Of a stretch of 64,000 nt of DNA, positions 1 through 64,000 are shown piece by piece (positions within the stretch are counted from its first letter, which is position 1; each line of letters starts with the position of its first letter). Location: NCBI RefSeq assembly GCF_027812955.1, contig NZ_JAPYZV010000001.1:1-64000 (forward strand). The letters run 5' to 3'. Source of the DNA: Pedococcus sp. 5OH_020. GTDB lineage: Bacteria; Actinomycetota; Actinomycetes; Actinomycetales; Dermatophilaceae. The position numbers were made by a program, and so were the translations under genes. Below the pieces are notes generated by a model. That model was given only the letters and a program-made list of their open reading frames with translations. It was not told the DNA's origin and ran no database searches.

Positions 1-489
1 AGTGCTTACGACCCAGCCCTGCATCAAGCACATCAGCAGGCACTGCACCCGCGGACTTGACTTAGGTAACTCAAACGCCGCATCTCCGACGCCATCTTCC
101 GACAGCTCGTCACCGATACCGCAGCAGCCCGGCCCGAGAGCGTGGACGCGGGTCCGGGAGGGCACCGCGGGGCGTCACTTCAATCCAGCGCGGCCGGCTC
201 ACATCCGCACACCGGCACTTCACTATGTGTTGGTGAGCCGGTGCTGGTCTGGCTGCCCCTTAAGGGACATGACGGCTGGTCGCGCGTCAGGATGCTGGCG
301 TGGGTGGGTCTGACTCCTCGGCACTTCCGACGTCGCCTACGGGTGGCTGTCCTTCATCCGACCTGTCGACCGGCCCAGCTCACATCCCTATGTGGCCGGG
401 CGGGCCGTCATGTCCTGATAGGGGTTTGACGAGGTCCCGATAGTGAACTGACTGACGCCCGCCCGGCTGCACCCACCGGCACAAGATCA
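1..489. other. No supportable gene; left flank of the IS110 element
   Basis: Short open frames occur here, but none has a recognisable motif, a convincing ribosome binding site or family resemblance. The frame entering from the left edge stops within about 60 bases, so it could be the tail of a gene outside the window. The last 80 bases probably belong to the 5' non-coding end of the IS110-type element that follows. IS110 elements lack clear terminal inverted repeats, so I cannot place the boundary. Confidence 0.4.
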
Positions 490-1599
490 ATGATGCGACA
501 CGAGCATGGACGGCAACAGCGTCAGCAGCCGGGACGCACTGATGGGGCCGGGTGGGTGTACGCCGGGATCGACACCCACGCCGACACCCACCACGTCGCG
601 GTCATCGACACCCACGGGCGCCCGGTCGACGACCTGCGGGTCGAAGCCACCGCCCGCGGCTACCGCGAGGTCGTCAGGTTCCTGGCCCAGTGGGTGGGCG
701 TGGCGCTGGTGGGGTGGAGTGCACCGGCAGCTACGGCGCCGGTGTCACCCGAGCCTTGACCGAGGCCGGCTACGACGTCCGGGAGGTCAACCGCCCCAAC
801 CGGTTCGACCGGCGAGCCCGCGGCAAGACTGACGTCTTCGACGCCTACTCCGCCGCCGAAGCCGTCCTGTCCGGGCGGGCCACCGCGGTACCGAAGGGAG
901 GCGACGGGCTCGTCGAGGCGCTCCGCGCACTGCGGACCACCAGGTCCTCGGCCCTGCGGGAACGCACCGCGACGATCAACCAGATCAAGGCCATGCTGGT
1001 CGCCGGCCCGGAGAGCCTACGGGCCCGGTACCGGGGACTGTCGAACAGCAAGCTGACCACCGCGCTGGCAGCTTCACGCCCACCGGCCCAACCGGTGACC
1101 GCCGAAGAGGCCACCGCCTACTCGCTGCGGGTCCTGGCCCGCCGGTACCGGATGCTAAGCGAGCAGGTCACCGATCTGAAGGGCCAGCTGACCCGGCTCC
1201 TGGACGGCCACGCCCCCGGCCCTGATGTCCGTGTTTGGGGCCGGGCCGGACACTGTCTCCCAGTTGCTGATCACGGCCGGAGACAACCCCGCCCGGCTAC
1301 GCACCGAGGCCCACTTCGCCGCCCTCGCTGGGGCCTGCCCGATCCCGGCCTCCTCCGGCAAGACCAACCGTCACGGGCTCAACCGGGCCGGCGACAGGCA
1401 GGCCAACTCCGCGCTCTACCACATCGTGATCGTGCGGATGGCCCACCACCAGCCCACCCGCGACTACGTCACCCGCCGAACGGCTCAAGGCCGCACCAAG
1501 ATGGAAATCATCAGGTGCCTGAAGCGCTACCTCGCCCGCCACCTGTACCGACTCATCTACGACACCCTCGCCGGCCAGTCCCCGGGCCTGAATGCTTGA
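490..1599 (+). pseudogene. IS110-family transposase, broken by two frameshifts
   Basis: Three consecutive frames together make one IS110-type transposase. The first (from 490) carries the start of the DEDD RuvC-like domain, with YAGIDTHADTHHVAVID. The second (about 720 to 1225) carries ECTGSYG and KTDVFDAYSAAEAV, the later DEDD acidic positions, followed by the helical middle. The third (1225 to 1599) is the Transposase_20 domain with the usual NRAGDRQANSALY segment that contains the catalytic serine region. Frame order is 1, 3, 1, so the two shifts compensate each other. A normal IS110 transposase is about 400 residues in one frame, so this copy is probably inactive unless the sequence has errors. 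No terminal inverted repeats were seen, as expected for the family. Confidence 0.85.
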
Positions 1600-1744
1600 C
1601 GGGCACCTATAGGAGTGTCGGATCAGCCACTTCCCGGACCCGCACCAACGACGCTACGCCCGGCCGCCGCGACGCGAAAGACCCACCTCAAAGCGACCGG
1701 TTGACAACAGAAGGGTGCCGAAGTGCTGCACCGTGATCCGCAAG

Positions 1745-1873
1745 CGGGCCGAGCAGCGCCGCGGTCAGACGGCTTCATGGTGCCCCCATTAAGGCGTTGC
1801 CTGGGCGACCAGTACTCGATCCCTACCCGCCGGTGCCCGGGGAAGGGGTACCAGCATCACCGATCCGGAGCAT
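1745..1873. repeat. Left part of diverged repeat copy 1, interrupted by IS256
   Basis: This stretch resembles 13690-13815 with scattered differences. Shared strings include GGCGTTGCCTG, GACCAGT and CACCGAT-CGGAGCAT. The resemblance resumes at 3287 on the other side of the IS256 element, so the insertion sequence split an older repeat of several hundred bases. I see no gene in the repeat itself. Similarity was judged by eye, and the outer limits are approximate. Confidence 0.6.
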
Positions 1874-3157
1874 GGGAGGGGACAGCGCCCCGCGGAGTGG
1901 TGGGCTTTTGAGGTGTTCCTCGGTGCCAACTCGCCGCTTTGGAGGGCGGCGATGGCTCCAGTATTGCCGTTGGGCTTGAGAAGGGCCATGGAGCCCTCGG
2001 AGAGGTAGCGGCGGTCCCCGGATTGCCATTCGTCGTGCATGTCGGCCAGCACCGCGCCGACCAGCCGGATGACGGCGGCCGGGTTGGGGAAGATGCCCAC
2101 GATGCGGGCTCGGCGCTTGATCTCCTTGTTCGCCCGCTCCAGCGGGTTCGTGCTCCAGATCTTGGACCAGTGCGCCCGAGGGAAGGCGGTGAAGGCGAGC
2201 ACTTCAGCCTTGGCGTGGTCCATCAGCGGACCGATCTTGGGGAACCGGGCGGCAAGCTGGTCGCGGACCTCGTCCCAGGTGGCCGAGACGGTGTCGGCGT
2301 CGGGTTGGGCGAAGATGGTGCGGAACACCGCGGCGACCATGTCCTTGTGGCTCTTGGGCACCAGGGCCAGCAGGTTCCGGGCGAAGTGCACCCGGCAGCG
2401 TTGGTGGGCCACCCTCTGGAAGCATCGGCGCAGCGCGGCGACCAGGCCGGCGTGCTGGTCGGAGATGACCAGTTGCAGGCCGCTTAGGCCGCGCTTCTTC
2501 AGCTCGGTCAGGAAGCCGCGCCAGAACACCTCGTCCTCGCTGTCGCCCACATCCAGGCCCAGGACCTCACGGCCGCCGTCGGCGGTGATCCCGGTCGCTA
2601 CCACCACGGCCATGGAGGTGACCTGGGAGGTGTCGTTGCGCACGTGCAGGTACGTCGCGTCAAGGTACACGTACGGGAACTCGGTATGGTCCAGGCGCCG
2701 AGTGCGGAAGGCGGTGACCACCTCGTCCAGCCCGGCGCAGATGCGGGAGACCTCGGACTTTGGAGATACCGGCGTCGATGCCCAGCGCCGCGACCAGGTC
2801 GTCCACCGAGCGCGTGGAGACCCCGGACACGTAGGCCTCCATCACCACCGCGTACAACGCCTGGTCGATGCGGCGCCGCGGCTCGAGGATGACCGGGAAG
2901 AACGACCCCTTACGCAACTTGGGAATCCGCAGGTCGACGTCGCCGGCCTGGGTCGACAACAGCCGCGACCGTGACCCGTTGCGCTCGGTCACCCGCGCCT
3001 GGGTGCGCTCGTAAGGGGCGGCGCCGATCTTCTCGCTCGCCTCGGCCTCGATCAGCTCCTGCATCACCAGCCGAACCGACTCGCGGATCAGATCGACACC
3101 CTCACCGGCGCGGAACGCCTCGAGCAGCTCGGACACGGCAGACTGGGACAACGCCAT
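1789..3157 (-). pseudogene. IS256-family (Mutator) transposase, frameshifted
   Basis: The gene starts at an ATG at 3157 with MALSQSAVSELLEAF. Its first part holds the family N-terminus, including RVTERNGSRSR and DVDLRIPKLR. After about 130 residues a one-base insertion near 2758-2762 breaks the frame. The rest continues from about 2750 in another frame and holds the catalytic DDE core: YLDATYLHVR, the second Asp in VISDQHAGL, the RCRVHFARNLL segment, and the Glu in NPLERANKEIKRRARI. Together they make about 410 residues plus a run-on tail, because no stop precedes the left IS end. The copy is probably inactive. A sequencing error at the short homopolymer is the alternative. Confidence 0.88.
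1874..1883. repeat. Left target-site duplication of the IS256 element
   Basis: GGGAGGGGAC here is repeated exactly at 3277-3286, immediately outside the two inverted repeat ends of the IS256-family element. IS256 elements usually duplicate 8 or 9 bases, so one of the ten matching bases may be chance. Its presence on both sides shows a simple transposition into the older repeat. Confidence 0.75.
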
Positions 3158-3276
3158 CGGTGGGACTCCTTCGGATGAGTACTTGGCCGTACACACCGAA
3201 GATCCCGCCGATGGCCCCAACACCTCCGAAGCCGCGCCGCTCACCCAAAACCCCACCACTCCACGGGACGCCCACT
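1884..3276 (-). mobile_element. IS256-family insertion sequence, about 1.39 kb
   Basis: The limits come from the target duplication (1874-1883 and 3277-3286) and terminal inverted repeats. The left end (1884-1912) and the complement of the right end (3276-3244) share AG, a 4-base gap, then CG-CCCG-GGAGTGGTGGG-TTTTG-G with few mismatches. The single gene inside is a Mutator-type transposase on the minus strand. Length and layout match ordinary IS256 elements. The transposase frame has no stop before the left end and runs on to 1789 in flanking DNA. Confidence 0.85.
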
Positions 3277-3286
3277 GGGAGGGGAC
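3277..3286. repeat. Right target-site duplication of the IS256 element
   Basis: Exact copy of 1874-1883 (GGGAGGGGAC). Directly after it the sequence resumes the older repeat (CGCCGGCGCTCGGGGCGTG) that is also present, uninterrupted, near 13825. Confidence 0.75.
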
Positions 3287-3403
3287 CGCCGGCGCTCGGG
3301 GCGTGTGCCCCAGTTGTGCTCCCGCGCTGGTACGGCCTGCAGTAGATGCAGTCAGATCCAGCCGCCTGAAGCAGGGCGCAGCCAGGGCGACGGCGCTATG
3401 GGG

Positions 3404-3519
<116 letters not shown>

Positions 3520-3861
3520 GCTTGTGCCCCCATGTGACTCCCGCGCACGCATGCAGTCCATGCACTAGGTTTGCCCTTCTCACTCCGGATCGGCACTGCT
3601 TACGCCTGGTAGCCACGCTCGGACCGGTTGGGCTTTGCCATGCGGGGGGTGCAGTCCCGGGTGAGGACCGTCGTGCCCGCCTGCATAACGGGCGGCGGAC
3701 GTGCTGGCTGGGGACATGGTCCCGATGCCCAACAGCGCCCAGAAGATCGCCCACTTCCTGAGCGGCAGCGTGGCCGCTGGATGGGCATCTTCGGGATCCG
3801 ACCCAGCGGCCGGGGTGCCGGCTGCTTCTGCCGCGTACGCCCGCCCGCCCGATGCCCGCTC
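3520..3861. other. Intergenic; diverged continuation of the repeat
   Basis: No gene is supported. The first 140 bases still resemble 14057-14200 at a lower level, for example around TTGCC-TTCTCACT. The open frames present are low-complexity GC-rich shadows without motifs. Confidence 0.45.
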
Positions 3862-4473
3862 TCAAAGCGCGGCTTTGGCGGCGAAAGGACGGCACCCGCT
3901 GTGGCGGTCATGCAGGGTGCCGGACATCGCGGTCGTGGGGCTGCGCGGAGTCCGCCTATCGCAGCATGCGTTCTCTATCAGTCCGTCGAGGTCTGGATCG
4001 ACCTGCTCGGTCCCGTCGTATGCGAATCCGTTCTTCTCATAGAAGCGTCGAGCCCGCCTGTTCTCCTTAGCGACCCACAGCTGTGCAGGCCGCCCGCTAA
4101 GGGCCTCGTCAAGGAGAGCTTGACCAACACCGTCGCCATAGCAGGTGGACAGCACGTAGAGGGCGTACAGCTGCTCACCGCGCCGCGGCGGGTGCCCCTG
4201 GTGCTCGGTGGCCGGACCGCGCGCGACAAGCCCCACGATCCGGCCTTCGTGCCGGGCGACGCGGACCCGCTCTCCCGCATCTCCTCCTGCGAGCAGACCC
4301 GACCACATCACCCGCTTACGGTCGCGCGCGGCGTCATCATAGAACCGCTCCGGGAGCAGCCCACCGTAGGCTTCGCGCCACGCCTGAATGTGGACCGAGG
4401 CCAGCTCCTCGGCGTCATCGGGGCACGGCACAACAACCTCGAAGGCCGTGGTTGCCACAGTGCATACTCCCAC
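3862..4473 (-). CDS. GNAT-family N-acetyltransferase
   Basis: This is a single GNAT domain that would transfer an acetyl group from acetyl-CoA to an unknown amine. The N-terminal strand and helix (PDDAEELASVHIQAWREAYGG) are typical of the family. The acetyl-CoA binding segment is ALYVLSTCYGDGVGQALLDEAL, and near the end is the usual LWVAKENRRARRFYEKNGF. The start is a GTG at 4473, and a GTG at 4458 is also possible. After the GNAT fold (about residue 165) the protein continues for some 35 residues with no family match, and the gene ends close to the repeat zone. The original C-terminus may have been replaced by a rearrangement. It has no operon partner. Confidence 0.75.
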   Translation of the reverse strand: MGVCTVATTAFEVVVPCPDDAEELASVHIQAWREAYGGLLPERFYDDAARDRKRVMWSGLLAGGDAGERVRVARHEGRIVGLVARGPATEHQGHPPRRGEQLYALYVLSTCYGDGVGQALLDEALSGRPAQLWVAKENRRARRFYEKNGFAYDGTEQVDPDLDGLIENACCDRRTPRSPTTAMSGTLHDRHSGCRPFAAKAAL

Positions 4474-4710
4474 GCCGCGCTGCCTCGTTCATCGCGAGGG
4501 CCGCAATCCGGTTGAGCAATGCGTGACCAGAGTCAAGGACCGAGGTAGAAACAAGCTGCTGCTACCGCCCACAGCTTGGTCGGCAGCCGGCGGTGGGACG
4601 CACCGCTTTGCGGCGGTATGACGCATGGCGGGACACATCACCGCCTGCTGAACCACCGCCGTTACGCCCGGGCCGGCGCCCAGGGAAGAAGCATGGCTAC
4701 AGCTGCGCTC
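4474..4710. other. Intergenic, no gene seen
   Basis: A 237-base gap between two leftward genes. I see no motif-bearing frame and no convincing terminator hairpin. Confidence 0.4.
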
Positions 4711-5415
4711 CTACACGGTGACCAATTCGGCGATCTTCTTGGCGATGTCCTCCCAGGAGTCCTCGTCCGTGCTCAGCCCGTTGCGGGAGCCCAGGAGCGG
4801 GCTCACTGACCGAATCTCGTCATAAGTCACGCCGTGCGCGACCGGGATGAGCAGGTCCCGTGCAAGCAGTTCCGAGAGTTCCTTCTCGGACACCCCGCCG
4901 CTCTCGATGCGCTTGAGGAATGCGGGCGTGATGAGCACGAGGCCGATCCGCGTCTTGGCAAGGCCCTTGTCGATCTCCCGCATAAACGGCTGGCCAAGGA
5001 CGATATCTCTCTCACTAAACCAGACCGACACGTCCTCCGCCTCGAGGAGGTTGTGCAGTTCGGTCGCAGACTCGCGGCGGTCGTCCCAGGCGTGGCAGAG
5101 GAAAAGGTCGTAGGACTCAGCCCGCGGTCCCACCGCCTCGACCTTGCTGCGGTACCGGTCCAGTGCCGCGACCTCGTCGGGGGTATACGTAACGGGCGAG
5201 TTGGCCGGCGACCACCGAGGCCGCGCCGATCGGCCACGACCGCTGCTGGAGGAGTTCCCTCCGCCGCTGCTGCGGGACAGTGCGGGCGAGGAGTAGTACG
5301 AAGGCGACGTGTTCGGCGAGTAGGACCGGTACGAGGACCGGCCGCCGCACGCCGGACAGTTCGCGGCGGCGTTCGACGTGCGGTGACCTTGGACAGGTGC
5401 GGTGCATTGAGCCAT
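4711..5415 (-). CDS. TIR-domain protein with N-terminal zinc-ribbon-like segment
   Basis: The chosen ATG at 5415 gives 234 residues. The N-terminus has a short Cys pattern (MAQC, then NCPACGG) that could bind zinc. A Ser/Gly/Tyr-rich linker follows, then a TIR domain from about residue 95. The TIR features are YDLFLCHAWDDR (strand A and box 1) and VWFSERDIVLGQPF, where the Glu is at the position that is catalytic in NAD-cleaving TIRs. Bacterial TIR proteins of this kind often cleave NAD in antiphage or signalling roles, but no function is shown here. The membrane protein at 5500-6501 lies 84 bases upstream on the same strand and is a likely partner. The frame extends to 5490, but the leading 25 residues look non-coding. 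Confidence 0.8.
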   Translation of the reverse strand: MAQCTAPVQGHRTSNAAANCPACGGRSSYRSYSPNTSPSYYSSPALSRSSGGGNSSSSGRGRSARPRWSPANSPVTYTPDEVAALDRYRSKVEAVGPRAESYDLFLCHAWDDRRESATELHNLLEAEDVSVWFSERDIVLGQPFMREIDKGLAKTRIGLVLITPAFLKRIESGGVSEKELSELLARDLLIPVAHGVTYDEIRSVSPLLGSRNGLSTDEDSWEDIAKKIAELVTV

Positions 5416-5499
5416 GGTCCGAGGGTACGAGAGGCCGCCGACAAAGACGCGGAGCAGGGCGACTGGTCGCGGCGCTCGTCGTGCAGGCAAAGGGGGGCT

Positions 5500-6501
5500 C
5501 TAGCAGTCCCCAAGGTCGGTCGCTTCATCCTTCGAGGCGACCAGGAGCGACGCATCGTCTACATGGTTCTTCCGCAGCTGGTCCCCGTACTGGGAGCCTG
5601 TGAAGAAGGCGACGATAGGACGGTAGCCCTTCATCACGGCCTCCACTTGCTTGCTCCGCACCTCGACGATCAAGCATCCTGGTTCATCCGCGTCCTCAAG
5701 GCCAAATCTCGCACCTGCAGGGAACTCCATGAGAATTTCCCTCTTGGCTTCCGCGAGATTGGTTCCTTCCTCGAAGCTGACGGTGTAGATGACGATGCGT
5801 TCCTTGGGGCCGCCACTGACCGCTCCGTACTTGGGTTGGTCACCATTCACCATGGGCAGAAAGGCCGCGCCCGCTGTGTATCCGGGCGCTTGTTGATGGT
5901 GCGCGTCCCAGTCCTCTCTCAGGGCGCCGTAGCCCGTGAGCCGAGCAGGAGGTGCTGGGGCGGGGCGCGGGGACGAGGCGGATGTGGTCGGAGTGGTGGC
6001 GGCCAACGGCGCGGATGTGGTCGGAGTGGTGGCGGCGACGGTCGGCGAGCTGAATGTTGGAGGCGACGTAGAGGTGCTGGGTGCTTGCGAACTTGTCGTT
6101 GTTGAAGTTGGGGTCGAAGGTATCGGCGCGTTGGTGGTAGAACGCGTCGTGGAACTAGAGAGTGGTGCGCTGGACCGGGCACTCGCTTTCGGCGCAGCAA
6201 CGAAATTGCTCGTCGTTGTGGTGGGAGCGGGGGGAGTGAGTGCGCCCCCCACGATAAGGGCCAGAAGGGACACTCCGGCCGTCGCGGCCGCGGCCTTACG
6301 TGTGCGCAGTCGTGCCCACCGGGCGTGTCCGATAGCGGTTGCGATCCCGAAGCCGACGAAGCCGACGAGCCCCACGAATGCAAAGCCGGCAGCAAGCGCG
6401 CCCCCCAGCCCGCAGATCAATAGCAGGAGGGCAGCAACGACACACAGGATCACAAGGAGGATCGGGAACCGTTCCCTGCGGGGAGTGGTGGTTCTAGGCA
6501 C
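5500..6501 (-). CDS. Membrane protein with long Ser/Thr/Pro linker and extracellular domain
   Basis: The 333-residue protein starts at a GTG (6501) with GAGGA eight bases upstream. Residues about 10-60 contain two or three hydrophobic helices, and another helix lies near 75-88. A run of roughly 100 residues rich in Ser, Thr, Pro and Ala follows, typical of an extracytoplasmic stalk. The C-terminal 130 residues form a compact domain with a single late Cys in LGDC. I do not recognise the family. The gene is directly upstream of, and probably co-transcribed with, the TIR gene, which suggests a membrane sensor or anchor for it. That link is inferred from position only. Confidence 0.7.
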   Translation of the reverse strand: MPRTTTPRRERFPILLVILCVVAALLLLICGLGGALAAGFAFVGLVGFVGFGIATAIGHARWARLRTRKAAAATAGVSLLALIVGGALTPPAPTTTTSNFVAAPKASARSSAPLSSSTTRSTTNAPIPSTPTSTTTSSQAPSTSTSPPTFSSPTVAATTPTTSAPLAATTPTTSASSPRPAPAPPARLTGYGALREDWDAHHQQAPGYTAGAAFLPMVNGDQPKYGAVSGGPKERIVIYTVSFEEGTNLAEAKREILMEFPAGARFGLEDADEPGCLIVEVRSKQVEAVMKGYRPIVAFFTGSQYGDQLRKNHVDDASLLVASKDEATDLGDC

Positions 6502-6962
6502 TGCTTAGTCCTCGCTCTAACTGTGGCTGGCGGATTCAGTCTGAGGCATTAGGGAGCGGTTCGCCCCTCATGTTGGCAAATTGTGCAGATGGTCGCGCTC
6601 TCCGTGCCTTCGGCGGACCTTCCTTCGGCGCGTCTGACAACGAACCGTCGAGGGGGCGCACCGAAGATCGCGATTCGCGATGCGGACGCCATGGACAGCT
6701 GCAGCGGTCACCGAGGATCACCAGTGGCGGATGCTCGGCATGGACGGCAGGTGCACGACCGTCAAGAGGTGGTGGTGTCGCTGCCAGTTGTTTGCTGACC
6801 AACACCGCCCCGAGCCAATCACGGGCGAGGCTCCGCTGCCAATTACATGAACGAACTGGGCGAGCGCCTAGCCGCGCCTGTTAGGTCGTTCCATCAGGAA
6901 GTCCCGGATTCTTGAAGCCATGCTCGCAGAATTGTCGGCGTTGTCATCCAATCGGCAACGGC
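6502..6962. other. Intergenic, no gene supported
   Basis: Several frames of 70 to 100 codons overlap on both strands, but none has motifs or a ribosome binding site. The promoter for the leftward membrane protein and TIR pair should lie just right of 6501. I could not pick a clear -35/-10 pair. Confidence 0.4.
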
Positions 6963-7208
6963 TCAAGCTGCCCTGCACAATGAACGCAAATCCCGAAGAA
7001 TCATGGCGACTCCAACAAGCATTTTGCCCAGGCGCATGAGGTCGGCCCCGCCGATCGCGAACCCAAGGCCCGAGGTGATGTTCCCGACCCACACTAGGCT
7101 TTGACGCTCCTGCACAATGGCGCTCGCCACTAGCGCCATGCCGAGACCGCAAACCAGGAAGGACAACCCGAACCACAAGTCGGAACGCAGGTGAATGATT
7201 CCGTCCAA
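6963..7208 (-). CDS. Possible small membrane protein
   Basis: An 81-residue frame starting at TTG (7208) would have two hydrophobic helices, about residues 12-31 (LWFGLSFLVCGLGMALVASA) and 43-60. The composition is less GC-extreme than its surroundings. No ribosome binding site is visible, and its start overlaps the beginning of the truncated toxin gene on the other strand. It may be a real small gene or a chance frame. Confidence 0.3.
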   Translation of the reverse strand: MDGIIHLRSDLWFGLSFLVCGLGMALVASAIVQERQSLVWVGNITSGLGFAIGGADLMRLGKMLVGVAMILRDLRSLCRAA

Positions 7209-7472
7209 GAGGATGGCCCGACGCTTGGCCGGCCCCTAGTCGACCGGATCAAGGGTTCGAGGCGACACAACCTGAAGGAACTGCGGCCGGGCAGTTCCGG
7301 GTCCAGTGAGGTGCGCGTCTTGTTCATCTTCGACCCGCAACGACAGGCCGTCCTGCTTCTGGGTGGAGACAAGTCCGGGGCTTGGTCGCAGTGGTACCGG
7401 CAGAACATCCCTGAGGCGGAGCGCCGGTATGAACGCTGGCTTGCCGGTGACTATGACGACGAAAGGACGTGA
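7191..7472 (+). pseudogene. HigB/Gp49-type toxin, N-terminally truncated
   Basis: The 93-residue frame matches the C-terminal two thirds of phage-derived Gp49-like/HigB ribonuclease toxins: GPTLGRPLVDRIKGSR, NLKELRPGS and VRVLFIFDPQRQAVLLLGGDKSG are characteristic. Full-length relatives have about 45 more residues in front of GPTLGRP, including the first strands, and these are missing here. The 5' part seems to have been replaced by the DNA holding the small membrane frame. The damaged antitoxin follows five bases later, so the whole pair looks dead. Confidence 0.7.
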
Positions 7473-7477
7473 GGACG

Positions 7478-7788
7478 ATGGCTAAGAACTGGTCGCAGGT
7501 ACGTGGGCAGGCTGCGCGCTGCTTGACTCCGAGCAGGTCGATGAGGCCAAGGAGCACCTAGACGAACAGGTCCGCGCGTACCGCCTTGCAGAGGTGCGTC
7601 GGCGTCAGGGAGAGAACCAGGTCGAGGTTGCGAAGCGGATGAAGGTGTCCCAATCGCGACTATCCCGAATCGAGTGAGGCGACCTGAGCCACACAGAGCT
7701 GGGCACCCTGAAGTCCTACGTCGAAGCCCTGGGCGGCCGATTCGAGGTCAGCGCGACGTTTGGAGACGAGTCGATTCGCCTCAACTGA
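7478..7788 (+). pseudogene. HigA-type (Xre, HTH) antitoxin with frameshift and nonsense codon
   Basis: Starts at the ATG at 7478 with MAKNWSQVRGQAA, then loses frame near 7518. The correct reading resumes with LDSEQVDEAKEHLDEQVRAYRLAEVR and the helix-turn-helix EVAKRMKVSQSRLSRIE. A TGA at 7675-7677 then replaces a sense codon. After that the frame continues as GDLSHTELGTLKSYVEALGG to a stop at 7786-7788. Without the two lesions this would be an Xre-family antitoxin of about 103 residues, the usual partner of the toxin just upstream. Both halves are inactivated, which fits decay of the pair. Confidence 0.72.
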
Positions 7789-8607
7789 GTCGACGGCAGG
7801 CTTGTGCCCCGGTTGGTGGCCACAAATGTTTCGTTCGCGGGCTTGGTCGTTCGGCAAAGGCTTGAGGTGCGGCGGACCGGTCGATAGGTCACCGGCCCCA
7901 TGGAGCTCCGGCTGAACCCAGCCCTGCGGGGACTATTCTTGTCGCCAGTTCGGGTGCCGTAACGGATGACCCGGTCCAGCCGGCCGTGAAGAGGTTCGTG
8001 AAGGACAGGGTCTGGCAGTACATCTGCGCCGGTACGTGTCCCGGGCCGCAGGGATCCTGCAGGCGTTGATGGAGGAGCCACCCTGGCGTGGAATCCACGT
8101 CGGGCGGCTCCCGCGTCAAGCCGCCACGCGGACCGGTGGTCGACCGACCTTTCAGTCCGCGCCGCGCGCCTCGTCCCGGCGCATGGCTCAACCACAGCGC
8201 CGGCGTCCCTAGGCGGCATGCCGGACAAACGCCAAGCTGCGGTCCGCGCCTTGTGCCGCCGACGACAACTGTGCGGATGCCCGAACCATTCGGCCTCCTC
8301 CCGTCTCGGGCGAGTGAGCAGCCAGTCTTCGTGCTCACCGCCGTCCGAGTGCCCCCACTCGCCTGCAGCGCCCTGCGGCCCTGACCGTGTCGCCCACGGT
8401 TGGGGAGCCACTCATCTTGCTGCGGGGAGTCTCGGTCAAATGGGCGATATTTGCCAGAAACGCCCCACCGGGGGCCTCTTAGGATGGAACACTCTCGCAC
8501 GGACCTCACCGCACGAGTGGTGCCTGGTCTGCCGTGCCTGCGCAGCATCCGCCACTCGGCACGTTTATACGAGGCGGGCCGGCGCAAGCGCTCGAGGGGG
8601 TAAGGCA
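7789..8607. other. Long intergenic stretch before the six-gene operon
   Basis: About 820 bases with no supportable gene. Frames on both strands are open because of high GC but carry no motifs. The promoter of the operon at 8608 should be in the last 150 bases. No operator repeats were found by eye. Confidence 0.4.
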
Positions 8608-9870
8608 ATGACTCATCCGTCTGTGGCGCTGCTGCGAGACGTTGCGCTGGACGATCGGATGCAGCACCACGCTCCTGAACTGAGACGGCTAGCAAACGCG
8701 ATCGAGGAGGGCGGTCTGGCCTTTTCTGAGTTCGCCTACGTTGACCTGCCCAGGCAGTTCGACGGGCACGAGCTGATCCAAAAGGCTCGACCGTCCTGGC
8801 TCGCGTCGGTTCAAGCCGCCCCAGCGGTTCTGGTGTACCTGCCCTTGATGTTCACGTGGGCGGGCCTGGCAATGGCCTCGGCCGCCCAAGGACGCCTGGT
8901 CGCACGCGGGGTGTCGCCGGAGGGAACATCGTTCCTCGGTCTGTGGCAGACCGGTTTTCAGGGCGAGCTTGCTACGCCCTTCCGCTTCGGAAACGTAGCG
9001 GGGCTCACTGCGCTGGCGCTCGTGCTGACACTGGCCACAGTGCTTCTGGCGGGAACGCTCGGGCGGCGGTGGGAGCGCGACGAAGCGCAGGCCTCTTCCG
9101 CCAGCGCCAAAAAGCTGGCGGCCGCCCTCCGTCAGGCCGACAGGTACCGCTCCTCCTGGCGAAGTCAGTTTGAGCATCAGTCGCGCGCGGATCTGTCGGC
9201 CGCGGCGTCAGAGGTGAAGGGCCTTCAGACGAAGGCCCAGACGCTGATGACCAAGGCCGTTCGCGCGGCAGAGTCGCTTGATGAGCAGAGCCAGTCTCTT
9301 GCGTCGGCGGTCATTGCCGTTTCAGAGACTTCGACCCAGGTCCTCGCCGCTGGGGGGCGAGTTCAGCAGGCGTCAGAAGCCGCCCTCGCCACCAGTGGAC
9401 GCATGGATGTGTCCCTTGCTGCCCTCGTCGATCTGATTGCAGAGACCGAGGCGCAGGTTACGGCCAACGCGACGGCCGCCCAGCAGCGTGTGGAGCGGCT
9501 AGCCGATGAGCTGACCAGGCTTCTCGAGGACTACAGCCAGGGTGTCAGCGCCGCAGCGCTGCAGGCCATCGGCGAGATGGCCCGGGAGGGGTCGGGACGG
9601 CTGCTGGAGGCGCTTGGTGCAGTGGAGCAGCAGCTCCTGGCGGTATCGGAGGTCGTGCGGGCCGGCATGGCCACGTCCCTAAGCGTCGTTGATGCCAGTG
9701 GTCAACTTCTGACGCGAATGGACCGTTGGGAGCAATCAGCCCGGATGTCGACCGATTCGCTGCTAAGCCGCGTTGATGAGCTTGCCACCCAGACCGCGGC
9801 CGTGGCCTCGGAACTGCGGGCAGCTTCGGCCTCGATGCGCGAACCGGCGGCCATGGGTGGGACTGGATGA
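8608..9870 (+). CDS. Two-TM protein with long cytoplasmic coiled-coil tail (ZorA/MotA-like by context)
   Basis: The ATG at 8608 follows GAGGGGG with seven bases between, giving 420 residues. Two hydrophobic helices lie at about 68-92 (VQAAPAVLVYLPLMFTWAGLA) and 128-152. From about 155 to 410 the protein is Ala/Glu/Gln/Arg-rich heptad sequence, predicted as a long coiled coil. MotA, TolQ and ZorA proteins combine membrane helices with such a tail, and the next gene is MotB-like, so a stator role is plausible. Only two helices are visible, fewer than in MotA or ExbB, and I see no MotA family signature. The assignment therefore rests on architecture and neighbourhood. It is the first gene of a tightly overlapped operon. 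Confidence 0.72.
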   Translation: MTHPSVALLRDVALDDRMQHHAPELRRLANAIEEGGLAFSEFAYVDLPRQFDGHELIQKARPSWLASVQAAPAVLVYLPLMFTWAGLAMASAAQGRLVARGVSPEGTSFLGLWQTGFQGELATPFRFGNVAGLTALALVLTLATVLLAGTLGRRWERDEAQASSASAKKLAAALRQADRYRSSWRSQFEHQSRADLSAAASEVKGLQTKAQTLMTKAVRAAESLDEQSQSLASAVIAVSETSTQVLAAGGRVQQASEAALATSGRMDVSLAALVDLIAETEAQVTANATAAQQRVERLADELTRLLEDYSQGVSAAALQAIGEMAREGSGRLLEALGAVEQQLLAVSEVVRAGMATSLSVVDASGQLLTRMDRWEQSARMSTDSLLSRVDELATQTAAVASELRAASASMREPAAMGGTG

Positions 9871-10391
9871 GGGCATCCAGCAGGGCGGTTCCGCTGCCCC
9901 TCGTCGGCTGGCTTTTCGCCGATCTCATGCTTCTGCTGGCCATCGTGGGCTTCGGACAAGCACCCACAATGCCGCACAAGCCCTCTCCGTCGGCCACTGC
10001 GGTCGCGGCCACCGGCACCCCCAAGGCCACCGCACCGACCAAGACGACCCCCAAGGTCACCCAGCGACCGATCGGGGTGAGCCAGAACGCCATTGTGGTT
10101 GCCTTTCCGGTCCCGACCGCCAAACTGCTCGCGCACGACACGAAGGCCGTACACGACCTCGACGCTCGGCTGCGCAAGGAGATGGCGCGGATCAAGGGGC
10201 AGCGCGCAGGGATCGTGCTCACGTTCGGCGTGGACCCCGATGATGCTCGGGCGTTGGCACTCTCACACGTGGTGAACGAGCGCCTGAGGCGTCAAGCCCC
10301 CGCCCTAACGCAGGGTGCCCTAGTTCGCGACTTTGTGAGCCTGAGCGGCTCAAACGCCATCAAAATTGAAGTGTATCTATTCACTAAGTAA
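9867..10391 (+). CDS. MotB/ZorB/TolR-like membrane protein with intramembrane Asp
   Basis: The ATG at 9867 overlaps the previous stop (ATGA). The 174-residue protein has one N-terminal helix, about residues 13-30, reading GWLFADLMLLLAIVGFG. Its Asp19 sits inside the membrane at the place where MotB, ExbD, TolR and ZorB carry the proton-binding Asp. A Pro/Thr/Ala-rich linker (33-68) leads to a C-terminal domain (about 72-174) with a strand-helix pattern suggesting a degenerate OmpA-like peptidoglycan-binding fold. I cannot see the full OmpA motif. With the coiled-coil protein it would form an ion-driven membrane complex. That is inference from topology and order. Confidence 0.72.
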   Translation: MRASSRAVPLPLVGWLFADLMLLLAIVGFGQAPTMPHKPSPSATAVAATGTPKATAPTKTTPKVTQRPIGVSQNAIVVAFPVPTAKLLAHDTKAVHDLDARLRKEMARIKGQRAGIVLTFGVDPDDARALALSHVVNERLRRQAPALTQGALVRDFVSLSGSNAIKIEVYLFTK

Positions 10392-10406
10392 GGATCCATC
10401 GAACCC

Positions 10407-11072
10407 ATGAGCGAACAAGTTCTTCCCTTTTACCTGGTCTGCGACGAGTCCGGTTCCATGACGGCTGGCATTGACGACATGAACGACGGCCTCGGCAAGC
10501 TCCATGCCGAGATCGCCAACAACCCAGTGGTCGCGGACAAGACGCGGTTCGCGGTGATCGGATTCTCCGACGACGCTGAGGTCCTCCTGCCGCTGTCTGA
10601 CCTGGCCGATGTGGAGGAGATACCCGGACTCACAGCCAAGGGCGGGACCTGCTTCGGTGCCGCCTTCAAGAGGCTGAAGCAGGAGATCCAGAAGGATGTG
10701 GGCCAGCTCAAGGCCGACGGCCACTCCGTACTCCGCCCGGTGGTCTTCTTCCTGTCAGACGGACAGGCAACCGACCGTGGTTGGGAGAGCGCCCACGCAG
10801 ACCTGGTGAGCCCCTCGTTCCCCGCGTACCCGAAGATCGTTGCCTTCGGCCTGGAGCAGGTCGACGAGAACACCATCAAGCGGGTGGCTACCTTCAAGGC
10901 CTTCATGGCCGACGGCGGCGTCAGCCCTGCGGTTGCACTGCGCGAGTTCGCCAGTTCGTTGACCAAGTCGATCGTGCGGTCGGGCAGCACGCTGGCCGGG
11001 ACCGGAGCCCCGACCCTGCAGGTGGAGGACTCAGTCCCGGGCTTCACATCACTTCCCCTAGACCAGATCTGA
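10407..11072 (+). CDS. von Willebrand factor A domain protein, TerY-like
   Basis: This is a 221-residue single vWA domain without a signal peptide, so probably cytoplasmic. The metal-ion-dependent adhesion site is complete: DESGS at residues 13-17, Thr81 in AKGGTCFG, and Asp118 in FFLSDGQATD. TerY proteins of tellurium-resistance-associated triads have this form and occur next to a PP2C phosphatase and a kinase, exactly the two genes that follow. It starts 15 bases after the previous gene. Its last codon overlaps the next start (TGATG). It may act as the metal-dependent scaffold that the kinase and phosphatase modify. Confidence 0.85.
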   Translation: MSEQVLPFYLVCDESGSMTAGIDDMNDGLGKLHAEIANNPVVADKTRFAVIGFSDDAEVLLPLSDLADVEEIPGLTAKGGTCFGAAFKRLKQEIQKDVGQLKADGHSVLRPVVFFLSDGQATDRGWESAHADLVSPSFPAYPKIVAFGLEQVDENTIKRVATFKAFMADGGVSPAVALREFASSLTKSIVRSGSTLAGTGAPTLQVEDSVPGFTSLPLDQI

Positions 11073-12040
11073 TGAGCACGGCCGACCTGGGGCATGTCTC
11101 CGTGGTTGACACGGCGACCGCGGACGGGTTCGAGGAGACGCCTACCGAGAATGTCGGTGAACCTCAGACGATGCTTCCCAGCGTGCCAGCGTTCCCGGGC
11201 CCATTCACGCCAGGACGCCCGGCGCGGGCCCCCAGCATGCCGAATGGCCTTCTCTCGGGGGAGTTTGAGGCGGACACGGTCCTTGATGGCGGTCAGGTGC
11301 TCGGTGGCGTGGTTCGAGCCGCGTCAGTTCGTGGTACGAGCCACCGCTGGGACAATGAGCCGCGCCAGGACGCGATGCTCGTTGGTCGCGTCGAAGTCGA
11401 ATGGGGCGAGGCAGCCGTTCTGGTCGTGGCCGACGGGGTCGGGAATGCGGCGCATTCGGACCGGGGCTCCGCGATCGGAGTGAAGGCGGCAATGGACTCG
11501 GCACGGCACTTAATCCAGGAGTGGGCCGATCCGGGGACCGTCGACGTGGACCAGTTCGCTCGCCGCGTGATGGATGTGGCGTCGGAGGCAATCGCCTCCG
11601 AGGCCCATGAGCGCCAAGTTTCACCGGCGGAATTCGCCACGACGCTCTGCCTGGCAGTGCTCGTGAGGGGCGAGACGGGGACCGTCCGGGCGTGGGTGTG
11701 CGGTGTCGGTGACAGCGGCCACCGTACTCTTCGACGTGGTGCCTTCGACGTTTTGGACGGGACAGAGGAGATCCAAGACACGCTCACCGCGGCGCTCCCG
11801 TCGACTAGCGTTCCGACCGTCACGTCCGTCGACCTGCTACCAGGAGATTGCCTCGTTCTCGCCACGGACGGGGTCCTGAACCTGCTTCTAGACCAAGAGC
11901 GCAGCGCGCGGTTCGCGAGTCAGCTGTCTGTGTCCCCCGACATGGGCTTGGCGCACTACCTGTGGGTGATTGACGCGTCGGTGCGCAGCTTCGACGACGA
12001 CCGAACGGCCGTCTGCTTCTGGGCCGGTTCGGCGCGGTGA
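11072..12040 (+). CDS. PP2C-family serine/threonine phosphatase
   Basis: The ATG at 11072 overlaps the vWA stop by one base, giving 322 residues. After a Pro-rich, probably disordered N-terminus (1-75) comes a PP2C domain. RQDAM (98-102) and VVADGVGNAAHSDRG (118-132) supply the first metal-binding Asp residues. VCGVGDSG and LATDGVL follow, and DDRTAV near the C-terminus supplies the last metal Asp. It should remove phosphate from Ser or Thr using Mn or Mg. The next gene is a kinase-like protein, so the two probably act on a common target. It is a member of the TerY-P type triad. Confidence 0.88.
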   Translation: MSTADLGHVSVVDTATADGFEETPTENVGEPQTMLPSVPAFPGPFTPGRPARAPSMPNGLLSGEFEADTVLDGGQVLGGVVRAASVRGTSHRWDNEPRQDAMLVGRVEVEWGEAAVLVVADGVGNAAHSDRGSAIGVKAAMDSARHLIQEWADPGTVDVDQFARRVMDVASEAIASEAHERQVSPAEFATTLCLAVLVRGETGTVRAWVCGVGDSGHRTLRRGAFDVLDGTEEIQDTLTAALPSTSVPTVTSVDLLPGDCLVLATDGVLNLLLDQERSARFASQLSVSPDMGLAHYLWVIDASVRSFDDDRTAVCFWAGSAR

Positions 12041-13017
12041 CACCGAACAACGGCGCGCCGGCGCCCCGGGTGCCGGTCCGCCAACGCAGCTCGCTTGCCG
12101 TCGTCGAGGGCGGCGACAGCGGAGGCCAGGGGCGCGTGCGGCTCTTAAGAGACCGGTCTGACCTGGTCTACAAGGAGTTCCACGACGCAGGCAAGCTGGA
12201 CCGTGGCGCGATGGACCGAATCTTGCGGCTGCCCGCCACGATGAGCGAGGCCGACCGAAGCACCCTCCTGTGCAACACGGCGTGGCCGGTGGAGCGTGTC
12301 GACGATGGGTCGCGGTTCGTGGGCTTCCTCATGGGCAAGATCCCGAGCGAGTTCTGGTACGAGGATCCGGTGGTGGGACATCGACTGCTGGAATTTCAGC
12401 ATCTGATGTTCCCGCCGAGGGCCACGCGCAAGGCGGTGCCCGAGCCGTCCACCGCCCAGAGACTGGCAATTCTGCGGTCCGCGGCGGAGATCTTCGCCTT
12501 CCTTCACGGGCACTCGTTCATCGTGGGCGACGTGTCAATGAAGAACATCGTGTGGTCCCTCAGCCCACGCCCCCGGGCCTTCCTGATCGATTGTGATGGG
12601 TGCCGGAAGGTGTCATATCTGCCTGTCCTGCATCAGGCGGACACTCCCGAGTGGGACGACCCGCTGCGCCAAGGCAACACATCAACCGAGGCGAGCGACC
12701 GGTACAAGCTGGCACTTCTGATCGGCAGGGGGCTTAACGTCAGGTACTCCTGGCGGCCAACAGACCCAGACCCGTTCGGGGCACGCCCCGACCTGCCGGA
12801 AAAGCAGCGGCAAGCCCTGACCCGGCTGAGCCAGGCGGCCGCAGGCCCGCTGCACACTCGTCCGTCTGCCGCCGAATGGGCCTCGGCGCTCGGCGATCGG
12901 CCGATGATTCGGCTCTCCGCGCCGGGTCCCTCGACCAACGGAGCCGTGCATCAGCCCACACAGCCCAACCCACGGAACCCGGCACGACCCAAGATCCGGC
13001 TCCGAGAGACGCCGTGA
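12037..13017 (+). CDS. Divergent protein-kinase-like protein of the TerY-P triad
   Basis: Starts at GTG 12037, overlapping the phosphatase stop (GTGA), 326 residues. A glycine-rich segment (about 25-33) and VYKEF (Lys46) stand for the nucleotide loop and the ATP-binding Lys. The catalytic loop is VGDVSMKNIVW, with Asp165 and Asn170, in place of HRDLKxxN. LIDCDGC (184-188) stands for DFG. The activation segment is short, and the last 50 residues are Pro-rich and disordered. This is the loop style of the kinases paired with TerY and PP2C. Kinase activity is likely but not certain given the divergence. Confidence 0.8.
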   Translation: MTPNNGAPAPRVPVRQRSSLAVVEGGDSGGQGRVRLLRDRSDLVYKEFHDAGKLDRGAMDRILRLPATMSEADRSTLLCNTAWPVERVDDGSRFVGFLMGKIPSEFWYEDPVVGHRLLEFQHLMFPPRATRKAVPEPSTAQRLAILRSAAEIFAFLHGHSFIVGDVSMKNIVWSLSPRPRAFLIDCDGCRKVSYLPVLHQADTPEWDDPLRQGNTSTEASDRYKLALLIGRGLNVRYSWRPTDPDPFGARPDLPEKQRQALTRLSQAAAGPLHTRPSAAEWASALGDRPMIRLSAPGPSTNGAVHQPTQPNPRNPARPKIRLRETP

Positions 13018-13634
13018 GTACCACACCCCTGTCGGCATCAGCCGCGCAGCTCATGACCGACGCATGGCGTCGGCCACCCGGCGGAATCGTGGAAGGCCTT
13101 GCGCTAGATTCCCAAGAGCGTCTCATCGGCGCCTGGGACACCGTGTTGCTCGAGGCTCGCCGGGGTCGCTCCCGTCATGTGTCCAATCGCGGGACGGTGC
13201 GATTCCCCATCATTGGCGGCGTTCGAGGCAGCCTCAGCCAAAGTCGCGGCACAACGGACAGTGAACCGGATCGACTCCAGCAGATCGACCAGGGCCGCTT
13301 CATGGTCACCAGCGAGCGCGGCGTGTTCGTCGGTCCCCTGGCCAACAGGGCCTGGCCGTGGAAACGCATGCTCTCCCTTGACGCCGAGCCGAGCGTGGGC
13401 CTGCTAGTGGTGGCCATCACCGGCCGGGAACGCAGCATCTGCCTGAGGACCTCGCCAGCGCAGATGAGCGACATCCGGGACATCATCGCCGCTGTTCAGT
13501 CGGGGTGGCCGGCTACAGGGCTACCGGCCTCTTGGCCGCCTGCGGCCCGGGCGTTGCCCGCGCCGGGGTCGAATCCCGGCCCCTCGGCACGCCAGCGCCC
13601 CACAATCCGACTCACACCGCCGCCCGGTCCGTAG
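13014..13634 (+). CDS. Uncharacterised protein with PH-like segment, last gene of the operon
   Basis: Starts at GTG 13014, overlapping the kinase stop (GTGA), 206 residues, no signal peptide or membrane helix. The middle part (about residues 85-150) has GRFMVTSERGVFVGP, then a Trp-rich WPWKRMLSL and a following strand. This is the pattern of bacterial PH-like domains that place a protein at a membrane or a partner. The C-terminal 50 residues are Pro/Ala-rich. I do not recognise a full-length family. The overlap with the kinase ties it to the same translation unit, so it is probably an adaptor or target of the kinase and phosphatase. Confidence 0.7.
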   Translation: MSTTPLSASAAQLMTDAWRRPPGGIVEGLALDSQERLIGAWDTVLLEARRGRSRHVSNRGTVRFPIIGGVRGSLSQSRGTTDSEPDRLQQIDQGRFMVTSERGVFVGPLANRAWPWKRMLSLDAEPSVGLLVVAITGRERSICLRTSPAQMSDIRDIIAAVQSGWPATGLPASWPPAARALPAPGSNPGPSARQRPTIRLTPPPGP

Positions 13635-13689
13635 GCATCCTCATTCCCTGTCCTCGACCTTGCCCGCGGCGGGACCGAGGCCGAGCAGG

Positions 13690-14200
<511 letters not shown>

Positions 14201-14274
14201 CCATACGTATGGAGCCCCGCACCGATCGCGGCAGATCCGGGCTTGGCGTCGGCGGTGCGACCTAGCCTGTCTCC

Positions 14275-15051
14275 ATGCGGCGCTTCCACGACGAGGACCT
14301 CACCGACGCAGAATTCCGCGAATGCGACCTGAGTAGAGCACGGATGGTCGGCGTGGTCATGCAGGGTGCCGAGATCGACGGCCTGGTCACCAATCTCGTG
14401 GTCAACGGAGTCGAGGTGATGTCGTACGTCGAGGCGGAGCTCGACCGCCGTCACCCGGTACGGCTGCTGCTCCGTTCAGAGCAGCCGGACGACCTGCGAG
14501 TGGCCTGGCGGCAGCTGCGGGACGATTGGACGACGACCACCGACCGAGTTCGGTCCATGCCCGAGAACAGCGAACATCGCGGCGTTGACGGCGAGTGGTC
14601 GATGGTCGAAACGCTGCGCCATCTGGTCTTCGTGCACGACTCTTGGTTCCGACGGTGCGTGCTCGGGCTCACCGAGCCGTTCACGGCCATGGGGCTGGGT
14701 CCGCCATCCGTCATGGGCGAGGAGGACGAACTCGACCCGTCCGCCCAAACGAGCCTCGACGAGGTGCTCGCCGTACGGGTCCGCCAGGCTTCAGAGATCG
14801 AGACATGGCTGGCCGGCGTCACGCCTGATGAGCTCGCGCGGATCGCGCCAGTCCCTGACGACGAGAGATGGCCCCCGTACGCCAAGGGTCGGACGGTGCG
14901 CCAATGCCTGGGCACCGTGCTCAACGAGGAGTGGGCTCACCACCGGTTCTGCGAGCGTGACCTGGACAGGCTGGCGCGTCAGGTCTCTCAGTGTTCTGTC
15001 CTGACGGAGCGTCGCCTCACGTCGCCGGACCACTCGCCCGCGCCGGAGTGA
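14275..15051 (+). CDS. DinB-family protein with N-terminal pentapeptide-like segment
   Basis: 258 residues starting at ATG 14275. The first 45 residues show a short pentapeptide-repeat pattern (LTDAEFRECDLSRARM). From about residue 65 comes a DinB/YfiT-type four-helix bundle. Its likely metal-binding histidines are in WSMVETLRHLVFVHDSW and near the end in NEEWAHHRF. DinB-fold proteins include thiol transferases and hydrolases, but the substrate is unknown here. It is transcribed alone and converges on the large protein at 15106. This pentapeptide plus DinB combination is common in actinobacteria. Confidence 0.85.
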   Translation: MRRFHDEDLTDAEFRECDLSRARMVGVVMQGAEIDGLVTNLVVNGVEVMSYVEAELDRRHPVRLLLRSEQPDDLRVAWRQLRDDWTTTTDRVRSMPENSEHRGVDGEWSMVETLRHLVFVHDSWFRRCVLGLTEPFTAMGLGPPSVMGEEDELDPSAQTSLDEVLAVRVRQASEIETWLAGVTPDELARIAPVPDDERWPPYAKGRTVRQCLGTVLNEEWAHHRFCERDLDRLARQVSQCSVLTERRLTSPDHSPAPE

Positions 15052-15105
15052 CCCGGAGCGGGCCGCCGCGTGGGCCTTGCGGGTCGGACCACCATCGGGT
15101 TCACT

Positions 15106-16902
15106 TCACTGGGTTGTGAAGGCGATGTCGTCGTAGATGGGCAGCGGTGACGAGTCGCCCGTCGTGAGGAGCAGTCCGATCGATGCCTGCAGGATGTAGC
15201 TGCACTTGGGCAGGGATGAGACCGCGACCGGGTTGTTCGCCGCGTCGAGCAGCTGGTTGACGGAGCCGTGGTAGTCCGCTGCGATGGCGGGCAACGCGTA
15301 GTGATACGGGCCGCCCGGGCCGGACACCGTCAGCGACATGCTGCTCAGGTTCGGGTGTGCAGCCGTGTAGTCCACCGTCAGGGTGTTCTGGATCCGTGCG
15401 CATCCATGGCCGATGAGCTCTTCGACGTCGATGCTGACGGGCGCGAGCTGACCGTTCACCCTCGTGGGTACCCAGGAACCGTGCTTCTGCACATGGTTGT
15501 ACGTCGTGTTCGCGAGCGCGACTCGCTCGGCGATACCTGCCTGGACCTGCGTTACGGGCTGTCCGACCTCACGCATCACCATGCGCACCGCGACGTACTC
15601 GTCGATGGCGAGGCCGGCGGGTGCGGTGCTCTGGCCGGCGACGACTCCTGCGAGGTCATGGGTCTGCGCCGACAGTGTTTCGCTGTTGAGCCCGAGCAGG
15701 TTGTTGTCGGGCACGAACAGTCCCGTGGTGAGGCTGTTGTCCTGTGGGACCGCGATCCAGCCCTGGGCGTCGGGGGTCACCGCGATCTCGTCAGGTCCGT
15801 TGGCGCCGAGTACGACGACGGCCTTGGTCTCGACGGGTGGCAGGGTCCCCGTGAGCCGTTCCCAGGTGCCGATCTGCATCGCGACCATCTGCGCGGGCAG
15901 CACGGGCTTCCAGCCGCTTCCGTCGTCATACTCGAACCTGTACTCGGCGGGCTGGCCGTTGAGGAGCCGCCCCAGGACACCGTTGAGGCGCAAGGACGCG
16001 TAGAAGGCCCGGTTGTCGGCGATGGTCCGCCCGGTCCCGCCCGACGCGCTGTCGAACCCGGTGACGGTCTTGTAGACGCCGATGTGGTCGAACCAGGGGT
16101 ACGGCTGGTCGGTCCCGCCCGGGGCGTCGGCGACACAGAGGTCGACGCAGAAGCAGGGGCCGACGTTCTGGCGGTCGGGGCTGCGGCCTCGCGAGCGCGA
16201 CTCCTGAAGCAGGACGCCGGTAGGCCCGTCGACCCGGAAGTAGACGTCGGGTCCGGGGACCAGCTCGATGTTGATCCACGGTGACCATGGCGTCTTGCTG
16301 AAGTCCGCAACCGTGTAGTCGATCCGGAAGTGGCCGGTCGCATCGGTCACCGCCGAGCCCAGCGCGTCGTCCTGCAGCCAGTCGACATCGAAGGCGCTGA
16401 CCTTGACCCCCGGAACCCCGACCGTGGTGTCACACACTCGGACGTCACCGCAGATCGACCACCACCCAAGGCGGCCGCGGATGCCGCACCAGATCCGGTG
16501 GGGGATGTCGTAGGACCAGGCTGCGGCATACCCGCCCTCGGTCTCCCGCCATTGTGGTGCCAGCGTCGTGAGGGTGAAGGACAGCGGCTTGGGTGGAACC
16601 CGGTGCCCAGTCATCGTCCCGCAGAAGATGTCGACGTCGAACGCCCCGCCGTCGTACCCCTTCTCGAGCTCCACCGTGAAGCCGCCGTTCGCGTCGACGA
16701 CTCCCTCACCAAGGACTGAAGAGGCGCGCTCCGCGGCGACCGACTCCTCGAGGACCGCGGTGGTCTGCTTCGGCTCAGCAGCCGCTGCGTGGCTGATGCG
16801 GTCGCCCGAGCTGGTGACGAGCCTGACGGTTGCCCCCACCAGAGGTTCTGAACAGTCGTCGCAGAGAAGGCCGACCAACCGGCCCGAGATGACATATGGC
16901 AT
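15106..16902 (-). CDS. Large cytoplasmic protein with transthyretin/carboxypeptidase-regulatory-like domains, Cys-rich
   Basis: 598 residues with no signal peptide or membrane helix. The N-terminus (about 1-110) has the pattern of a carboxypeptidase-regulatory or transthyretin-like sandwich: ISGRLVGLLCDDCSEPLVGATVRL, then GEGVVDANGGFTVEL. A second such unit lies around 140-205 (VPGVKVSAFDVDW, AVTDATGHFRIDY). Cysteines cluster in WCGIRG, ICGDVRVC and PCFCVDLCVAD. The C-terminal 250 residues are unrecognised beta-rich sequence. Proteins of this general shape are conserved but uncharacterised. The gene stands alone. I give no function. Confidence 0.75.
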   Translation of the reverse strand: MPYVISGRLVGLLCDDCSEPLVGATVRLVTSSGDRISHAAAAEPKQTTAVLEESVAAERASSVLGEGVVDANGGFTVELEKGYDGGAFDVDIFCGTMTGHRVPPKPLSFTLTTLAPQWRETEGGYAAAWSYDIPHRIWCGIRGRLGWWSICGDVRVCDTTVGVPGVKVSAFDVDWLQDDALGSAVTDATGHFRIDYTVADFSKTPWSPWINIELVPGPDVYFRVDGPTGVLLQESRSRGRSPDRQNVGPCFCVDLCVADAPGGTDQPYPWFDHIGVYKTVTGFDSASGGTGRTIADNRAFYASLRLNGVLGRLLNGQPAEYRFEYDDGSGWKPVLPAQMVAMQIGTWERLTGTLPPVETKAVVVLGANGPDEIAVTPDAQGWIAVPQDNSLTTGLFVPDNNLLGLNSETLSAQTHDLAGVVAGQSTAPAGLAIDEYVAVRMVMREVGQPVTQVQAGIAERVALANTTYNHVQKHGSWVPTRVNGQLAPVSIDVEELIGHGCARIQNTLTVDYTAAHPNLSSMSLTVSGPGGPYHYALPAIAADYHGSVNQLLDAANNPVAVSSLPKCSYILQASIGLLLTTGDSSPLPIYDDIAFTTQ

Positions 16903-17468
16903 GGCAGATGCTCCTAGTACGGCAGACCCCCCATGAGCCTGGACCTACCTGGAAGGAGCAACTGCCGAGTGCGCTGATACTGGCCACGGGACGCCTGCGC
17001 TACACCACGCGGAGGGACGTCACCCGCTATGTGACGCGTTGGACCTGTGCCCGCATATGACTCTCTGTCCGATGACGGTCAGATAGTGGAGGCGGCGGGG
17101 GTGATTCGCTGGCGGAGGTCCCCGATGAGGGTTGGACGAGTCCCATCGTGACGGCGTAAGCACTATGACCACCGCGCAGCGCGTAGCTCCGAGGAAGCCC
17201 GCACATCCCGAGACCGTTAAGGCGCACTGCCGTGACGGCCGAGGCTCCCGGCGTACGGGGCGTCAATGGGTGGCAGCCGCCCACCGAATGTGGTGCCGAG
17301 CAGGCGCCCGACCCGCTGCAGGCAGCGTCGCTGACAAGGCGACCATGGCTTATGTGGCCTTGGCCGCGTATGAGCTGATGTGCTGTAGGGCCATGTTGAG
17401 GGACGCTCTCATGGGCGAGGCGTCGTGGGCCGCCTGGGAGAGCAGCTATCCATCTTGAAGTGCGGCCA
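16903..17468. other. Intergenic; includes a weak third copy of the repeat motif
   Basis: No gene is supported. A 108-codon rightward frame (17132-17458) has no motifs. Bases 17028-17064 (GCTATGTGAC, then TGTGCCC-CATATGACTC) resemble 3502-3540 just beyond the tRNA fragment, so this may be another remnant of the same repeat. Confidence 0.4.
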
Positions 17469-17786
17469 TCAAGCCGGTGGCGAGGGGCTGGGTGTGGACA
17501 TCGCGACGAAGCTGCCCCTTTCCAGGCCTCGCATGGAGTCCACTCGCGCCAGCAGAGCCGTTTCGCGCTCGAGAATCACCTCAGCGCGACGCGCAATGAC
17601 AGCCGCAACCAGGGCCTCGTTGTCGGGGAAGTGATGGGAGAGCTGTGACTTGCTTGAGCCGGTGGCGGCCATGACGTCGTCCAGCCGGGTGCGGTTCACG
17701 CCCTGGACCCTGCCGTCCAGCATCGTAGCGCCGCTCAGCTTGCCAGGGTACTGGGGTGTTCGCGTGTAGGGGATGGGCAGCCCCAT
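17469..17786 (-). pseudogene. TetR-family regulator fragment
   Basis: The middle of this frame is a TetR helix-turn-helix: VNRTRLDDVMAATGSSKSQL then SHHFPDNEALVAAVIARRAE. The usual first helix is missing, because the residues before VNRTRL do not match the family. The protein stops after about 60 further residues, before the ligand-binding domain. A normal TetR regulator is about 190 residues. It is probably a remnant, and it lies divergently from the SDR gene it may once have controlled. Confidence 0.65.
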
Positions 17787-17933
17787 CGGTAACGTCGGGC
17801 GCCGCCTGATCGCAAATTCGCGTCCGCATCGGTAAGGGACGGCTGTGTCGCGCCACTACCTCCACAGCTTGGTGCACTGAAGACCGCCGGACCGAGACGG
17901 GTACGGCGAGAGACCGAACCGGAGGTTCCCGCA

Positions 17934-18704
17934 ATGTCAGATCGTTTCCTAGGGCACAAACTCGTCGTCACTGGCGGCAGTAGCGGCATGGGCCGCGCCA
18001 CCGCGGCAACTGTTGTCCGAGAAGGCGGCTCGGTCGTGCTGATCGGCCGCGACCAGGCCAAACTGGACGCCACAGTCCAACACCTTGGCGGCAGTGGATA
18101 TGTCACCGCCCTCGCTGGGGACCTGAACGACCCTGCACAGGTCACACGCATGGTCGACGCGATAGCTCAAGACCACTCTGACACCAGCCTTCTGGTGAAC
18201 GCTGCGGGCTTCTTCATTCCGAAGAGCTTCCTCGACTACGACCTGGCCGCCTACGACTCCTACATGGACATCAACCGAGGAACCTTCTTCCTGACCCAGG
18301 GTGTGGCGCGTGTCATGGTCGCCCGCGGCACGGGTTCCATCGTGAACATCGGTTCCATGTGGGCGCACCAGGCGCTGGGCGCCACGCCGTCGTCGGGATA
18401 CTCCATGGCGAAGGCGGGGCTGCACTCGCTGACGCACAACCTGGCGATCGAGCTCGCAGGTAAGCACATCAGGGTGAACGCGGTGGCGCCGGCAGTGGTG
18501 GCCACGCCGCTGTACGAGGGCTTCCTGAAGAAGGACGAGATCGACGAGACGCTGCACGGCCTCGATGGCCTGCACCCTTTGGGACGCGTGGGCAACGTTG
18601 ACGACATCGCCGCAGCCGTGACCTTCCTACTCTCCGATGACGCAAGCTGGGTGACCGGCAGCATCGTCAACGTCGATGGAGGCGTCATGGCAGGACGTAA
18701 CTGA
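17934..18704 (+). CDS. Short-chain dehydrogenase/reductase (SDR)
   Basis: 256 residues, classical SDR. The nucleotide-binding motif TGGSSGMG is at about 13-20, NAA is at about 89-91, and the active site has Ser in IVNIGSM and YSMAK (Tyr and Lys). The C-terminal [11 protein letters not shown] is the family ending. It should oxidise or reduce a hydroxyl or keto group with NAD(P), substrate unknown. ATG 17934 follows GGAGGTTCCCGCA. The neighbouring TetR gene on the other strand is a fragment, so local regulation may have been lost. Confidence 0.88.
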
Positions 18705-18774
18705 GCGAACATCGATCACGGGGGACGGTGCACCGTCAAAGGCGTAGTCACCACGGCCTCCGCGGGAGTGCGGT

Positions 18775-19191
18775 GTGCCTCTGGCGCCCTACGGGAGTGA
18801 CGTGTGCCTCTCGCAGGGCGCCATCACGAGCAGTCAAGGACTCGGAGATGAGGACGCGCTCAGCGCAGGCCCTCAGAGCAGCGACGTGCGCGTGGTGTGG
18901 CGGCACGACGTACTGCTCACGAATCAGGACCAGCTGAGGATCGAGGACCTCAGCCGGTACGCGCAGCAGCTGGGCCTGAACGAGGATAGGTTCCTCGACG
19001 ACGTGCGACACGGGAAGTTCGGGCACCGGGTGGCCCAGGACGTGGCGTCGGCCGACGCGAGCGACGTCTCCGGCACTCCCACCTTCTTCGTCAACGGACG
19101 CCGTCACTACGGCCCCCTTGATGCCAGGACGCTCACCAAGGTCGTCCGAGCAGCAGCGATCCTTGCGCGCCTGACCAACTCACCTACCTGA
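18775..19191 (+). pseudogene. DsbA-family thiol oxidoreductase fragment
   Basis: The C-terminal half (from about residue 45) matches DsbA-like proteins: VLLTNQDQLRIEDLSRYAQQLGL, DEDRF-type helix, DVASADASDVSGTPTFFVNG with the conserved cis-Pro, and RRHYGPLD. The N-terminal thioredoxin strand and CxxC active site are absent, and the leading 40 residues look random. A full protein would be about 180 to 210 residues. Without the CxxC it cannot be a normal oxidoreductase, so I call it a remnant. Confidence 0.65.
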
Positions 19192-19360
19192 CACGTCGAG
19201 GGACACCCCGGTTCCAGGTTCTCCTAGCGCTGATATCGGTCGCAACCGCAGGTCTGTCGTGTCGAGACCGAACGGCGTAGGACTTCAGTGGCAGACACTT
19301 GGATGTCGACCGACGTCGTCACTGACCAACAAGCCAGACGCTGAGAGAAGGAGGCACAGG

Positions 19361-19981
19361 GTGAGCGAGACGTTGGAGAAGGTGAAGTCGGCCATCATCA
19401 CGGACCCTGACAATGCGTGGGCCACCGACCAGGGCTGGCAGCCGCTCTACTCGGCGCACGTTGACGCAAGGGTTGTGATCGTCGGCCAGGCGCCGGGCCG
19501 CCGCGCCCAGCTCTCGGGCATCCCCTGGGACGACCCGAGCGGTGTGACGCTCAGGGGCTGGCTCGGCCTGACTGCCGAGGAGTTCTACGACCCACGCAAC
19601 GTTGCCTTGCTGCCCATGGACTTCTTCTATCCGGGCAAGGGTCAACATGGCGACCTCCCACCCCGCCCCTACTTCGCCACCAAATGGCACCCGCAGCTGC
19701 TTGAGCAGATGCCGCACGTTGCCCTCACCTTGCTGATAGGCCAGTACGCGCAACGGCACTACCTGCGGAGCCGCGTCAAGGCAACGCTCACAGAGACGGT
19801 TCATGCGTACCAGGAGTACCTGCCACGGTGGTTTCCCCTCGTCCACCCCTCACCATTGAACTTTCGCTGGCAGGCCCGCAATCCATGGTTCGCGGACCTC
19901 GTCCTGCCCGAGCTTCGTCAGCGGGTGGCAGTTGCACTGGACTGCGGACAGAGCGCGCGCGACGTCAAGCGGAGCAACTGA
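19361..19981 (+). CDS. Uracil-DNA glycosylase family protein
   Basis: The GTG at 19361 has AAGGAGG six bases upstream, a strong site that decides the start; 206 residues. GQAPGRRAQ is the family's first active-site loop. HPSPLNFRWQARNPW near the C-terminus is the HPS-P-type intercalation loop with its conserved His. The central block LPMDFFYPGKGQHGDLPPR is typical of the COG1573-like subgroup. It would excise uracil or a similar damaged base from DNA or act on a related substrate. I see no iron-sulfur Cys pattern. It has no operon partners. Confidence 0.82.
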   Translation: MSETLEKVKSAIITDPDNAWATDQGWQPLYSAHVDARVVIVGQAPGRRAQLSGIPWDDPSGVTLRGWLGLTAEEFYDPRNVALLPMDFFYPGKGQHGDLPPRPYFATKWHPQLLEQMPHVALTLLIGQYAQRHYLRSRVKATLTETVHAYQEYLPRWFPLVHPSPLNFRWQARNPWFADLVLPELRQRVAVALDCGQSARDVKRSN

Positions 19982-20194
19982 GCGCAGGGCGATAAGAGAC
20001 GTTGTCAATGCGGCACAGACATGCAGCGGTTGACGGCGCACCGTGCGCGATGCGTCCGCATCGGCTGCCGTCTCCTCGCGGGCCCGTGGAGGCAAGGGGA
20101 GTGGCAGAGAGGTGCGACTGTTGGACGGCACACACCAAGCACGGTGCACCGAGCCGCCCAGCGCATCACAAGCCGGGAACAGAGGGGAGGGCCG

Positions 20195-20620
20195 ATGAAG
20201 AGCCCAGAGTCGTTCCGTGTCCGGGTTTCTGACCGCATCGGGCGCTACGTCGACGTCCCGGTGTCGGGCCACGCGGTCCAGGTCATGGCTTGGGGGACAC
20301 CCGGGTTGACTCCGACGGGGGCCATCCCCGACACCTTGAAGACACAGGCCCGGCAAGCATGGTTGAACGTGCAGAAGATCCTTGCGGCTGCTGGGCCCTG
20401 CTGGGACGACATCGTGAGCGTGCGAAGCTGGCCCACGAACCCTGCAGACATCCTCACGTACTCAGTGGTGTGCAGCCAGCTCCTTCATCATGAGCCGGTC
20501 TTCGCTCTTCGGGTCGTCCAACAGCTCATGTCGCCCGGGGATCCGCGTCGAGATCCAGGTCATCGCGGGCGTGCCCGCCGGTGCGGAAGGTGCGCCACGC
20601 CGGCGGCACCGCCAGGGCAG
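20195..20620 (+). pseudogene. RidA/YjgF-family protein, frameshifted
   Basis: ATG 20195 follows GAGGGGAGGG. The first frame gives SGHAVQVMAWGTPGLTP, DTLKTQARQAWLNVQKILAAAG and DDIVSVRSWPTNPADI, a RidA-type enamine/imine deaminase. Near 20532 the frame is lost. The expected continuation IRVEIQVIAGVPAG is found in the next frame, so one base has been gained or lost in CGCCCGGGGATCC. The C-terminus is then not recognisable. Either a pseudogene or a sequencing error in a G/C run. Confidence 0.68.
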
Positions 20621-20753
20621 CCGCGACGGGCAGTGCGAGCATCGTCGTTGCCCTCTGGCACTACCGGCTGCATACCTCATCCCGGCGGGCGTGCGGGTAT
20701 GGCGTTGCCGAACGGTCGACCAGTCCACGACTGTGGGGACTTCGGGGGAGCTG

Positions 20754-21359
20754 ATGATTGACTATTGCGAGATCCACGGAGACGTCATACGGACGGCCCG
20801 AGTGGTGTTGCGTCCCTGGAGCTACTGGGACATCACCGCCGCCCTGAGCATTTACGGAAGCCCCGCCGTGGCTCACTGGCTGGAGCCCGAGATGTCTCTC
20901 GTGACCGACAGAGGCAGCATGGCAGACATACTTGCCGACTGGGTCGAGGAAAGCGCTGCGGCTGTGCCACCCATTGGCCGTTGGGCGGTCACGGTGCCCT
21001 CCTCGGCTGGGGCGGGTGACGTCGTCGGCGGCGCTGCGCTGCTGCCATTCGGTCCCGACGGGCAGGACCTCCAGATTGCTTCGCAGCTGCAGCCCGCGTC
21101 GTGGGGCAAGGGCCTGGCAACTGAAGCAGGTCACGCCTTGGCGCACTACGCGTTCAGCCAGGGCGCCGTGGAGCTCTTCGCTGTGGCGCGTCCGCACAAC
21201 CGCCGCGCCGCGAAGCTGGCGGAGCGTGTAGGGATGGAAGGGGTCGGGGAGAGCGACAAGTACGCCGCGCGTGAGCTACAGGTCTACCGGCTGGTGCAAG
21301 CCGATCTGGACCTGCCTGCCGGTGGTGTTCTCATCAAGCCACCGGAAACCGGCCTGTAG
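20754..21359 (+). CDS. GNAT-family N-acetyltransferase (RimJ-like)
   Basis: 201 residues from ATG 20754, preceded by CGGGGGAG. The order of elements fits RimJ/RimL-type acetyltransferases: TARVVLRPWSYWD at the start, then WAVTVP and the strand VVGGAALLPF. The acetyl-CoA loop is QPASWGKGLATEAGHALAHYAF, and the C-terminal ARPHNRRAAKLAERVGM is the family's signature. The substrate is unknown. It overlaps the tail of the broken RidA frame, so it may once have followed RidA in an operon. Confidence 0.85.
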   Translation: MIDYCEIHGDVIRTARVVLRPWSYWDITAALSIYGSPAVAHWLEPEMSLVTDRGSMADILADWVEESAAAVPPIGRWAVTVPSSAGAGDVVGGAALLPFGPDGQDLQIASQLQPASWGKGLATEAGHALAHYAFSQGAVELFAVARPHNRRAAKLAERVGMEGVGESDKYAARELQVYRLVQADLDLPAGGVLIKPPETGL

Positions 21360-21757
21360 TGCGCCGAACTGAAGTAACCACGCGCGAGATAGTGCACTTC
21401 GTTGCCCCGGTCGCAGGTATCGCTGCGCTACCCGTTCCCCTGGGCGTCGCCGAGTCGTGTCGCCTCAAGTTCAGCGGATGGGCGGCGTAAGACCGCGTAC
21501 ACGGCTGGCACTAACGCCGCGTAAGCCCACGAACCAACCGCTGACTCACCGCATGCTGTCGTATTGCTTGAGTGCGCGTGACCAGTCCTGGGGCACGGGC
21601 GCGCCCCGGGCCAGGCACGCCTCGCGGGATGTTGCGCAGCACCCTGGCGCCCATGGGAGCCCAATAGCGCCAGCGCCCCGGACGCACCGTCATCGTCCGC
21701 GGTTGAGCTTGCCTGTCCGGAAGTGGCAACACCCTCGGGCGACCTCGACGAACACGT
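21360..21757. other. Intergenic, no gene seen
   Basis: About 400 bases with only motif-free frames. No promoter or repeat was recognised. Confidence 0.4.
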
Positions 21758-22282
21758 ATGGCAAGGCGGAGAAGACCGATCAGCTGGAGGTCAAGAATGT
21801 TGTCAAGCGGTTCACCTTTCCCGAGACTTTCGCTGTCCACCACGACGGGTGAGGAACCGGTGCTGCCTTCAGCCGCGCCCGGCAGCTACGCCGTGATCTT
21901 GGTGCACCGCGGCTCCTGGTGCCGGCAGTGCGTGGGGCCGCTGCGCTCATTTGCCAGCCGAAGCGACACGCTCGTGGCGGAGAACATCACGACGGTGGCC
22001 TCCCCGGCGGACTCGCGCAGCACGGCCCGCAAGACGGTCGAGGAGCTGGACATTCCCTTGGCCGCCGGTTGCGAGGCTTGTGTCCCGCAGGTCGCCGAGG
22101 CGCTCGAGTGCTACACCGATCCCGAGATGAGGTTCTTCCACTCCACGGACTTGGTGCTGGACCCCAAGGGCCACATCCTGCGCGCCGTCTACTCCCCTGG
22201 TGCCGTCGGCAGGCTTGGACCCCACAGACGGGATGGGTTCGTGAACAGCCGTCGCAGCTCAACCGCACGTCCCACGTCGTGA
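21758..22282 (+). pseudogene. AhpC/TSA-like redoxin, probably degraded
   Basis: The middle of the 174-residue frame matches thioredoxin-fold redoxins. SYAVILVHRGSWCRQCVGPLRSF has the strand, CxxC and helix. VASPADSRSTARKTVEEL and FFHSTDLVLDPKGHILRAVYSPGAVGRL are the later strands. The first 25 residues are Arg/Ser-rich and not like the family, and the C-terminus after GRLGP is also unlike it. The frame may be read as a truncated protein, but damage at both ends is more likely. It overlaps the MFS gene start by GTGA. Confidence 0.6.
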
Positions 22283-23577
22283 CTGTCACCTCGGCGAAGG
22301 GACCCGATCCGTTGCGAGCGCCGGCTCCTGCGACCAAGGTGTCCACCCGGGTCAGAACGCATCGGCTGGCGTTCGTGTCCGCGGTGGTCTCGTTGGTCGC
22401 CTCGTTTGCCGCGAACGCTGCCCCTGTCCCGCTCTACAACGTCTACCGTACCGAGGACGGGCTCGACAACGCGGGCATCTCCCTGGCCGTCGTCGCGTAC
22501 TCGCTGGGCACCATCGCCGCACTCCTTCTCCTGGGACGCGTGTCGAACCATTGGGGCCGACGGCGCACGGCCATCCTCAGCCTCGGCCGCGTTCTGCTGG
22601 GTTGCCTCGTACTGCTGAACGTTCACGAGGTCGGCACGTTGGTCGTTGGTCGCCTGTTCATGGGCTTCGGCTCCGGCATCGCGAGCAGCAGCCTCACGGC
22701 CTACATCGTCGACACAGCCCCTACCAGGCCGGCCTGGCTATCCCCGGTCGCCTCCAGCCAGGGACCCATGCTCGGTTTGGCCGTCGGTGCGATCGGCTCC
22801 GGCGCACTGGTCGGGTTCGGTCCGTTGCCCCGCCACCTCGTCTACCTCGTGACGATCGTCCTGCTCGTCCTGTCGGCCGTACTTATCGCCATGAGCCCCG
22901 AGACTGTGACTCCGAGGCCTGGCGCTTGGCGCTCGATGCGACCGCAGGTACGTGTGCCCGCCAGGATCAGGCACCTGCTTCCTGTCGCGACGGCGGTCTT
23001 CCTCGCCACCTGGGCCACAGGGTCCTTCTACCAGGCTCTCGTGCCCGCAGTGATCGAAGATCAGCTTCACACACGAAGCCCTCTGACTCTCGGGCTCGTG
23101 TTCGCGGCGTACATGGCCTCCAGCGCGTTCGCCGCGCCCCTGGGCGGCCGGTTCACACCAGCAACTGCACAACGCGCCGGCATGGTCGCGTTCCTGGCCG
23201 CGATGACCGGCATCCTCACCGCGATTGCCGCCGGCAGGCTGCTGGTGTTCATCGCAGCGACCTTCGTCGCGGGCGCCAGCCAAGGTGTCGCCATCAGTGC
23301 CACCGTCCGCGCCCTGCTGTACCGCAGCAAGCTCGGAGACCGAGCCCCGATCTTCAGCGTCATCTACCTTCTCTCGTACAGCGGCGCAGCCTTCCCCAGC
23401 CTCATCGCCGGCGCCCTCTCCAACGCACTGTCGCTGCCCAAGATTGCCCTCGGCTACGGAGGGCTCGCCCTGGTTGCCACCCTCTTCACCGTGGTTGCTG
23501 CGCAGGATCCCGCCGACGGAGGGCCCTATCGGATGCGAGCCGGTCGCAATAGTGTGGATCGCACAGCGCGGCCGTAG
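22279..23577 (+). CDS. MFS transporter, drug/metabolite efflux type
   Basis: GTG 22279 overlaps the redoxin stop, giving 432 residues. About twelve hydrophobic helices are visible. The loop between helices 2 and 3 has GRVSNHWGRRRT, the MFS signature, and the helix-5 region has PMLGLAVGAIGSG. The central loop between helices 6 and 7 lies around SPETVTPRPGAWRSM. It should be a proton-coupled exporter in the cytoplasmic membrane. The substrate cannot be predicted. A one-base-step overlap with the preceding redoxin suggests the two were once co-expressed. Confidence 0.85.
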   Translation: MTVTSAKGPDPLRAPAPATKVSTRVRTHRLAFVSAVVSLVASFAANAAPVPLYNVYRTEDGLDNAGISLAVVAYSLGTIAALLLLGRVSNHWGRRRTAILSLGRVLLGCLVLLNVHEVGTLVVGRLFMGFGSGIASSSLTAYIVDTAPTRPAWLSPVASSQGPMLGLAVGAIGSGALVGFGPLPRHLVYLVTIVLLVLSAVLIAMSPETVTPRPGAWRSMRPQVRVPARIRHLLPVATAVFLATWATGSFYQALVPAVIEDQLHTRSPLTLGLVFAAYMASSAFAAPLGGRFTPATAQRAGMVAFLAAMTGILTAIAAGRLLVFIAATFVAGASQGVAISATVRALLYRSKLGDRAPIFSVIYLLSYSGAAFPSLIAGALSNALSLPKIALGYGGLALVATLFTVVAAQDPADGGPYRMRAGRNSVDRTARP

Positions 23578-23871
23578 GCGGAGCACGCCGGGCTCCCCCG
23601 CACTCGACCATGACGCGTCCCGTGGAGGCTTCCCACGTTCAGCGTTGCTAAGGCGCATCCCGCTGCCGCCACGAACACCAGTGAGCCCGCACGGTAGGAG
23701 CCGAACTGCCAATGCGGGGTCTGGCGGCGGGGCAGGGCCTGTTCGAGCAGGGCAATCTCCCAGCGGGAGAGACCATGCTGGTGCGCATCAGCCGGGTTGG
23801 CCCGTAAGCGCCGCGCGTTTCGACGCACCACCTCTTGACCAGGAAGACACCTACCGAAGGAGACAAGTCCT

Positions 23872-24789
23872 ATGAAGGCGATCGTGGTGACCGACCAAGC
23901 TGCAGGGTCGGACGGGATGACACTGGCGGAGCGACCCGAGCCGTCGGCAGCGATCAACGACGTCATCGTCGAGGTGCACGCATCGGGGTTCGTCCCGACC
24001 GAGATGGAGTGGCCTTCCACATGGACCGACCGCGCCGGCCGCCACCGAGCGCCATCCATCCCCGGGCACGAGATGGCCGGGGTGGTTACCGCGCTCGGCT
24101 ACGGGACGACGGGGCTTTCGGTGGGGCGGCGGGTATTCGGCATCACCGACTGGCATCGCGACGGCACGCTTGCGGAGTATGTCGCCGTCGAGGCACGCAA
24201 CCTGGCGCCCCTGCCGGGAGATGTTGACTTCACCGTCGGGGCAAGCCTGCCGATCTCCGGCCTGACTGCGTGGCAGGGGCTGCTCGAGCATGGTCACGTG
24301 CAGGCTGGGCAGAGCGTGCTCGTGCACGGCGCAGCCGGCGCAGTCGGGACGATGGTCACGCAGCTCGCACGTGAGTTCGGCGCCCACGTCATCGGCACTG
24401 GCCGCGCCGGTGACCGCCAGAAGGCCCTCGACTACGGGGCTCAGGACTTCGTCGATCTTGAGAATGATGCGCTCGAGGAGGTCGGCGAGGTGGACCTTGT
24501 CTTCGACCTCATCGGGGGCGAAGTGCAGAAGCGGTCGGCAAGGCTGATCCGACCCGGAGGAGTGCTGGTCTCGATCGTCGGGCCGGTCGAAGCGCGGCCG
24601 GCTGACGGGCGGGCGGTCGACTTCGTCGTCGAGTCGGACCGTGGCCAACTGCGCGAAATCGTCCAGCGAGTCAGGGACGGACGGCTGCGCACGAACATTG
24701 GCCATGTCGTGCCCCTCGAGGAGGCAGTGACTGCCCTGAACTCGACCGACCGACGCAAGGGAAAGTCCATTGTCAGCATCCGCCACTGA
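23872..24789 (+). CDS. NAD(P)-dependent quinone-oxidoreductase-like protein (MDR, zinc-free)
   Basis: ATG 23872 has AAGGAG nine bases upstream; 305 residues. The N-terminal GroES-like domain contains PSIPGHEMAGVV. The Rossmann part has VLVHGAAGAVGTMVTQLAREFGA with its nucleotide-binding glycines. No structural or catalytic zinc cysteines are present, which puts it in the quinone oxidoreductase branch of the medium-chain family. It would reduce a quinone or an enone with NAD(P)H. No co-directional partner is adjacent, and the sigma factor on the other strand converges on it. Confidence 0.87.
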   Translation: MKAIVVTDQAAGSDGMTLAERPEPSAAINDVIVEVHASGFVPTEMEWPSTWTDRAGRHRAPSIPGHEMAGVVTALGYGTTGLSVGRRVFGITDWHRDGTLAEYVAVEARNLAPLPGDVDFTVGASLPISGLTAWQGLLEHGHVQAGQSVLVHGAAGAVGTMVTQLAREFGAHVIGTGRAGDRQKALDYGAQDFVDLENDALEEVGEVDLVFDLIGGEVQKRSARLIRPGGVLVSIVGPVEARPADGRAVDFVVESDRGQLREIVQRVRDGRLRTNIGHVVPLEEAVTALNSTDRRKGKSIVSIRH

Positions 24790-24901
24790 GCGCGGGACCT
24801 TGCCGAACCGGGTTGCTGCGGGCGGCGCCTGTCGGCACAGGGGCAGCCCGAACCAAGGCACGGTTCGGCTGCGCCCACGGTGACGGAAGGCATTCGTCTG
24901 C

Positions 24902-25612
24902 TCAGCAGACGCTTGACGGGTCCTGGAGCAGACCTCGGTCGGCAAGGTGACGTCGCACGTTGCGACGTGCGTGGAACATCAGCTGGTAGATCGCGTTGCG
25001 ATTGGATCCAAGCTGGCTTGCCAACTGGTCGATGGATGTCCCATGTACGACGATGCCGAGGAAGACGAGCCGCTGCCGGGCCGTCAGTGCAGTGGAAATG
25101 GCGGCCATCACTGCGTATCTGAGCTCACCCGCTTCCGCTTCGCCTTCCGGGGAAGGGGAGCGGGCGGAGGGTAGCCGATCCCAGTCCTCGCCGCTCAAGG
25201 CGTGCGTGACGGTTCGCCGCCGGTCGTGCTGACGGATCTTGACCCGTGCCTCAAAGGCGACGAAGCTGCGCGCCCAGGTCGTGAACATGCTGTCTCCGCG
25301 AAAGTCCGAAAGGCGCCGGATGATCGACACCAGCGCATCCGCAGCTGCTTGATGCGCGAGGTCGTCCCTCTCGGCGCCGGCCAGACGCGCACTGTCGCTG
25401 CGGCGAGCGAGCTCGCTGCGAGCAGCGCTGAGCAGGTAGGCGTACAGCTGGTTGGCGGCGCGCTCCCGCTGAGCGCCGCCGGCGCTCAGCGCAGTGGTCC
25501 ACCAGCAGTTCTCCTCGTCCCTGCGGCTGGTCGTTTCGTCCTCGCACTGGACGGCTACCTCGCTTGCGCTGCCGTGACATCCGCCAGTCATCAAGGCGTT
25601 GCTCGCTCTCAT
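24902..25612 (-). CDS. RNA polymerase sigma-70-family (ECF-like) sigma factor
   Basis: 236 residues. Region 2 is seen in DDLAHQAAADALVSIIRRL and FRGDSMFTTWARSFVAFEARVKIRQHDR, typical of sigma region 2.2-2.4. The linker GEDWDRLPSARSPSP leads to region 4: LTARQRLVFLGIVVHGTSIDQLASQLGSNRNAIYQLMFHARRNVRRHL. The long Cys/Trp-containing N-terminal extension (first 45 residues) is unusual. No anti-sigma gene is adjacent, so control may come from the N-terminal extension or from elsewhere. Confidence 0.85.
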   Translation of the reverse strand: MRASNALMTGGCHGSASEVAVQCEDETTSRRDEENCWWTTALSAGGAQRERAANQLYAYLLSAARSELARRSDSARLAGAERDDLAHQAAADALVSIIRRLSDFRGDSMFTTWARSFVAFEARVKIRQHDRRRTVTHALSGEDWDRLPSARSPSPEGEAEAGELRYAVMAAISTALTARQRLVFLGIVVHGTSIDQLASQLGSNRNAIYQLMFHARRNVRRHLADRGLLQDPSSVC

Positions 25613-26107
25613 CTAAGGTCGATCAAGTCCGCTTTTCCAAGGATGTTCCCTGGAGCGACGTAGGAAGGTCACGCCCAGACTTGGGCGGAGTGACCTAGTT
25701 GCCGGTGCTAGTTCCTGTAAGCCGATCCGCATTGTGAGTTCATGTGGAGTGGACACTCCGTGCGATTGGTGGACCGCGTCCTGTCGGCACCGTGCATCAC
25801 ATCGGGAACGGACTGGAAGGACCACGCCAGCGCATCGTTGGAAGTCTCCGACGGCCGCCGGCCGGCCCGAGAGCCGGTCAGATGGAGGCTGCGGGTGCGT
25901 GGGTCTGCAGTTGGCGTATGAAAGGCATGCAGCAGCCGGGCGACGGCGCCCGGGCCGAGTCGGCGTGCACCGGTGTAAATTGGCGGTCCGGCCCGGCGCA
26001 CCGTGCGAAAAGTACCCGGGCACGCGCGCATCGTTATCCTGCGCGCGGGCCCATCAACGTCGTCGGGCTCTGGAGCTGTCCCGTTGGCGGCGCTGCTTCC
26101 TCGAGGT
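25613..26107. other. Intergenic, no gene seen
   Basis: Nearly 500 bases between two leftward genes. Frames are open but carry no motifs. It should hold the sigma-factor promoter. I could not identify a terminator for the MFS gene to its right. Confidence 0.4.
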
Positions 26108-27451
26108 TCAGTCGAGCAGGCCCACCTGCGATCGACGTGGTCCCGCGGCAGCCGGGGCCCTCGACGTATCGCTGGTCGACATCCGCGGCTGCGAGATCAG
26201 GGCGACGGAGACCAGTGAGAGAACGGCGATCCCGGCCACATAGGCGGCGACAACATTGCTCGATCCGAACTCGGCGTACAAGGCGGTTGCGATGAGTGGA
26301 GCAAACGCACCGCCCGTCACCGCACCGAGCTGATAGCCCAGCGAGACGCCGGAGTACCGCACCTGGTGACCGAACATCTCTGAGAAGAGAGCCGGCGCGG
26401 GCCCGTAAGTGCAGCTGAAGAAGACCTGTGCGACCACCAACGCGATGGTTGCAAGCACGATGCTGCCAGTCGTGATGAGCCAGAACATCGGGAATACCCA
26501 GATGGCGAGCGCCACAGCACCGATCGCGTACGTCTTGCGTCGACCAATCCGGTCGGACAGGTGTGCAGCTGCGGGGATGGTGACGATGGAGACGACCGCT
26601 GCGATGATGACCGCCGTGAGGATCGCGCTCTTGGGGAACCCCAGGCCGGTCGTGAAGTACGCGAGGACGTACACCGCCAAGACGTAGTATGCCGCGGCGT
26701 TCAGGAGGGTTGCCCCGGCAGCCTGCAGCGTTTCTCTCCAGTGGTCGCGCAGCAGGTCGACCAGGGGAAGGCGGTTGGGTCGGTCATGCTGGGCCGAGTC
26801 GACACCTTCGAGACGCGACTGGGCGTAGATGCCCACGCCGACCAGAACGATGCTCAGTATGAAGGGCACGCGCCAGCCCCACTGAAGGAACGCGCCCTCA
26901 GTGGTGGTCGCGGACAACGCCAGGAAGATGACATTGGAGCAGATGAGGGCCAGCGGAACGCCGATCTGCGCAAAGCTGCCGTAGAAGCCACGGCGATGCG
27001 CGGGAGCGGCCTCGCAGACGATCAACACGGCACCTCCCCACTGACCGCCCAGGGCGAGCCCCTGGATGAGGCGCATCAGGACGAGCAGCAGCGGGGCAAG
27101 TGTGCCGACTGACGCGTAGGTGGGTAGGAGTCCGATGGCTGTCGTCGCCGCGCCCATGAGCATCATGGCCGTTACCAGTGTGGGCTTTCGGCCGAACCGG
27201 TCGCCGAAGTGGCCGAACAGGGCTGCCCCGAACGGGCGCACCAGGAAGCCCACCGCGAAGGTCGAGAGAGACAGCAGGATCCCAGCCGAGTTGCTGAACG
27301 CGGGAAAGAACAGCTTGTTGAGCACCAGCGCCGAGGCGGTGGCGTAGATGAAGAAGTCGTACCACTCGATAGCCGAGCCGGCGACGGCAACGACGACCTT
27401 CTTTCGCATGCCGATGCTCGAGCTGTTCGGTGTGTCGGTTGTTGTTGCCAT
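26108..27451 (-). CDS. MHS-family (metabolite:H+ symporter) MFS transporter
   Basis: 447 residues, twelve hydrophobic helices. SAIEWYDFFIYATAS in helix 1, RPFGAALFGHFGDRFGRKPTL between helices 2 and 3, and RLIQGLALGGQWGGAVL in helix 4 are MHS signatures. This family imports organic acids, aromatic acids or betaines with protons. It is the last gene of a leftward run with the FMN reductase and the tryptophan-dioxygenase-like gene, so it probably imports the aromatic substrate of this cluster. ATG 27451 has AGGA just upstream. Confidence 0.87.
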   Translation of the reverse strand: MATTTDTPNSSSIGMRKKVVVAVAGSAIEWYDFFIYATASALVLNKLFFPAFSNSAGILLSLSTFAVGFLVRPFGAALFGHFGDRFGRKPTLVTAMMLMGAATTAIGLLPTYASVGTLAPLLLVLMRLIQGLALGGQWGGAVLIVCEAAPAHRRGFYGSFAQIGVPLALICSNVIFLALSATTTEGAFLQWGWRVPFILSIVLVGVGIYAQSRLEGVDSAQHDRPNRLPLVDLLRDHWRETLQAAGATLLNAAAYYVLAVYVLAYFTTGLGFPKSAILTAVIIAAVVSIVTIPAAAHLSDRIGRRKTYAIGAVALAIWVFPMFWLITTGSIVLATIALVVAQVFFSCTYGPAPALFSEMFGHQVRYSGVSLGYQLGAVTGGAFAPLIATALYAEFGSSNVVAAYVAGIAVLSLVSVALISQPRMSTSDTSRAPAAAGPRRSQVGLLD

Positions 27452-27528
27452 GAATCCTCGCTCGGGTAGGTCTGGAAGTGAGCTGGTCGGTCAGTGCACT
27501 GGTCGTGCTCCGGAGCCGTCCCTTGTGT

Positions 27529-28116
27529 TCAGGTGACCGACACGTGCGATGCGCGGTCGATCAGGGTCCGCAGCTGCTCCAGGACCAGGCGCAGGACCTC
27601 AGCTGTGGCGAAGTCCAGCCCGCTGCTTCGCTCTTCAAGCTGTGCGTGCGCGCTGCCGAGAATGAACTCAGGCTGTCGCACGACTGCCGCATCGAGCTTA
27701 TGGAGAATCTGACGGAGGCTGAGCTGCGCTCGGACGGTCCCGAGTGGGCTCATGGATGCTCCGATAATGGCGACCGGCTTGCCCTTCAGTGGCAGCGTCT
27801 CGCCTTCGGAAGGTCGTGAGAGCCAGTCGATCGCGTTCTTCAGAGCACCCGGTACCGATGCGTTGTACTCCGGTGTCGCGATCAGCAGACCGTCCGCCGC
27901 GCGTAGGCGGCGTCGGAGGTCGTCTACTGCAGGTGGCGCAGGCATCTCGTGATCTTCATTGAAGTGCGGGAGGTTGCCGAGCGACTCGTAGAGGTCGAAC
28001 TGGAAGACTTCCGGGGCGAGCTTCGCTGCTTCGTCGAGGAGCCTGGTGTTGAACGAGGCGCGTCGCAGACTGCCGGAGATCGCCAAGATCGTTGCCGTGG
28101 TGTCCTGGGGTCGCAC
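27529..28116 (-). CDS. NADPH-dependent FMN reductase
   Basis: 195 residues from GTG 28116, three bases after the stop of the dioxygenase-like gene. Flavodoxin-like fold: ILAISGSLRRASFNTRLL is the phosphate-binding loop for FMN. ADGLLIATPEYNASVPGALKNAIDWLSR is the family signature, and VAIIGASMSPLGTVRAQ follows. It would supply reduced flavin to a monooxygenase or reduce quinones. Its position suggests a role in aromatic oxidation in this cluster. No flavin-dependent oxygenase is encoded beside it. Confidence 0.87.
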   Translation of the reverse strand: MRPQDTTATILAISGSLRRASFNTRLLDEAAKLAPEVFQFDLYESLGNLPHFNEDHEMPAPPAVDDLRRRLRAADGLLIATPEYNASVPGALKNAIDWLSRPSEGETLPLKGKPVAIIGASMSPLGTVRAQLSLRQILHKLDAAVVRQPEFILGSAHAQLEERSSGLDFATAEVLRLVLEQLRTLIDRASHVSVT

Positions 28117-28119
28117 TGT

Positions 28120-28926
28120 CTACTCGCCCCCCGTACGTGTTGCCCACAACTCAGGAAACGGCATGACCGTCAGGGTGGGAGTCAGCCAGGCGGTGCCGCT
28201 GACGCCGAAGTGGGCCGGCCTTGCACCCAGGGTGCGGGAGGTCGTCACGTAGTGCAGGTACTTGTACTCGGCCAGGCCCTCGGCAACGGCGATGAGAGCG
28301 CGAGCCAAAGCCAGCAGCTCCGAGCACTCCGGTTCCTTGGAGGTGAACACGGAAGTCCAGAACGAGACGACCGCCGGGTCGAGGGGATGCTCGCCATCGG
28401 TTACCCCGTCGTCGTTCGACTCCTGCAGGTCATGGCCCCGGCGGCGAGCGAGGGCCAGGGCTTCCTCGTACACGCTGGGGGCGTCCAGGACTCGGCGTAG
28501 CTGCGCGTACTCCTTCGGCATGGTGGCGACCTCGTCGCCCAGGCTGGCGTCCTTGAGGCCGAGGCGGTACAGCATCTCGCGGTATTTCCACGACTGGAGC
28601 GAGGTCGACTTGCCGTGCACCTTGGTCATTCCCACCTTGATGGCCGCGAAGTCGGCCGGCAGCATCCACCCCAACGACCGCCACGACGCGTTCAGGCCCG
28701 CGAAGTGGGAGGCGGCACGTTGCAAGGAGGCCGTCGCATCGGGAAGCGCGTCCTTGCGGAGGTGGTCCGAGGCGGCGCCGATGTCGTGCGAGATGAGCGC
28801 AAAGTAGAGCTCCTGGACCTGACACACGACCAGGAAGGAGCGCTCACCCTCATTCTGGGTCACTGGAACCTGCAGCGAATGCAAGGTCTCAGCCTGGAGG
28901 TACGCGTTGTAGGCGGTACCAGTCAT
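28120..28926 (-). CDS. Tryptophan 2,3-dioxygenase-superfamily heme protein, divergent active site
   Basis: ATG 28926 follows GGAGGAACCC; 268 residues, the usual TDO length. The fold is recognisable from FLVVCQVQELYFALISHDIG, QSWKYREMLYRLGL and YKYLHYVTTSRTLGARP. His225 matches the heme-ligand His and Arg116 the substrate-carboxylate Arg. Two key positions differ from canonical TDO: the active-site His of the HQ motif is Cys35, and the GTGGTSG loop is AHFGVSG, so the ammonium-binding Thr becomes Val242. Known superfamily members also act on indoles other than tryptophan. I therefore assign the superfamily, not the substrate. It is the first gene of the leftward operon. Confidence 0.78.
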   Translation of the reverse strand: MTGTAYNAYLQAETLHSLQVPVTQNEGERSFLVVCQVQELYFALISHDIGAASDHLRKDALPDATASLQRAASHFAGLNASWRSLGWMLPADFAAIKVGMTKVHGKSTSLQSWKYREMLYRLGLKDASLGDEVATMPKEYAQLRRVLDAPSVYEEALALARRRGHDLQESNDDGVTDGEHPLDPAVVSFWTSVFTSKEPECSELLALARALIAVAEGLAEYKYLHYVTTSRTLGARPAHFGVSGTAWLTPTLTVMPFPELWATRTGGE

Positions 28927-28996
28927 GGGTTCCTCCACTTGACGACGCGCTCTGCGATCTGTGGACCTATCGTGAGCGCCAGCGTTATGCTCCGCA

Positions 28997-29021
28997 AATA
29001 TCGAATCTGAGGATCGATATT
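28997..29021. promoter_or_regulatory. Inverted repeat, probable LysR operator
   Basis: AATATCGA (28997-29004) and TCGATATT (29014-29021) form a perfect 8-base inverted repeat with nine bases between. It lies in the 119-base gap between the divergent dioxygenase-like and LysR genes, 24 bases before the LysR start. This is where a LysR protein normally binds to control both promoters. The AT content stands out from the surroundings. Confidence 0.7.
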
Positions 29022-29045
29022 CCTGAATGGATATGAGGGTGCGCC

Positions 29046-29984
29046 ATGAAAAAACCGGACCTTCTTGATGGGCGGCTCAAGTTCCGACACCTCTTACTCG
29101 CCGATGCGATCACCCGCTTGGGCACGCTGAGCGCGGCCGCCGAGGAGCTCAGCATCACCCAGCCGGCGGCGACCCGAACGCTGCGGGAGCTGGAGGTCCT
29201 CCTGGGGGTGTCCTTGTTTGACCGGACCTCACGCGGGCTCACGCCCACACCGGTCAGTGCGGCCTTCACGACGCACGCGCGAGCTGTGGTCTCGCAGGTT
29301 CGTCAGGCCGAGCGACACGTCGCTGAGCTGTTGGACGCAGACCGGGGCACAGTCGTTGTCGGAGTGCACCTGACTGGCTCCAACGCGTTGGTGCCCCGTG
29401 CCGTTGCGACGCTCAAGGCCAGGCATCCGCTTCTTACCGTGGAGCTGTACGAGGCGCTGCCGCAGCGCCTGCTCATCGAGCTCGAGTCGGGGCGCCTGGA
29501 TCTTGTTGTCGGCCGGCTGACCAGACCAACCGACGAACACTTCATTCGCAGGCGGTTGCACGACGAAGCCGTCTCCCTCGTCGTCCGCGCCGGGCACCCC
29601 CTTGCGGGACGCAAGGACTTCCCCGTGTCGGAGCTGTCGAACTACCCCTGGATCATGCCGAGCTCCGAGGCGCGACTGCGCGGAGAGCTGGAGCTGTTCT
29701 TCGGCAAGCAAGGCATCGACCTGCCGGTCAACCGGGTCGAGACAACGTCGTTCCTTGCTGTCAGACATCTCGTGCTGACTACGGACTCCGTTGCCGCCCT
29801 GTCGACTTCGATTCTGCGCGAGCTCGACGGCGCCGTGTCACTCGGTCCGTCGCTGGACCTGGTGAGTCACAGTGTGGGCATCACGCTGTCGGCGTCACGC
29901 TCCCTCACCCCTGCTGCCGCGAAGATGATCGAGGTCCTGCAGGAACTCGTCGACCAACGAAAGGCCATTGCGAACTCGGTATGA
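29046..29984 (+). CDS. LysR-family transcriptional regulator
   Basis: 312 residues. The N-terminal winged helix is clear: FRHLLLADAITRLGTLSAAAEELSITQPAATRTLRELE, followed by GVSLFDRTSRGLTPTP. The effector-binding domain spans about 95-305 and includes VVVGVHLTGSNALVPRAVATL. It resembles the GbpR/CbbR-like branch with a DLLDGRLKFRHL-type start. It is divergent from the dioxygenase-like operon and upstream of the ring-cleavage genes, so it probably senses the aromatic substrate or a pathway intermediate. Confidence 0.9.
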   Translation: MKKPDLLDGRLKFRHLLLADAITRLGTLSAAAEELSITQPAATRTLRELEVLLGVSLFDRTSRGLTPTPVSAAFTTHARAVVSQVRQAERHVAELLDADRGTVVVGVHLTGSNALVPRAVATLKARHPLLTVELYEALPQRLLIELESGRLDLVVGRLTRPTDEHFIRRRLHDEAVSLVVRAGHPLAGRKDFPVSELSNYPWIMPSSEARLRGELELFFGKQGIDLPVNRVETTSFLAVRHLVLTTDSVAALSTSILRELDGAVSLGPSLDLVSHSVGITLSASRSLTPAAAKMIEVLQELVDQRKAIANSV

Positions 29985-30093
29985 GTGCGGCGTGAAGACA
30001 CATTGGCGAGGTATGAGCCGGATCGCGCAGCATGGTCACACGAGGAATCCCGGTGGCCGTCGGTAGGCCCCGTGGCGACGAGGAGTGATTCAT

Positions 30094-30636
30094 GTGACCA
30101 GTCCCGCCAGCACGTTCGTTCCCAGCGGGCCAGACGCCTTGGCGTTCAGGCATGCGCTCCGGCATTTCCCCACAGGGGTCAGCGTCGTCACCATCACGGA
30201 CGGCGATGGCGTTCATGGAATGACGGCCAGCTCCTTCTCACCGATCTCTCTGGACCCGCGTCTGTGTGGGGTGAGCGTGAACAAGCCGGGTCGGATGCAC
30301 GAGCTGCTCCTAGCCACGGACGGCTACTACGGGCTGAGCATCTTGAGCAACAGACAAGGTGCCATCGCGGACTGGTACGCCCGCAGTCCGTGGGCCGTGT
30401 CGCCGGACGTCCAGATGGACGCCCGGCACGGCTGCCCGATCATCCAGGACTGCCTTGCCTGGTTCCTGTGCCGTAAGTGGGGAACGTACGACGGCGGCGA
30501 CCACTCGATCTTCGTCGGTGAAGTGGTGGAGCACGGTTCCAAGGAGCAGGGCGACGTTGCGCCCCTGATCTTCCACCACTCGAAGTACTACAACATCGGC
30601 GACAACATCGCCCGAGGCGCCACGAGCGGTTCGTAG
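30094..30636 (+). CDS. Flavin reductase-family protein (two-component monooxygenase reductase type)
   Basis: GTG 30094 has AGGAG eight bases upstream; a GTG at 30085 is the alternative. The 180-residue protein has the split-barrel flavin reductase features: FRHALRHFPTGVSVVTI, GMTASSFSPISLDPRLCGVSV and the later GDHSIFVGEVVE. Such proteins reduce FMN or FAD with NAD(P)H for a separate oxygenase. No oxygenase component lies in the cluster. It is 110 bases after the LysR gene and points toward the ring-cleavage genes. Confidence 0.85.
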   Translation: MTSPASTFVPSGPDALAFRHALRHFPTGVSVVTITDGDGVHGMTASSFSPISLDPRLCGVSVNKPGRMHELLLATDGYYGLSILSNRQGAIADWYARSPWAVSPDVQMDARHGCPIIQDCLAWFLCRKWGTYDGGDHSIFVGEVVEHGSKEQGDVAPLIFHHSKYYNIGDNIARGATSGS

Positions 30637-30914
30637 AGCCACCAAGAGGGCGCGCAACCGCGGAACCAGTCCCAGCCTGGCCGAGAGGATTCCCAGCGGA
30701 AGCTGTCTGGTGCCCATGCGCCCTCGCCCTCGACCCGCCGGCGCCCCACGTCCAGAACGAACGGTCGGGTAGCGCACCTCGCCGTCCGGCGACGATGCCC
30801 CGTCGGGATCTGCGTTGTCGGCGGGGGGCGAGAGGGCCTGAGCCGGTCGTCGACCGACGATGGCGAGCCGCGATCGGCATACCGAAACGCACATGGAATA
30901 GCGACCAAAGGGCA

Positions 30915-30945
30915 TTGGTCAGGTATCGCGTGTCGTTCCTAACCT
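30915..30945 (+). promoter_or_regulatory. Candidate promoter of the ring-cleavage operon, possibly leaderless
   Basis: TTGGTC (30915-30920) and TAACCT (30940-30945) are separated by 19 bases, and the latter ends six bases before the ATG at 30952. No ribosome binding site precedes that ATG, which fits a leaderless transcript, common in actinobacteria. The rest of the 315-base gap (30637-30951) holds no gene. Confidence 0.35.
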
Positions 30946-30951
30946 ACATAC

Positions 30952-32424
30952 ATGGCTTCCACTCGTACTCCACACCAGATCCGCAACTTCGTTGCCGGGC
31001 AGTTCATCGACGGAGTCGCCACCTTCGAGAAAAGGAGCCCAGTCGACGGCTCGCTAGTGAGCGAGGTTCACGAGGCCGGGCGCGTGCATGTGAACGCGGC
31101 CGTTGACGCGGCTCGTACCGCCCTCGAAACGGGCTGGGCCGCGGCCAGCGTCCAGAAGCGCGTCACTCTCATGCGTCGCGTTGCCGACATCATCGAGCGG
31201 AGGTTCGAGGACTTCGTGGCCGCTGAGTCGGCGGACACCGGCAAGCCCCTTGGCCTCGTCCGTGAAGCGGATGTCCCCCGAGCGGCGGCCAACTTCCGCT
31301 CCTTCGCCGACACCGTGGCCTCCGCCGGGCTCCACTCATACCTCACCGAGCTGAACGACGGGCGCAGCGCACTGAACTACGCGGTGCGCAAGCCGCTCGG
31401 GGTGGTGGCGGTGGTCGTTCCCTGGAACCTGCCGCTTCTTCTGCTCACGTGGAAGGTCGCCCCTGCTCTGGCGTGCGGGAACACCGTAGTCGTCAAGCCC
31501 TCGGAGGAGACGCCGGCCACGGCCACCTTGCTGGCTGAGGTCATGGCCGAGGCCGGCGTCCCGGCGGGCGTGTACAACGTGGTCCACGGTTTCGGTCCCG
31601 ACTCCGCGGGGGAGTTCCTCACCACCCACCCCGGCATCGACGGTGTCACCTTCACCGGCGAGTCGGGCACCGGATCGACGATCATGCGAGCCGTGGCGGC
31701 CAGCGTGAAGCCCGTCTCGTTCGAGCTCGGCGGCAAGAATGCCGCCGTCGTCTTCGCCGACGCCAACCTCGACAAGGCTGTTGACGGACTAGCCAGGTCA
31801 GTGTTCCTGAACACCGGCCAGGTGTGCCTGTGCACCGAGCGGGTCTATGTCGAGCGGCCGATCTTCGACGAGGTCGCCGCGGGGCTGGCCGAACGGGCCA
31901 GGGCGTTGCGGTTGGGACGCCCTGATGACCCGAACACCACCACGGGCCCGCTCATCTCCCTCGGCCACCGCGAGAAGGTGCTGTCCTATCTCAAGCTGGC
32001 TCAGGACGAGGGGGCCGGCGTGATCGCCGGCGGCGGCGTCCCGGCGCTTGGTGGCGACCTCGACGCCGGCGCCTGGATTGAACCGACTTTGTGGACCGGC
32101 CTCGACAACAGCCACCGCACCGTGCGCGAGGAGGTTTTCGGCCCCGTCGCTGCCCTCATCCCCTTCGACACCGAAGCGGAGGCCGTCCGCCTCGCCAACG
32201 ACACGGCATACGGATTGGCCGCGGTGACCTGGACCTCGAACCTCGAGCGAGGCCACCGCGTCGCGCAACAGATGCGCGTGGGGATGTCGTGGGTGAACAC
32301 GTGGTACCTGCGGGACCTGCGCAGCCCCTTCGGCGGTGTGGCACTGTCCGGCATCGGCCGCGAGGGCGGGGAGCACTCGATGCACTTCTACACCGAACCC
32401 ACGAACGTGTGCGTGCAGCTGTGA
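30952..32424 (+). CDS. 2-aminomuconate/2-hydroxymuconate semialdehyde dehydrogenase (ALDH)
   Basis: 490 residues. VVPWNLPLLLLTWKVAPALACGNTVVVKPSE is the NAD-binding entrance. SFELGGKNAAVVF contains the general-base Glu, and NTGQVCLCTERVYV contains the catalytic Cys. YGLAAVTWTSNLERG and SPFGGVALSGIGREGG complete the ALDH profile. The subgroup resembles muconic-semialdehyde dehydrogenases. In the 3-hydroxyanthranilate pathway this enzyme makes 2-aminomuconate. The next gene overlaps its stop (GTGA), so it is part of a six-gene operon ending at 35225. Confidence 0.85.
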   Translation: MASTRTPHQIRNFVAGQFIDGVATFEKRSPVDGSLVSEVHEAGRVHVNAAVDAARTALETGWAAASVQKRVTLMRRVADIIERRFEDFVAAESADTGKPLGLVREADVPRAAANFRSFADTVASAGLHSYLTELNDGRSALNYAVRKPLGVVAVVVPWNLPLLLLTWKVAPALACGNTVVVKPSEETPATATLLAEVMAEAGVPAGVYNVVHGFGPDSAGEFLTTHPGIDGVTFTGESGTGSTIMRAVAASVKPVSFELGGKNAAVVFADANLDKAVDGLARSVFLNTGQVCLCTERVYVERPIFDEVAAGLAERARALRLGRPDDPNTTTGPLISLGHREKVLSYLKLAQDEGAGVIAGGGVPALGGDLDAGAWIEPTLWTGLDNSHRTVREEVFGPVAALIPFDTEAEAVRLANDTAYGLAAVTWTSNLERGHRVAQQMRVGMSWVNTWYLRDLRSPFGGVALSGIGREGGEHSMHFYTEPTNVCVQL

Positions 32425-33242
32425 ACGCCGCGAAGGCCGTCACCGGCGACACCAGCAGTCTGACGACGCTGGCCTCGAGGCTCGACGACGCGCAGTCCAC
32501 GGCGACCGCCATCCCGCAGCTCACGTCCATAACGAGCCTGACGCTGGAAGAGGCCTATACCGTGCAGCACCTGCTAGTAGGGCACAGGGTCGCTCGTGGT
32601 GACCGGGTTTCCGGGGTGAAGCTCGGCTTCACGAGCCGCGCGAAGGCACGGCAGATGGGAGTGGACGACGTCATCATCGGCTCCATCACTCGGGGCATGG
32701 AGGTTCCCGATGGAGGCCAGACGGACTCTGCGGCGTACATCCACCCGCGGATCGAGCCTGAGGTGGCCTGGCTCCTGGGTCAGGACGTCGACGCGGATGA
32801 GGAGTCGCCCGACATCGGCTGGGCCGTCGAGGCAGTCGCGCCCGCACTGGAGATCATCGACTCGCGCTACCGCGACTTCCGGTTCACCCTCGAGGACGTC
32901 GTTGCCGACAACACCTCGGCCGCGGGCTACGTCATAGGGCCGTGGCAGCCCGTGGCGGTCGCCGGCGACGTCGGCAACCGCGGGGTCGGGCTCGAGATCG
33001 ACGGTCGGATCGTGCAGACAGGCTCCACGGCTGCGATCCTCGGGCATCCGTACCGGGCGGTGGCGGCGGCTCGCCGGATGGCGAAGACGCACGGCTTCAC
33101 TCTTCGGGCCGGCATGGTGCTACTGGCCGGGGCCGCCACAGCGGCCGTGCCACTGGCCGCAGGAGTGCGAGTCCAATCGACCGTCAGCGGCCTTGGCTGC
33201 GTTGGCCTGCAGGTGGCACCAGGAGGTGGGGACCATGGCTGA
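32421..33242 (+). CDS. 4-oxalocrotonate decarboxylase / 2-oxopent-4-enoate hydratase-type protein
   Basis: GTG 32421 overlaps the ALDH stop; 273 residues. The family block is TLEEAYTVQHLLVGHR, then VSGVKLGFTSRAKARQMGVDD. HPRIEPEVAWLLG carries the metal-binding Glu residues, and ALEIIDSRYRDFRF and VADNTSAAGYVIGP follow. This fold includes both the decarboxylase and the hydratase of meta-cleavage pathways. The LTSRAK-like motif favours the decarboxylase. Only one copy is present, so one of these two steps must be done elsewhere or by this protein. Confidence 0.85.
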   Translation: MNAAKAVTGDTSSLTTLASRLDDAQSTATAIPQLTSITSLTLEEAYTVQHLLVGHRVARGDRVSGVKLGFTSRAKARQMGVDDVIIGSITRGMEVPDGGQTDSAAYIHPRIEPEVAWLLGQDVDADEESPDIGWAVEAVAPALEIIDSRYRDFRFTLEDVVADNTSAAGYVIGPWQPVAVAGDVGNRGVGLEIDGRIVQTGSTAAILGHPYRAVAAARRMAKTHGFTLRAGMVLLAGAATAAVPLAAGVRVQSTVSGLGCVGLQVAPGGGDHG

Positions 33243-33678
33243 TGCGAAGGCGATCACGGTCGATGGCAAGGCGGCTCCGCGCGGAAGGTTCCCGCACGTG
33301 AAGGTGGTCGGCGACCTGGTCTTCGTCTCGGGCACCAGCAGCCGCCGCCCCGACGACACCATCGAGGGCGCTGCGGCAGACGAGCTCGGAGCCACCGCCT
33401 TGGACATTCGAGTCCAGACGCGCGCCGTGATCGAGAACATGCGCGCGGTTCTGGAGGCCGCCGGCGCCGGCCTGTCCGACCTGGTCCAGGCCACTGCGTA
33501 CCTCGTCAGCATGAACGACTTCGCCGGGTACAACGACGTCTGGGCCGAGTACTTCGACCAGAACGGGCCGACCCGCACCACGGTCGCTGTCCACCAACTG
33601 CCTCACCCGCACCTGCTCATCGAGATTCAGGCGATCGCCCGGGTCGAGGGTGCAACCAATCCGAAGGAGGACTCATGA
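33235..33678 (+). CDS. RidA-family 2-aminomuconate deaminase-like protein
   Basis: ATG 33235 has AGGAGG ten bases upstream and overlaps the previous gene by eight bases; 147 residues. FPHVKVVGDLVFVSGTSSRRPDD and LDIRVQTRAVIENMRAVLEAAGAGLSDLVQATAYLVSM are RidA features. PTRTTVAVHQLPHPHLLIEIQAIA holds the conserved active-site Arg. In pathways of the nba type, the 2-aminomuconate deaminase is a RidA homologue placed next to these same genes, which supports that role here. Confidence 0.85.
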   Translation: MADAKAITVDGKAAPRGRFPHVKVVGDLVFVSGTSSRRPDDTIEGAAADELGATALDIRVQTRAVIENMRAVLEAAGAGLSDLVQATAYLVSMNDFAGYNDVWAEYFDQNGPTRTTVAVHQLPHPHLLIEIQAIARVEGATNPKEDS

Positions 33679-34199
33679 GCACCATCCCACCTGTCACCAA
33701 CTTCCCCCAGTGGGTCAAGGACAACGAGCACCTGCTCAAGCCACCGGTGAACAACAAGCAGGCACTGGAGCCGATGGATGACTTCATCGTCCAGGTCGTC
33801 GGTGGGCCCAACCAGCGCACCGACTTCCACTACGACCCGTTCGAGGAGTGGTTCTACCAGGTCAAGGGAAGCATGCACGTCAACCTCATGACGGAGGACG
33901 GGCCGCGGCGCGTCGACATCCACGAGGGCGACATGTGGATGTTGCCGCGCAACACGTTCCACTCACCCCAGCGGCCCGAGGCCGGGTCCATCGGCATCGT
34001 CATCGAGCGGATCCGAGAGGAGGGGGAGCTGGAGAAGTTCGCCTGGTTCTGCCCGCAGTGCAACACCAAGGTCCATGAGGTCGAGCTGCAGGTCCGAGAC
34101 ATCGTCCAGGACCTGCCGCCGGTGTTCCAGCAGTTCTACACCAGTGAGGAAGGGCGCACCTGTCCCAGCTGCGGCACCGTTCATCCCGGTAAGGGCTAG
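33675..34199 (+). CDS. nbaC: 3-hydroxyanthranilate 3,4-dioxygenase
   Basis: ATG 33675 overlaps the deaminase stop (ATGA); 174 residues, the normal bacterial length. The cupin has all known iron ligands, one position later than in the well-studied bacterial enzyme: His52 in RTDFH, Glu58 in PFEEWFYQ, His96 in NTFHSPQRP. The substrate-binding Arg48, Arg100 and Glu111 are present. The C-terminal rubredoxin-like metal site is complete, with CPQC (126-129) and CPSC (163-166). It opens the ring of 3-hydroxyanthranilate with O2 to give aminocarboxymuconate semialdehyde, the substrate of the next gene. Confidence 0.93.
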   Translation: MSTIPPVTNFPQWVKDNEHLLKPPVNNKQALEPMDDFIVQVVGGPNQRTDFHYDPFEEWFYQVKGSMHVNLMTEDGPRRVDIHEGDMWMLPRNTFHSPQRPEAGSIGIVIERIREEGELEKFAWFCPQCNTKVHEVELQVRDIVQDLPPVFQQFYTSEEGRTCPSCGTVHPGKG

Positions 34200-34205
34200 G
34201 GCCAC

Positions 34206-35225
34206 GTGGGCACGATCGACGTCCACAGTCACTACGTTCCGCGTGGCTGGCCCGACCTGTCCGAGGTCGTGTCGCCACGACGGGACTGGCCGTGGTTGCG
34301 GGTCGACTCGGAGCGCGAGGCCTGCCTCATGGTCGGGAGCAGGGAGTTTCGGCGCATAGGGGACGCCTGTTGGAACGCCGAAGTCCGGCTGGCTGACATG
34401 GATGCTGACGGTGTCGACGCGCAAGTAGTGTCGCCCACACCGGTGTTCTTCTCCTATGACGCCACCGCTTCCGAGGCCACGAAGGTCGCCCGCATCTTCA
34501 ACGATCTCGCGCTGGAGGTGTGTGCCCCTGCTTCGGACCGGCTGCTGCCGTTCGCGCAGGTGCCGTTGCAGGACCCGGACGCCGCATGCGCCGAAGTGGA
34601 CAGGTGCCTGGCGAACGGGCATCTCGGAGTCGAGATCGGCAACCACATCGGCGACCGTGACCTTGATGACGAAGGAGTCGTCACCTTTCTTCAGCACTGC
34701 GCCGATCGAGGCGTTCCAGTGTTCGTGCATCCATGGGACATGCCAAGCTCACCTCGGCTTGACCGATGGATGGCCCGTTGGATCACGGGCATGCCGGCCG
34801 AGACGCACCTGACGATCCTTGCCATGATCCTCGGGGGCGTGTTCGATCGAGTGCCCCAGTCGCTGCGGATCTGCTTCGCTCACGGCGGGGGTTCCTTCGC
34901 GTTCTGGCTCGGCCGCCTCGAAAACGCCTGGCACGGGCGGCGCGACATCATCGCAACGTCAAAGTTGCCCCCCTCGCAGTACGTGGGACGGTTCAGCGTC
35001 GACTCCGTGGTCTTCGAGCCCACTGCGCTACGGACCTTGGTCGACACTCTCGGTGCGGACTGCGTCATGGTCGGAAGCGATTACCCGTATCCGCTGGGGG
35101 AGCGCCCGGTCGGGAATGTCGTGCACCAGGCTGACTTCCTCGACGACGACGCCCGCGCTGCACTGCTCGGTGGCAACGCCGCACGGTTCCTGGGGTCTGG
35201 CGCAGCAAAGCTCCGCGGTAGGTGA
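34206..35225 (+). CDS. nbaD: Aminocarboxymuconate-semialdehyde decarboxylase (ACMSD)
   Basis: GTG 34206, six bases after the dioxygenase stop; 339 residues. Amidohydrolase-fold decarboxylase with the HxH metal site in IDVHSHYVP (His7 and His9), FVHPWDMPS in the middle, FAHGGGSFAFWLGRLENAW with the metal-site His, and MVGSDYPYPLGE with the catalytic Asp. It removes the carboxyl group from the ring-opened product of the preceding enzyme to give 2-aminomuconate semialdehyde for the ALDH. It ends the operon. Confidence 0.92.
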   Translation: MGTIDVHSHYVPRGWPDLSEVVSPRRDWPWLRVDSEREACLMVGSREFRRIGDACWNAEVRLADMDADGVDAQVVSPTPVFFSYDATASEATKVARIFNDLALEVCAPASDRLLPFAQVPLQDPDAACAEVDRCLANGHLGVEIGNHIGDRDLDDEGVVTFLQHCADRGVPVFVHPWDMPSSPRLDRWMARWITGMPAETHLTILAMILGGVFDRVPQSLRICFAHGGGSFAFWLGRLENAWHGRRDIIATSKLPPSQYVGRFSVDSVVFEPTALRTLVDTLGADCVMVGSDYPYPLGERPVGNVVHQADFLDDDARAALLGGNAARFLGSGAAKLRGR

Positions 35226-35247
35226 GGGCAGCGAACGCCGCACCGCG

Positions 35248-36498
35248 GTGTATGGCGAGGGCTCGCTCGCTGCCGCGGCGCCGTCACTCACTCGCCGCTT
35301 CAGCCGCTCTCGCGGCTGGTCCGCCGCCCCAGAGGCCGCCGGCCATCTCGACACAGATGCCAGCCCCTGGGCCTATCCTGCGAACAAGGGCGCGGCGACC
35401 AAGCCGGCGCCACGTCCGTCTGAAGACGAGGGGGATGGACCCATCGCCAAGATCAAGGACGTCGCGGAGCTGGCCGGTGTATCAGCAGCGACCGTCTCCC
35501 GGGCTCTCAACAACGTGCCCACGGTCGACCCGGCGCTCGCGGCCCGCGTGCGCGTCGCGGCGAGGAAGCTCGACTACCGCGCCAACGGCGTGGCGAGGAA
35601 CCTGAGGCTGCAGCGCACCGACGTCTGGGCCCTCATCATCTCCGACATCGGCAACCCCTTCTTCACTGCCGTGGCCCGGGGCGTCGAGGACGTGGCCCAA
35701 CAGGCGGGCTTCTCAGTGATCCTCTGCAACACGGACGAGGACTCCGCGAAGGAGGCGCGCTACCTGGAGGTCGCGGAAACCGAGAAGGTGGCCGGGGTCA
35801 TCATGTCGCCCAACGTGTTCGGGAGCGACATCACGAGGCTGCGGGCGGCCCGGATACCGGTGGTGGCGATCGACCGTGCGCTGCGAGACCCGGTCGACTC
35901 CGTGCTGGTACGGTCCGCGGCCGGCGCGCGCGGCGCCACGCTTCACCTGTTCGAGCAGGGCTGGACCAGACCTGCCTGCGTGACCGGTCCCGAGAACGCG
36001 GACACGGCCCAGCAGCGACTCGCCGGCTACCGCGAAGCCTTCAGGGTATTGAGGAAGCGGCCGGCGCACGCCCTGGTGCGGCACGCAGACTTCCGGGCCG
36101 ACTCAGCGCGCGATGCTGTCCGGTCCCTGCTCGACTCGAAGAACCCTCCTGACGCCTTTTTCATCGCGAACTCGTCTATGGCTCTCGGCGCCCTGGAGGA
36201 GCTCGCCGATCGTCAGCTGGTGCCGGGACGGGACGTGGGCCTCATCGCGTTCGACGACGCGCCGTGGGCGCCCTTCGTGGACCCTCCGATGTCGGTGGTG
36301 GCACAGCCCGTCTACGAGATCGGAGCCCGTGCTGGCCGGCTTCTGCTGGACCGGCTCCGGGAGGGCGGCGTTCCGGCGAGGGCCAGGACGATCCGTCTGG
36401 ACACGTCGCTCATTGTGCGTGCCAGCTCCCAGCGGGGGATGTTGCGAGCTGCCGTCAGGGCGACAGCCAGTCAGGGTGCGACGGACTGGACCGCCTAG
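35248..36498 (+). CDS. LacI-family transcriptional regulator
   Basis: The DNA-binding domain begins at about 35449 with IKDVAELAGVSAATVSRALNNVPTVDP and is followed by a full periplasmic-binding-protein-like domain (ALIISDIGNPFFTAVARGVEDVA, then VGLIAFDDAPWAPFVDPPM). No ATG, GTG or TTG in this frame lies close to the domain. The nearest conventional start is GTG 35248, which adds about 65 unlikely residues. An ATC at 35443, with GAGGGGG eight bases before it, would give the normal LacI N-terminus (MAKIKDV-like). The sugar genes just downstream are its likely targets. Confidence 0.85.
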   Translation: MYGEGSLAAAAPSLTRRFSRSRGWSAAPEAAGHLDTDASPWAYPANKGAATKPAPRPSEDEGDGPIAKIKDVAELAGVSAATVSRALNNVPTVDPALAARVRVAARKLDYRANGVARNLRLQRTDVWALIISDIGNPFFTAVARGVEDVAQQAGFSVILCNTDEDSAKEARYLEVAETEKVAGVIMSPNVFGSDITRLRAARIPVVAIDRALRDPVDSVLVRSAAGARGATLHLFEQGWTRPACVTGPENADTAQQRLAGYREAFRVLRKRPAHALVRHADFRADSARDAVRSLLDSKNPPDAFFIANSSMALGALEELADRQLVPGRDVGLIAFDDAPWAPFVDPPMSVVAQPVYEIGARAGRLLLDRLREGGVPARARTIRLDTSLIVRASSQRGMLRAAVRATASQGATDWTA

Positions 36499-36554
36499 CG
36501 GCGGCGGGTGCGGTCCGGCACGCGCGTTGGATGGACGACGTGCCTCTAGGACCG

Positions 36555-36582
36555 TTGACCGAGAAATCGATTACTGTAAGCA
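36555..36582 (+). promoter_or_regulatory. Promoter with LacI-type operator before the FGGY kinase
   Basis: TTGACC (36555-36560) is a good -35 box. A -10 such as TAAGCA (36577-36582) would be 16 bases away. Between them, GAAATCGATTAC (36563-36574) is a 10-of-12 palindrome centred on CG, the hallmark of LacI-family operators. Repressor bound there would block polymerase directly. The kinase ATG at 36590 has no ribosome binding site, so the transcript may be leaderless. Confidence 0.55.
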
Positions 36583-36589
36583 TGGCACC

Positions 36590-38152
36590 ATGCACAGCTT
36601 TGCGACGATCGGCGTGGACATCGGCACCTCGAGCAGCAAAGGTGTGCTGGTCGACGAGTCCGGCCGCGTGATGGGCACCGCCAACCGTGACCACCAGCCG
36701 TCCCGGCCGCGCCCCGGGTGGGTCGAGATGGACGCGGCCACCTGGTGGGACGAGTTCGTCGGCATCTGCCGCGAGCTGCTGGACGGCCAACGCGTCGAGG
36801 TGAGGGCGGTTGGCGTCAGTGGCATGGGTCCCTGCGTCCTGCTCGCTGACGATGCCGACCGGCCGGTCCGCCCGGCGATCTTGTACGGCGTGGACACTCG
36901 AGCCTCTGCCCAGATCGACGAGCTCAACGCCCGGTTCGGGGCTGAGGAGATCCTTCACCGGGGTGGTTCCGCACTGTCCAGTCAGGCCGCAGGTGCCAAG
37001 ATCGCGTGGGTCGCGCAGGAGGAGGCCGGAGCGTTCGCCCGCGCCACTCGGCTCTACATGCCAAGCTCGTGGCTCGTCCGTCACCTCACGGGCGAGTACG
37101 TCCTGGACCACCACTCGGCGAGCCAGTGCACGCCGCTGTACGACGTGCACGGCCTCGGCTGGTACCAGCCATGGGTCCGGCAGGTGTGCCCGAGCCTGGA
37201 GCTGCCGCGCCTGGCTTGGGCCGACGACGTTGCAGGGGTCGTCACCACCCGGGCCTCCGAGGAGACCGGGCTCCCGGCCGGGATCCCCGTGGTGACCGGG
37301 ACGATCGATGCCTGGTCGGAGGCCGTCAGTGCGGGGGCCCACCGGGTCGGCGACCTCATGCTGATGTACGGAACGACGATGTTCCTCGTCAACACCGTGG
37401 CGGAGCCCGTGGTGGAGCCATCCCTGTGGGGACCCGTGGGCGCCCTGCGCGGCACCCGCAGCCTCGCCGGCGGCATGGCGACGACGGGGGCAGTCACCGG
37501 CTGGCTGCGCGAGCTCTTCGGATCCCCGTCGTATGCCGCGTTGCTGGAGGCCGCGAGCGCCTCACCTGCCGGGGCGAACGGGCTGCTCATGCTCCCGTAT
37601 TTCGCGGGGGAGCGGACGCCGCTCATGGACCCCGACGCGCGCGGCGTGCTCGCCGGGCTGACCCTGTCCCACACCCAGGGTGACCTGTACCGCGCTGCGC
37701 TCGAGGCCACCGGTCTCGGCGTGCGCCACAACATCGAGACCATGACCGGGGCCGGCGCCCCCATCGAGCGGGTCGTCGCGGTCGGAGGTGGCGCCCAGAG
37801 CCCCCTCTGGCCCCAGATCGTCTCGGACATCACCGGGCGCGAGCAGGTCATCCCCTCCGAGACCATCGGGGCGAGCCTTGGCGCCGCGTTCCTTGCCGCA
37901 CAGGCCGTCTCGGACGTCGCCATAGAGGACTGGAACCCACCCCGCACGGTGTGCCGGCCCAACGTGCGGCATGCCGCGCTCTACGACGAGCTGTACGACC
38001 TCTACCGGCAGCTCTACCAGAACACGGCACCCGTGGTGCACGCGCTCGCGGCCCACCAGCAGAGTCGGGCCTCCGCGCGAGGCCGGGCCGAGCCGCAGAC
38101 AGCCCGACGAACACCCACCAACAGCCTGGACAACCAAGGAGCGCATCAATGA
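36590..38152 (+). CDS. FGGY-family carbohydrate kinase (xylulokinase-like)
   Basis: 520 residues. N-terminal ATPase lobe: GVDIGTSSSKGVLVDESG, the first phosphate loop. VEMDAATWWDEF and AVGVSGMGPCVLLAD follow. The C-terminal lobe has PYFAGERTPLMDPDARGVLAGLTL and VVAVGGGAQSPLWPQIVSDITG, the FGGY signature. It should phosphorylate a ketose or polyol in the cytoplasm. It lies between the LacI gene and a fucose-isomerase-like gene, with a four-base overlap to the latter, so the two likely perform isomerisation and phosphorylation of one sugar. The last 45 residues are a charged tail not typical of the family. Confidence 0.88.
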   Translation: MHSFATIGVDIGTSSSKGVLVDESGRVMGTANRDHQPSRPRPGWVEMDAATWWDEFVGICRELLDGQRVEVRAVGVSGMGPCVLLADDADRPVRPAILYGVDTRASAQIDELNARFGAEEILHRGGSALSSQAAGAKIAWVAQEEAGAFARATRLYMPSSWLVRHLTGEYVLDHHSASQCTPLYDVHGLGWYQPWVRQVCPSLELPRLAWADDVAGVVTTRASEETGLPAGIPVVTGTIDAWSEAVSAGAHRVGDLMLMYGTTMFLVNTVAEPVVEPSLWGPVGALRGTRSLAGGMATTGAVTGWLRELFGSPSYAALLEAASASPAGANGLLMLPYFAGERTPLMDPDARGVLAGLTLSHTQGDLYRAALEATGLGVRHNIETMTGAGAPIERVVAVGGGAQSPLWPQIVSDITGREQVIPSETIGASLGAAFLAAQAVSDVAIEDWNPPRTVCRPNVRHAALYDELYDLYRQLYQNTAPVVHALAAHQQSRASARGRAEPQTARRTPTNSLDNQGAHQ

Positions 38153-39783
38153 CCGCATACCGCCTGCCCGAGGTGCACGAGCGCCCCACCGCCCTCCCCG
38201 GCGTCGTCTACACCGTCGCCAGTGGTGACCTGCGGCCCAGCGCGAACGTGACCTGCTGGCCGGTGCAGGCACGGCTCGAGGCCGACCTGGAGGCCGCCGT
38301 GAGGAGCTGCGGCTGGCGGGTGCAGCGCGCACACCCCTTCGACGAGGCCGAGGGCCACGGCTTCATCGACAGCCAGCGAGCCGGAATCGAGGTCTTCAAG
38401 ACGCTCCCTGCCGACGCACCGCTCATCGTCGTGGAGGCGGTGTGGCAGTACAGCCATCACGTCCTGGCCGGTCTGCGCAGTCACCGCGGGCCAATCCTCG
38501 TCGTCGCCAACTGGGCGGGCGAGTTCCCAGGCCTGGTCGGCCTCCTCGGCCTGTCGGGCAGCATGACGAAGGCGGGTGTCGACTACTCGCTGCTGTGGAG
38601 TCAGGACTTCACCGACGAGTGGGCCCGCGAAGGTCTCAAGACCTGGCTCTCCGACGGTCGCGTGACCCACGACACCAGCCACGTCCGCGACATGCCACCG
38701 CTGCCGGACAGCGCTGAGAGGGACCTGGGCACAGCGCTCGCGCGTCAGCTGGCTCAGGACAAGGCGGTGGTCGGCGTCTTCGACGAGGGCTGCATGGGCA
38801 TGTACAACGCCATCTTCGACGACGAGCTCATCAACCCACTGGGCATCTACAAGGAGCGCCTGTCCCAGAGCGCCCTCGTAGCCGAGATGGCGCGCGTGTC
38901 CGAGGACGAGGCGCAAGCGGTGTACACGTGGCTCAAGGACCGCCGTATGACGTTCCACTTGGGCACCGACGAGGCCACCGAGCTGACCGAGGAGCAGCTC
39001 CTGAGCCAGTTCAAGATGTACATCGCCGCCCTGCGGATCTCGGACGACTTCGGCCTCGACGCCGTGGGTATCCAGTACCAGCAGGGTCTGAAGGACACGG
39101 TCCCCGCAAGCGACCTCGCGGAAGGGCTGCTCAACAATGTCGAGCGCCCCCCGGTGCGGAGCCGCGACGGCGCGCGCGAGCTGTACGCCGGTGTGCCGCT
39201 ACCGCACTTCAACGAAGTGGACTGGGGCGTTGCCGTCGACTCGCTCATCACCAACCGGATCTGGACGGCGATGGGTCTCGACCCCGCGACGACACTCCAC
39301 GACATCCGCTGGGGCGAGGAGTACGACGGGCAGTTCGTGTGGGTGTTCGAGATCTCCGGCTCCGTGCCGGCGTCGCATCACGGCGGGTACGACAAGTCGT
39401 ACAGCATGCGTCAGCCCCCGATGTACTTCCCGCTCGGCGGGGGCACCCTGAGCGGTGTCTCCAAGCCGGGGCAGATCGTCTGGTCCCGGGTGTTCGTCAT
39501 GGACGGCGAGCTGCACGCGGACCTCGGCCGCGCCACCGTCGTGGAGCTGCCCGAGCAGGAGACCCAGCGCCGCCTCGACGCCACGACGCCGCAGTGGCCC
39601 ATCATGCACGCCGTGTTGCACGGGATCGACCGCGACCAGTTCATGGCCCGGCACAAGGCCAACCACCTCAACGTCGTCTATGCGCCTGACGCCGAGACGG
39701 CCGACAAGGGCTTGGTGGCGAAGGCCGCGATGCTTCACGAGCTCGGCGTGCACGTGCACCTGTGCGGCGACGTGGCGATCTAG
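38149..39783 (+). CDS. L-fucose isomerase-like protein
   Basis: ATG 38149 overlaps the kinase stop; 544 residues. VFDEGCMGMYNAIFDDELINPLG contains the metal-binding Glu and Asp of the L-fucose/L-arabinose isomerase superfamily. HGIDRDQFMARHKANHLNVVYA near the end contains the conserved His. It would convert an aldose to a ketose with Mn. True L-fucose isomerases are near 590 residues and differ in the N-terminus, so the substrate may be another sugar such as a deoxy or branched one. Confidence 0.82.
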   Translation: MTAYRLPEVHERPTALPGVVYTVASGDLRPSANVTCWPVQARLEADLEAAVRSCGWRVQRAHPFDEAEGHGFIDSQRAGIEVFKTLPADAPLIVVEAVWQYSHHVLAGLRSHRGPILVVANWAGEFPGLVGLLGLSGSMTKAGVDYSLLWSQDFTDEWAREGLKTWLSDGRVTHDTSHVRDMPPLPDSAERDLGTALARQLAQDKAVVGVFDEGCMGMYNAIFDDELINPLGIYKERLSQSALVAEMARVSEDEAQAVYTWLKDRRMTFHLGTDEATELTEEQLLSQFKMYIAALRISDDFGLDAVGIQYQQGLKDTVPASDLAEGLLNNVERPPVRSRDGARELYAGVPLPHFNEVDWGVAVDSLITNRIWTAMGLDPATTLHDIRWGEEYDGQFVWVFEISGSVPASHHGGYDKSYSMRQPPMYFPLGGGTLSGVSKPGQIVWSRVFVMDGELHADLGRATVVELPEQETQRRLDATTPQWPIMHAVLHGIDRDQFMARHKANHLNVVYAPDAETADKGLVAKAAMLHELGVHVHLCGDVAI

Positions 39784-39878
39784 CGATGAGAAGGCCGCCC
39801 GCCGAGAGGCCCGGGGGCGGAGAGAACCGTCCGGGGACGAACTTCGCCGCGGCGGGGTCTAGCCACGTCGTGCATTTC

Positions 39879-39911
39879 TGTGGTATCTCTTGGATGCCAA
39901 CACAAACACAC
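39879..39911 (+). promoter_or_regulatory. Shared operator, copy 1 (upstream of the sugar ABC importer)
   Basis: TGTGGTA (39879-39885), 11 bases, then CCAACACAAACACAC (39897-39911). The same two blocks with identical spacing occur at 51624-51656 upstream of the DUF2090 aldolase operon. The two blocks are roughly inverted copies (TTTGTGTGGTA against TACCAACACAAA at the second site). DeoR-type regulators often bind TGTTTGTGTT-like sequences, and a DeoR gene lies at 50582. The remaining 39784-40050 gap holds no gene. Confidence 0.65.
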
Positions 39912-40050
39912 GAACCGGCGCCGTGCGTATGTATCGCCTGATGTCAGGGGGCGGCCATGTGGACGGGCTCCACAGCACGTCGGCCAGAGGGTCAACCGTT
40001 CGAACCGCGTGCCCCTATTCGTTTTGCCAATCACACTCAAAGGAGAGGCC

Positions 40051-41328
40051 ATGAAGTTCCGCAAGGGCGCACTGGCGGTCGCCCCGGTCCTCATCGCAAC
40101 ACTGGCAGCATGCTCAGGCGCATCAGACGCCGGCTCCGGCTCGTCAGGGGGTGACGTCAAAGGTACGACCATCAACTACTGGTACTGGAAGGACGATACG
40201 ACCGACCAGACTATGAACCAGCTGGCTGCAAAGTTCGAAGCCCAGACCGGCATCAAGGTGAAGATCGACGACAGCGTTGCCCAGCCGAAGTTCTACGACA
40301 AGCTTGTCAATGCGGTGGCCGCAGGGAACGCCCCGGATGCGACCCAGCTGGACACGAACATGATGGGCAAGCTCATCAACTCGCACGTCCTCGCAGACCT
40401 GACGTCGGAGACGAAGTCGTGGAAGGGCTACGACAGCGTCCTGCCCACCATGTGGCCGTACGTGACTGACTCGAAGACGAAGAAGATCTACGCGGTTCCC
40501 AACAAGTTCCTGATGTTCTATGCCTACTACCGCAAGGACATCTTCGCCGCCGACGGGGTCACCTCCTTCCCGAAGACGCAGGCGGAGTTCCTTGACACGC
40601 TGAAGAAGCTTTACAAGCCCAAGAAGAACCAGTACGCCTTCGACTTCCGCGGCGGTCCCAACGGTCAGGACCAGTGGGCTGCGTTCCTCGTGGCAGGCGG
40701 CGCGAAGTTCCTTGACGACCAGGGCAACGTCGTCTTCGACAGCCCGGAGGCCCGGAAGTCCAACGACATCTACCTGAAGACCGCACAGTATGCGCCTCCG
40801 GGAGCCGTCAACGATGGCTTCGCGCAGATCATTGCGAACCTGCAGTCGGGGGCCGCTTCGGTCATCATCAACCACCTGGGCGCGGCCAAGACCCTTGACA
40901 AGGCCCTGGGCAACAAGGTGGGCGTCGCGCTGATCCCGTCGGCAACCGGTGACCCGGCCCAGACCACCTACATGGGCACGATGAACGCCGAGGCGGTCCT
41001 GGGCGCGAGTAAGCACAAGGAAGCTGCCAGGCAGTGGGTCCAGTTCCTCGCCTCCAATGACGCGCAGGTCGCCATCGCGAAGTCGACCAACGGTTACGTG
41101 CCGGTGACCAAGGAGGCGGCCGCGCTGCCGGAGTTCACTCAGAACCCCAACATCGCCATCTCGCTCGAGGCCGCCAAGCACTCGGTGACTTCCTGGCCGC
41201 TGCTGCCCGGCACGACGGCAGCCACCACCAAGACCTGGCAGCCGCTCTTCCAGGGCGCCGTCCAGGGAAAGAACACCGGAGACCAAGTGATCACAGCGGT
41301 CGCCGAGTCCCTGAAGACGGGCCGCTAG
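40051..41328 (+). CDS. Sugar ABC transporter substrate-binding lipoprotein
   Basis: ATG 40051 has AAAGGAGAGG just upstream; 425 residues. The signal peptide ends in a lipobox (LAAC, Cys21), so the mature protein is a surface lipoprotein. The mature part is a family 1 extracellular solute-binding protein: TINYWYWKDDTTDQTMNQLAAKFEAQTGIKVK at the start, AVPNKFLMFYAYYRKDIF, and VLGASKHKEAARQWVQFLAS late. It captures a carbohydrate for the two permeases that follow. No ABC ATPase is encoded in the cluster. A general sugar ATPase (MsiK-type) elsewhere is the usual solution in actinobacteria. Confidence 0.92.
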   Translation: MKFRKGALAVAPVLIATLAACSGASDAGSGSSGGDVKGTTINYWYWKDDTTDQTMNQLAAKFEAQTGIKVKIDDSVAQPKFYDKLVNAVAAGNAPDATQLDTNMMGKLINSHVLADLTSETKSWKGYDSVLPTMWPYVTDSKTKKIYAVPNKFLMFYAYYRKDIFAADGVTSFPKTQAEFLDTLKKLYKPKKNQYAFDFRGGPNGQDQWAAFLVAGGAKFLDDQGNVVFDSPEARKSNDIYLKTAQYAPPGAVNDGFAQIIANLQSGAASVIINHLGAAKTLDKALGNKVGVALIPSATGDPAQTTYMGTMNAEAVLGASKHKEAARQWVQFLASNDAQVAIAKSTNGYVPVTKEAAALPEFTQNPNIAISLEAAKHSVTSWPLLPGTTAATTKTWQPLFQGAVQGKNTGDQVITAVAESLKTGR

Positions 41329-41346
41329 GCCGCGCAGGCGATCCTC

Positions 41347-41392
41347 GAGGCAGGCCGTTCCGGCCGGTTCCCGGCACGGAACGGCCTGCCTC
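41347..41392 (+). terminator. Strong hairpin between binding-protein and permease genes
   Basis: GAGGCAGGCCGTTCC (41347-41361) pairs perfectly with GGAACGGCCTGCCTC (41378-41392), a 15-base stem with a 16-base loop. There is no T run, as is common in GC-rich bacteria. It lies 18 bases after the binding-protein stop and 81 before the permease start. It would protect the upstream message from decay and reduce read-through, giving more binding protein than permease. Confidence 0.8.
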
Positions 41393-41473
41393 AGGCCTCG
41401 GTAAGGACATGTGTCAAGCCGCCATGTGTCAGGCCATCTGTCAAGCCCTGTGGGGAAGGAAGGTAATGCAGCC

Positions 41474-42403
41474 ATGACCCAGCTCGCGTCACGAACAACC
41501 GCTTCACAGTCCCCTCGGATGACGGCATTTCGGCGAGCAAGTCTGCCGTGGCTGATGCTATCGCCGGCCCTGGTGATCCTGGCCGGATTCATCCTCTACC
41601 CGGCCGTCAACGCGATCTACGTATCACTTACCGACACGAACCTCCTCAACCTCTCGGCGCAGCAGTTCGTCGGCTTGGACAACTTCATCTACATGTTCGG
41701 GCGCCAGGACTTCCGTGACTCCCTGCGCAACTCCGCGGTGTGGACCTTCGGCAACGTCACCTTTCAGCTCGTGATCGGGATGATCGGCGCCCTGATCCTC
41801 AACGCCCGGTTCAGGGGACGCGGCCTCATCCGAGGCGTTGTGCTGCTTCCGTGGGCCACCCCTAGCGTGCTGGTAGCGCTGATGTGGCTGTGGATCCTGG
41901 ACCCGAACCTCGGCCTCCTGAACCACCTGTTGCGAGCTGTCGGGCTTGAACAGGGCAAGCCGATCGCTTGGCTTGCCGACCAGCACCTGGCACTACCCAC
42001 GCTCATGGCCATCGACATCTGGCAAGGCATCCCGTTCTTCGCGGTGATGATCTTGGCCGCTCTACAGGGCGTGCCGACCGAGCTGCTCGAGTCCGCCAAG
42101 GTCGACGGCGCCAACGCCTGGCAGACGTACTGGCGGGTGGTCCTTCCCCTCATCATGCCGACAGTCCTGATCACTGTCATCCTGCGCCTCATCTGGACGG
42201 CGAACTATTTCGACCTGATCCTGGTGCTCACCAACGGCGGCCCGGCGAATGCCACCCTCACCCTCCCGTTGAACTCGTACATCACGTCCTACAAGGGCGG
42301 CGACTTTGGTGGCGGCGCGGCGCTCGGTGTCGTACAAGCGGTGCTGCTCGCCGTGCTCGTCGCCTTCTATATGCGGCAAGTGAGGAGGAGCGAGATCGCA
42401 TGA
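41474..42403 (+). CDS. Sugar ABC transporter permease (MalF-type)
   Basis: 309 residues from ATG 41474, with GGAAGG about 15 bases upstream. Six hydrophobic helices. AALQGVPTELLESAKVDGANAWQTYWRVVLPLIMP is the EAA loop that contacts the ATPase. The first helix is LMLSPALVILAGFILYPAVNA. It is the first of the two membrane subunits for the sugar bound by the lipoprotein upstream. The next permease starts inside its stop codon (ATGA). Confidence 0.9.
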   Translation: MTQLASRTTASQSPRMTAFRRASLPWLMLSPALVILAGFILYPAVNAIYVSLTDTNLLNLSAQQFVGLDNFIYMFGRQDFRDSLRNSAVWTFGNVTFQLVIGMIGALILNARFRGRGLIRGVVLLPWATPSVLVALMWLWILDPNLGLLNHLLRAVGLEQGKPIAWLADQHLALPTLMAIDIWQGIPFFAVMILAALQGVPTELLESAKVDGANAWQTYWRVVLPLIMPTVLITVILRLIWTANYFDLILVLTNGGPANATLTLPLNSYITSYKGGDFGGGAALGVVQAVLLAVLVAFYMRQVRRSEIA

Positions 42404-43281
42404 CCACATCCACCGCCCCCATGAGGGTCGAAGCGCAGGCGCCGGCCGTGCCTCGCAGGTCAGGTATGCGCTGGCGACCGATCTACCTGCTGATCCTCGC
42501 GTGGATCGTAGGAGTGCTCGGCCCTTACATCTGGATGGCGATCACCTCAGTGACGCCCTTGAGTGAGCTCCATGCCACCCAGACGACGATCATCCCCAGT
42601 AACCCCTCGTTTCGAGCCTACGGCCGGCTCATCACGCAGACCGGCTTCCTCCGAAACATCGCCAACAGCGCGATCGTGGCCGTGACGGTCGTCGTGATCG
42701 TCGTGTTCTGCTCACTGCTCGCCGGAACGGCCCTGTCCCGCTACCGCTTTCGGGGGCGTCGCGCAGTGCTCTACGCCATCCTCCTGCTGCAGCTGTTCCC
42801 GTCGATCCTTCTGCTGGTGCCGCTGTACATCGAGCTGAAGAACCTTCACCTGCTGGACAACCTCGTCGGGCTGATCCTGGTCTACTCCGCATTCTCCATG
42901 TCGTTCAGCACCTGGCTCATGAAGGGCTTCGTGGACCAGATTCCGGGTGAGATCGAGGAGGCGGCGTTGATCGACGGGTGTTCGAAGTTCCAGTCCTTCG
43001 TCTACATCATGCTTCCGTTGTCCAAGCCGGGCATTGCGGCCGCCGGAACCTACGCCTTCATCTACTCCTGGAACGAGTTCATCTTCGCCCTCACCTTCAC
43101 CTCCTCGAACACGGCCAAGACCGTGCCCGTGGGTCTGAGCCAGTTCATCGGCGAGAACATCATCCGCTGGGACTTCCTGACCTCCGGAGGGGTGATCGCG
43201 GCGATCCCCATTCTGATCGGTTTCATGTTCGCTCAGCGTGGGCTCATCGCCGGCCTTGCCTCCGGCGCCGTCAAAGGCTGA
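42400..43281 (+). CDS. Sugar ABC transporter permease (MalG-type)
   Basis: 293 residues, ATG 42400 overlapping the previous stop. Six hydrophobic helices. The EAA loop is QIPGEIEEAALIDGCSKFQSFVYIMLPLSKPGI. Typical MalG-family points include YLLILAWIVGVLGPYIWMAITSVTP at the N-terminus and FIYSWNEFIFALTF. It pairs with the upstream permease. The enolase-superfamily gene follows after 43 bases, so the catabolic enzymes are probably co-transcribed with the importer. Confidence 0.9.
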   Translation: MTTSTAPMRVEAQAPAVPRRSGMRWRPIYLLILAWIVGVLGPYIWMAITSVTPLSELHATQTTIIPSNPSFRAYGRLITQTGFLRNIANSAIVAVTVVVIVVFCSLLAGTALSRYRFRGRRAVLYAILLLQLFPSILLLVPLYIELKNLHLLDNLVGLILVYSAFSMSFSTWLMKGFVDQIPGEIEEAALIDGCSKFQSFVYIMLPLSKPGIAAAGTYAFIYSWNEFIFALTFTSSNTAKTVPVGLSQFIGENIIRWDFLTSGGVIAAIPILIGFMFAQRGLIAGLASGAVKG

Positions 43282-43324
43282 GCCCACAGACCATGCACGC
43301 AGAACGAAAGGCATCGGACCGCCG

Positions 43325-44410
43325 ATGAAGATCGAGTCCATCGAGACAATGACGACGCGCCTTCCCATCCTCACTGGTGAATGGCGCGACACGATCCATC
43401 ACGTCACCCACATCGAGCTGGTTGTCGTCGATGTCACCAGCGACACGGGAGTCACCGGAACGGGAGTGAGTCACACATCCGGGAGCGGTGCCAAGACGAT
43501 CGAGGCGATGATCCTCGAGCTGGCCGACTTCCTGGTCGGCAAAGAGGTGCATCCCAAGGGACTCTGGCACGAGGCGTGGCACTTCCTTCACGACCTCGGC
43601 GGTGCAGGCTTGACGACCACCGCCCTTGGCGCGGTGGACACCGCCCACTGGGACCTGGCCGCCAAGGCCGCCGGCAAGCCTCTCGTCGACGTACTCGGCC
43701 GGACGAGGGATCGGATCCCCGTCTACGCCAGCGGCATCAATCTCGGCCTCAGCACCGAAGAGCTCGTCGAACAGGCGCAGAGGTGGCGCGCCAACGGTTA
43801 TCGAGGCTTCAAAGTGAAGGTCGGCAAGCCGGACATCGCGGAGGATGTGGAGCGGCTCACGAAGGTGCGCGAGGTCATCGGCCCCATGCCGCTGATGGTC
43901 GACGCGAACCAAGGGTGGGGGCCCGAGCTCGCCCCACGCCGCATCAATGGTCTGCGCGGGCTGGATCTGACGTGGGTCGAGGAGCCGCTGGTCAGTGACG
44001 ACGTATCGGCCCATGCGCGCCTGCGGACCCAGGTCGAGACACCCATCGGCGTCGGGGAGAACATCTACAACATCTTCCAGTTCCGCGACTACCTGGTCTC
44101 CGGGGCGGTCGACTTCGTGCAGGCTGACGTGGTGCGGGTCGGCGGCATCACACCCTGGGTCGAGATCGCGGCCTTGGCACAAGCATTCAACCGGCCCATG
44201 GCGCCGCACTTCATGATGGAGCTGTCCTCGCAGGTCCTGTGCGCCGTACCCAACGGCTGGATCGCCGAGGACGTCGAGGGTGGGTCGCTGAGCGCGTTGA
44301 AGGCCCTGCGATCGCCGCACCGCGTCGTCGACGGGTACTACACGCCAGGAGAGGCCCCTGGGCACGGCTTCGACTTCGACCGCGAGTACATGGAGCAGCA
44401 CCGAACGTGA
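43325..44410 (+). CDS. Mandelate racemase/muconate-lactonising-family dehydratase
   Basis: 361 residues. Enolase superfamily: GFKVKVG holds the KxK base, MVDANQGWG the first metal Asp, WVEEPL the Glu, GVGENIYN the next metal Glu, and QADVVRVGGITPWVEIA with MAPHFMMELS provides the Asp-His dyad typical of the mandelate racemase subgroup. Such enzymes usually dehydrate sugar acids. The next gene is a DHDPS-family aldolase, a usual partner that splits the 2-keto-3-deoxy acid formed. Confidence 0.88.
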   Translation: MKIESIETMTTRLPILTGEWRDTIHHVTHIELVVVDVTSDTGVTGTGVSHTSGSGAKTIEAMILELADFLVGKEVHPKGLWHEAWHFLHDLGGAGLTTTALGAVDTAHWDLAAKAAGKPLVDVLGRTRDRIPVYASGINLGLSTEELVEQAQRWRANGYRGFKVKVGKPDIAEDVERLTKVREVIGPMPLMVDANQGWGPELAPRRINGLRGLDLTWVEEPLVSDDVSAHARLRTQVETPIGVGENIYNIFQFRDYLVSGAVDFVQADVVRVGGITPWVEIAALAQAFNRPMAPHFMMELSSQVLCAVPNGWIAEDVEGGSLSALKALRSPHRVVDGYYTPGEAPGHGFDFDREYMEQHRT

Positions 44411-45318
44411 GCAGCTTCGCAGGGGTCATCCCACCCATCATCAGTCCCCTGACGGCAGACGGCACCGTTGACAGAACGTCAATGGAGGCCCTCGTGGAGC
44501 GGCAGCTTTCAGCAGGGGTGGACGGGATCTTTGCCCTCGGCTCGAGCGGCGAGGCGGTCTACCTACGCGACGAGGAACGCCGGACCGTCATCGATATCGT
44601 CGTGGGTGCGGTGGCGGGCGCAGTGCCCGTCTTCGCGGGAGCCGTCGAAGCCACGACGAACCGTGTCATCGAACAGGTCCGCTGGCTGGAGGACGCGGGC
44701 GTTGACGTCCTCGTAGTCACCCCTCCTTTCTATGCGGACGTGACAGCCGCAGAGACCAAGCGACACTTCACGCTCGTTGCCGCGGCCAGCTCCTTGCCCG
44801 TGTTCGCTTATGACATCCCAAGCAACGTGGGGCGGAAGCTGCAGGCGCAGACCACTGTCGAGCTGCTCGGCGACCACACGCTGGCGGGGCTCAAGGACAG
44901 CTCTGGGGACGTCGCTCAGTTCGCCGAGGTCATAGCCGGGCTGGGACCGACCCGCAGAGCGTCGATCCTGACCGGGGCGGACACCGGCGCCCTTGCGGCC
45001 CTGGACGCGGGGGCGGACGGCATCGTGCCTGGAATCGGCAATGTGCAACCGACCCTGTTCGTCGAGCTCGTCGCAGCGTTTCGCGCCGACGACCGGGCCC
45101 GGTGCGAGTCGCTGCAAGCCTCGATCACTGAGCTCACCGAAGTGTTCAGGGTGGGGCAGCGACATGGCATCGGGCGCCATGCCTCGGAGCTTGGCGGGCT
45201 GAAGACCGCGCTCCAACACGCCGGACTGATCGGAAGCGCGACCGTGAGCCCGCCGATGTCACCGTATCCGCCGGCCGCGCGCACTGAGCTCCTCCGCGTC
45301 CTGGAGGAGACGACGTGA
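44407..45318 (+). CDS. DHDPS/N-acetylneuraminate-lyase-family aldolase
   Basis: GTG 44407 overlaps the dehydratase stop (GTGA); 303 residues, standard length. GVIPPIISPLTADGTVD at the start, ALGSSGEAVYLRDEER, VFAYDIPSNVGRKL with the catalytic Tyr, and LAGLKDSSGD with the Schiff-base Lys are all present. It would cleave a 2-keto-3-deoxy sugar acid to pyruvate and an aldehyde, following the dehydratase. It could instead act on another pyruvate-derived substrate. Confidence 0.9.
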   Translation: MSSFAGVIPPIISPLTADGTVDRTSMEALVERQLSAGVDGIFALGSSGEAVYLRDEERRTVIDIVVGAVAGAVPVFAGAVEATTNRVIEQVRWLEDAGVDVLVVTPPFYADVTAAETKRHFTLVAAASSLPVFAYDIPSNVGRKLQAQTTVELLGDHTLAGLKDSSGDVAQFAEVIAGLGPTRRASILTGADTGALAALDAGADGIVPGIGNVQPTLFVELVAAFRADDRARCESLQASITELTEVFRVGQRHGIGRHASELGGLKTALQHAGLIGSATVSPPMSPYPPAARTELLRVLEETT

Positions 45319-46238
45319 CCGTCAGGGTCGGCCTGGTCGGAACGGGCACGTGGGCGCGGGAGGTCCATGCCCCCGGGCTGGCCACAGCCCCCGGGGTCGA
45401 GCTTGCCGGCGTCTGGGGTCGTGCCGCCGAGGCGAGACACGCGCTCGCGAGCGAGTTCGGTGTGGTCGCCTTCTCCGAGCTGCAGGAGATGTTCGAGTCG
45501 GTCGATGCGGTGTCATTCGCGGTCCCACCAGTCGTCCAGGTGGAGTGTGCGCCGCGGGCCGCCGCGTCGGGGTGTGCGCTCCTGCTGGAGAAGCCACTTT
45601 CAACCGAGCTCCCTGGTGCGGCGAGAATTGCCTCCGCGGTGCACGACGGCGGGGTGGAAGCCGTGGTCTTCACCACACGGCTGTTCGACCCGGTCCGACT
45701 CACGTGGTTGCGTGAACGGGCTGCTGAAGCGTGGGGCAGCGCGCACGTCGAGTTCGTGTCGTCGGCACTGTCCACCGGCCGGTTCCGCCACTCGGAGTGG
45801 CGGCAACGTTGGGGTGCTCTGTGGGACGTCGGCCCTCATGTGATCTCTCAGCTCGAAGTCCTCTTCGGGGCGATCCAGGCTGTGAGCGTTGAAGAGTGTG
45901 TGGTGAAGGGACCGGTGCGCTTACGTTTCGTGCTTGAACGCGGGACTGCCACAGCGCACCTCAACGTGCACGCCGACGTGCCGCAGCTTCAGGAAGGGGT
46001 CCGCCTCGGTGACCTGTCGCAAGGAGTCAGCTCGCCGCCGGCAGGAGTCAGTCCCGTTGAGGCCTACCGGCTCGCGGTGAGTGAGCTCGTGATGCCGAGC
46101 GGCGACCCCGCCTTGAGGCCAGCATCGGTCGACGCCGGCGTCGCAACGGTGCAGACGCTGACTATGCTGCAGCAGCTCATGGAGTCTGGGCGCCTTGGAG
46201 TGCTCACCAAGCTGCCGCCTCTTGAGGTTCGTCGATGA
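45315..46238 (+). CDS. Gfo/Idh/MocA-family oxidoreductase
   Basis: GTG 45315 overlaps the aldolase stop; 307 residues. The N-terminal Rossmann fold begins VRVGLVGTGTWAREVHAPGLATAPGVELAGVWGR. LLLEKPLSTELPGA is the EKP motif with the catalytic Lys, and GALWDVGPHVISQLEVLFG is the later family motif with the active-site His. It oxidises a sugar or cyclitol hydroxyl with NAD(P). It closes the rightward run that begins at the ABC importer. Confidence 0.88.
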   Translation: MTVRVGLVGTGTWAREVHAPGLATAPGVELAGVWGRAAEARHALASEFGVVAFSELQEMFESVDAVSFAVPPVVQVECAPRAAASGCALLLEKPLSTELPGAARIASAVHDGGVEAVVFTTRLFDPVRLTWLRERAAEAWGSAHVEFVSSALSTGRFRHSEWRQRWGALWDVGPHVISQLEVLFGAIQAVSVEECVVKGPVRLRFVLERGTATAHLNVHADVPQLQEGVRLGDLSQGVSSPPAGVSPVEAYRLAVSELVMPSGDPALRPASVDAGVATVQTLTMLQQLMESGRLGVLTKLPPLEVRR

Positions 46239-46273
46239 AGTGCTTGTGCTCACAGGCCGCAGCGGACGGGCTC

Positions 46274-46311
46274 GAACGAGCCGGTCGGCGCGTGAACGAG
46301 CCGGTCGGCGC
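46274..46311. repeat. Short tandem duplication after the Gfo/Idh/MocA gene
   Basis: GAACGAGCCGGTCGGCGC occurs at 46274-46291 and again at 46294-46311, a 20-base period. It lies in the gap between two converging genes. It could be a recent slippage duplication or part of a termination structure, since GCCGG is locally self-complementary. Confidence 0.6.
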
Positions 46312-46380
46312 ACTGGCGTAATGGCCTGTCCAATGTCTGGTCGGCGAGTCCGACTGCCGTCGCTCGCGGTCCTGCCAGCG

Positions 46381-47208
46381 CTACCAGGCCGTCCAGCCGC
46401 CGTCGACCACGACATTGGAGCCGGTCATATAGCGCGAACCGTCCGCGATCATGAAGATCACTGCGGCGTTGAACTCGTCGGCCGCAGCCATCCGCCCGAT
46501 GGGAATTCTCGCAGTGTAGTTCTCACGGAAGGTGTCGTCCTGGGAGTCGCGAGCAACGCCCGAGGGCGTAAGCGTGTTGACCCGGATGCCGTGACGTGCC
46601 CAGTACGTCGCACAGTAGCGCGTCAGGTTGTACACGCCAGACTTGGCCGCGCTGTAGGCGACCGGCTTCGTGAATGGAGATCCCTGCTCGGCACGATAGG
46701 CGTAGATGTCTTGGACTGGTGACAGCATCCCGTAGATCGAGCCGACGTTGACGATGGAGCCCCCCTGCCCTACTGATCGCATCCGCTTGCCAACCGCTTG
46801 GACCATGAGGAACGTCCCAACGAGATTGACGTCAACCACTTCACGAAAGGTCTCCACCGGGAAGTCCTCGAAAGGCCCTGACACCTCGGGTGGCGCGCTC
46901 GGCTGAGTGTCGAGGCCGGCGTTGTTCACGAGGGCGTCCGGGACTCCCCATAGCGACTCGACTGCGTCCAGTCCCTGGTTGATCGACTCCCGGTCGGTGA
47001 TGTCGACGCGGTGGATGGTCAGCCGCTCATCGTGGGCCATCTCGCCGAGCGCCTCCCCTGCCGCCTCGATGCTTGCGCTCCGTCCGAACACGGCGACACG
47101 TGCTCCGCGGGCGTGCAACGCGCGAACGAGCTCACTTCCGATCTGACCCAGGCCGCCGGTGACCACGACGACCTTGCCTTCAACGCTGAACAGCGGGTCG
47201 CTCGTCAC
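46381..47208 (-). CDS. Short-chain dehydrogenase/reductase (SDR)
   Basis: 275 residues from GTG 47208 with GAGGAG about eight bases upstream. VVVVTGGLGQIGSELVRAL holds the nucleotide-binding glycines. VNNAGL, IVNVGSIYG with the active-site Ser, and YSAAKSGVYNLTRYCA with Tyr and Lys follow. A 15-residue insertion lies between the Ser and Tyr segments, found in some sugar-acid and gluconate dehydrogenases. It converges on the Gfo/Idh/MocA gene and is 53 bases downstream of the CoA-transferase gene on the same strand, so the two may form an operon. Confidence 0.86.
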   Translation of the reverse strand: MTSDPLFSVEGKVVVVTGGLGQIGSELVRALHARGARVAVFGRSASIEAAGEALGEMAHDERLTIHRVDITDRESINQGLDAVESLWGVPDALVNNAGLDTQPSAPPEVSGPFEDFPVETFREVVDVNLVGTFLMVQAVGKRMRSVGQGGSIVNVGSIYGMLSPVQDIYAYRAEQGSPFTKPVAYSAAKSGVYNLTRYCATYWARHGIRVNTLTPSGVARDSQDDTFRENYTARIPIGRMAAADEFNAAVIFMIADGSRYMTGSNVVVDGGWTAW

Positions 47209-47261
47209 TCTCGTCTCCTCATCGGTCTGTGCTTACGTGGCAGCGGTGGACGGGAGCCTCC

Positions 47262-48503
47262 TCAGAGAACCCCTGAGTCTCGCAGCTGCGCGATCTCGGC
47301 GCCGTCGAGCCCGAGGATCTCCTCGAGGACCTCCTCCGTGTGCTCACCGACCCGTGGCGGTGCAAACCGCATCGTGATCGGGCTGCCGGAGAACTTCGCG
47401 GGATATCCCACGAGGAACAGCTCGTCGCCGTCAGAGTCGTGGGTGCGGAACAGCATGTCACGGGACCACAGCTGCTCGTTCCGCGCTGCTGTTGCAACGT
47501 CCGCGACCCGCGAACAGGGAATTCCGACCCTTTCGAAGATCTGCTCCACCTCCAGCCCAGTGTGATCCATGGTCCAGTCGGTGACCAGCTTCTCGAGCTC
47601 GGTCACGTTGCTCATGCGTGCTGGGGTCGAGCTGAACCGCTCGTCGGTGACCAGATCCGGCCGGTCGAGAATCTCGATACAGAACCGGCTCCAGAACGCT
47701 GCCGTCCCAGCGTGGAGGTAGACGAACCCGTCTCTGACGGGAAAGGCGTTCGCGGGGGCGTTGAAGTCGTCCCTGTTGCCGTTGTGCTCAGGGGTCGCGT
47801 CAAAGAGAAGGTTCGCCGGGAGGGCGGTGCCCAGTGCCGCAACCAGCGAGTCGAGGACGGCGATGTCGATGACTTGGCCCTCGCCGGTGCGCTCGCGGTG
47901 GAACAGGGCCGCCAACGTGGCCGAGGTGGCTTGGGTTGCCCCAAGTGTGTCGGCTGGGAACATCTTCATCAGCCTCGGCATTCCGTCCGGGCCCGCGTTC
48001 ATGTCCATCACTCCCGACATCGCCTGAGCGATGCAGTCGAACAGCACGCGGTCACGGTAGGGGCCGCCCTGTCCATAGCCAGAGATGGACACCACGATCA
48101 ACCGTGGGTTGATCTCGCGGAGGGTCTCGTAGCCGATCCCCATCTTGTCGAGGGTCCCTGGCCGGAAGTTCTCCACAATGACATCCGCCCAGCCGGCGAG
48201 CCGGCGAAGCAGCTCGCGGCCCTCGGGACTGCGCGAGTTCAAGGTGACAGCGCGCTTGTTCCGGTTGTACATCATCGTGTAGAGAGCCTTGCCGTTGATC
48301 GCCGGCGAGTTCGCTCGTGCGTCTTCACCGCCCGGGCTCTCGACCTTGATCACATCGGCGCCCAGGTCGCCAAGGTTCTGCGCGCACAGCGGCCCGGCGA
48401 TGAACCGCGAGAGGTCGAGGACGCGGACGCCGCTCAGGGCGCCGCGAGCATCCCGATCCCACGTCACATGCGGTCTCAACGCCACCGTACTGTCAATGTT
48501 CAC
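47262..48503 (-). CDS. CaiB/BaiF family III CoA-transferase
   Basis: GTG 48503 with AGGAAGG six bases upstream; 413 residues. GVRVLDLSRFIAGPLCAQNLGDLGADVIKVE is the family opening. KMFPADTLGATQATSATLAALFHRERTGEGQVIDIAVLDSL contains the catalytic Asp region. NPRLIVVSISGYGQGGPYRDR is also diagnostic. It moves CoA between organic acids. A CoA-transferase in a sugar-type cluster is unusual and suggests that a carboxylic acid is activated to a thioester. It is divergent from the class I CoA-transferase genes at 48744. Confidence 0.88.
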   Translation of the reverse strand: MNIDSTVALRPHVTWDRDARGALSGVRVLDLSRFIAGPLCAQNLGDLGADVIKVESPGGEDARANSPAINGKALYTMMYNRNKRAVTLNSRSPEGRELLRRLAGWADVIVENFRPGTLDKMGIGYETLREINPRLIVVSISGYGQGGPYRDRVLFDCIAQAMSGVMDMNAGPDGMPRLMKMFPADTLGATQATSATLAALFHRERTGEGQVIDIAVLDSLVAALGTALPANLLFDATPEHNGNRDDFNAPANAFPVRDGFVYLHAGTAAFWSRFCIEILDRPDLVTDERFSSTPARMSNVTELEKLVTDWTMDHTGLEVEQIFERVGIPCSRVADVATAARNEQLWSRDMLFRTHDSDGDELFLVGYPAKFSGSPITMRFAPPRVGEHTEEVLEEILGLDGAEIAQLRDSGVL

Positions 48504-48743
48504 CGGGTGCCTTCCTGTCCCTCTGGAGTGGTGCTCACCCTGTGAGAGGGTGCGCGGAGCAGTTGTGTTTGAGTGGAGGTTCCTGCGAAGCGCAGAAGCG
48601 ACTCTGGAACTGTAGCGCCCCAACAGCAGTGCGTGAAGAGGAGTCCCAGGCGTCGAGCTGAGGGGTTGTCCTCCGGCTTGCGTGTGTGGTTCTATGGGAC
48701 TGTGTGGATTTGTCCAACAGCTTCAACCGAGAGGGCATGACGA
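48504..48743. other. Divergent promoter region between CoA-transferase operons
   Basis: 240 bases with no gene. TTGTGTTTGAGTGG near 48559-48572 resembles the complement of the shared operator block, with one base missing, so a third weaker site is possible. No certain -35/-10 pair was identified. Confidence 0.35.
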
Positions 48744-49625
48744 GTGAAGTCCAAACTGGTGCATCTGGCGGATGCGGCGGCGCTCATCCCGAACGGGGCG
48801 TCGCTGACGATCGGCGGGAGCATCATCCGCAGGTCGCCCGTCGCTCTGATCAGGGAGCTGATCCGACAGGAGAAGTCCGGGTTCACGGTGCTGGCCTACC
48901 CGGCGGGCTTCACCACGGACCTGCTTGCCGGCGCGGGGGCGGTGGACAGGGTCGAGGCTGTCTACGAGGGACTGTTCCAGTTCGGCTTTGCCTATAACTT
49001 CCGTCGTCGGGTGGAGGCAGGGGAGCTCGACATTCGCGACTTCTCTGAAGTTGCGATGGCCGCCAGGTTCCGGGCTGCCGCCAGCGGGGTCCCGTTCATG
49101 CCGACGGATGCGCTGCTGGGCACTGGCATGGCGGAGCACAACCCGGAGCAGATCAGGGAGATCAGCTGTCCCTTCACTGGCAGGAAGCTGCATGCCGTGG
49201 ATGCCGCGACGTCCGACTTCACCCTGCTTCATGGATACGTCGCCGACGAGTACGGGAACGTTCAGTTCCCCGTTGCGCGCGACGCCGATGACCTGGACCC
49301 GGTGATGGCGAAGGCAGCCCAGCGCCTGATCGTCACGGTGGAGAAGATCGTTCCCCACAGTGAGATCCTCAAGACGCCGAACCTGACCTATATCCCGCAC
49401 ACCTGGGTTGAGGCAGTCGTCGAGGTGCCCTTCGGTGCGCACCCGCTGAGCTGCGACGGGTTCTATGACGAGGACGAAGCCCACATGCAGGACTACCAGC
49501 TCCTCATGAAGGATGGACGGTTCGCGGAGTATGCGGACCGGTACATCAGGGGTGCGGTGGACCATGCGGAGTACCTGTCAGCTGCGCTCACGCCCGCACG
49601 CATCTTCGAGCTCTCGGTACGGTGA
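48744..49625 (+). CDS. Class I CoA-transferase-like protein, alpha subunit (GctA/IpdA-like)
   Basis: GTG 48744; 293 residues. LADAAALIPNGASLTIGGSIIRRSPVALIRELIRQ is the glycine-rich opening of the glutaconate CoA-transferase family A subunit. AARFRAAASGVPFMPTDALLGTGM and DFTLLHGYVADEYGNVQF are further family blocks. The beta subunit follows ten bases later. The pair may transfer CoA, or act on a CoA thioester as the related IpdAB ring-cleaving hydrolase does (see the beta subunit). Confidence 0.86.
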   Translation: MKSKLVHLADAAALIPNGASLTIGGSIIRRSPVALIRELIRQEKSGFTVLAYPAGFTTDLLAGAGAVDRVEAVYEGLFQFGFAYNFRRRVEAGELDIRDFSEVAMAARFRAAASGVPFMPTDALLGTGMAEHNPEQIREISCPFTGRKLHAVDAATSDFTLLHGYVADEYGNVQFPVARDADDLDPVMAKAAQRLIVTVEKIVPHSEILKTPNLTYIPHTWVEAVVEVPFGAHPLSCDGFYDEDEAHMQDYQLLMKDGRFAEYADRYIRGAVDHAEYLSAALTPARIFELSVR

Positions 49626-49635
49626 GGAACTGATC

Positions 49636-50445
49636 ATGACGAACTCCAGCGAATACACCATCAACGAGCTCATGGTGACCGCGGCAGCGCGCGAGCTGCA
49701 GGACGGGGACCTGATCTTCATCGGCGTCGGCACCGCCGGACGGGCGTTCACCCTTGCCTGTGGCATCCCGATCGCCGCGGCGAGGTTGGCTCAAGAGACC
49801 CACGCCCCGAACCTGTCCATCTACTGGAACAACCTCCTGAGCCCGGACCTGGAGCAGATCCCGCCGCGGCTGACGCAGCACTATCTGACGACCTGGCCGA
49901 CCTCCGCACAGCTGCACAACTGCAGCGACAAGAACGACATGCTCTCGCGCGGGATGTTCGATGTCTCGTTCGACTCTGCGCCCCAGATCGACCGGTTCGG
50001 AAACCTGAACATCACTGCCATCGGCGACTACAAGAAGCCGACACGTCGCCTCATCGGGTGTCTCGCCCAGACTGACCACTTCGCCTACGTACGCCGTCCG
50101 CTGATCCTGACGGATCTCAAGAAGCGTACGTTCGTGGACAAGGTCGACTTCATCACCAGCGTCGGTCACCTGGACGGCGGTACGTCGCGGACCGACGCAG
50201 GCCTCCGTCCGGGCGGACCGAGCCGCGTCATCACGGACAAGGCCGTCTTCGGGTTTCACGAAGAGACCAAAGAGATGCAGCTGCTGAGTGTTCACGCCAC
50301 CTCCTCGACCGAGGAGGTCCTGGCCGAGATGAGCTTCGAGCCGCTGGTGAACGACGACGTCTCTGCAACGCAAGCCCCAAGCTCAGACGAGCTTCGCCTC
50401 ATCCGTGAGGTCATTGACCCGCGGCGCATACTGCTGACGACGTAA
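49636..50445 (+). CDS. Class I CoA-transferase-like protein, beta subunit, apparent loss of catalytic Glu
   Basis: 269 residues from ATG 49636. INELMVTAAARELQDGDLIFIGVGTAGRAFTLA and AARLAQETHAPNLSIYWNN are the family N-terminus. DVSFDSAPQIDRFGNLNITAIGDYKKPTRRLIG follows. In catalytic members a Glu in an ESG-like motif comes directly after the HAPN-L strand. Here that stretch is YWNNLLSPDLE, with Asn where the Glu is expected. IpdB, part of a steroid ring hydrolase, also lacks that Glu. The reaction is therefore uncertain. Confidence 0.83.
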   Translation: MTNSSEYTINELMVTAAARELQDGDLIFIGVGTAGRAFTLACGIPIAAARLAQETHAPNLSIYWNNLLSPDLEQIPPRLTQHYLTTWPTSAQLHNCSDKNDMLSRGMFDVSFDSAPQIDRFGNLNITAIGDYKKPTRRLIGCLAQTDHFAYVRRPLILTDLKKRTFVDKVDFITSVGHLDGGTSRTDAGLRPGGPSRVITDKAVFGFHEETKEMQLLSVHATSSTEEVLAEMSFEPLVNDDVSATQAPSSDELRLIREVIDPRRILLTT

Positions 50446-50541
50446 CCGCCCTTCTCGACGGTGAGCCGGGAGCGTCACAACTCGCCTCGCCCCTGGGCGC
50501 CGTGCGGCCCCGTCACGTTATCCGGTGGACTAGCATGCAAT

Positions 50542-50559
50542 CGCACGATAACGCACGAT
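50542..50559. promoter_or_regulatory. Direct repeat upstream of the DeoR gene, possible autoregulatory operator
   Basis: CGCACGAT occurs at 50542-50549 and 50552-50559, ten bases apart, so both copies face the same side of the helix. The repeat ends 22 bases before the chosen DeoR start. It differs from the operator shared by 39879 and 51624, so it may bind another protein or a different mode of DeoR. Confidence 0.5.
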
Positions 50560-50581
50560 GGATCCCTCTCGGAGGTCGTCA

Positions 50582-51376
50582 GTGGCTCGTAAGGTCCGCA
50601 AGGATGCGTCCAGCGCTTTCGCGGTTGAGCGCCACACCCTCATCCTCGAGCGCCTCAAGTCGGAAGGACGACTGGCGGCCGCGGCGCTCGCCGAGGAGAT
50701 CGGCACCTCCACAGAGACGATCCGACGCGACCTGATCGCGCTCGAGCAAGCTGGATCGCTTCGCCGGGTGCACGGTGGCGCAGTTCTCGAGTCCCGTCGT
50801 GGCGATGTTCCCGACGTGCACCAGCGCGGTTCCCTGATGACCAACGAGAAGGCGGCCATCGCGAGACTTGCCGCGTCGCAGGTTCCTGTTGCAGCGCTGG
50901 TGTTGATCGACAGTGGCACAACGACTCACGCACTTGCCGAGGCGTATCCGGTCGATCGCGGCACCACGGTCGTCACTCCGTCGCTGCCCGTTGCCACGAC
51001 GCTGCTCAAGCGGCCTGGCTCCAGAGTCCACACGCTAGGCGGCGAGGTGAGCCCGCGTACCTGGTCGGAGGGCGGGTCATGGACTCTGCGAGCTCTGCAG
51101 GGTCTTCGGGCAGAGGTCGTGTTCCTGGGTTGTTCGGGTTTCTCGGCCGGCCTGGGAGCCACGACGTCCGATGAGGTGGACGGCGATGTCAAGCGTGGGA
51201 TGGTTGCCGCGGCTCGCCGTGTGGTGGTGCTCGCGGATTCTTCGAAGATCGGCTCACAGCACCTCATGACGTTCGCCGAGCTGGACCAGATTGACCTCCT
51301 GATCACCGGCCGCCGTGCGGACCCGCGCGAGCTGCAGCTCATCTCGGACGCGGGAGTCGAGATCCAGACCGCATGA
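50582..51376 (+). CDS. DeoR-family transcriptional regulator
   Basis: GTG 50582 has GGAGG six bases upstream, better placed than the in-frame ATG at 50558; 264 residues. The winged helix is ERHTLILERLKSEGRLAAAALAEEIGTSTETIRRDLIALEQAGSLRRVHGGAVL, a textbook DeoR start. The effector domain has VLIDSGTTTHALAEA, the sugar-phosphate-binding loop, and DVKRGMVAAARRVVVLADSSKIG. Sugar phosphates are the usual inducers. It stands directly before the DUF2090 aldolase operon and probably controls it and the importer. Confidence 0.92.
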   Translation: MARKVRKDASSAFAVERHTLILERLKSEGRLAAAALAEEIGTSTETIRRDLIALEQAGSLRRVHGGAVLESRRGDVPDVHQRGSLMTNEKAAIARLAASQVPVAALVLIDSGTTTHALAEAYPVDRGTTVVTPSLPVATTLLKRPGSRVHTLGGEVSPRTWSEGGSWTLRALQGLRAEVVFLGCSGFSAGLGATTSDEVDGDVKRGMVAAARRVVVLADSSKIGSQHLMTFAELDQIDLLITGRRADPRELQLISDAGVEIQTA

Positions 51377-51623
51377 CGGGTGTCTGACTGCCTCCCTGCA
51401 GGTGCCCTCGATGAATCCACCTTCCCGATAGGCCGCTTCTCCAGGACGCCGGCCCGAATGCGGTCCAGAGCGTCATCGAGAGGGACGTCGTCGACCGCGT
51501 GGCCGACGGTTCACGGCACGCGAGGACCCGTCGGTCGTCCCAGGCCTGGCACGGGTCCGAGGGCTTCCATCGCAGCGGATTCCATTGCGGTGTAAGTCCG
51601 GGGCTAGTCGAGCGATGCGTTTG

Positions 51624-51656
51624 TGTGGTAGTTTGAGGATACCAACACAAACACAC
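51624..51656 (+). promoter_or_regulatory. Shared operator, copy 2 (upstream of the DUF2090 aldolase operon)
   Basis: TGTGGTA (51624-51630), 11 bases, then CCAACACAAACACAC (51642-51656). It has the same layout as 39879-39911. Here the left half extends to TTTGTGTGGTA, making an imperfect inverted repeat with TACCAACACAAA. The site ends 61 bases before the ATG at 51718. The 51377-51717 gap otherwise contains no gene. Confidence 0.68.
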
Positions 51657-51717
51657 TTACCCATGTCGCGCGCATCGCGTCGAGGTCGCCGCGCCGCCAT
51701 GTGAAGGAGCCAACAGC

Positions 51718-52647
51718 ATGTCGGTCCGCAAGGCGCCCCCCGTCGCGCAAACCCCGAACCCGCTCTACATGCTCGCCTTCGACCACCGACAGGTGTTGCG
51801 AGACCTCTACCCGGCTGCGACCGCTCAGGAGCTGGAGGCCGCGAAGGTGGCGGTCCTGGAGTCCCTGGAGTCGCTTCGCGGCTCCGTCGCTGTCCAGGAG
51901 TCGCTCGCATTCCTCGTCGACGAGGAGTACGGCGCCGCCGCAGCCCGGCTGGCTCGCGCGCGCGGCCTGTATGTGGCGATGCCGATCGAGGCCAGTCGCA
52001 CCACCATCCTCCAGCTGCAGTACCCGGACGACTACGAGGAGCGGTTCGAGCGGTTCGACCCGCAGGCCGTGAAGGCGCTCGTCTTCCATAACCCCGCGGA
52101 CGATGCTGAGCGGAAGAAGGCGCAGCTGCAGCTGCTGCAGAAGATCGGGCAGTTCGCGCGCGAACAGGGGCGCGACTACCTTCTCGAAGTCCTGATCTCA
52201 CCGACCCCCGAGCAGCTCGAGCAGGGTGGCGGTGACAAGAACGGCTTCCGCACCACGCTCTTTCCCCGACTGCTCGTAGAGTCCATCGCCGAGATGCAGG
52301 ACCATGGGATCGAGCCGGACATCTGGAAGATCGAGGGGTTGGACACTGTCGAGGACACCGCAGCCGTCGCCGCACAGGCAACCGCAGATGGCCGGGACGG
52401 CGTGCGGTGCATCGTTCTTGGTAGTGGTGAGTCGCCGGAGAAGGTGCACACGTGGCTGGCCAACGCGTCTGCGGTCCCGACGTTCTCCGGCTTCGCCATC
52501 GGTCGGACGATCTGGCACCGCCCGCTCGCCGACCTGCTCGCCGGCCGCGCCTCGCACGACGCGGCGGTAGAGGCAATGGCACGCTCCTTCGTCGAGCTCA
52601 TTTCGGCCTTCGGACGGGAGCCGGCATCGGTCAGCATGGAAGCATGA
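51718..52647 (+). CDS. DUF2090 (IolC C-terminal-like) aldolase
   Basis: ATG 51718 follows GAAGGAGC; 309 residues. NPLYMLAFDHRQVL near the N-terminus is the hallmark of DUF2090 proteins, as is the later YLLEVLISPT. IWKIEGLDTVEDTAAVAAQA and TFSGFAIGRTIWHRPLADLLAG are barrel strands with phosphate-binding features. In inositol catabolism the related domain splits 2-deoxy-5-keto-gluconate 6-phosphate. Here it likely cleaves a phosphorylated ketose made by the adjoining kinase. The kinase starts within its stop codon. Confidence 0.83.
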   Translation: MSVRKAPPVAQTPNPLYMLAFDHRQVLRDLYPAATAQELEAAKVAVLESLESLRGSVAVQESLAFLVDEEYGAAAARLARARGLYVAMPIEASRTTILQLQYPDDYEERFERFDPQAVKALVFHNPADDAERKKAQLQLLQKIGQFAREQGRDYLLEVLISPTPEQLEQGGGDKNGFRTTLFPRLLVESIAEMQDHGIEPDIWKIEGLDTVEDTAAVAAQATADGRDGVRCIVLGSGESPEKVHTWLANASAVPTFSGFAIGRTIWHRPLADLLAGRASHDAAVEAMARSFVELISAFGREPASVSMEA

Positions 52648-54044
52648 TGACGGCGACGCTGCTGGGGCTCGATCTGGGGACTTCGACCTTCAAGGCCTCG
52701 GCCTACCGGGTGACGGGAGAGCAGCTCGGCACCATCGCTGTACCCACCCCATGGCGATCGGCATCCTCTGGCGCCGAGATGGAGGCCGGCGACTTTGCGG
52801 ACGCGGTGCGCGCCCTGGTCGACGAGTGTGCGTCGGCACACGGCCAAGGGCGCGTTGCCGCCATCGGCGTGACAGGAATGGCGGAGACCGTGTTCACCGA
52901 GCTCTCGGATGGGCGCCTCCTACCGGCACGCGCCTGGAACCAACAGCACGGGCGGCAGCCCCAGCTGCCCGACGGAGACGTGTTCGCTGCGACGGGGCTA
53001 CTCGACCCTGCGCGTACCCCAGCAGTCGAGCTCCGCCGAGTGAGCGAAGCTGGAGAGACGGTCCGCTCGTGGAACGGGGTGCCGGAGCTCGCGGTTCAGG
53101 TCCTGGGGGGCGCGGCGATAGCCGAGCGGTCCTTGGCGGCGCGCACCGGCCTCATCGACGTGCGCACCGGCGACTGGAGCCCAGCGCTGCTGGGCTGGGC
53201 CGGCTTGGATGCGTCCACCACGCCCGACCTGCTTCCCGCGGGCGAGGTATGCGGCATCGCCAGCATTCCGGCCCCATGCGCGGGCGCCGCCTTGACGGTC
53301 GCGGGTCATGACCACGTGGTCGCCGCACTGGGTGCAGGGGCGTATGGCGACGCGAACGTATTCGACTCGCTAGGTACCGGCGAAGCGCTGATAGCGCAGC
53401 TGGACCGGAACCCGGACGGCGTCGACCTGCCGATGGTGGATCGGTTCAAGGCAGCAGGCTTCAATGTCGGGCTCGGGTTGGAGGAGCAGGACCTCATCGC
53501 CCTCGCCGGCCTGGGCACCGGCAACCGCTTCAACCTCCTGCTCACCTCTCTGTCCGAGTGCGGTTTCAGCAGGGAGGAGGTCATGAGCGCAGAGGGCGGT
53601 CGATGTTCGGACACCCAGCGTGCGACACAGCAGCTGCCGAGTCACGTGGCCGACCTACTGGAGACCCTCTTCGGAGCACGCTGGCAGGACCTCAGGACGG
53701 CCGGCGCGGCGACGAGCGTCATCCGTGACGCGATCCTCGACCTGCCCAGCGCTCGCGCGCTGTGGTGGGCCGCCGTCAGTCGGGCCAGCCGCAACGCACG
53801 CTCGTCGCTCGACGCGCTCGCCGAGCTGCTTCCGGGCGCCACGCTGCGTGTGGCCGCTGGTGGTTGGCTCAACAACGCCGGGATCCGCGCTGTCCGGCAA
53901 CGGGTCCTGGGGCCGTTCGACGTGCCGGCCGTCAGCCAGTGCGGGACACGCGGCGCCGCTCTGCTGGCGGGGCTCGCCGCCGGCCTGTACCCCTCCCGCG
54001 CGGACTTTCCCATCTTAGCGAGCACACCAGGAGCGACCCAATGA
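52644..54044 (+). CDS. FGGY-family carbohydrate kinase, second copy
   Basis: ATG 52644 overlaps the aldolase stop; 466 residues. LLGLDLGTSTFKASAYRVTGEQ is the N-terminal phosphate loop, AAIGVTGMAETVFTEL follows, and VAGHDHVVAALGAGAYG and LRVAAGGWLNNAGIRAVRQRVLG are C-terminal lobe features. It is only distantly similar to the kinase at 36590, so the two are not a duplication. It would phosphorylate the sugar that the DUF2090 aldolase then cleaves. Confidence 0.86.
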   Translation: MMTATLLGLDLGTSTFKASAYRVTGEQLGTIAVPTPWRSASSGAEMEAGDFADAVRALVDECASAHGQGRVAAIGVTGMAETVFTELSDGRLLPARAWNQQHGRQPQLPDGDVFAATGLLDPARTPAVELRRVSEAGETVRSWNGVPELAVQVLGGAAIAERSLAARTGLIDVRTGDWSPALLGWAGLDASTTPDLLPAGEVCGIASIPAPCAGAALTVAGHDHVVAALGAGAYGDANVFDSLGTGEALIAQLDRNPDGVDLPMVDRFKAAGFNVGLGLEEQDLIALAGLGTGNRFNLLLTSLSECGFSREEVMSAEGGRCSDTQRATQQLPSHVADLLETLFGARWQDLRTAGAATSVIRDAILDLPSARALWWAAVSRASRNARSSLDALAELLPGATLRVAAGGWLNNAGIRAVRQRVLGPFDVPAVSQCGTRGAALLAGLAAGLYPSRADFPILASTPGATQ

Positions 54045-54835
54045 CGATCACCGGCACCACCCGTACCTACGCCCACATCGGCTACCCCATCCATCATGTG
54101 CGGACGCCGGCGCTCTACAACCGGTTGCTGGGGGAGCGCGACATCGATGTCGTCGTGGTGCCCGTGGAGGTGGCTCCCGAAGACCTGGCCTCCATGGCTC
54201 CGGCGTTCCGGGCCTGGCGCACCCTGGCGGGTATCGGAGTCACCATTCCGCACAAGGAGGCGATGGTCCACCTCGTCGACCAGCTCACGCCGATGGCCGA
54301 GCTCTGTGGCGCCACCAACGTCATCCGCCGTGATTCCGACGGCACGCTGGTGGGAGGTCAGTTCGATGGCATCGGCCTGGTGCAGAGTCTGCTCCAGGCC
54401 AACCACCGGCTGAAGGGCGCCAAGGTCCTGATGTCCGGTGCGGGCGGTACCGCGCGCGCAGTCGCCTTCGCCCTTGCCCAAGCAGGGGTAGGCACGCTGG
54501 TCATCACGAACCGCACCCGCGACAAGGCGGCGGTGATCGCCGCTCAGGTGCGCCAGGCGTTCCCTGCCTGCGACGCCGTACTGCACGGCGGCGAGGAGGA
54601 GTTCGACGTCGTGGTCAACACGACGAGTCTCGGCATGAAACCCGGCGACTCGCTCCCGGTCGACCCTGCGGTCCTTCGCCCGGGCGTGGTGGTCGCCGAC
54701 GCAGTGATGGCGCCGCCGGAGACCGCGCTCCTGAAGTTGGCGGCCGAGCGGGGGTGCACCCCGCATCCAGGGCTGCTCATGCTCCAGGCGCAGTTCGAAA
54801 GCACCCTCGAGTTTCTGGGGCTGGTCGAAAGATGA
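54041..54835 (+). CDS. Shikimate dehydrogenase-like protein
   Basis: ATG 54041 overlaps the kinase stop; 264 residues. AHIGYPIHHVRTPALYN replaces the usual GxPIxHSxSPxxHN. GIGVTIPHKEAMVHLVDQLTP has the catalytic Lys. GAGGTARAVAFALAQAGV is the NADP loop, and VVNTTSLGMKPGDSLP follows. The aromatic pathway enzyme would not be expected inside a sugar operon. A quinate/cyclitol or unusual substrate role is more likely. HHVRTPALYN loses the serines that hold the shikimate carboxylate. Confidence 0.84.
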   Translation: MTITGTTRTYAHIGYPIHHVRTPALYNRLLGERDIDVVVVPVEVAPEDLASMAPAFRAWRTLAGIGVTIPHKEAMVHLVDQLTPMAELCGATNVIRRDSDGTLVGGQFDGIGLVQSLLQANHRLKGAKVLMSGAGGTARAVAFALAQAGVGTLVITNRTRDKAAVIAAQVRQAFPACDAVLHGGEEEFDVVVNTTSLGMKPGDSLPVDPAVLRPGVVVADAVMAPPETALLKLAAERGCTPHPGLLMLQAQFESTLEFLGLVER

Positions 54836-55794
54836 GCTTCGACGCCGCTGCAGCTCCCCGCTATGACGAGCTCGCCCGAACAACCACCGGACCAGCGGGG
54901 GCGGCCTGGGGGGTGTTCGGGAATGATGTCGGCACCCTGAACTTCATGACTCCGCAGGCGCTCGTCCGCGCCGCGGGCGAGGTACGTCGCGGGGTCACCT
55001 TCTCGCTCAACCTCGCCACCACGGAACCTGATCCGCCGATCCTCGGCCGTGGCGCTCTGGACCACCATCGCGTGGCCCTCGACGGGGGCGGCTTCGACGA
55101 CTACTACGACGCCTTCTTCCCCCAGGCCTCCAGCCAGTGGGATGCGCTCAGCCATGTCGAGCACCCACTCCACGGCTTCTACCAGGGGTACGACGTAGCC
55201 GCGGTCACCCATCGCACGCACCCGGCGCTCGGGATCGACCAGTGGGCAACCCGCGGCATCGCCGGGCGGTTCGTCCTGGCTGACGTATGGGGGCACCTCG
55301 AGCGGCAGGGCACCCCGCTCGACCCCGCATCGCCGTACGGCATCACGGCAGACGCGCTGGACGAGGTCATTGCGTCACAAGGCAGCTCTGTCGAGCCCGG
55401 TGACGTCCTCCTGGTCAACACGGGCTGGCTGGCGTGGTACCGCCGGCTCCCGACGGCGAAGCGCGAGGAGCTGTCCGCGGCAGGGCTCTTCGCCGCGCCG
55501 GGCCTGGATCCCGACGAGAGCACGGCCCGCTGGTTGTGGGACCACCGGGTCGCCGCGGTGGCCGCCGACTGCCCCGCCCTGGAGCGGATGCCTTTCGACA
55601 AGTCCCACGATGACGGCTTTCTGCATCTCCGACTGATCCCCAAGCTCGGCTACGCAGTCGGAGAGCTGTTCGACCTGGAAGCGCTCGCGGCGGACTGCGC
55701 CGTCGACGGCCGCTACCAGGGACTGTTCTGCTCCGCGCCGATCAACACCCCAGGCGGGGCGGGGTCGCCGGCCAATGCCCTCGCTATCAAGTGA
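54832..55794 (+). CDS. Cyclase-family (PF04199) metal-dependent hydrolase-like protein
   Basis: ATG 54832 overlaps the previous stop; 320 residues. The family resembles kynurenine formamidase. WGVFGNDVGTLNFMTPQALVRAAGEVRRG and VTFSLNLAT begin it, SQWDALSHVEHP corresponds to the HxGTHxDxxxH metal motif, and GDVLLVNTGWLAWYRRL follows. The first two metal-site histidines of the classical motif are absent (SSQWDALSH), as in a common actinobacterial subgroup. It might open a lactone or lactam ring or an ester in this pathway. Confidence 0.82.
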   Translation: MSFDAAAAPRYDELARTTTGPAGAAWGVFGNDVGTLNFMTPQALVRAAGEVRRGVTFSLNLATTEPDPPILGRGALDHHRVALDGGGFDDYYDAFFPQASSQWDALSHVEHPLHGFYQGYDVAAVTHRTHPALGIDQWATRGIAGRFVLADVWGHLERQGTPLDPASPYGITADALDEVIASQGSSVEPGDVLLVNTGWLAWYRRLPTAKREELSAAGLFAAPGLDPDESTARWLWDHRVAAVAADCPALERMPFDKSHDDGFLHLRLIPKLGYAVGELFDLEALAADCAVDGRYQGLFCSAPINTPGGAGSPANALAIK

Positions 55795-55814
55795 CATCTG
55801 AGGAGAGTCCGATC

Positions 55815-56801
55815 ATGCGTGCGCTGCAACTCAACGCCCCCGACCAGTGGACGATCGGGGAGGTCCCAGAGCCCAGGCCGGCTCCCGGCGAAGTGCTCAT
55901 CGACGTGGTCGGCTGCGGCGTGTGCGGTACCGACCTGCACACCCTCGCCGGTGGCAACCCGCTCGTGCGCCTCCCAGCCATTCCGGGACACGAGTTCGGC
56001 GGCACCGTCGCGGCCGTCGGCGCGCGGGTCGACTGGCTCAACGTCGGCGAGCGAGTAGTGGTCGACCCGTCGATATCGTGCGACCACTGCGCGCGGTGCT
56101 TCGAGGGCAGACCCAACCTCTGCCCCGACAAGGGCGGCTACGGGTCACGCTATCCAGGCGGCTTCGCCCAGAAGACGGCGGTCCGGGCCACCTCATGCGT
56201 CAAGATCCCCGACGAGATGCCATGGGAGGTGGCGCTGCTCGCGGAGCCCCTCTCCTGCGTACTCCACGGTATAGACCGTCTCGGCACGGCCACCGGCGAG
56301 GACGCCGTCGTCCTCGGTGCTGGCCCGATCGGCCTGCTTACCGCCCTCGTGTTGCGCCATGTCGGCACCGAGGTGGCGGTCGTAGAGCGTTCTGACGTCC
56401 GCCGGGCGGTTGCCGACAAGCTGGGCTTCGACACGGTCGTCAGCTCGGTGGGTGAGCTCGCACGCCCGGACACCGCCGTTGTCGTGGATGCAACCGGTGT
56501 ACCGGCGGCGATCGAGGACGGCTTCAACACCCTGCGTAGGGGCGGCTCGATGCTTCTGATGGGCGTCGCGAAGCAGGGGTCGCGCGTGAGCCTTGACCCG
56601 CATCGCATCAACTGGCACGAGCTGACCATCGTGGGTTCGACCGCCGTCAACTCCACGTTCGGCCGCGCTGTCGACCTTCTGGCGCGGATGGGCGACCAGA
56701 CCGAGCCGCTCGTCACTCACAGCGTGCCGCTCGAGGAGTTCGGTCAGGCCCTGGACCTTGTCCGTTCGCAAGGTGCGCTCAAAGTGCTGGTCCGCCCGTA
56801 G
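55815..56801 (+). CDS. Zinc-dependent alcohol dehydrogenase (MDR)
   Basis: ATG 55815 with AGGAGAG eight bases upstream; 328 residues. GCGVCGTDLHTLAGG contributes the catalytic zinc Cys, and IPGHEFGGTV the His and Glu. The structural zinc site is CDHCARCFEGRPNLC. VVLGAGPIGLLTALVLRHVG is the NAD loop. It resembles sorbitol/threonine-type polyol dehydrogenases. It would oxidise a polyol or sugar alcohol of the pathway. Confidence 0.9.
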   Translation: MRALQLNAPDQWTIGEVPEPRPAPGEVLIDVVGCGVCGTDLHTLAGGNPLVRLPAIPGHEFGGTVAAVGARVDWLNVGERVVVDPSISCDHCARCFEGRPNLCPDKGGYGSRYPGGFAQKTAVRATSCVKIPDEMPWEVALLAEPLSCVLHGIDRLGTATGEDAVVLGAGPIGLLTALVLRHVGTEVAVVERSDVRRAVADKLGFDTVVSSVGELARPDTAVVVDATGVPAAIEDGFNTLRRGGSMLLMGVAKQGSRVSLDPHRINWHELTIVGSTAVNSTFGRAVDLLARMGDQTEPLVTHSVPLEEFGQALDLVRSQGALKVLVRP

Positions 56802-56860
56802 CCGCACCGACCTGAACCATTCCTGCTCCGCTCACAGCGGGCGACGATAAGGAGACTGTC

Positions 56861-58297
56861 ATGGACACCGTGTACCGCGTCACCCACCTCATCGATGGCG
56901 CTTGGACCGATGACGATGCCGCAGACAAGCGCGTCAACCCCGCTGACCCGGCCGACGTGGTCGTCGAGGTGTCGGCAGGCACGCCGGAACTGGTCGACGC
57001 GGCGGTCAACGCGGCGGCGGTCGCTCAGGAGGTGTGGGCCGGTATGACCGGTCCCGCCCGGGGGGCGGTGCTCTCGCGTTCCGCGCAGCTGATCCGGGAT
57101 CGGGTCGACCAGATTGCCAGGGACCTCACCCGAGAGGAGGGTAAGACCCTCCCGGAGGCCATCGGTGAAGTGCGGCGGGCCGCTGACATCCTCGACTTCT
57201 TCGGCGCCGAGTGCTGGCGGTCCCATGGCTCCACTTTTCCCTCGGGCGTCCCCGACACTCACGTATTCACCCGTCGGGAGCCGCTCGGCGTCGTCGGGCT
57301 CATCACGCCGTGGAACTTCCCCATCGCGATTCCCACGTGGAAAGCGGCCCCGGCGCTTGCCGCGGGCAACGCTGTGGTCATGAAGCCCGCCCAGCTGACA
57401 ACGGTCTCGACCATGCACCTGGCGAACGCCCTGATCGACGCCGGACTCCCGCCCGGTGTCTTCACGCTCGTCCATGGCAGGGGCAGCGTGGTCGGCAATG
57501 CGATCGTCAAGCATCACTTGGTCAAGGCCGTCTCGTTCACCGGATCCAACCCTGTCGGCCGAGAGATCGGTGAGCTGGCCGCCTCCCGGGGCATCCGAAG
57601 CCAGCTCGAGATGGGCGGAAAGAACCCGGTCGTCGTGCTCGACGACGCCGACCCCGAGAGGGCCGCCGACATCATCGCCGCGGGAGCGTTCGGGCTCACC
57701 GGTCAGGCCTGTACTGCGACCAGCAGGGTGATCTGCACCCCCGGCATCCACGATGCCGTTGCAGATGCCCTGGCGAAACGTGCCGCTGCCTACGCTCCCG
57801 GGAACGGTCTGCGCGAGGGCGTGAAGATGGGCCCAGTCGTCAGCGAAAGCCAGCTTGCGACGGACCAGGGGTATGTCGCGGCGGCCGTGAGCGAGGGAGC
57901 CACCCTGGTGACCGGCGGAACGACGGATGGGCTCCACTTCGCTCCCACGGTGCTGACCGACGTCGCGCCCTCCCATCGAGTTGCCCGCGAGGAGGTTTTC
58001 GGCCCAGTGGTCGGCCTACTGCGGGCCAACGACGAGGACCATGCCATCGAGCTGGCGAATGACACCGAGTTCGGCCTCTCGGCCGGTCTCATCACGCAGC
58101 GTCTGCAGTCCGTTGCCAAGTTCGTCGAGAGGATCCAAGCGGGCGTGGTGAAGGTCAACCGGCCCACTGGTGGCGTCGATCTCAATGTTCCCTTCGGCGG
58201 CGTCAAGGAGTCGTCCAACAACGCCTACCGGGAGCAGGGCAGCCAGGCCCTGGACTTCTACAGCTGGACCAAGTCGGTCTACGTCGGCCTCGACTGA
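56861..58297 (+). CDS. Aldehyde dehydrogenase (NAD(P)-dependent)
   Basis: 478 residues from ATG 56861 with AAGGAG about eight bases upstream. GLITPWNFPIAIPTWKAAPALAAGNAVVMKPAQ is the coenzyme entrance. QLEMGGKNPVVVLDDAD has the general-base Glu, and GLTGQACTATSRVIC the catalytic Cys. The closest subgroup is ketoglutarate-semialdehyde or related sugar-acid semialdehyde dehydrogenases. It is the last gene of the rightward run and would oxidise the aldehyde released by an aldolase. Confidence 0.9.
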   Translation: MDTVYRVTHLIDGAWTDDDAADKRVNPADPADVVVEVSAGTPELVDAAVNAAAVAQEVWAGMTGPARGAVLSRSAQLIRDRVDQIARDLTREEGKTLPEAIGEVRRAADILDFFGAECWRSHGSTFPSGVPDTHVFTRREPLGVVGLITPWNFPIAIPTWKAAPALAAGNAVVMKPAQLTTVSTMHLANALIDAGLPPGVFTLVHGRGSVVGNAIVKHHLVKAVSFTGSNPVGREIGELAASRGIRSQLEMGGKNPVVVLDDADPERAADIIAAGAFGLTGQACTATSRVICTPGIHDAVADALAKRAAAYAPGNGLREGVKMGPVVSESQLATDQGYVAAAVSEGATLVTGGTTDGLHFAPTVLTDVAPSHRVAREEVFGPVVGLLRANDEDHAIELANDTEFGLSAGLITQRLQSVAKFVERIQAGVVKVNRPTGGVDLNVPFGGVKESSNNAYREQGSQALDFYSWTKSVYVGLD

Positions 58298-58335
58298 CCA
58301 CTTCGGCTGCGCCACCGGGAGGCCGGCAAAGGGAT

Positions 58336-58368
58336 CCGGCGGGCGGGTGAAGCCACCCCGCCCGCCGG
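58336..58368 (+). terminator. Intrinsic terminator hairpin between converging genes
   Basis: CCGGCGGGCGGG (58336-58347) pairs perfectly with CCCGCCCGCCGG (58357-58368) around a nine-base loop. It sits 39 bases after the aldehyde dehydrogenase stop and before the converging SRPBCC gene, so it may serve both directions. No T tract follows. Confidence 0.75.
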
Positions 58369-58549
58369 TGTTCGACCAGCTCGAGGCGACCGCGCCCAGC
58401 CAGGCCTGGCCGCCCGGCACGTCGGCGCCGGTGACGTCCTCATAGCCGGCACGGACATGGATGGTCAGGGCCCCTCGCTGTCGAACGTAGGGGCGCTGTA
58501 GCGGTAGCCGTTGGTTGCCTCGATGCCGTGGACGTCGTCGGACCGCACG

Positions 58550-58987
58550 TCACCGGGCCTCGGCCCTGCGCAGGACGGACTGGAACTGCCTGCCCAGCGC
58601 GCGTGGCCCTGCGACCGGGACCAAGGCCGCGACCAGCCTTCCCTTGAACGACTTCGGTATCCGCGTCAGGGACACGTGGAGGTCGCTGCCGGGCGCTGCC
58701 GGCACGATCTCGTACCGCCAGCCACTGCCAGGCGCCCACAGGTTGGAGTCCAGGGTGTCGATCGTGACCAACCCGGCGGCGCCGTCCCACGAGTAGCGTT
58801 CCCGCTCCCACCCCATCGCAGTGCCTTCGGTGACCTCCGCCCAGTCCGGCCCCTGGCCATGCACTGCGAAGTGAGCATCGTCGACGTTCGGCCACCAACG
58901 AGACCGTGCCGGGCCGAAGTCGGTGAGCACGGCCAGGACGTCGCTCGGCGAAAGGCTGGTGTGGACCGTGAACCGCGTGGTCGTCAT
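58550..58987 (-). CDS. SRPBCC-family (START-like) protein
   Basis: The ATG at 58987 gives 145 residues, the normal size of the polyketide-cyclase/START-like fold. FTVHTSLSPSDVLAVLTDFGPARSRWWPNVD is the usual beginning, and HVSLTRIPKSFKGRLVAALVPVAG the C-terminal helix. It is likely a small hydrophobic-ligand-binding protein in the cytoplasm. It follows the GNAT gene after 35 bases on the same strand. Confidence 0.84.
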   Translation of the reverse strand: MTTTRFTVHTSLSPSDVLAVLTDFGPARSRWWPNVDDAHFAVHGQGPDWAEVTEGTAMGWERERYSWDGAAGLVTIDTLDSNLWAPGSGWRYEIVPAAPGSDLHVSLTRIPKSFKGRLVAALVPVAGPRALGRQFQSVLRRAEAR

Positions 58988-59022
58988 TCGGGTCCTCACC
59001 TCGTGTCTGGTCGGCGCCAACG

Positions 59023-59586
59023 CTACGGCACCCTGCGGCGCATGACGCAGTTGCCGGCTCCCTTGCTGCGGACATAGGCGAAGCCCGCTTTCTCGAACAG
59101 TGTCCGGGTTCCGTTGTAGAGGACTGACTTCCTCTTGCCACCGGTGTCGTGCGGGTACCCCTCGACAATGCCGCCGCCCCCGGCCTCGATCAGCTCGACG
59201 GCCCCCTGGAGCGCGACGGACGACAGACCTCTTCGGCGGTAGCGCCTGTCGACGAAGATGCAGGTGATCCGGTAGTCGGGAAGGAGGTCCAGCGCCTCCT
59301 CGTACTGCTTGCGGTGATAGATGTTCGGCAGCTCCTGCGGGCTTCCGTACTCGCACCAGGCAACCACCTCGTCCCCGTCGTACACCAGCGCCGCATGCGC
59401 CCGGCCCTCGTCGACGAGGCGCCTTTTCAGGGATCTGTTGCCCTCGTACGTGCGTTCCTTCTCGGCACTCATCGTGTGGAACCACGTGCACCAGCAGCCA
59501 CCGAACACGCCGTTGTGCCGCTCGGCCAGCGCCGCGAACCCATCCCAGGTCCCTGACGTCAGCGGCCTGACCACGTACTGGCTCAT
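59023..59586 (-). CDS. GNAT-family N-acetyltransferase
   Basis: The ATG at 59586 follows GGAGGGACG; 187 residues. GGCWCTWFHTM near the N-terminus and YRITCIFVDRRYRRRGLSSVALQGAVELI, the acetyl-CoA binding block, are typical of a widespread subgroup annotated as GNAT. RTLFEKAGFAYVR lies near the C-terminus. The substrate is unknown. It is probably co-transcribed with the SRPBCC gene. Confidence 0.86.
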   Translation of the reverse strand: MSQYVVRPLTSGTWDGFAALAERHNGVFGGCWCTWFHTMSAEKERTYEGNRSLKRRLVDEGRAHAALVYDGDEVVAWCEYGSPQELPNIYHRKQYEEALDLLPDYRITCIFVDRRYRRRGLSSVALQGAVELIEAGGGGIVEGYPHDTGGKRKSVLYNGTRTLFEKAGFAYVRSKGAGNCVMRRRVP

Positions 59587-59874
59587 CGTCCCTCCATCGC
59601 GCCGTCGGGTTGGGCGGACGCCCCACCTCCCAGACTCGCACGGCAAGCACACCGTCCGCCCGGACTCCCTGTCGGCGCGGCGCTGGGATGACGCCCGCTC
59701 ACCCCTGAGGAGGCAGGCGGGGCCGCGTTCCTGGCCAGTCGATCTCTGACCCGTCACTCCTTGGGCATCCGGCATGGCGTGCGGTGTTCGTGCGGCCTGT
59801 CCTCGCGCGGGCGTCGCTGGCTTCGGGCCGGGCCTTCTGACCAGCCGAGCCGGCGTAGGCAGCAACCGAGAGCT
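59587..59874. other. Intergenic, no gene seen
   Basis: A 288-base gap between two leftward genes. It should contain the GNAT/SRPBCC promoter. No clear motifs were found. Confidence 0.4.
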
Positions 59875-60687
59875 TCAGCGTCCGGAGAGCAGGGCAACCA
59901 CCGGAGCGAGGCGCTGGGCGTTGTCGGCGCCCGCACAGAAGTAGGAGACGCCGGTCGACTCTCGGCGCCGGACCAGGGTGTCGGCCATCTCCTGCGGCGT
60001 CCCGCGCACCAGGCCGGCCGCGTTCGCGGCTTGCAGGCCCTCGATCGTCACGCCCATCCGCCGGCTCAACCACACAGGGACGTCGTCACCGACCGCGGTC
60101 AGGTTGAGGTTCAGGGTGACCGCCTCCGCACGCTCTCCGGCGGCCTTCCTCACGGTCGCCGCCATCGCCGCGAGGTCGTCCTCGTCCGCGAACGGTGAGG
60201 CGCCGAGCGCCACGACGTTCGCCGTGCGTCCGGCGAGCCGGAGCATCCGGGGACCATGCGCGGCGACGGTCACCGGGGCGTCGGGCACCCGCTCTCGGAC
60301 CGCATGAATCGTCGCCTCGAGCCGGGCGACCCGTTCCCCTGGCGTCCCGAACGGCACACCGAGCCGGGCCGCCTCGTCGTTCGAGTCGGGACGGCCGGCA
60401 CCAAGCCCCACCTCGACCCGCCCGTCGGCCAGCACCGCCAGGCTCGCCGCCTCGGCTGCCACCAGCCCAGGTGTGCGAAGGGGTGTGGCCAACACGTACG
60501 GTCCGACGGAAACTCGGGTGGTGGCCGCCGCTGCAGCCGTGCAGGCAAGCATCGGGGCCACACCGTCGAGGTTGTCGGGCACGAGCAGCGAGTCGAACCC
60601 GAGCTCCTCGACCCGGCGGGCCAGGCGGACCCATTCGTCACGCGTTCGGGCCGTCGCCACGATCCCGAACCGGAATGGCTGCGTCAT
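59875..60687 (-). CDS. LLM-class (luciferase-like) F420/FMN-dependent oxidoreductase
   Basis: The ATG at 60687 follows GGAGGACGTG; 270 residues. RFGIVATARTRDEWVRLARRVEELGFDSLLVPDNL is the family opening. GVGLGAGRPDSNDEAARLG-like sequence follows, and VTVAAHGPRMLRLAGRTANVVALG is the later barrel strand. It resembles F420-dependent mycobacterial LLM proteins (MSMEG_2516-like). The cofactor could be F420 or FMN. The substrate is unknown. Confidence 0.87.
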   Translation of the reverse strand: MTQPFRFGIVATARTRDEWVRLARRVEELGFDSLLVPDNLDGVAPMLACTAAAAATTRVSVGPYVLATPLRTPGLVAAEAASLAVLADGRVEVGLGAGRPDSNDEAARLGVPFGTPGERVARLEATIHAVRERVPDAPVTVAAHGPRMLRLAGRTANVVALGASPFADEDDLAAMAATVRKAAGERAEAVTLNLNLTAVGDDVPVWLSRRMGVTIEGLQAANAAGLVRGTPQEMADTLVRRRESTGVSYFCAGADNAQRLAPVVALLSGR

Positions 60688-60940
60688 CACGTCCTCCTCA
60701 GGGGTCCCGCCGGAGCTGCCGGCATGCGTCCACCCTCGCCCGGCCACGCCGCTGGCGTCGACCCCCGTGAGGAGTCACCGCACGTACTCCGACCGTCGTA
60801 GGCCACGACATCGCCGCTGCCTGCGGGCGCATCCGCATCCCGCGCCGGCGTCCCCGTCCGCGGGCAGACGCGAGAGTCCACCCGCCCTTGCGCCGGAGGT
60901 CCGGCGGTCGAGCGGGCGGACTCTCATCCGGCCAGGCCGG

Positions 60941-61762
60941 TCACTTCACCTCGGCGCGACGGACGATCCTCAGCCCGACGGCCATGGGCAGGAGGAACCA
61001 CAGTGCACCTGCAACGGCGAGGTGCTGCCACTGCTGGCTCGAGACGTTCCCGTCGAACAACGGCCTCTGCGCGAAGTTGTAGTCGACCGAGGGCTGAAGG
61101 TCGGCGAACCACCTCTGGTTGGCCGCGAGGAGCCCGAGCAGGGGCGGCAGGACGAGGGTGTACACGAAGTACGTGACGATGGCACCCGCCGAGTTCCGGA
61201 TCACCAGGCCCAGCATGAAGCCGAACAGCATTCCGAGGACGCTGCCCAGGACGATGAGCGTGAAGTGCATGGCGCTGACGTTCCAGACCGGATCCACGCC
61301 GGCGATGGCGCTTCCGACGAGGGTCCCCAGCGTGCCCACGCCGAGGGCGATGAACATCGCCACGACGCCCACAGTGATCGCTGCGAGGAGCTTGGCCCCC
61401 AGCACGCGACCGCGATGCGGCACGAGGGTGAACGTGGTCAGACCGCTGCGCTGGCTCCACTCGCTGGTCACCGCCAGGATTCCGATCATCGGCAGGATCA
61501 CCGTCATGGGAGCCCCGATCGCGGCCGCGAAGTTGTCGAAGGTGAGCTGGTCGTCGGGTGCGAAGACGATGATGGCGGCCGTCGCGAGCACACTCGTGAT
61601 GACGATGCTGGCCATGAGCCAGAAGCCCGAGCGCGTGTCGAACATCTTCCGCAGCTCGACCCCGACGATACGGCTCAACGGGATCCGGCCCACAGCCCTG
61701 CGGCTGCGCTCCTCGCTGGTCGCCGGCTCGGGCCTGGCAGTGGTCAGGACGGTGGTGCTCAT
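60941..61762 (-). CDS. ABC-2 type transporter permease
   Basis: 273 residues with six hydrophobic helices. The cytoplasmic start RIVGVELRKMFDTRSGFWL is typical of ABC-2 permeases next to a DrrA-type ATPase, and EWSQRSGLTTFTLVPHRGRVLGAKLLAA is the conserved helical hairpin between helices 2 and 3. Its ATG overlaps the stop of the ATPase gene. The pair probably exports a lipid, drug or peptide. Substrate unknown. Confidence 0.88.
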   Translation of the reverse strand: MSTTVLTTARPEPATSEERSRRAVGRIPLSRIVGVELRKMFDTRSGFWLMASIVITSVLATAAIIVFAPDDQLTFDNFAAAIGAPMTVILPMIGILAVTSEWSQRSGLTTFTLVPHRGRVLGAKLLAAITVGVVAMFIALGVGTLGTLVGSAIAGVDPVWNVSAMHFTLIVLGSVLGMLFGFMLGLVIRNSAGAIVTYFVYTLVLPPLLGLLAANQRWFADLQPSVDYNFAQRPLFDGNVSSQQWQHLAVAGALWFLLPMAVGLRIVRRAEVK

Positions 61763-62661
61763 GCTGCTACTCCTTCACGCTGGGTGTCTGCGGTGAGCTC
61801 GAGGAACATCTCCTCGAGCCCGGCCCCGTCGGCTGCGCGGAGCTCCGTGAGGACCAGGCCCCTGGCGAGAGCGATCTCGCCCACCCGGTCGGATGACGCA
61901 TCGGTATGCACGCTGCCGTCGGCGTGCGCGGTGATCTTCAGGCCGGCCCCCTCCATGGCCGCGGCCAGGGCGACACTGTCGCGAGCGCGCACGACCGTTC
62001 CTGCGGCTGCGAGCAGGTCCGCCTTGGTGCCCCGCGCGACGATCCGTCCCTTCCCGATGACGACGAGGTCGTCGGCGATCACCTCGATCTCGTGCAGGAG
62101 GTGCGAGGAGAGCAGCACCGTGCCGCCGCGGTCGGCGTACCCGCGCAGCAGGTCGCGCATCCAGCGGATCCCGGCGGGGTCCAGCCCGTTCGCCGGCTCG
62201 TCGAGGATGAGTACATGGGGGTCTCCCAGGAGAGCGGCACCGATGCCCAGGCGCTGGCGCATCCCGAGCGAGTAGTTGCGGACTCGCCGGTCCGCCTCGT
62301 CCTCGGTGAGGCTCACCAGGTCGAGCATCTCCTGAACCCTCGTCCGGGGCAGGCCCATGGTGCGCTGGGCGAGGGTGAGGATCTCCCGACCGGTGCGACC
62401 GGCGTGCTGTGCTGAGGCGTCCAGGAGGACCCCCACGTCCCGCCCGGGGTTGGGCAGGTCGGTGAACCGGCGGCCGTCGACGGTGGCGGTCCCCGAGGTG
62501 GCCGGCGTGAGCCCGACCATGATGCGCATGGTGGTGGACTTCCCGGCGCCGTTGGGTCCGAGGAAGCCCGTTACGCGGCCTGTCGCGGCGGTGAAGGAGA
62601 CGTCGTCGACGGCGGTCATCCCGCGGCCGTAGGTCTTCGTGAGTGACTCGACTGTGATCAT
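61759..62661 (-). CDS. ABC transporter ATP-binding protein (DrrA/CcmA type)
   Basis: 300 residues from ATG 62661; an ATG at 62670 is also possible. GFLGPNGAGKSTTMRIM is the Walker A region, NYSLGMRQRLGIGAALLGDPHVLILDEPANGLDP holds the signature motif and Walker B, and LLSSHLLHEIE the H-loop. The C-terminal extension ends in LEEMFLELTAD, typical of DrrA-type exporters. It energises the permease encoded downstream. Confidence 0.92.
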   Translation of the reverse strand: MITVESLTKTYGRGMTAVDDVSFTAATGRVTGFLGPNGAGKSTTMRIMVGLTPATSGTATVDGRRFTDLPNPGRDVGVLLDASAQHAGRTGREILTLAQRTMGLPRTRVQEMLDLVSLTEDEADRRVRNYSLGMRQRLGIGAALLGDPHVLILDEPANGLDPAGIRWMRDLLRGYADRGGTVLLSSHLLHEIEVIADDLVVIGKGRIVARGTKADLLAAAGTVVRARDSVALAAAMEGAGLKITAHADGSVHTDASSDRVGEIALARGLVLTELRAADGAGLEEMFLELTADTQREGVAA

Positions 62662-62874
62662 GCTGAGCATCGTGGCCGCGATCGACCGGCCGACACATCG
62701 GGGAGCCACCCGGGCCTGACCCTGAGGCGACCCTGAACCCATGTCGGGGTCCGGAACCGACCGCGCCAGGGAGAGACCGGAGCATCAGCGACCTCGTGGG
62801 GGGGCTGGGTGAGCTGAAGGACGCGAAATCGCACGCTCCGTGCGCGGATCCGAGTGCTGACATAGGTTGACGAG

Positions 62875-63987
62875 GTGACTCGGTCGACGCGCTGGGCCGT
62901 CGTGGTCGCCCTCGCGGCAGCACTGGCCCTGACCCCGGTGCTCGTTCGGGTCCTCCCTGTGCCGGGGGCTCGGGCCGAGGGCTCCGCGGCGGCGCTTCTC
63001 CAGCGGATGCGCGCCTCATGGGGCCGCCCCTATGCCGGCTACGTCGAGTCCACGGGCTCCATCGCTCTCCCGGTCTCCGACCAGTTCGAGTCGGTCGCCT
63101 CGCTGCTCGGGGGGCGAACCCAGCTGCGGGTCTGGTGGCGCGCTCCGGACGACTGGCGGGCCGACACCCTCAGCCCCACGGGCGAGCACAGCATCCGCAC
63201 GTCACGGGACGGGGTCTGGGTCTGGGACTTCGAGGGCAACCGGGTGACCCGTCTTGGACCGGTCCCCCAGGGGGAGGTCCGACTCCCGCAGGACGCCGAC
63301 TCGCTGCCACCCGCCCTGGCAGCCCGCATGCTCGTCGACGCAAGGCCCGAGGAGGTGTCCACGCTGCCGTCGCGGCGCGTTGCGGGCCGAGCGACCGATG
63401 GTCTCCGCCTCCGCCCCTCGGAGCCCCTGTCGAGCATCGGGCGGGTGGACGTATGGGCCGACCGCTCCTCCGGCATACCCGTGCTCGTGGAGGTCTACGG
63501 CACCTCGCCGGGGGTCGCCGCGCTCTCCACCACGTTCCTGGACTTCACGCCCACCAAGCCGGCCGCGGCGGACACGGCCTTCGCCCCACCGCCGGGGTCG
63601 CGCCTCAGGACCGGCAGCCGCTTCGACGTGCTCGCAGCGGTGCGGCAGTTCTCCGTGGCCACGCCGCCCGACGCGCTTCTGGGTATGCGGCGCGGCGGCT
63701 CGGCGACCGGCGTCGACGCCATCGGCCAGTACGGGCGCGGCGTCACCCAGGCGCTGGTGGCTGCCCTGCCGCCGCGGCTGGCCCGCTCGCTCCGCAGCCA
63801 GCTCCAGGGGGCTGCCGGTGTCAGCCGACTCCCCGAGGGGCTCATGGTCGTCGTCGGGCCGGTCGGGCTGCTGCTCACCGACCCCGGCCGCACCGGCGAG
63901 GACTGGCTCGTCACCGGCACCCTGACGCCACAGGGCCTCGCGCGCGCTGCCACCGAGCTGGCCGCCTCACCAGGGGCCGGCGGATGA
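62875..63987 (+). CDS. LolA/RseB-like exported protein
   Basis: 370 residues from GTG 62875. The N-terminal hydrophobic segment (WAVVVALAAALALTPVLVRVLP, about residues 7-28) is a signal peptide or anchor. The remainder resembles the sigma-E regulatory RseB/MucB and LolA lipoprotein-carrier fold: YVESTGSIALPV, LRVWWRAPDDWRADTL, SRDGVWVWDFEGNRVTRLG and VDVWADRSSGIPVLVEVYG. It starts opposite the ABC ATPase, and the next gene overlaps its stop. In actinobacteria this protein type is often followed by an ABC transporter. Confidence 0.82.
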   Translation: MTRSTRWAVVVALAAALALTPVLVRVLPVPGARAEGSAAALLQRMRASWGRPYAGYVESTGSIALPVSDQFESVASLLGGRTQLRVWWRAPDDWRADTLSPTGEHSIRTSRDGVWVWDFEGNRVTRLGPVPQGEVRLPQDADSLPPALAARMLVDARPEEVSTLPSRRVAGRATDGLRLRPSEPLSSIGRVDVWADRSSGIPVLVEVYGTSPGVAALSTTFLDFTPTKPAAADTAFAPPPGSRLRTGSRFDVLAAVRQFSVATPPDALLGMRRGGSATGVDAIGQYGRGVTQALVAALPPRLARSLRSQLQGAAGVSRLPEGLMVVVGPVGLLLTDPGRTGEDWLVTGTLTPQGLARAATELAASPGAGG

Positions 63988-64000
63988 TCCGCACCGAGGG
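63984..64000 (+). CDS. Start of the next gene (partial, truncated by window edge)
   Basis: ATG 63984 overlaps the LolA/RseB-like stop (ATGA), so a coupled gene begins here. Only five codons are visible (MIRTE). An ABC transporter ATP-binding protein is a common neighbour in this position, but nothing in the sequence shows it. Confidence 0.45.

What the first reader, a model, noticed from the sequence alone, without database searches (positions are those of the whole stretch)
8608..13634. Six-gene operon joining an ion-motor-like membrane pair to a TerY-type vWA/PP2C/kinase triad
Seen: six genes, of which five junctions are overlaps of one to four bases or a 15-base gap, so they are translated as a unit. 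They encode a two-TM coiled-coil protein, a one-TM protein with an Asp in the membrane helix, a vWA protein with an intact MIDAS, a PP2C phosphatase, a divergent kinase and a PH-like protein. Known: TerY, PP2C and kinase form the TerY-phosphorylation triad, and Zorya antiphage systems use a MotA/MotB-like pair (ZorA/ZorB). I know of no described system in which the triad is fused to such a membrane pair with no Ter or Zorya effector genes. Inference: a membrane sensor or motor whose state is set by reversible phosphorylation, possibly an antiphage system.
Basis: partly seen in the sequence, partly recalled or inferred. Interest (0 to 1): 0.88.

Follow-up and report, generated by a model that had tools for sequence, protein, structure and literature searches.

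The report
Motor-like membrane pair with phosphorylation switch
A small bacterial gene cluster pairs two membrane proteins that look like an ion-driven motor with a protein kinase, a phosphatase and an adaptor; relatives of it occur patchily across actinobacteria, some carrying parts of the BREX virus-defence system, so it is probably an undescribed defence or envelope-sensing system.

Summary
The operon is real: six same-strand genes (8608-13634), four overlaps of 1-4 bases and one 15-base gap. A is a two-TM protein with a long cytoplasmic helix; B is one TM helix with an Asp plus an OmpA-like domain; then a vWA with intact MIDAS, a PP2C, a kinase and an unplaced sixth protein. Genes 1-5 are a conserved unit; gene 6 has no relative in the loci searched.

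A search with B alone returned 80 loci (capped), 78 with actinobacterial names. A accompanies B in 79; the complete vWA/PP2C/kinase triad lies in at least 59. A kinase search gave 28 loci, 13 of them new: B in all 13, A in 12. Three arrangements recur: the five genes alone; with BREX-2 BrxD and helicase BrxHI and a PglZ-like kinase tail; and A-B facing a GAP1 system with its own triad. Distribution is patchy (8 of 150 genomes of one genus, taken to be Streptomyces).

B's model fits OmpA/MotB domains; A's link to ExbB/ZorA is not significant. No Zorya effector or ZorB match. I found no description of this combination. Best reading: a wall-anchored, motor-like sensor setting a reversible phosphorylation switch, probably for defence. 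Antiphage activity is inferred, not shown.

The parts
8608..9870 (+). Gene A: two-TM membrane protein (TM about 78-99 and from about 127), N-terminal helical domain, long cytoplasmic coiled coil; candidate ExbB/ZorA-type subunit
   Evidence: P79 and W84 in 79 of 79, T83 in 78 of 79, F109 and W113 in 80 of 80 aligned sequences
9867..10391 (+). Gene B: one TM helix (12-30) with Asp19 in GWLFADL, linker, OmpA-like domain (about 70-173); candidate MotB/ZorB-type subunit
   Evidence: G14-D19 in 65 of 65
10407..11072 (+). vWA protein, MIDAS D13/S15/S17/T81/D118
   Evidence: these residues in 54 of 54
11072..12040 (+). PP2C-family phosphatase
   Evidence: D122, D267, D310 and D311 in 50 of 50 (numbered from codon 11069, one residue before the ATG)
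12037..13017 (+). Divergent protein kinase with Pro-rich tail ending in KIRLRETP
   Evidence: only weak hits to LanL, mad6 and Bud32 models
13014..13634 (+). Gene 6: protein of unknown fold, overlaps the kinase gene by 4 bases; tail RPTIRLTPPPGP resembles the kinase tail; not found in the related loci
13822..14185 (.). Right copy of a 366-bp imperfect direct repeat (85.5%); its exact 116-bp core 13941-14056 includes 30 bp identical to the 3' end of a tRNA-Ala
3285..3646 (.). Left copy of the same repeat (exact core 3404-3519); the two flank about 10.2 kb that contains the operon

Best explanation
The first five genes encode one accessory system. A and B form a motor-like membrane complex: A's two TM helices surround B's TM helix, whose Asp is the likely ion-carrying residue, and B's OmpA-like domain faces the cell wall. 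A perturbation of the envelope, most simply a phage injection event, changes the state of B; A's long cytoplasmic helix passes this to the kinase, which the PP2C resets and the vWA protein scaffolds. In the extended relatives the kinase carries a tail related to the C-terminus of BREX-2 PglZ and is followed by BrxD and BrxHI, so its output there is probably loading or activation of a DNA helicase; in the short form, as here, the output is phosphorylation of an unknown target. SHOWN: gene order, recurrence, joint divergence, conserved catalytic residues, an OmpA-like fold of B in a confident model, the BrxD/BrxHI/PglZ-tail association, patchy presence with sites that lack the operon. INFERRED: 5:2 assembly, ion flow, direction of signalling, role of the vWA, defence function.
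For: A search by B gave 80 loci: A in 79; complete triad in 59, at least one triad member in 68, none in 12 (a second scan with broader profiles adds missing members in L099, L107 and L123, so 59 is a lower bound). A search by kinase gave 28 loci read, B in 28 and A in 27; 15 of the 28 are the same loci as in the B set and 13 are new, B in 13 and A in 12 of these. Pairwise distances of the five proteins correlate at 0.84-0.96 over the window and 39 loci (0 of 500 permutations reach any of these). B: AlphaFold2 mean pLDDT 85, beta-alpha-beta-alpha-beta-beta after the TM helix; Foldseek's first three hits are the SiiA peptidoglycan-binding domain (E 2.8e-3 to 1.1e-2); VIA Z 9.1 to OmpA and 8.4 to H. 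pylori MotB. BrxD of L117 is over the NCBIfam cut-off (588.6 vs 350) and scores 606 bits in PADLOC; its helicase scores 1028 bits as BrxHI; its kinase tail matches PglZ C-termini (1e-19 PADLOC; 6e-18 NCBIfam BREX-2 PglZ, tail only and so below that model's cut-off); 11 of 19 chosen kinases match PglZ. In 6 of 6 genomes of that genus without B whose site I read, the flanking genes lie 0.1-3.2 kb apart without A, B or kinase; in L041 5.8 kb with the operon. In L042/L197 the kinase has lost its catalytic residues and vWA and PP2C are gone, while A-B and BrxD-BrxHI remain, as expected if PP2C and vWA serve the kinase.
Against: A has no significant match to ExbB/ZorA (Foldseek best ExbB E 0.58; in VIA the ExbB rows, Z 6.5-7.0, lie below coiled-coil rows; the PADLOC ZorA hits of a relative fall in the coiled coil). 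B vs MotB profiles: E 0.05, probability 1%. B's Foldseek hits do not reach E 0.001, and unrelated RusA scores Z 7.9 in VIA. No known effector in the five-gene form. At least 13 of 80 loci share one chromosomal neighbourhood; no relative of B on 72,556 plasmid records for the three B queries tried nor in viral contigs. L209 keeps an intact kinase although vWA and PP2C are missing, so the pseudokinase link is not a rule. Triads without A-B exist on plasmids (L015, L016), and 12 of 80 B loci show no triad member. No phage experiment; enrichment near defence genes not scored.
Confidence: 0.55

Rival explanations
1. Envelope-stress or cell-wall signalling system unrelated to phages: the membrane pair monitors the wall and the triad adjusts growth or morphology.
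For: The five-gene form has no recognisable effector; 13 of the 80 loci hold the same acyl-CoA dehydrogenase gene in the stretch, 10 of them next to A apart from small ORFs; catalytic sites are kept, as in a signalling circuit; no plasmid copies seen for three B queries.
Against: B is in only 8 of 150 genomes of the genus of G358, the shared site lacks the operon in 6 of 6 genomes read, one genome with the operon (G604) has it elsewhere, and relatives carry BrxD and BrxHI. The three own-genus genomes sampled lack the kinase at E 0.001.
Confidence: 0.25
2. A-B is not an ion motor but a membrane receptor or scaffold: a two-TM coiled-coil protein with an OmpA-like wall anchor that clusters the triad.
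For: No significant structural or sequence match of A to motor subunits outside the coiled coil; the Asp/Arg peptidoglycan-binding motif typical of OmpA domains is not apparent in B (inspection of the sequence; motif recalled, no call).
Against: Asp in B's TM helix in 65 of 65, P79 and W84 of A's TM1 in 79 of 79 and T83 in 78 of 79 resemble the Asp and Ser/Thr ring reported for ZorAB (PMC11890865, section 6 part 1 read); gene order and the 4-base overlap in 31 of 39 loci suit a stoichiometric complex.
Confidence: 0.3
3. A divergent Zorya system.
For: Same general layout: ZorA-like cytoplasmic tail, ZorB-like TM Asp and OmpA-like domain.
Against: No PADLOC hit at all for B at E 1, ZorA hit of A only E 0.15 and in the coiled coil; no ZorC, D or E match among the six proteins.
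Confidence: 0.07
4. A BREX type 2 derivative in which A-B, vWA and PP2C replace most BREX parts.
For: BrxD and BrxHI equivalents and the PglZ-like tail in extended loci.
Against: Applies only to the extended form. In the 14 genomes with BrxD/BrxHI loci searched, the best PglZ match is 38.5 bits (E 5.3e-9, G821, a 971-residue frame); 9 of 14 have some match and 5 of 14 exceed the family cut-off, so a distant PglZ elsewhere is not excluded in those. The window's genome has no PF10923 BrxC/BrxD match.
Confidence: 0.2

Closest known systems
Zorya (ZorA/ZorB), type II in particular
   Same: Membrane pair; in the solved type II complex the ZorA cytoplasmic extension starts at residue 100, and ZorB has a TM Asp and a peptidoglycan-binding-like domain (PMC11890865, section 6 part 1 read).
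   Different: No ZorB-family match for B and no ZorC/D/E match; a phosphorylation triad instead; found in actinobacteria, whereas that paper lists mainly proteobacterial genera.
TerY-type vWA / PP2C / kinase triad
   Same: Same three activities side by side; plasmid proteins annotated with TerY-C match the vWA at 26-30% identity. The triad name is recalled.
   Different: No TerY-C domain in the vWA protein, no Ter family among the 15 window proteins scanned; A-B in front.
BREX type 2 (Pgl)
   Same: Extended loci have BrxD, BrxHI and a PglZ-like tail on the kinase.
   Different: No PglX, PglY or PglW match in six of the seven proteins of L117 scanned (PP2C not scanned). The NAR 2026 BREX survey (PMC12839542; outline, passages and section 24 read) has no 'PP2C', 'ZorA', 'Zorya' or 'MotA' in its main text.
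GAP1-N2 systems (PMC7159879)
   Same: Their third theme is an active kinase with PP2C and a standalone vWA, their second has Hsp70 and GrpE (section 29 read). A-B sits beside such genes in loci such as L091.
   Different: The paper's text has no 'MotA' and its one 'zora' hit is an author name; no GAP1 gene was found in the first 20 kb of the window.
SiiA / MotB
   Same: B's OmpA-like domain is nearest SiiA by Foldseek and matches MotB in VIA.
   Different: No flagellar or secretion gene seen in the operon.

Membership tests
5:2 ion motors (MotAB/ExbBD/ZorAB) | TM Asp in the B subunit | tested here: met
   D19 in 65 of 65 aligned B proteins
5:2 ion motors (MotAB/ExbBD/ZorAB) | Periplasmic OmpA-like domain in B (MotB/ZorB branch) | tested here: met
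   predicted model with Foldseek (best E 2.8e-3) and VIA (Z 9.1 OmpA, 8.4 MotB)
5:2 ion motors (MotAB/ExbBD/ZorAB) | Homologous A subunit | tested here: inconclusive
   best Foldseek hit ExbB at E 0.58; ExbB rows Z 6.5-7.0 among helical rows in VIA
5:2 ion motors (MotAB/ExbBD/ZorAB) | Significant profile match of B to MotB | tested here: inconclusive
   hhalign E 0.05, probability 1%, aligned at the F/Y-A-D site; unrelated kinase profile E 0.37; best solved-structure hits are two ExbD sequences at E 0.52 and 0.83
5:2 ion motors (MotAB/ExbBD/ZorAB) | Five A around two B | not testable with these tools
   no complex prediction available
Zorya | ZorA and ZorB family models | tested here: not met
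   B none at E 1; A only E 0.15 in the coiled coil
Zorya | ZorC/ZorD or ZorE effectors | tested here: not met
   no such match in the six proteins
TerY triad | vWA with MIDAS, PP2C and kinase adjacent, catalytic residues kept | tested here: met
TerY triad | TerY-C domain / Ter neighbours | tested here: not met
   no such family in the 15 window proteins scanned
BREX type 2 | BrxD and BrxHI with PglX, PglY, PglZ, PglW | tested here: not met
   no BREX match in the window's six proteins and no PF10923 match in its genome; the genome's PglZ match is on another contig
GAP1-N2 system | GAP1 protein | tested here: not met
   not found in the first 20 kb of the window; present beside A-B in other loci
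Antiphage system | Protection in a phage assay | not testable with these tools
   no experiment

The most novel reading that the evidence does not exclude
A new class of immune machine in which an ion-driven membrane motor does not act on an effector directly but sets a kinase/phosphatase switch, and in its extended form that switch, through a PglZ-derived docking tail, licenses the BREX helicase pair BrxD-BrxHI without BREX modification genes in the locus.
Probability: 0.35. Interest if true: 0.92.

Novelty: new variant of a known kind. Interest (0 to 1): 0.74.

Why it matters
It links three things that are studied apart: ion-motor membrane complexes in immunity, reversible protein phosphorylation in bacterial defence, and the BrxD-BrxHI pair, in which BrxD's role is called uncharacterized (PMC12839542, section 24). 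The short and extended forms, a natural pseudokinase lineage and a natural deletion give ready-made comparisons for testing how a wall-anchored motor signal could reach a DNA helicase.

Tried and rejected
A six-gene system: rejected, gene 6 has no homologue among the ORFs of the related loci. 'PH-like' gene 6: no support. Zorya proper: rejected on family models. A strict rule that vWA and PP2C are lost only with kinase activity: rejected, L209 keeps an intact kinase and only a vWA-like start. The single vWA protein in genome contigs found no relative; a profile of A could not be used for a collection scan; in viral contigs 3 stretches matched the B pattern and none was a relative. The profile of A against solved structures gives mostly coiled-coil matches, including ZorA type II (8vvi) at E 0.015 in the coiled coil only, so it was not used as evidence. 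Of the 80 loci, 12 have no triad member in the stretch held; L100, L113, L124 and L129 of these are short or cut near the genes. L104 was counted as having one triad member on a 45-bit PP2C match. L093 and L095 of the 80 are the same loci as L043 and L040, and 15 of the 28 kinase loci are in the B set. L213 has B and A labels in an unusual order and was counted as having both. Two further kinase-positive genomes, G876 and G932, were not read. My gene caller and start choice are crude; some junction outliers reflect this. Comparison with E. coli ZorB was not achieved. Enrichment near defence genes was not scored.
Full report
WHAT IS THERE. The window holds six same-strand genes at 8608-13634. 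Four junctions are overlaps (4, 1, 4 and 4 bases) and one is a 15-base gap. Pfam recognises the vWA and the PP2C only; PADLOC and NCBIfam give no solid match to the others. The window is the left end of contig C11 of a 4.43-Mb genome in 32 contigs. That genome has no match to the BrxC/BrxD family PF10923.

FAMILY. Relatives of B were first found in a class sample: 37 of 394 genomes at E 0.01, most of them weak. Thirteen neighbourhoods were fetched; two of them gave no A or B match in the profile scan (L050 and L051). An alignment of ten B proteins was scanned against genome contigs: 186 stretches matched the pattern, 118 encode a relative and the best 80 were returned. Of these, 78 carry an actinobacterial name in the record title; L109 and L129 are metagenome-assembled genomes labelled Thermoanaerobacterales and Anaerolineae. 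A is found in 79 of the 80. The vWA/PP2C/kinase triad is complete in 59 of 80, at least one member is present in 68, and none in 12 (tallies leave out the window and the loci). A second scan with broader profiles supplies missing members in L099, L107 and L123, so 59 is a lower bound. The search used B only, so the triad was not selected for. A second search used the kinase of L042 in 297 genomes of its order, which is not the window's: 32 matched at E 1e-20. I fetched and read 28 of these loci besides L039 and L042: B is in 28, A in 27 (L209 begins within B at its contig edge), vWA and PP2C both in 26, BrxD and BrxHI in 16. Fifteen of the 28 are loci of the B set; in the 13 new ones B is in 13 and A in 12.

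ARRANGEMENTS. (I) A-B-vWA-PP2C-kinase without the partners below: 38 of the 80. (II) The same with BrxD and BrxHI: 11 of the 80. In nine the pair directly follows the kinase; in L077 it lies about 0.9 kb upstream of A; in L109 it is on the other strand. In L117 BrxD exceeds the NCBIfam cut-off (588.6 against 350 bits), the helicase scores 1028 bits as BrxHI in PADLOC, and about the last 120-130 residues of the kinase match the C-terminus of PglZ. Of 19 kinases that I chose, 11 match PglZ, the same number as the long kinases of loci with BrxD/BrxHI in that set; the table does not name the members. (III) A-B followed by a roughly 700-residue protein of unknown family and facing kinase, PP2C, vWA and GAP1 genes on the other strand: 9 of the 80 show all of these, five more show part of the facing set (L090, L094, L099, L107, L108), and L089, L100 and L113 show only the large protein; GrpE and Hsp70 genes lie upstream in eight of these loci (L088, L091-L094, L099, L116, L119).

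CONSERVATION. MIDAS residues are kept in 54 of 54 vWA proteins, the PP2C aspartates in 50 of 50, and kinase K46, D165, N170, D185 and D187 in 51 of 51; these sets are the window plus loci and do not include L042. B keeps G14-D19 in 65 of 65. A keeps P79 and W84 in 79 of 79 and T83 in 78 of 79. A and B overlap by exactly four bases in 31 of 39 loci with all five genes, and distances among the five proteins correlate at 0.84-0.96. All five have therefore diverged together.

STRUCTURE. B: one TM helix (12-30), a low-confidence Pro-rich linker, then a confident beta-alpha-beta-alpha-beta-beta domain, pLDDT mostly above 94. Foldseek gives no hit at E 0.001; the best are the SiiA peptidoglycan-binding domain at 2.8e-3 to 1.1e-2 and OprF/OmpA domains near 1e-2. 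VIA ranks OmpA first (Z 9.1, rmsd 2.4, 93 aligned) with H. pylori MotB at 8.4; unrelated RusA also scores 7.9, so the fold assignment rests on the order of the list and on the domain's place after a TM helix. A: N-terminal helices, TM1 78-99, a short helix, then one helix from 127 to 262 that would cross the membrane and go on into the cytoplasm; confidence is high to about residue 200 and low beyond. Foldseek's first hit is ExbB at E 0.58 and further ExbB and TolQ chains appear lower, all non-significant; in VIA coiled-coil and BAR proteins outrank them. In Zorya type II the ZorA extension is reported from residue 100 and a ring of Ser/Thr surrounds the ZorB Asp (PMC11890865, section 6 part 1 read); T83 of A and D19 of B would suit such a ring, which is inference.

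MOBILITY. In the genus of G358 only 8 of 150 genomes carry B at E 1e-5. I take this genus to be Streptomyces: G404 belongs to it, and its locus L043 is the same sequence as L093, titled Streptomyces spinosisporus. Of the 80 loci, 13 hold one acyl-CoA dehydrogenase gene in the stretch, 10 of them next to A apart from small ORFs. In 6 of 6 genomes of that genus without B whose site I fetched, the dehydrogenase gene and the next flanking gene of the site lie 0.1-3.2 kb apart with no match to A, B or kinase, against 5.8 kb in L041; what fills the larger gaps was not examined. G604 has the operon elsewhere, so there is more than one site. In the window, a 366-bp direct repeat (85.5% identical; 116 bp exact) at 3285-3646 and 13822-14185 flanks the operon and includes 30 bp identical to the 3' end of an intact tRNA-Ala on contig C8, as attachment sites of integrating elements do. 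No integrase was found among the window proteins scanned; not every ORF between the repeats was scanned.

NATURAL VARIANTS. In L042 and its 99% identical relative L197 the kinase has Asn for the catalytic Asp, Lys for the catalytic Asn and Gly for the DFG-type Asp, and vWA and PP2C are absent from the locus, yet A-B, BrxD and BrxHI remain. This counts as one event. The genome of L042 has another vWA of this kind (32% identity to the window's) on another contig. L209, at a contig edge, lacks vWA and PP2C but keeps an intact kinase; a vWA-like start, MSEQVLP, is still readable after B. So vWA and PP2C go together in these cases, and the kinase is the constant link between A-B and BrxD-BrxHI.

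MECHANISM. Shown: the parts, their order, co-divergence and conserved active sites. Inferred: B senses the wall, A relays, the kinase is the output, PP2C resets and vWA scaffolds; BrxD-BrxHI is a recruited effector. That the sensed event is phage entry is a guess by analogy with Zorya and by the BREX association.

LITERATURE. One paper holds ZorA, vWA and PP2C together, and its 'zora' is an author name. Papers with Zorya and TerY (3), with three of BrxD/BrxHI/kinase/vWA (2), and the listings of the further searches did not show this combination. I read: PMC12458937 abstract, outline and passages; PMC7159879 passages and section 29; PMC12839542 abstract, outline, passages and section 24; PMC11890865 passages and section 6 part 1. 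The rest I saw only as search listings. The library lacks most subscription journals, so an unseen description is possible.

VERDICT.

Noticed in passing
window 3285-3646 and 13822-14185: 366-bp direct repeats (85.5%; exact 116-bp core 3404-3519 / 13941-14056) with 30 bp of the 3' end of tRNA-Ala flank the operon and a TIR gene, like attachment sites.
   Followed up: partly
window 4711-5418 (-): TIR-domain gene (PF13676, 3.4e-14) about 3.2 kb upstream of the operon on the other strand, inside the repeats; whether it belongs to the system was not tested.
   Followed up: partly
window 490-3895: IS110-type and Mutator-type transposase genes, each in two pieces, at the left contig end.
   Followed up: no
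L226 (G000:C22:171001-191000), 197-13516: A run of genes around a strong PglZ match (E 9.5e-60) whose sizes and order look like a BREX type 1 locus, with a probable integrase gene nearby (all names other than PglZ are recalled, not searched).
   Followed up: partly
L042, L197: Pseudokinase lineage that lacks vWA and PP2C in the locus but keeps A-B, BrxD and BrxHI.
   Followed up: yes
L209 1-420: vWA and PP2C missing between B and an intact kinase; a vWA-like start MSEQVLP remains; lies at a contig edge of a 550-contig assembly.
   Followed up: partly
L015, L016, L017, L038: Plasmid relatives: complete triads without A-B in L015 and L016, only the kinase (L017) or the vWA (L038) recognised in the others, some beside other membrane proteins; the triad can serve other partners.
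   Followed up: partly
L088, L091 and similar loci: Hsp70/GrpE genes and the kinase/PP2C/vWA/GAP1 set occur in one locus, although PMC7159879 calls these themes non-overlapping.
   Followed up: partly
window 12985-13014 and 13596-13631: Kinase and gene 6 end in similar tails (RPKIRLRETP and RPTIRLTPPPGP); many short-form kinases of other loci end in a related I-x-L tail; possible docking motif.
   Followed up: partly
L109: Metagenome locus with two kinases, vWA, PP2C, A-B and BrxHI/BrxD on the other strand, labelled Thermoanaerobacterales; the label was not checked.
   Followed up: no
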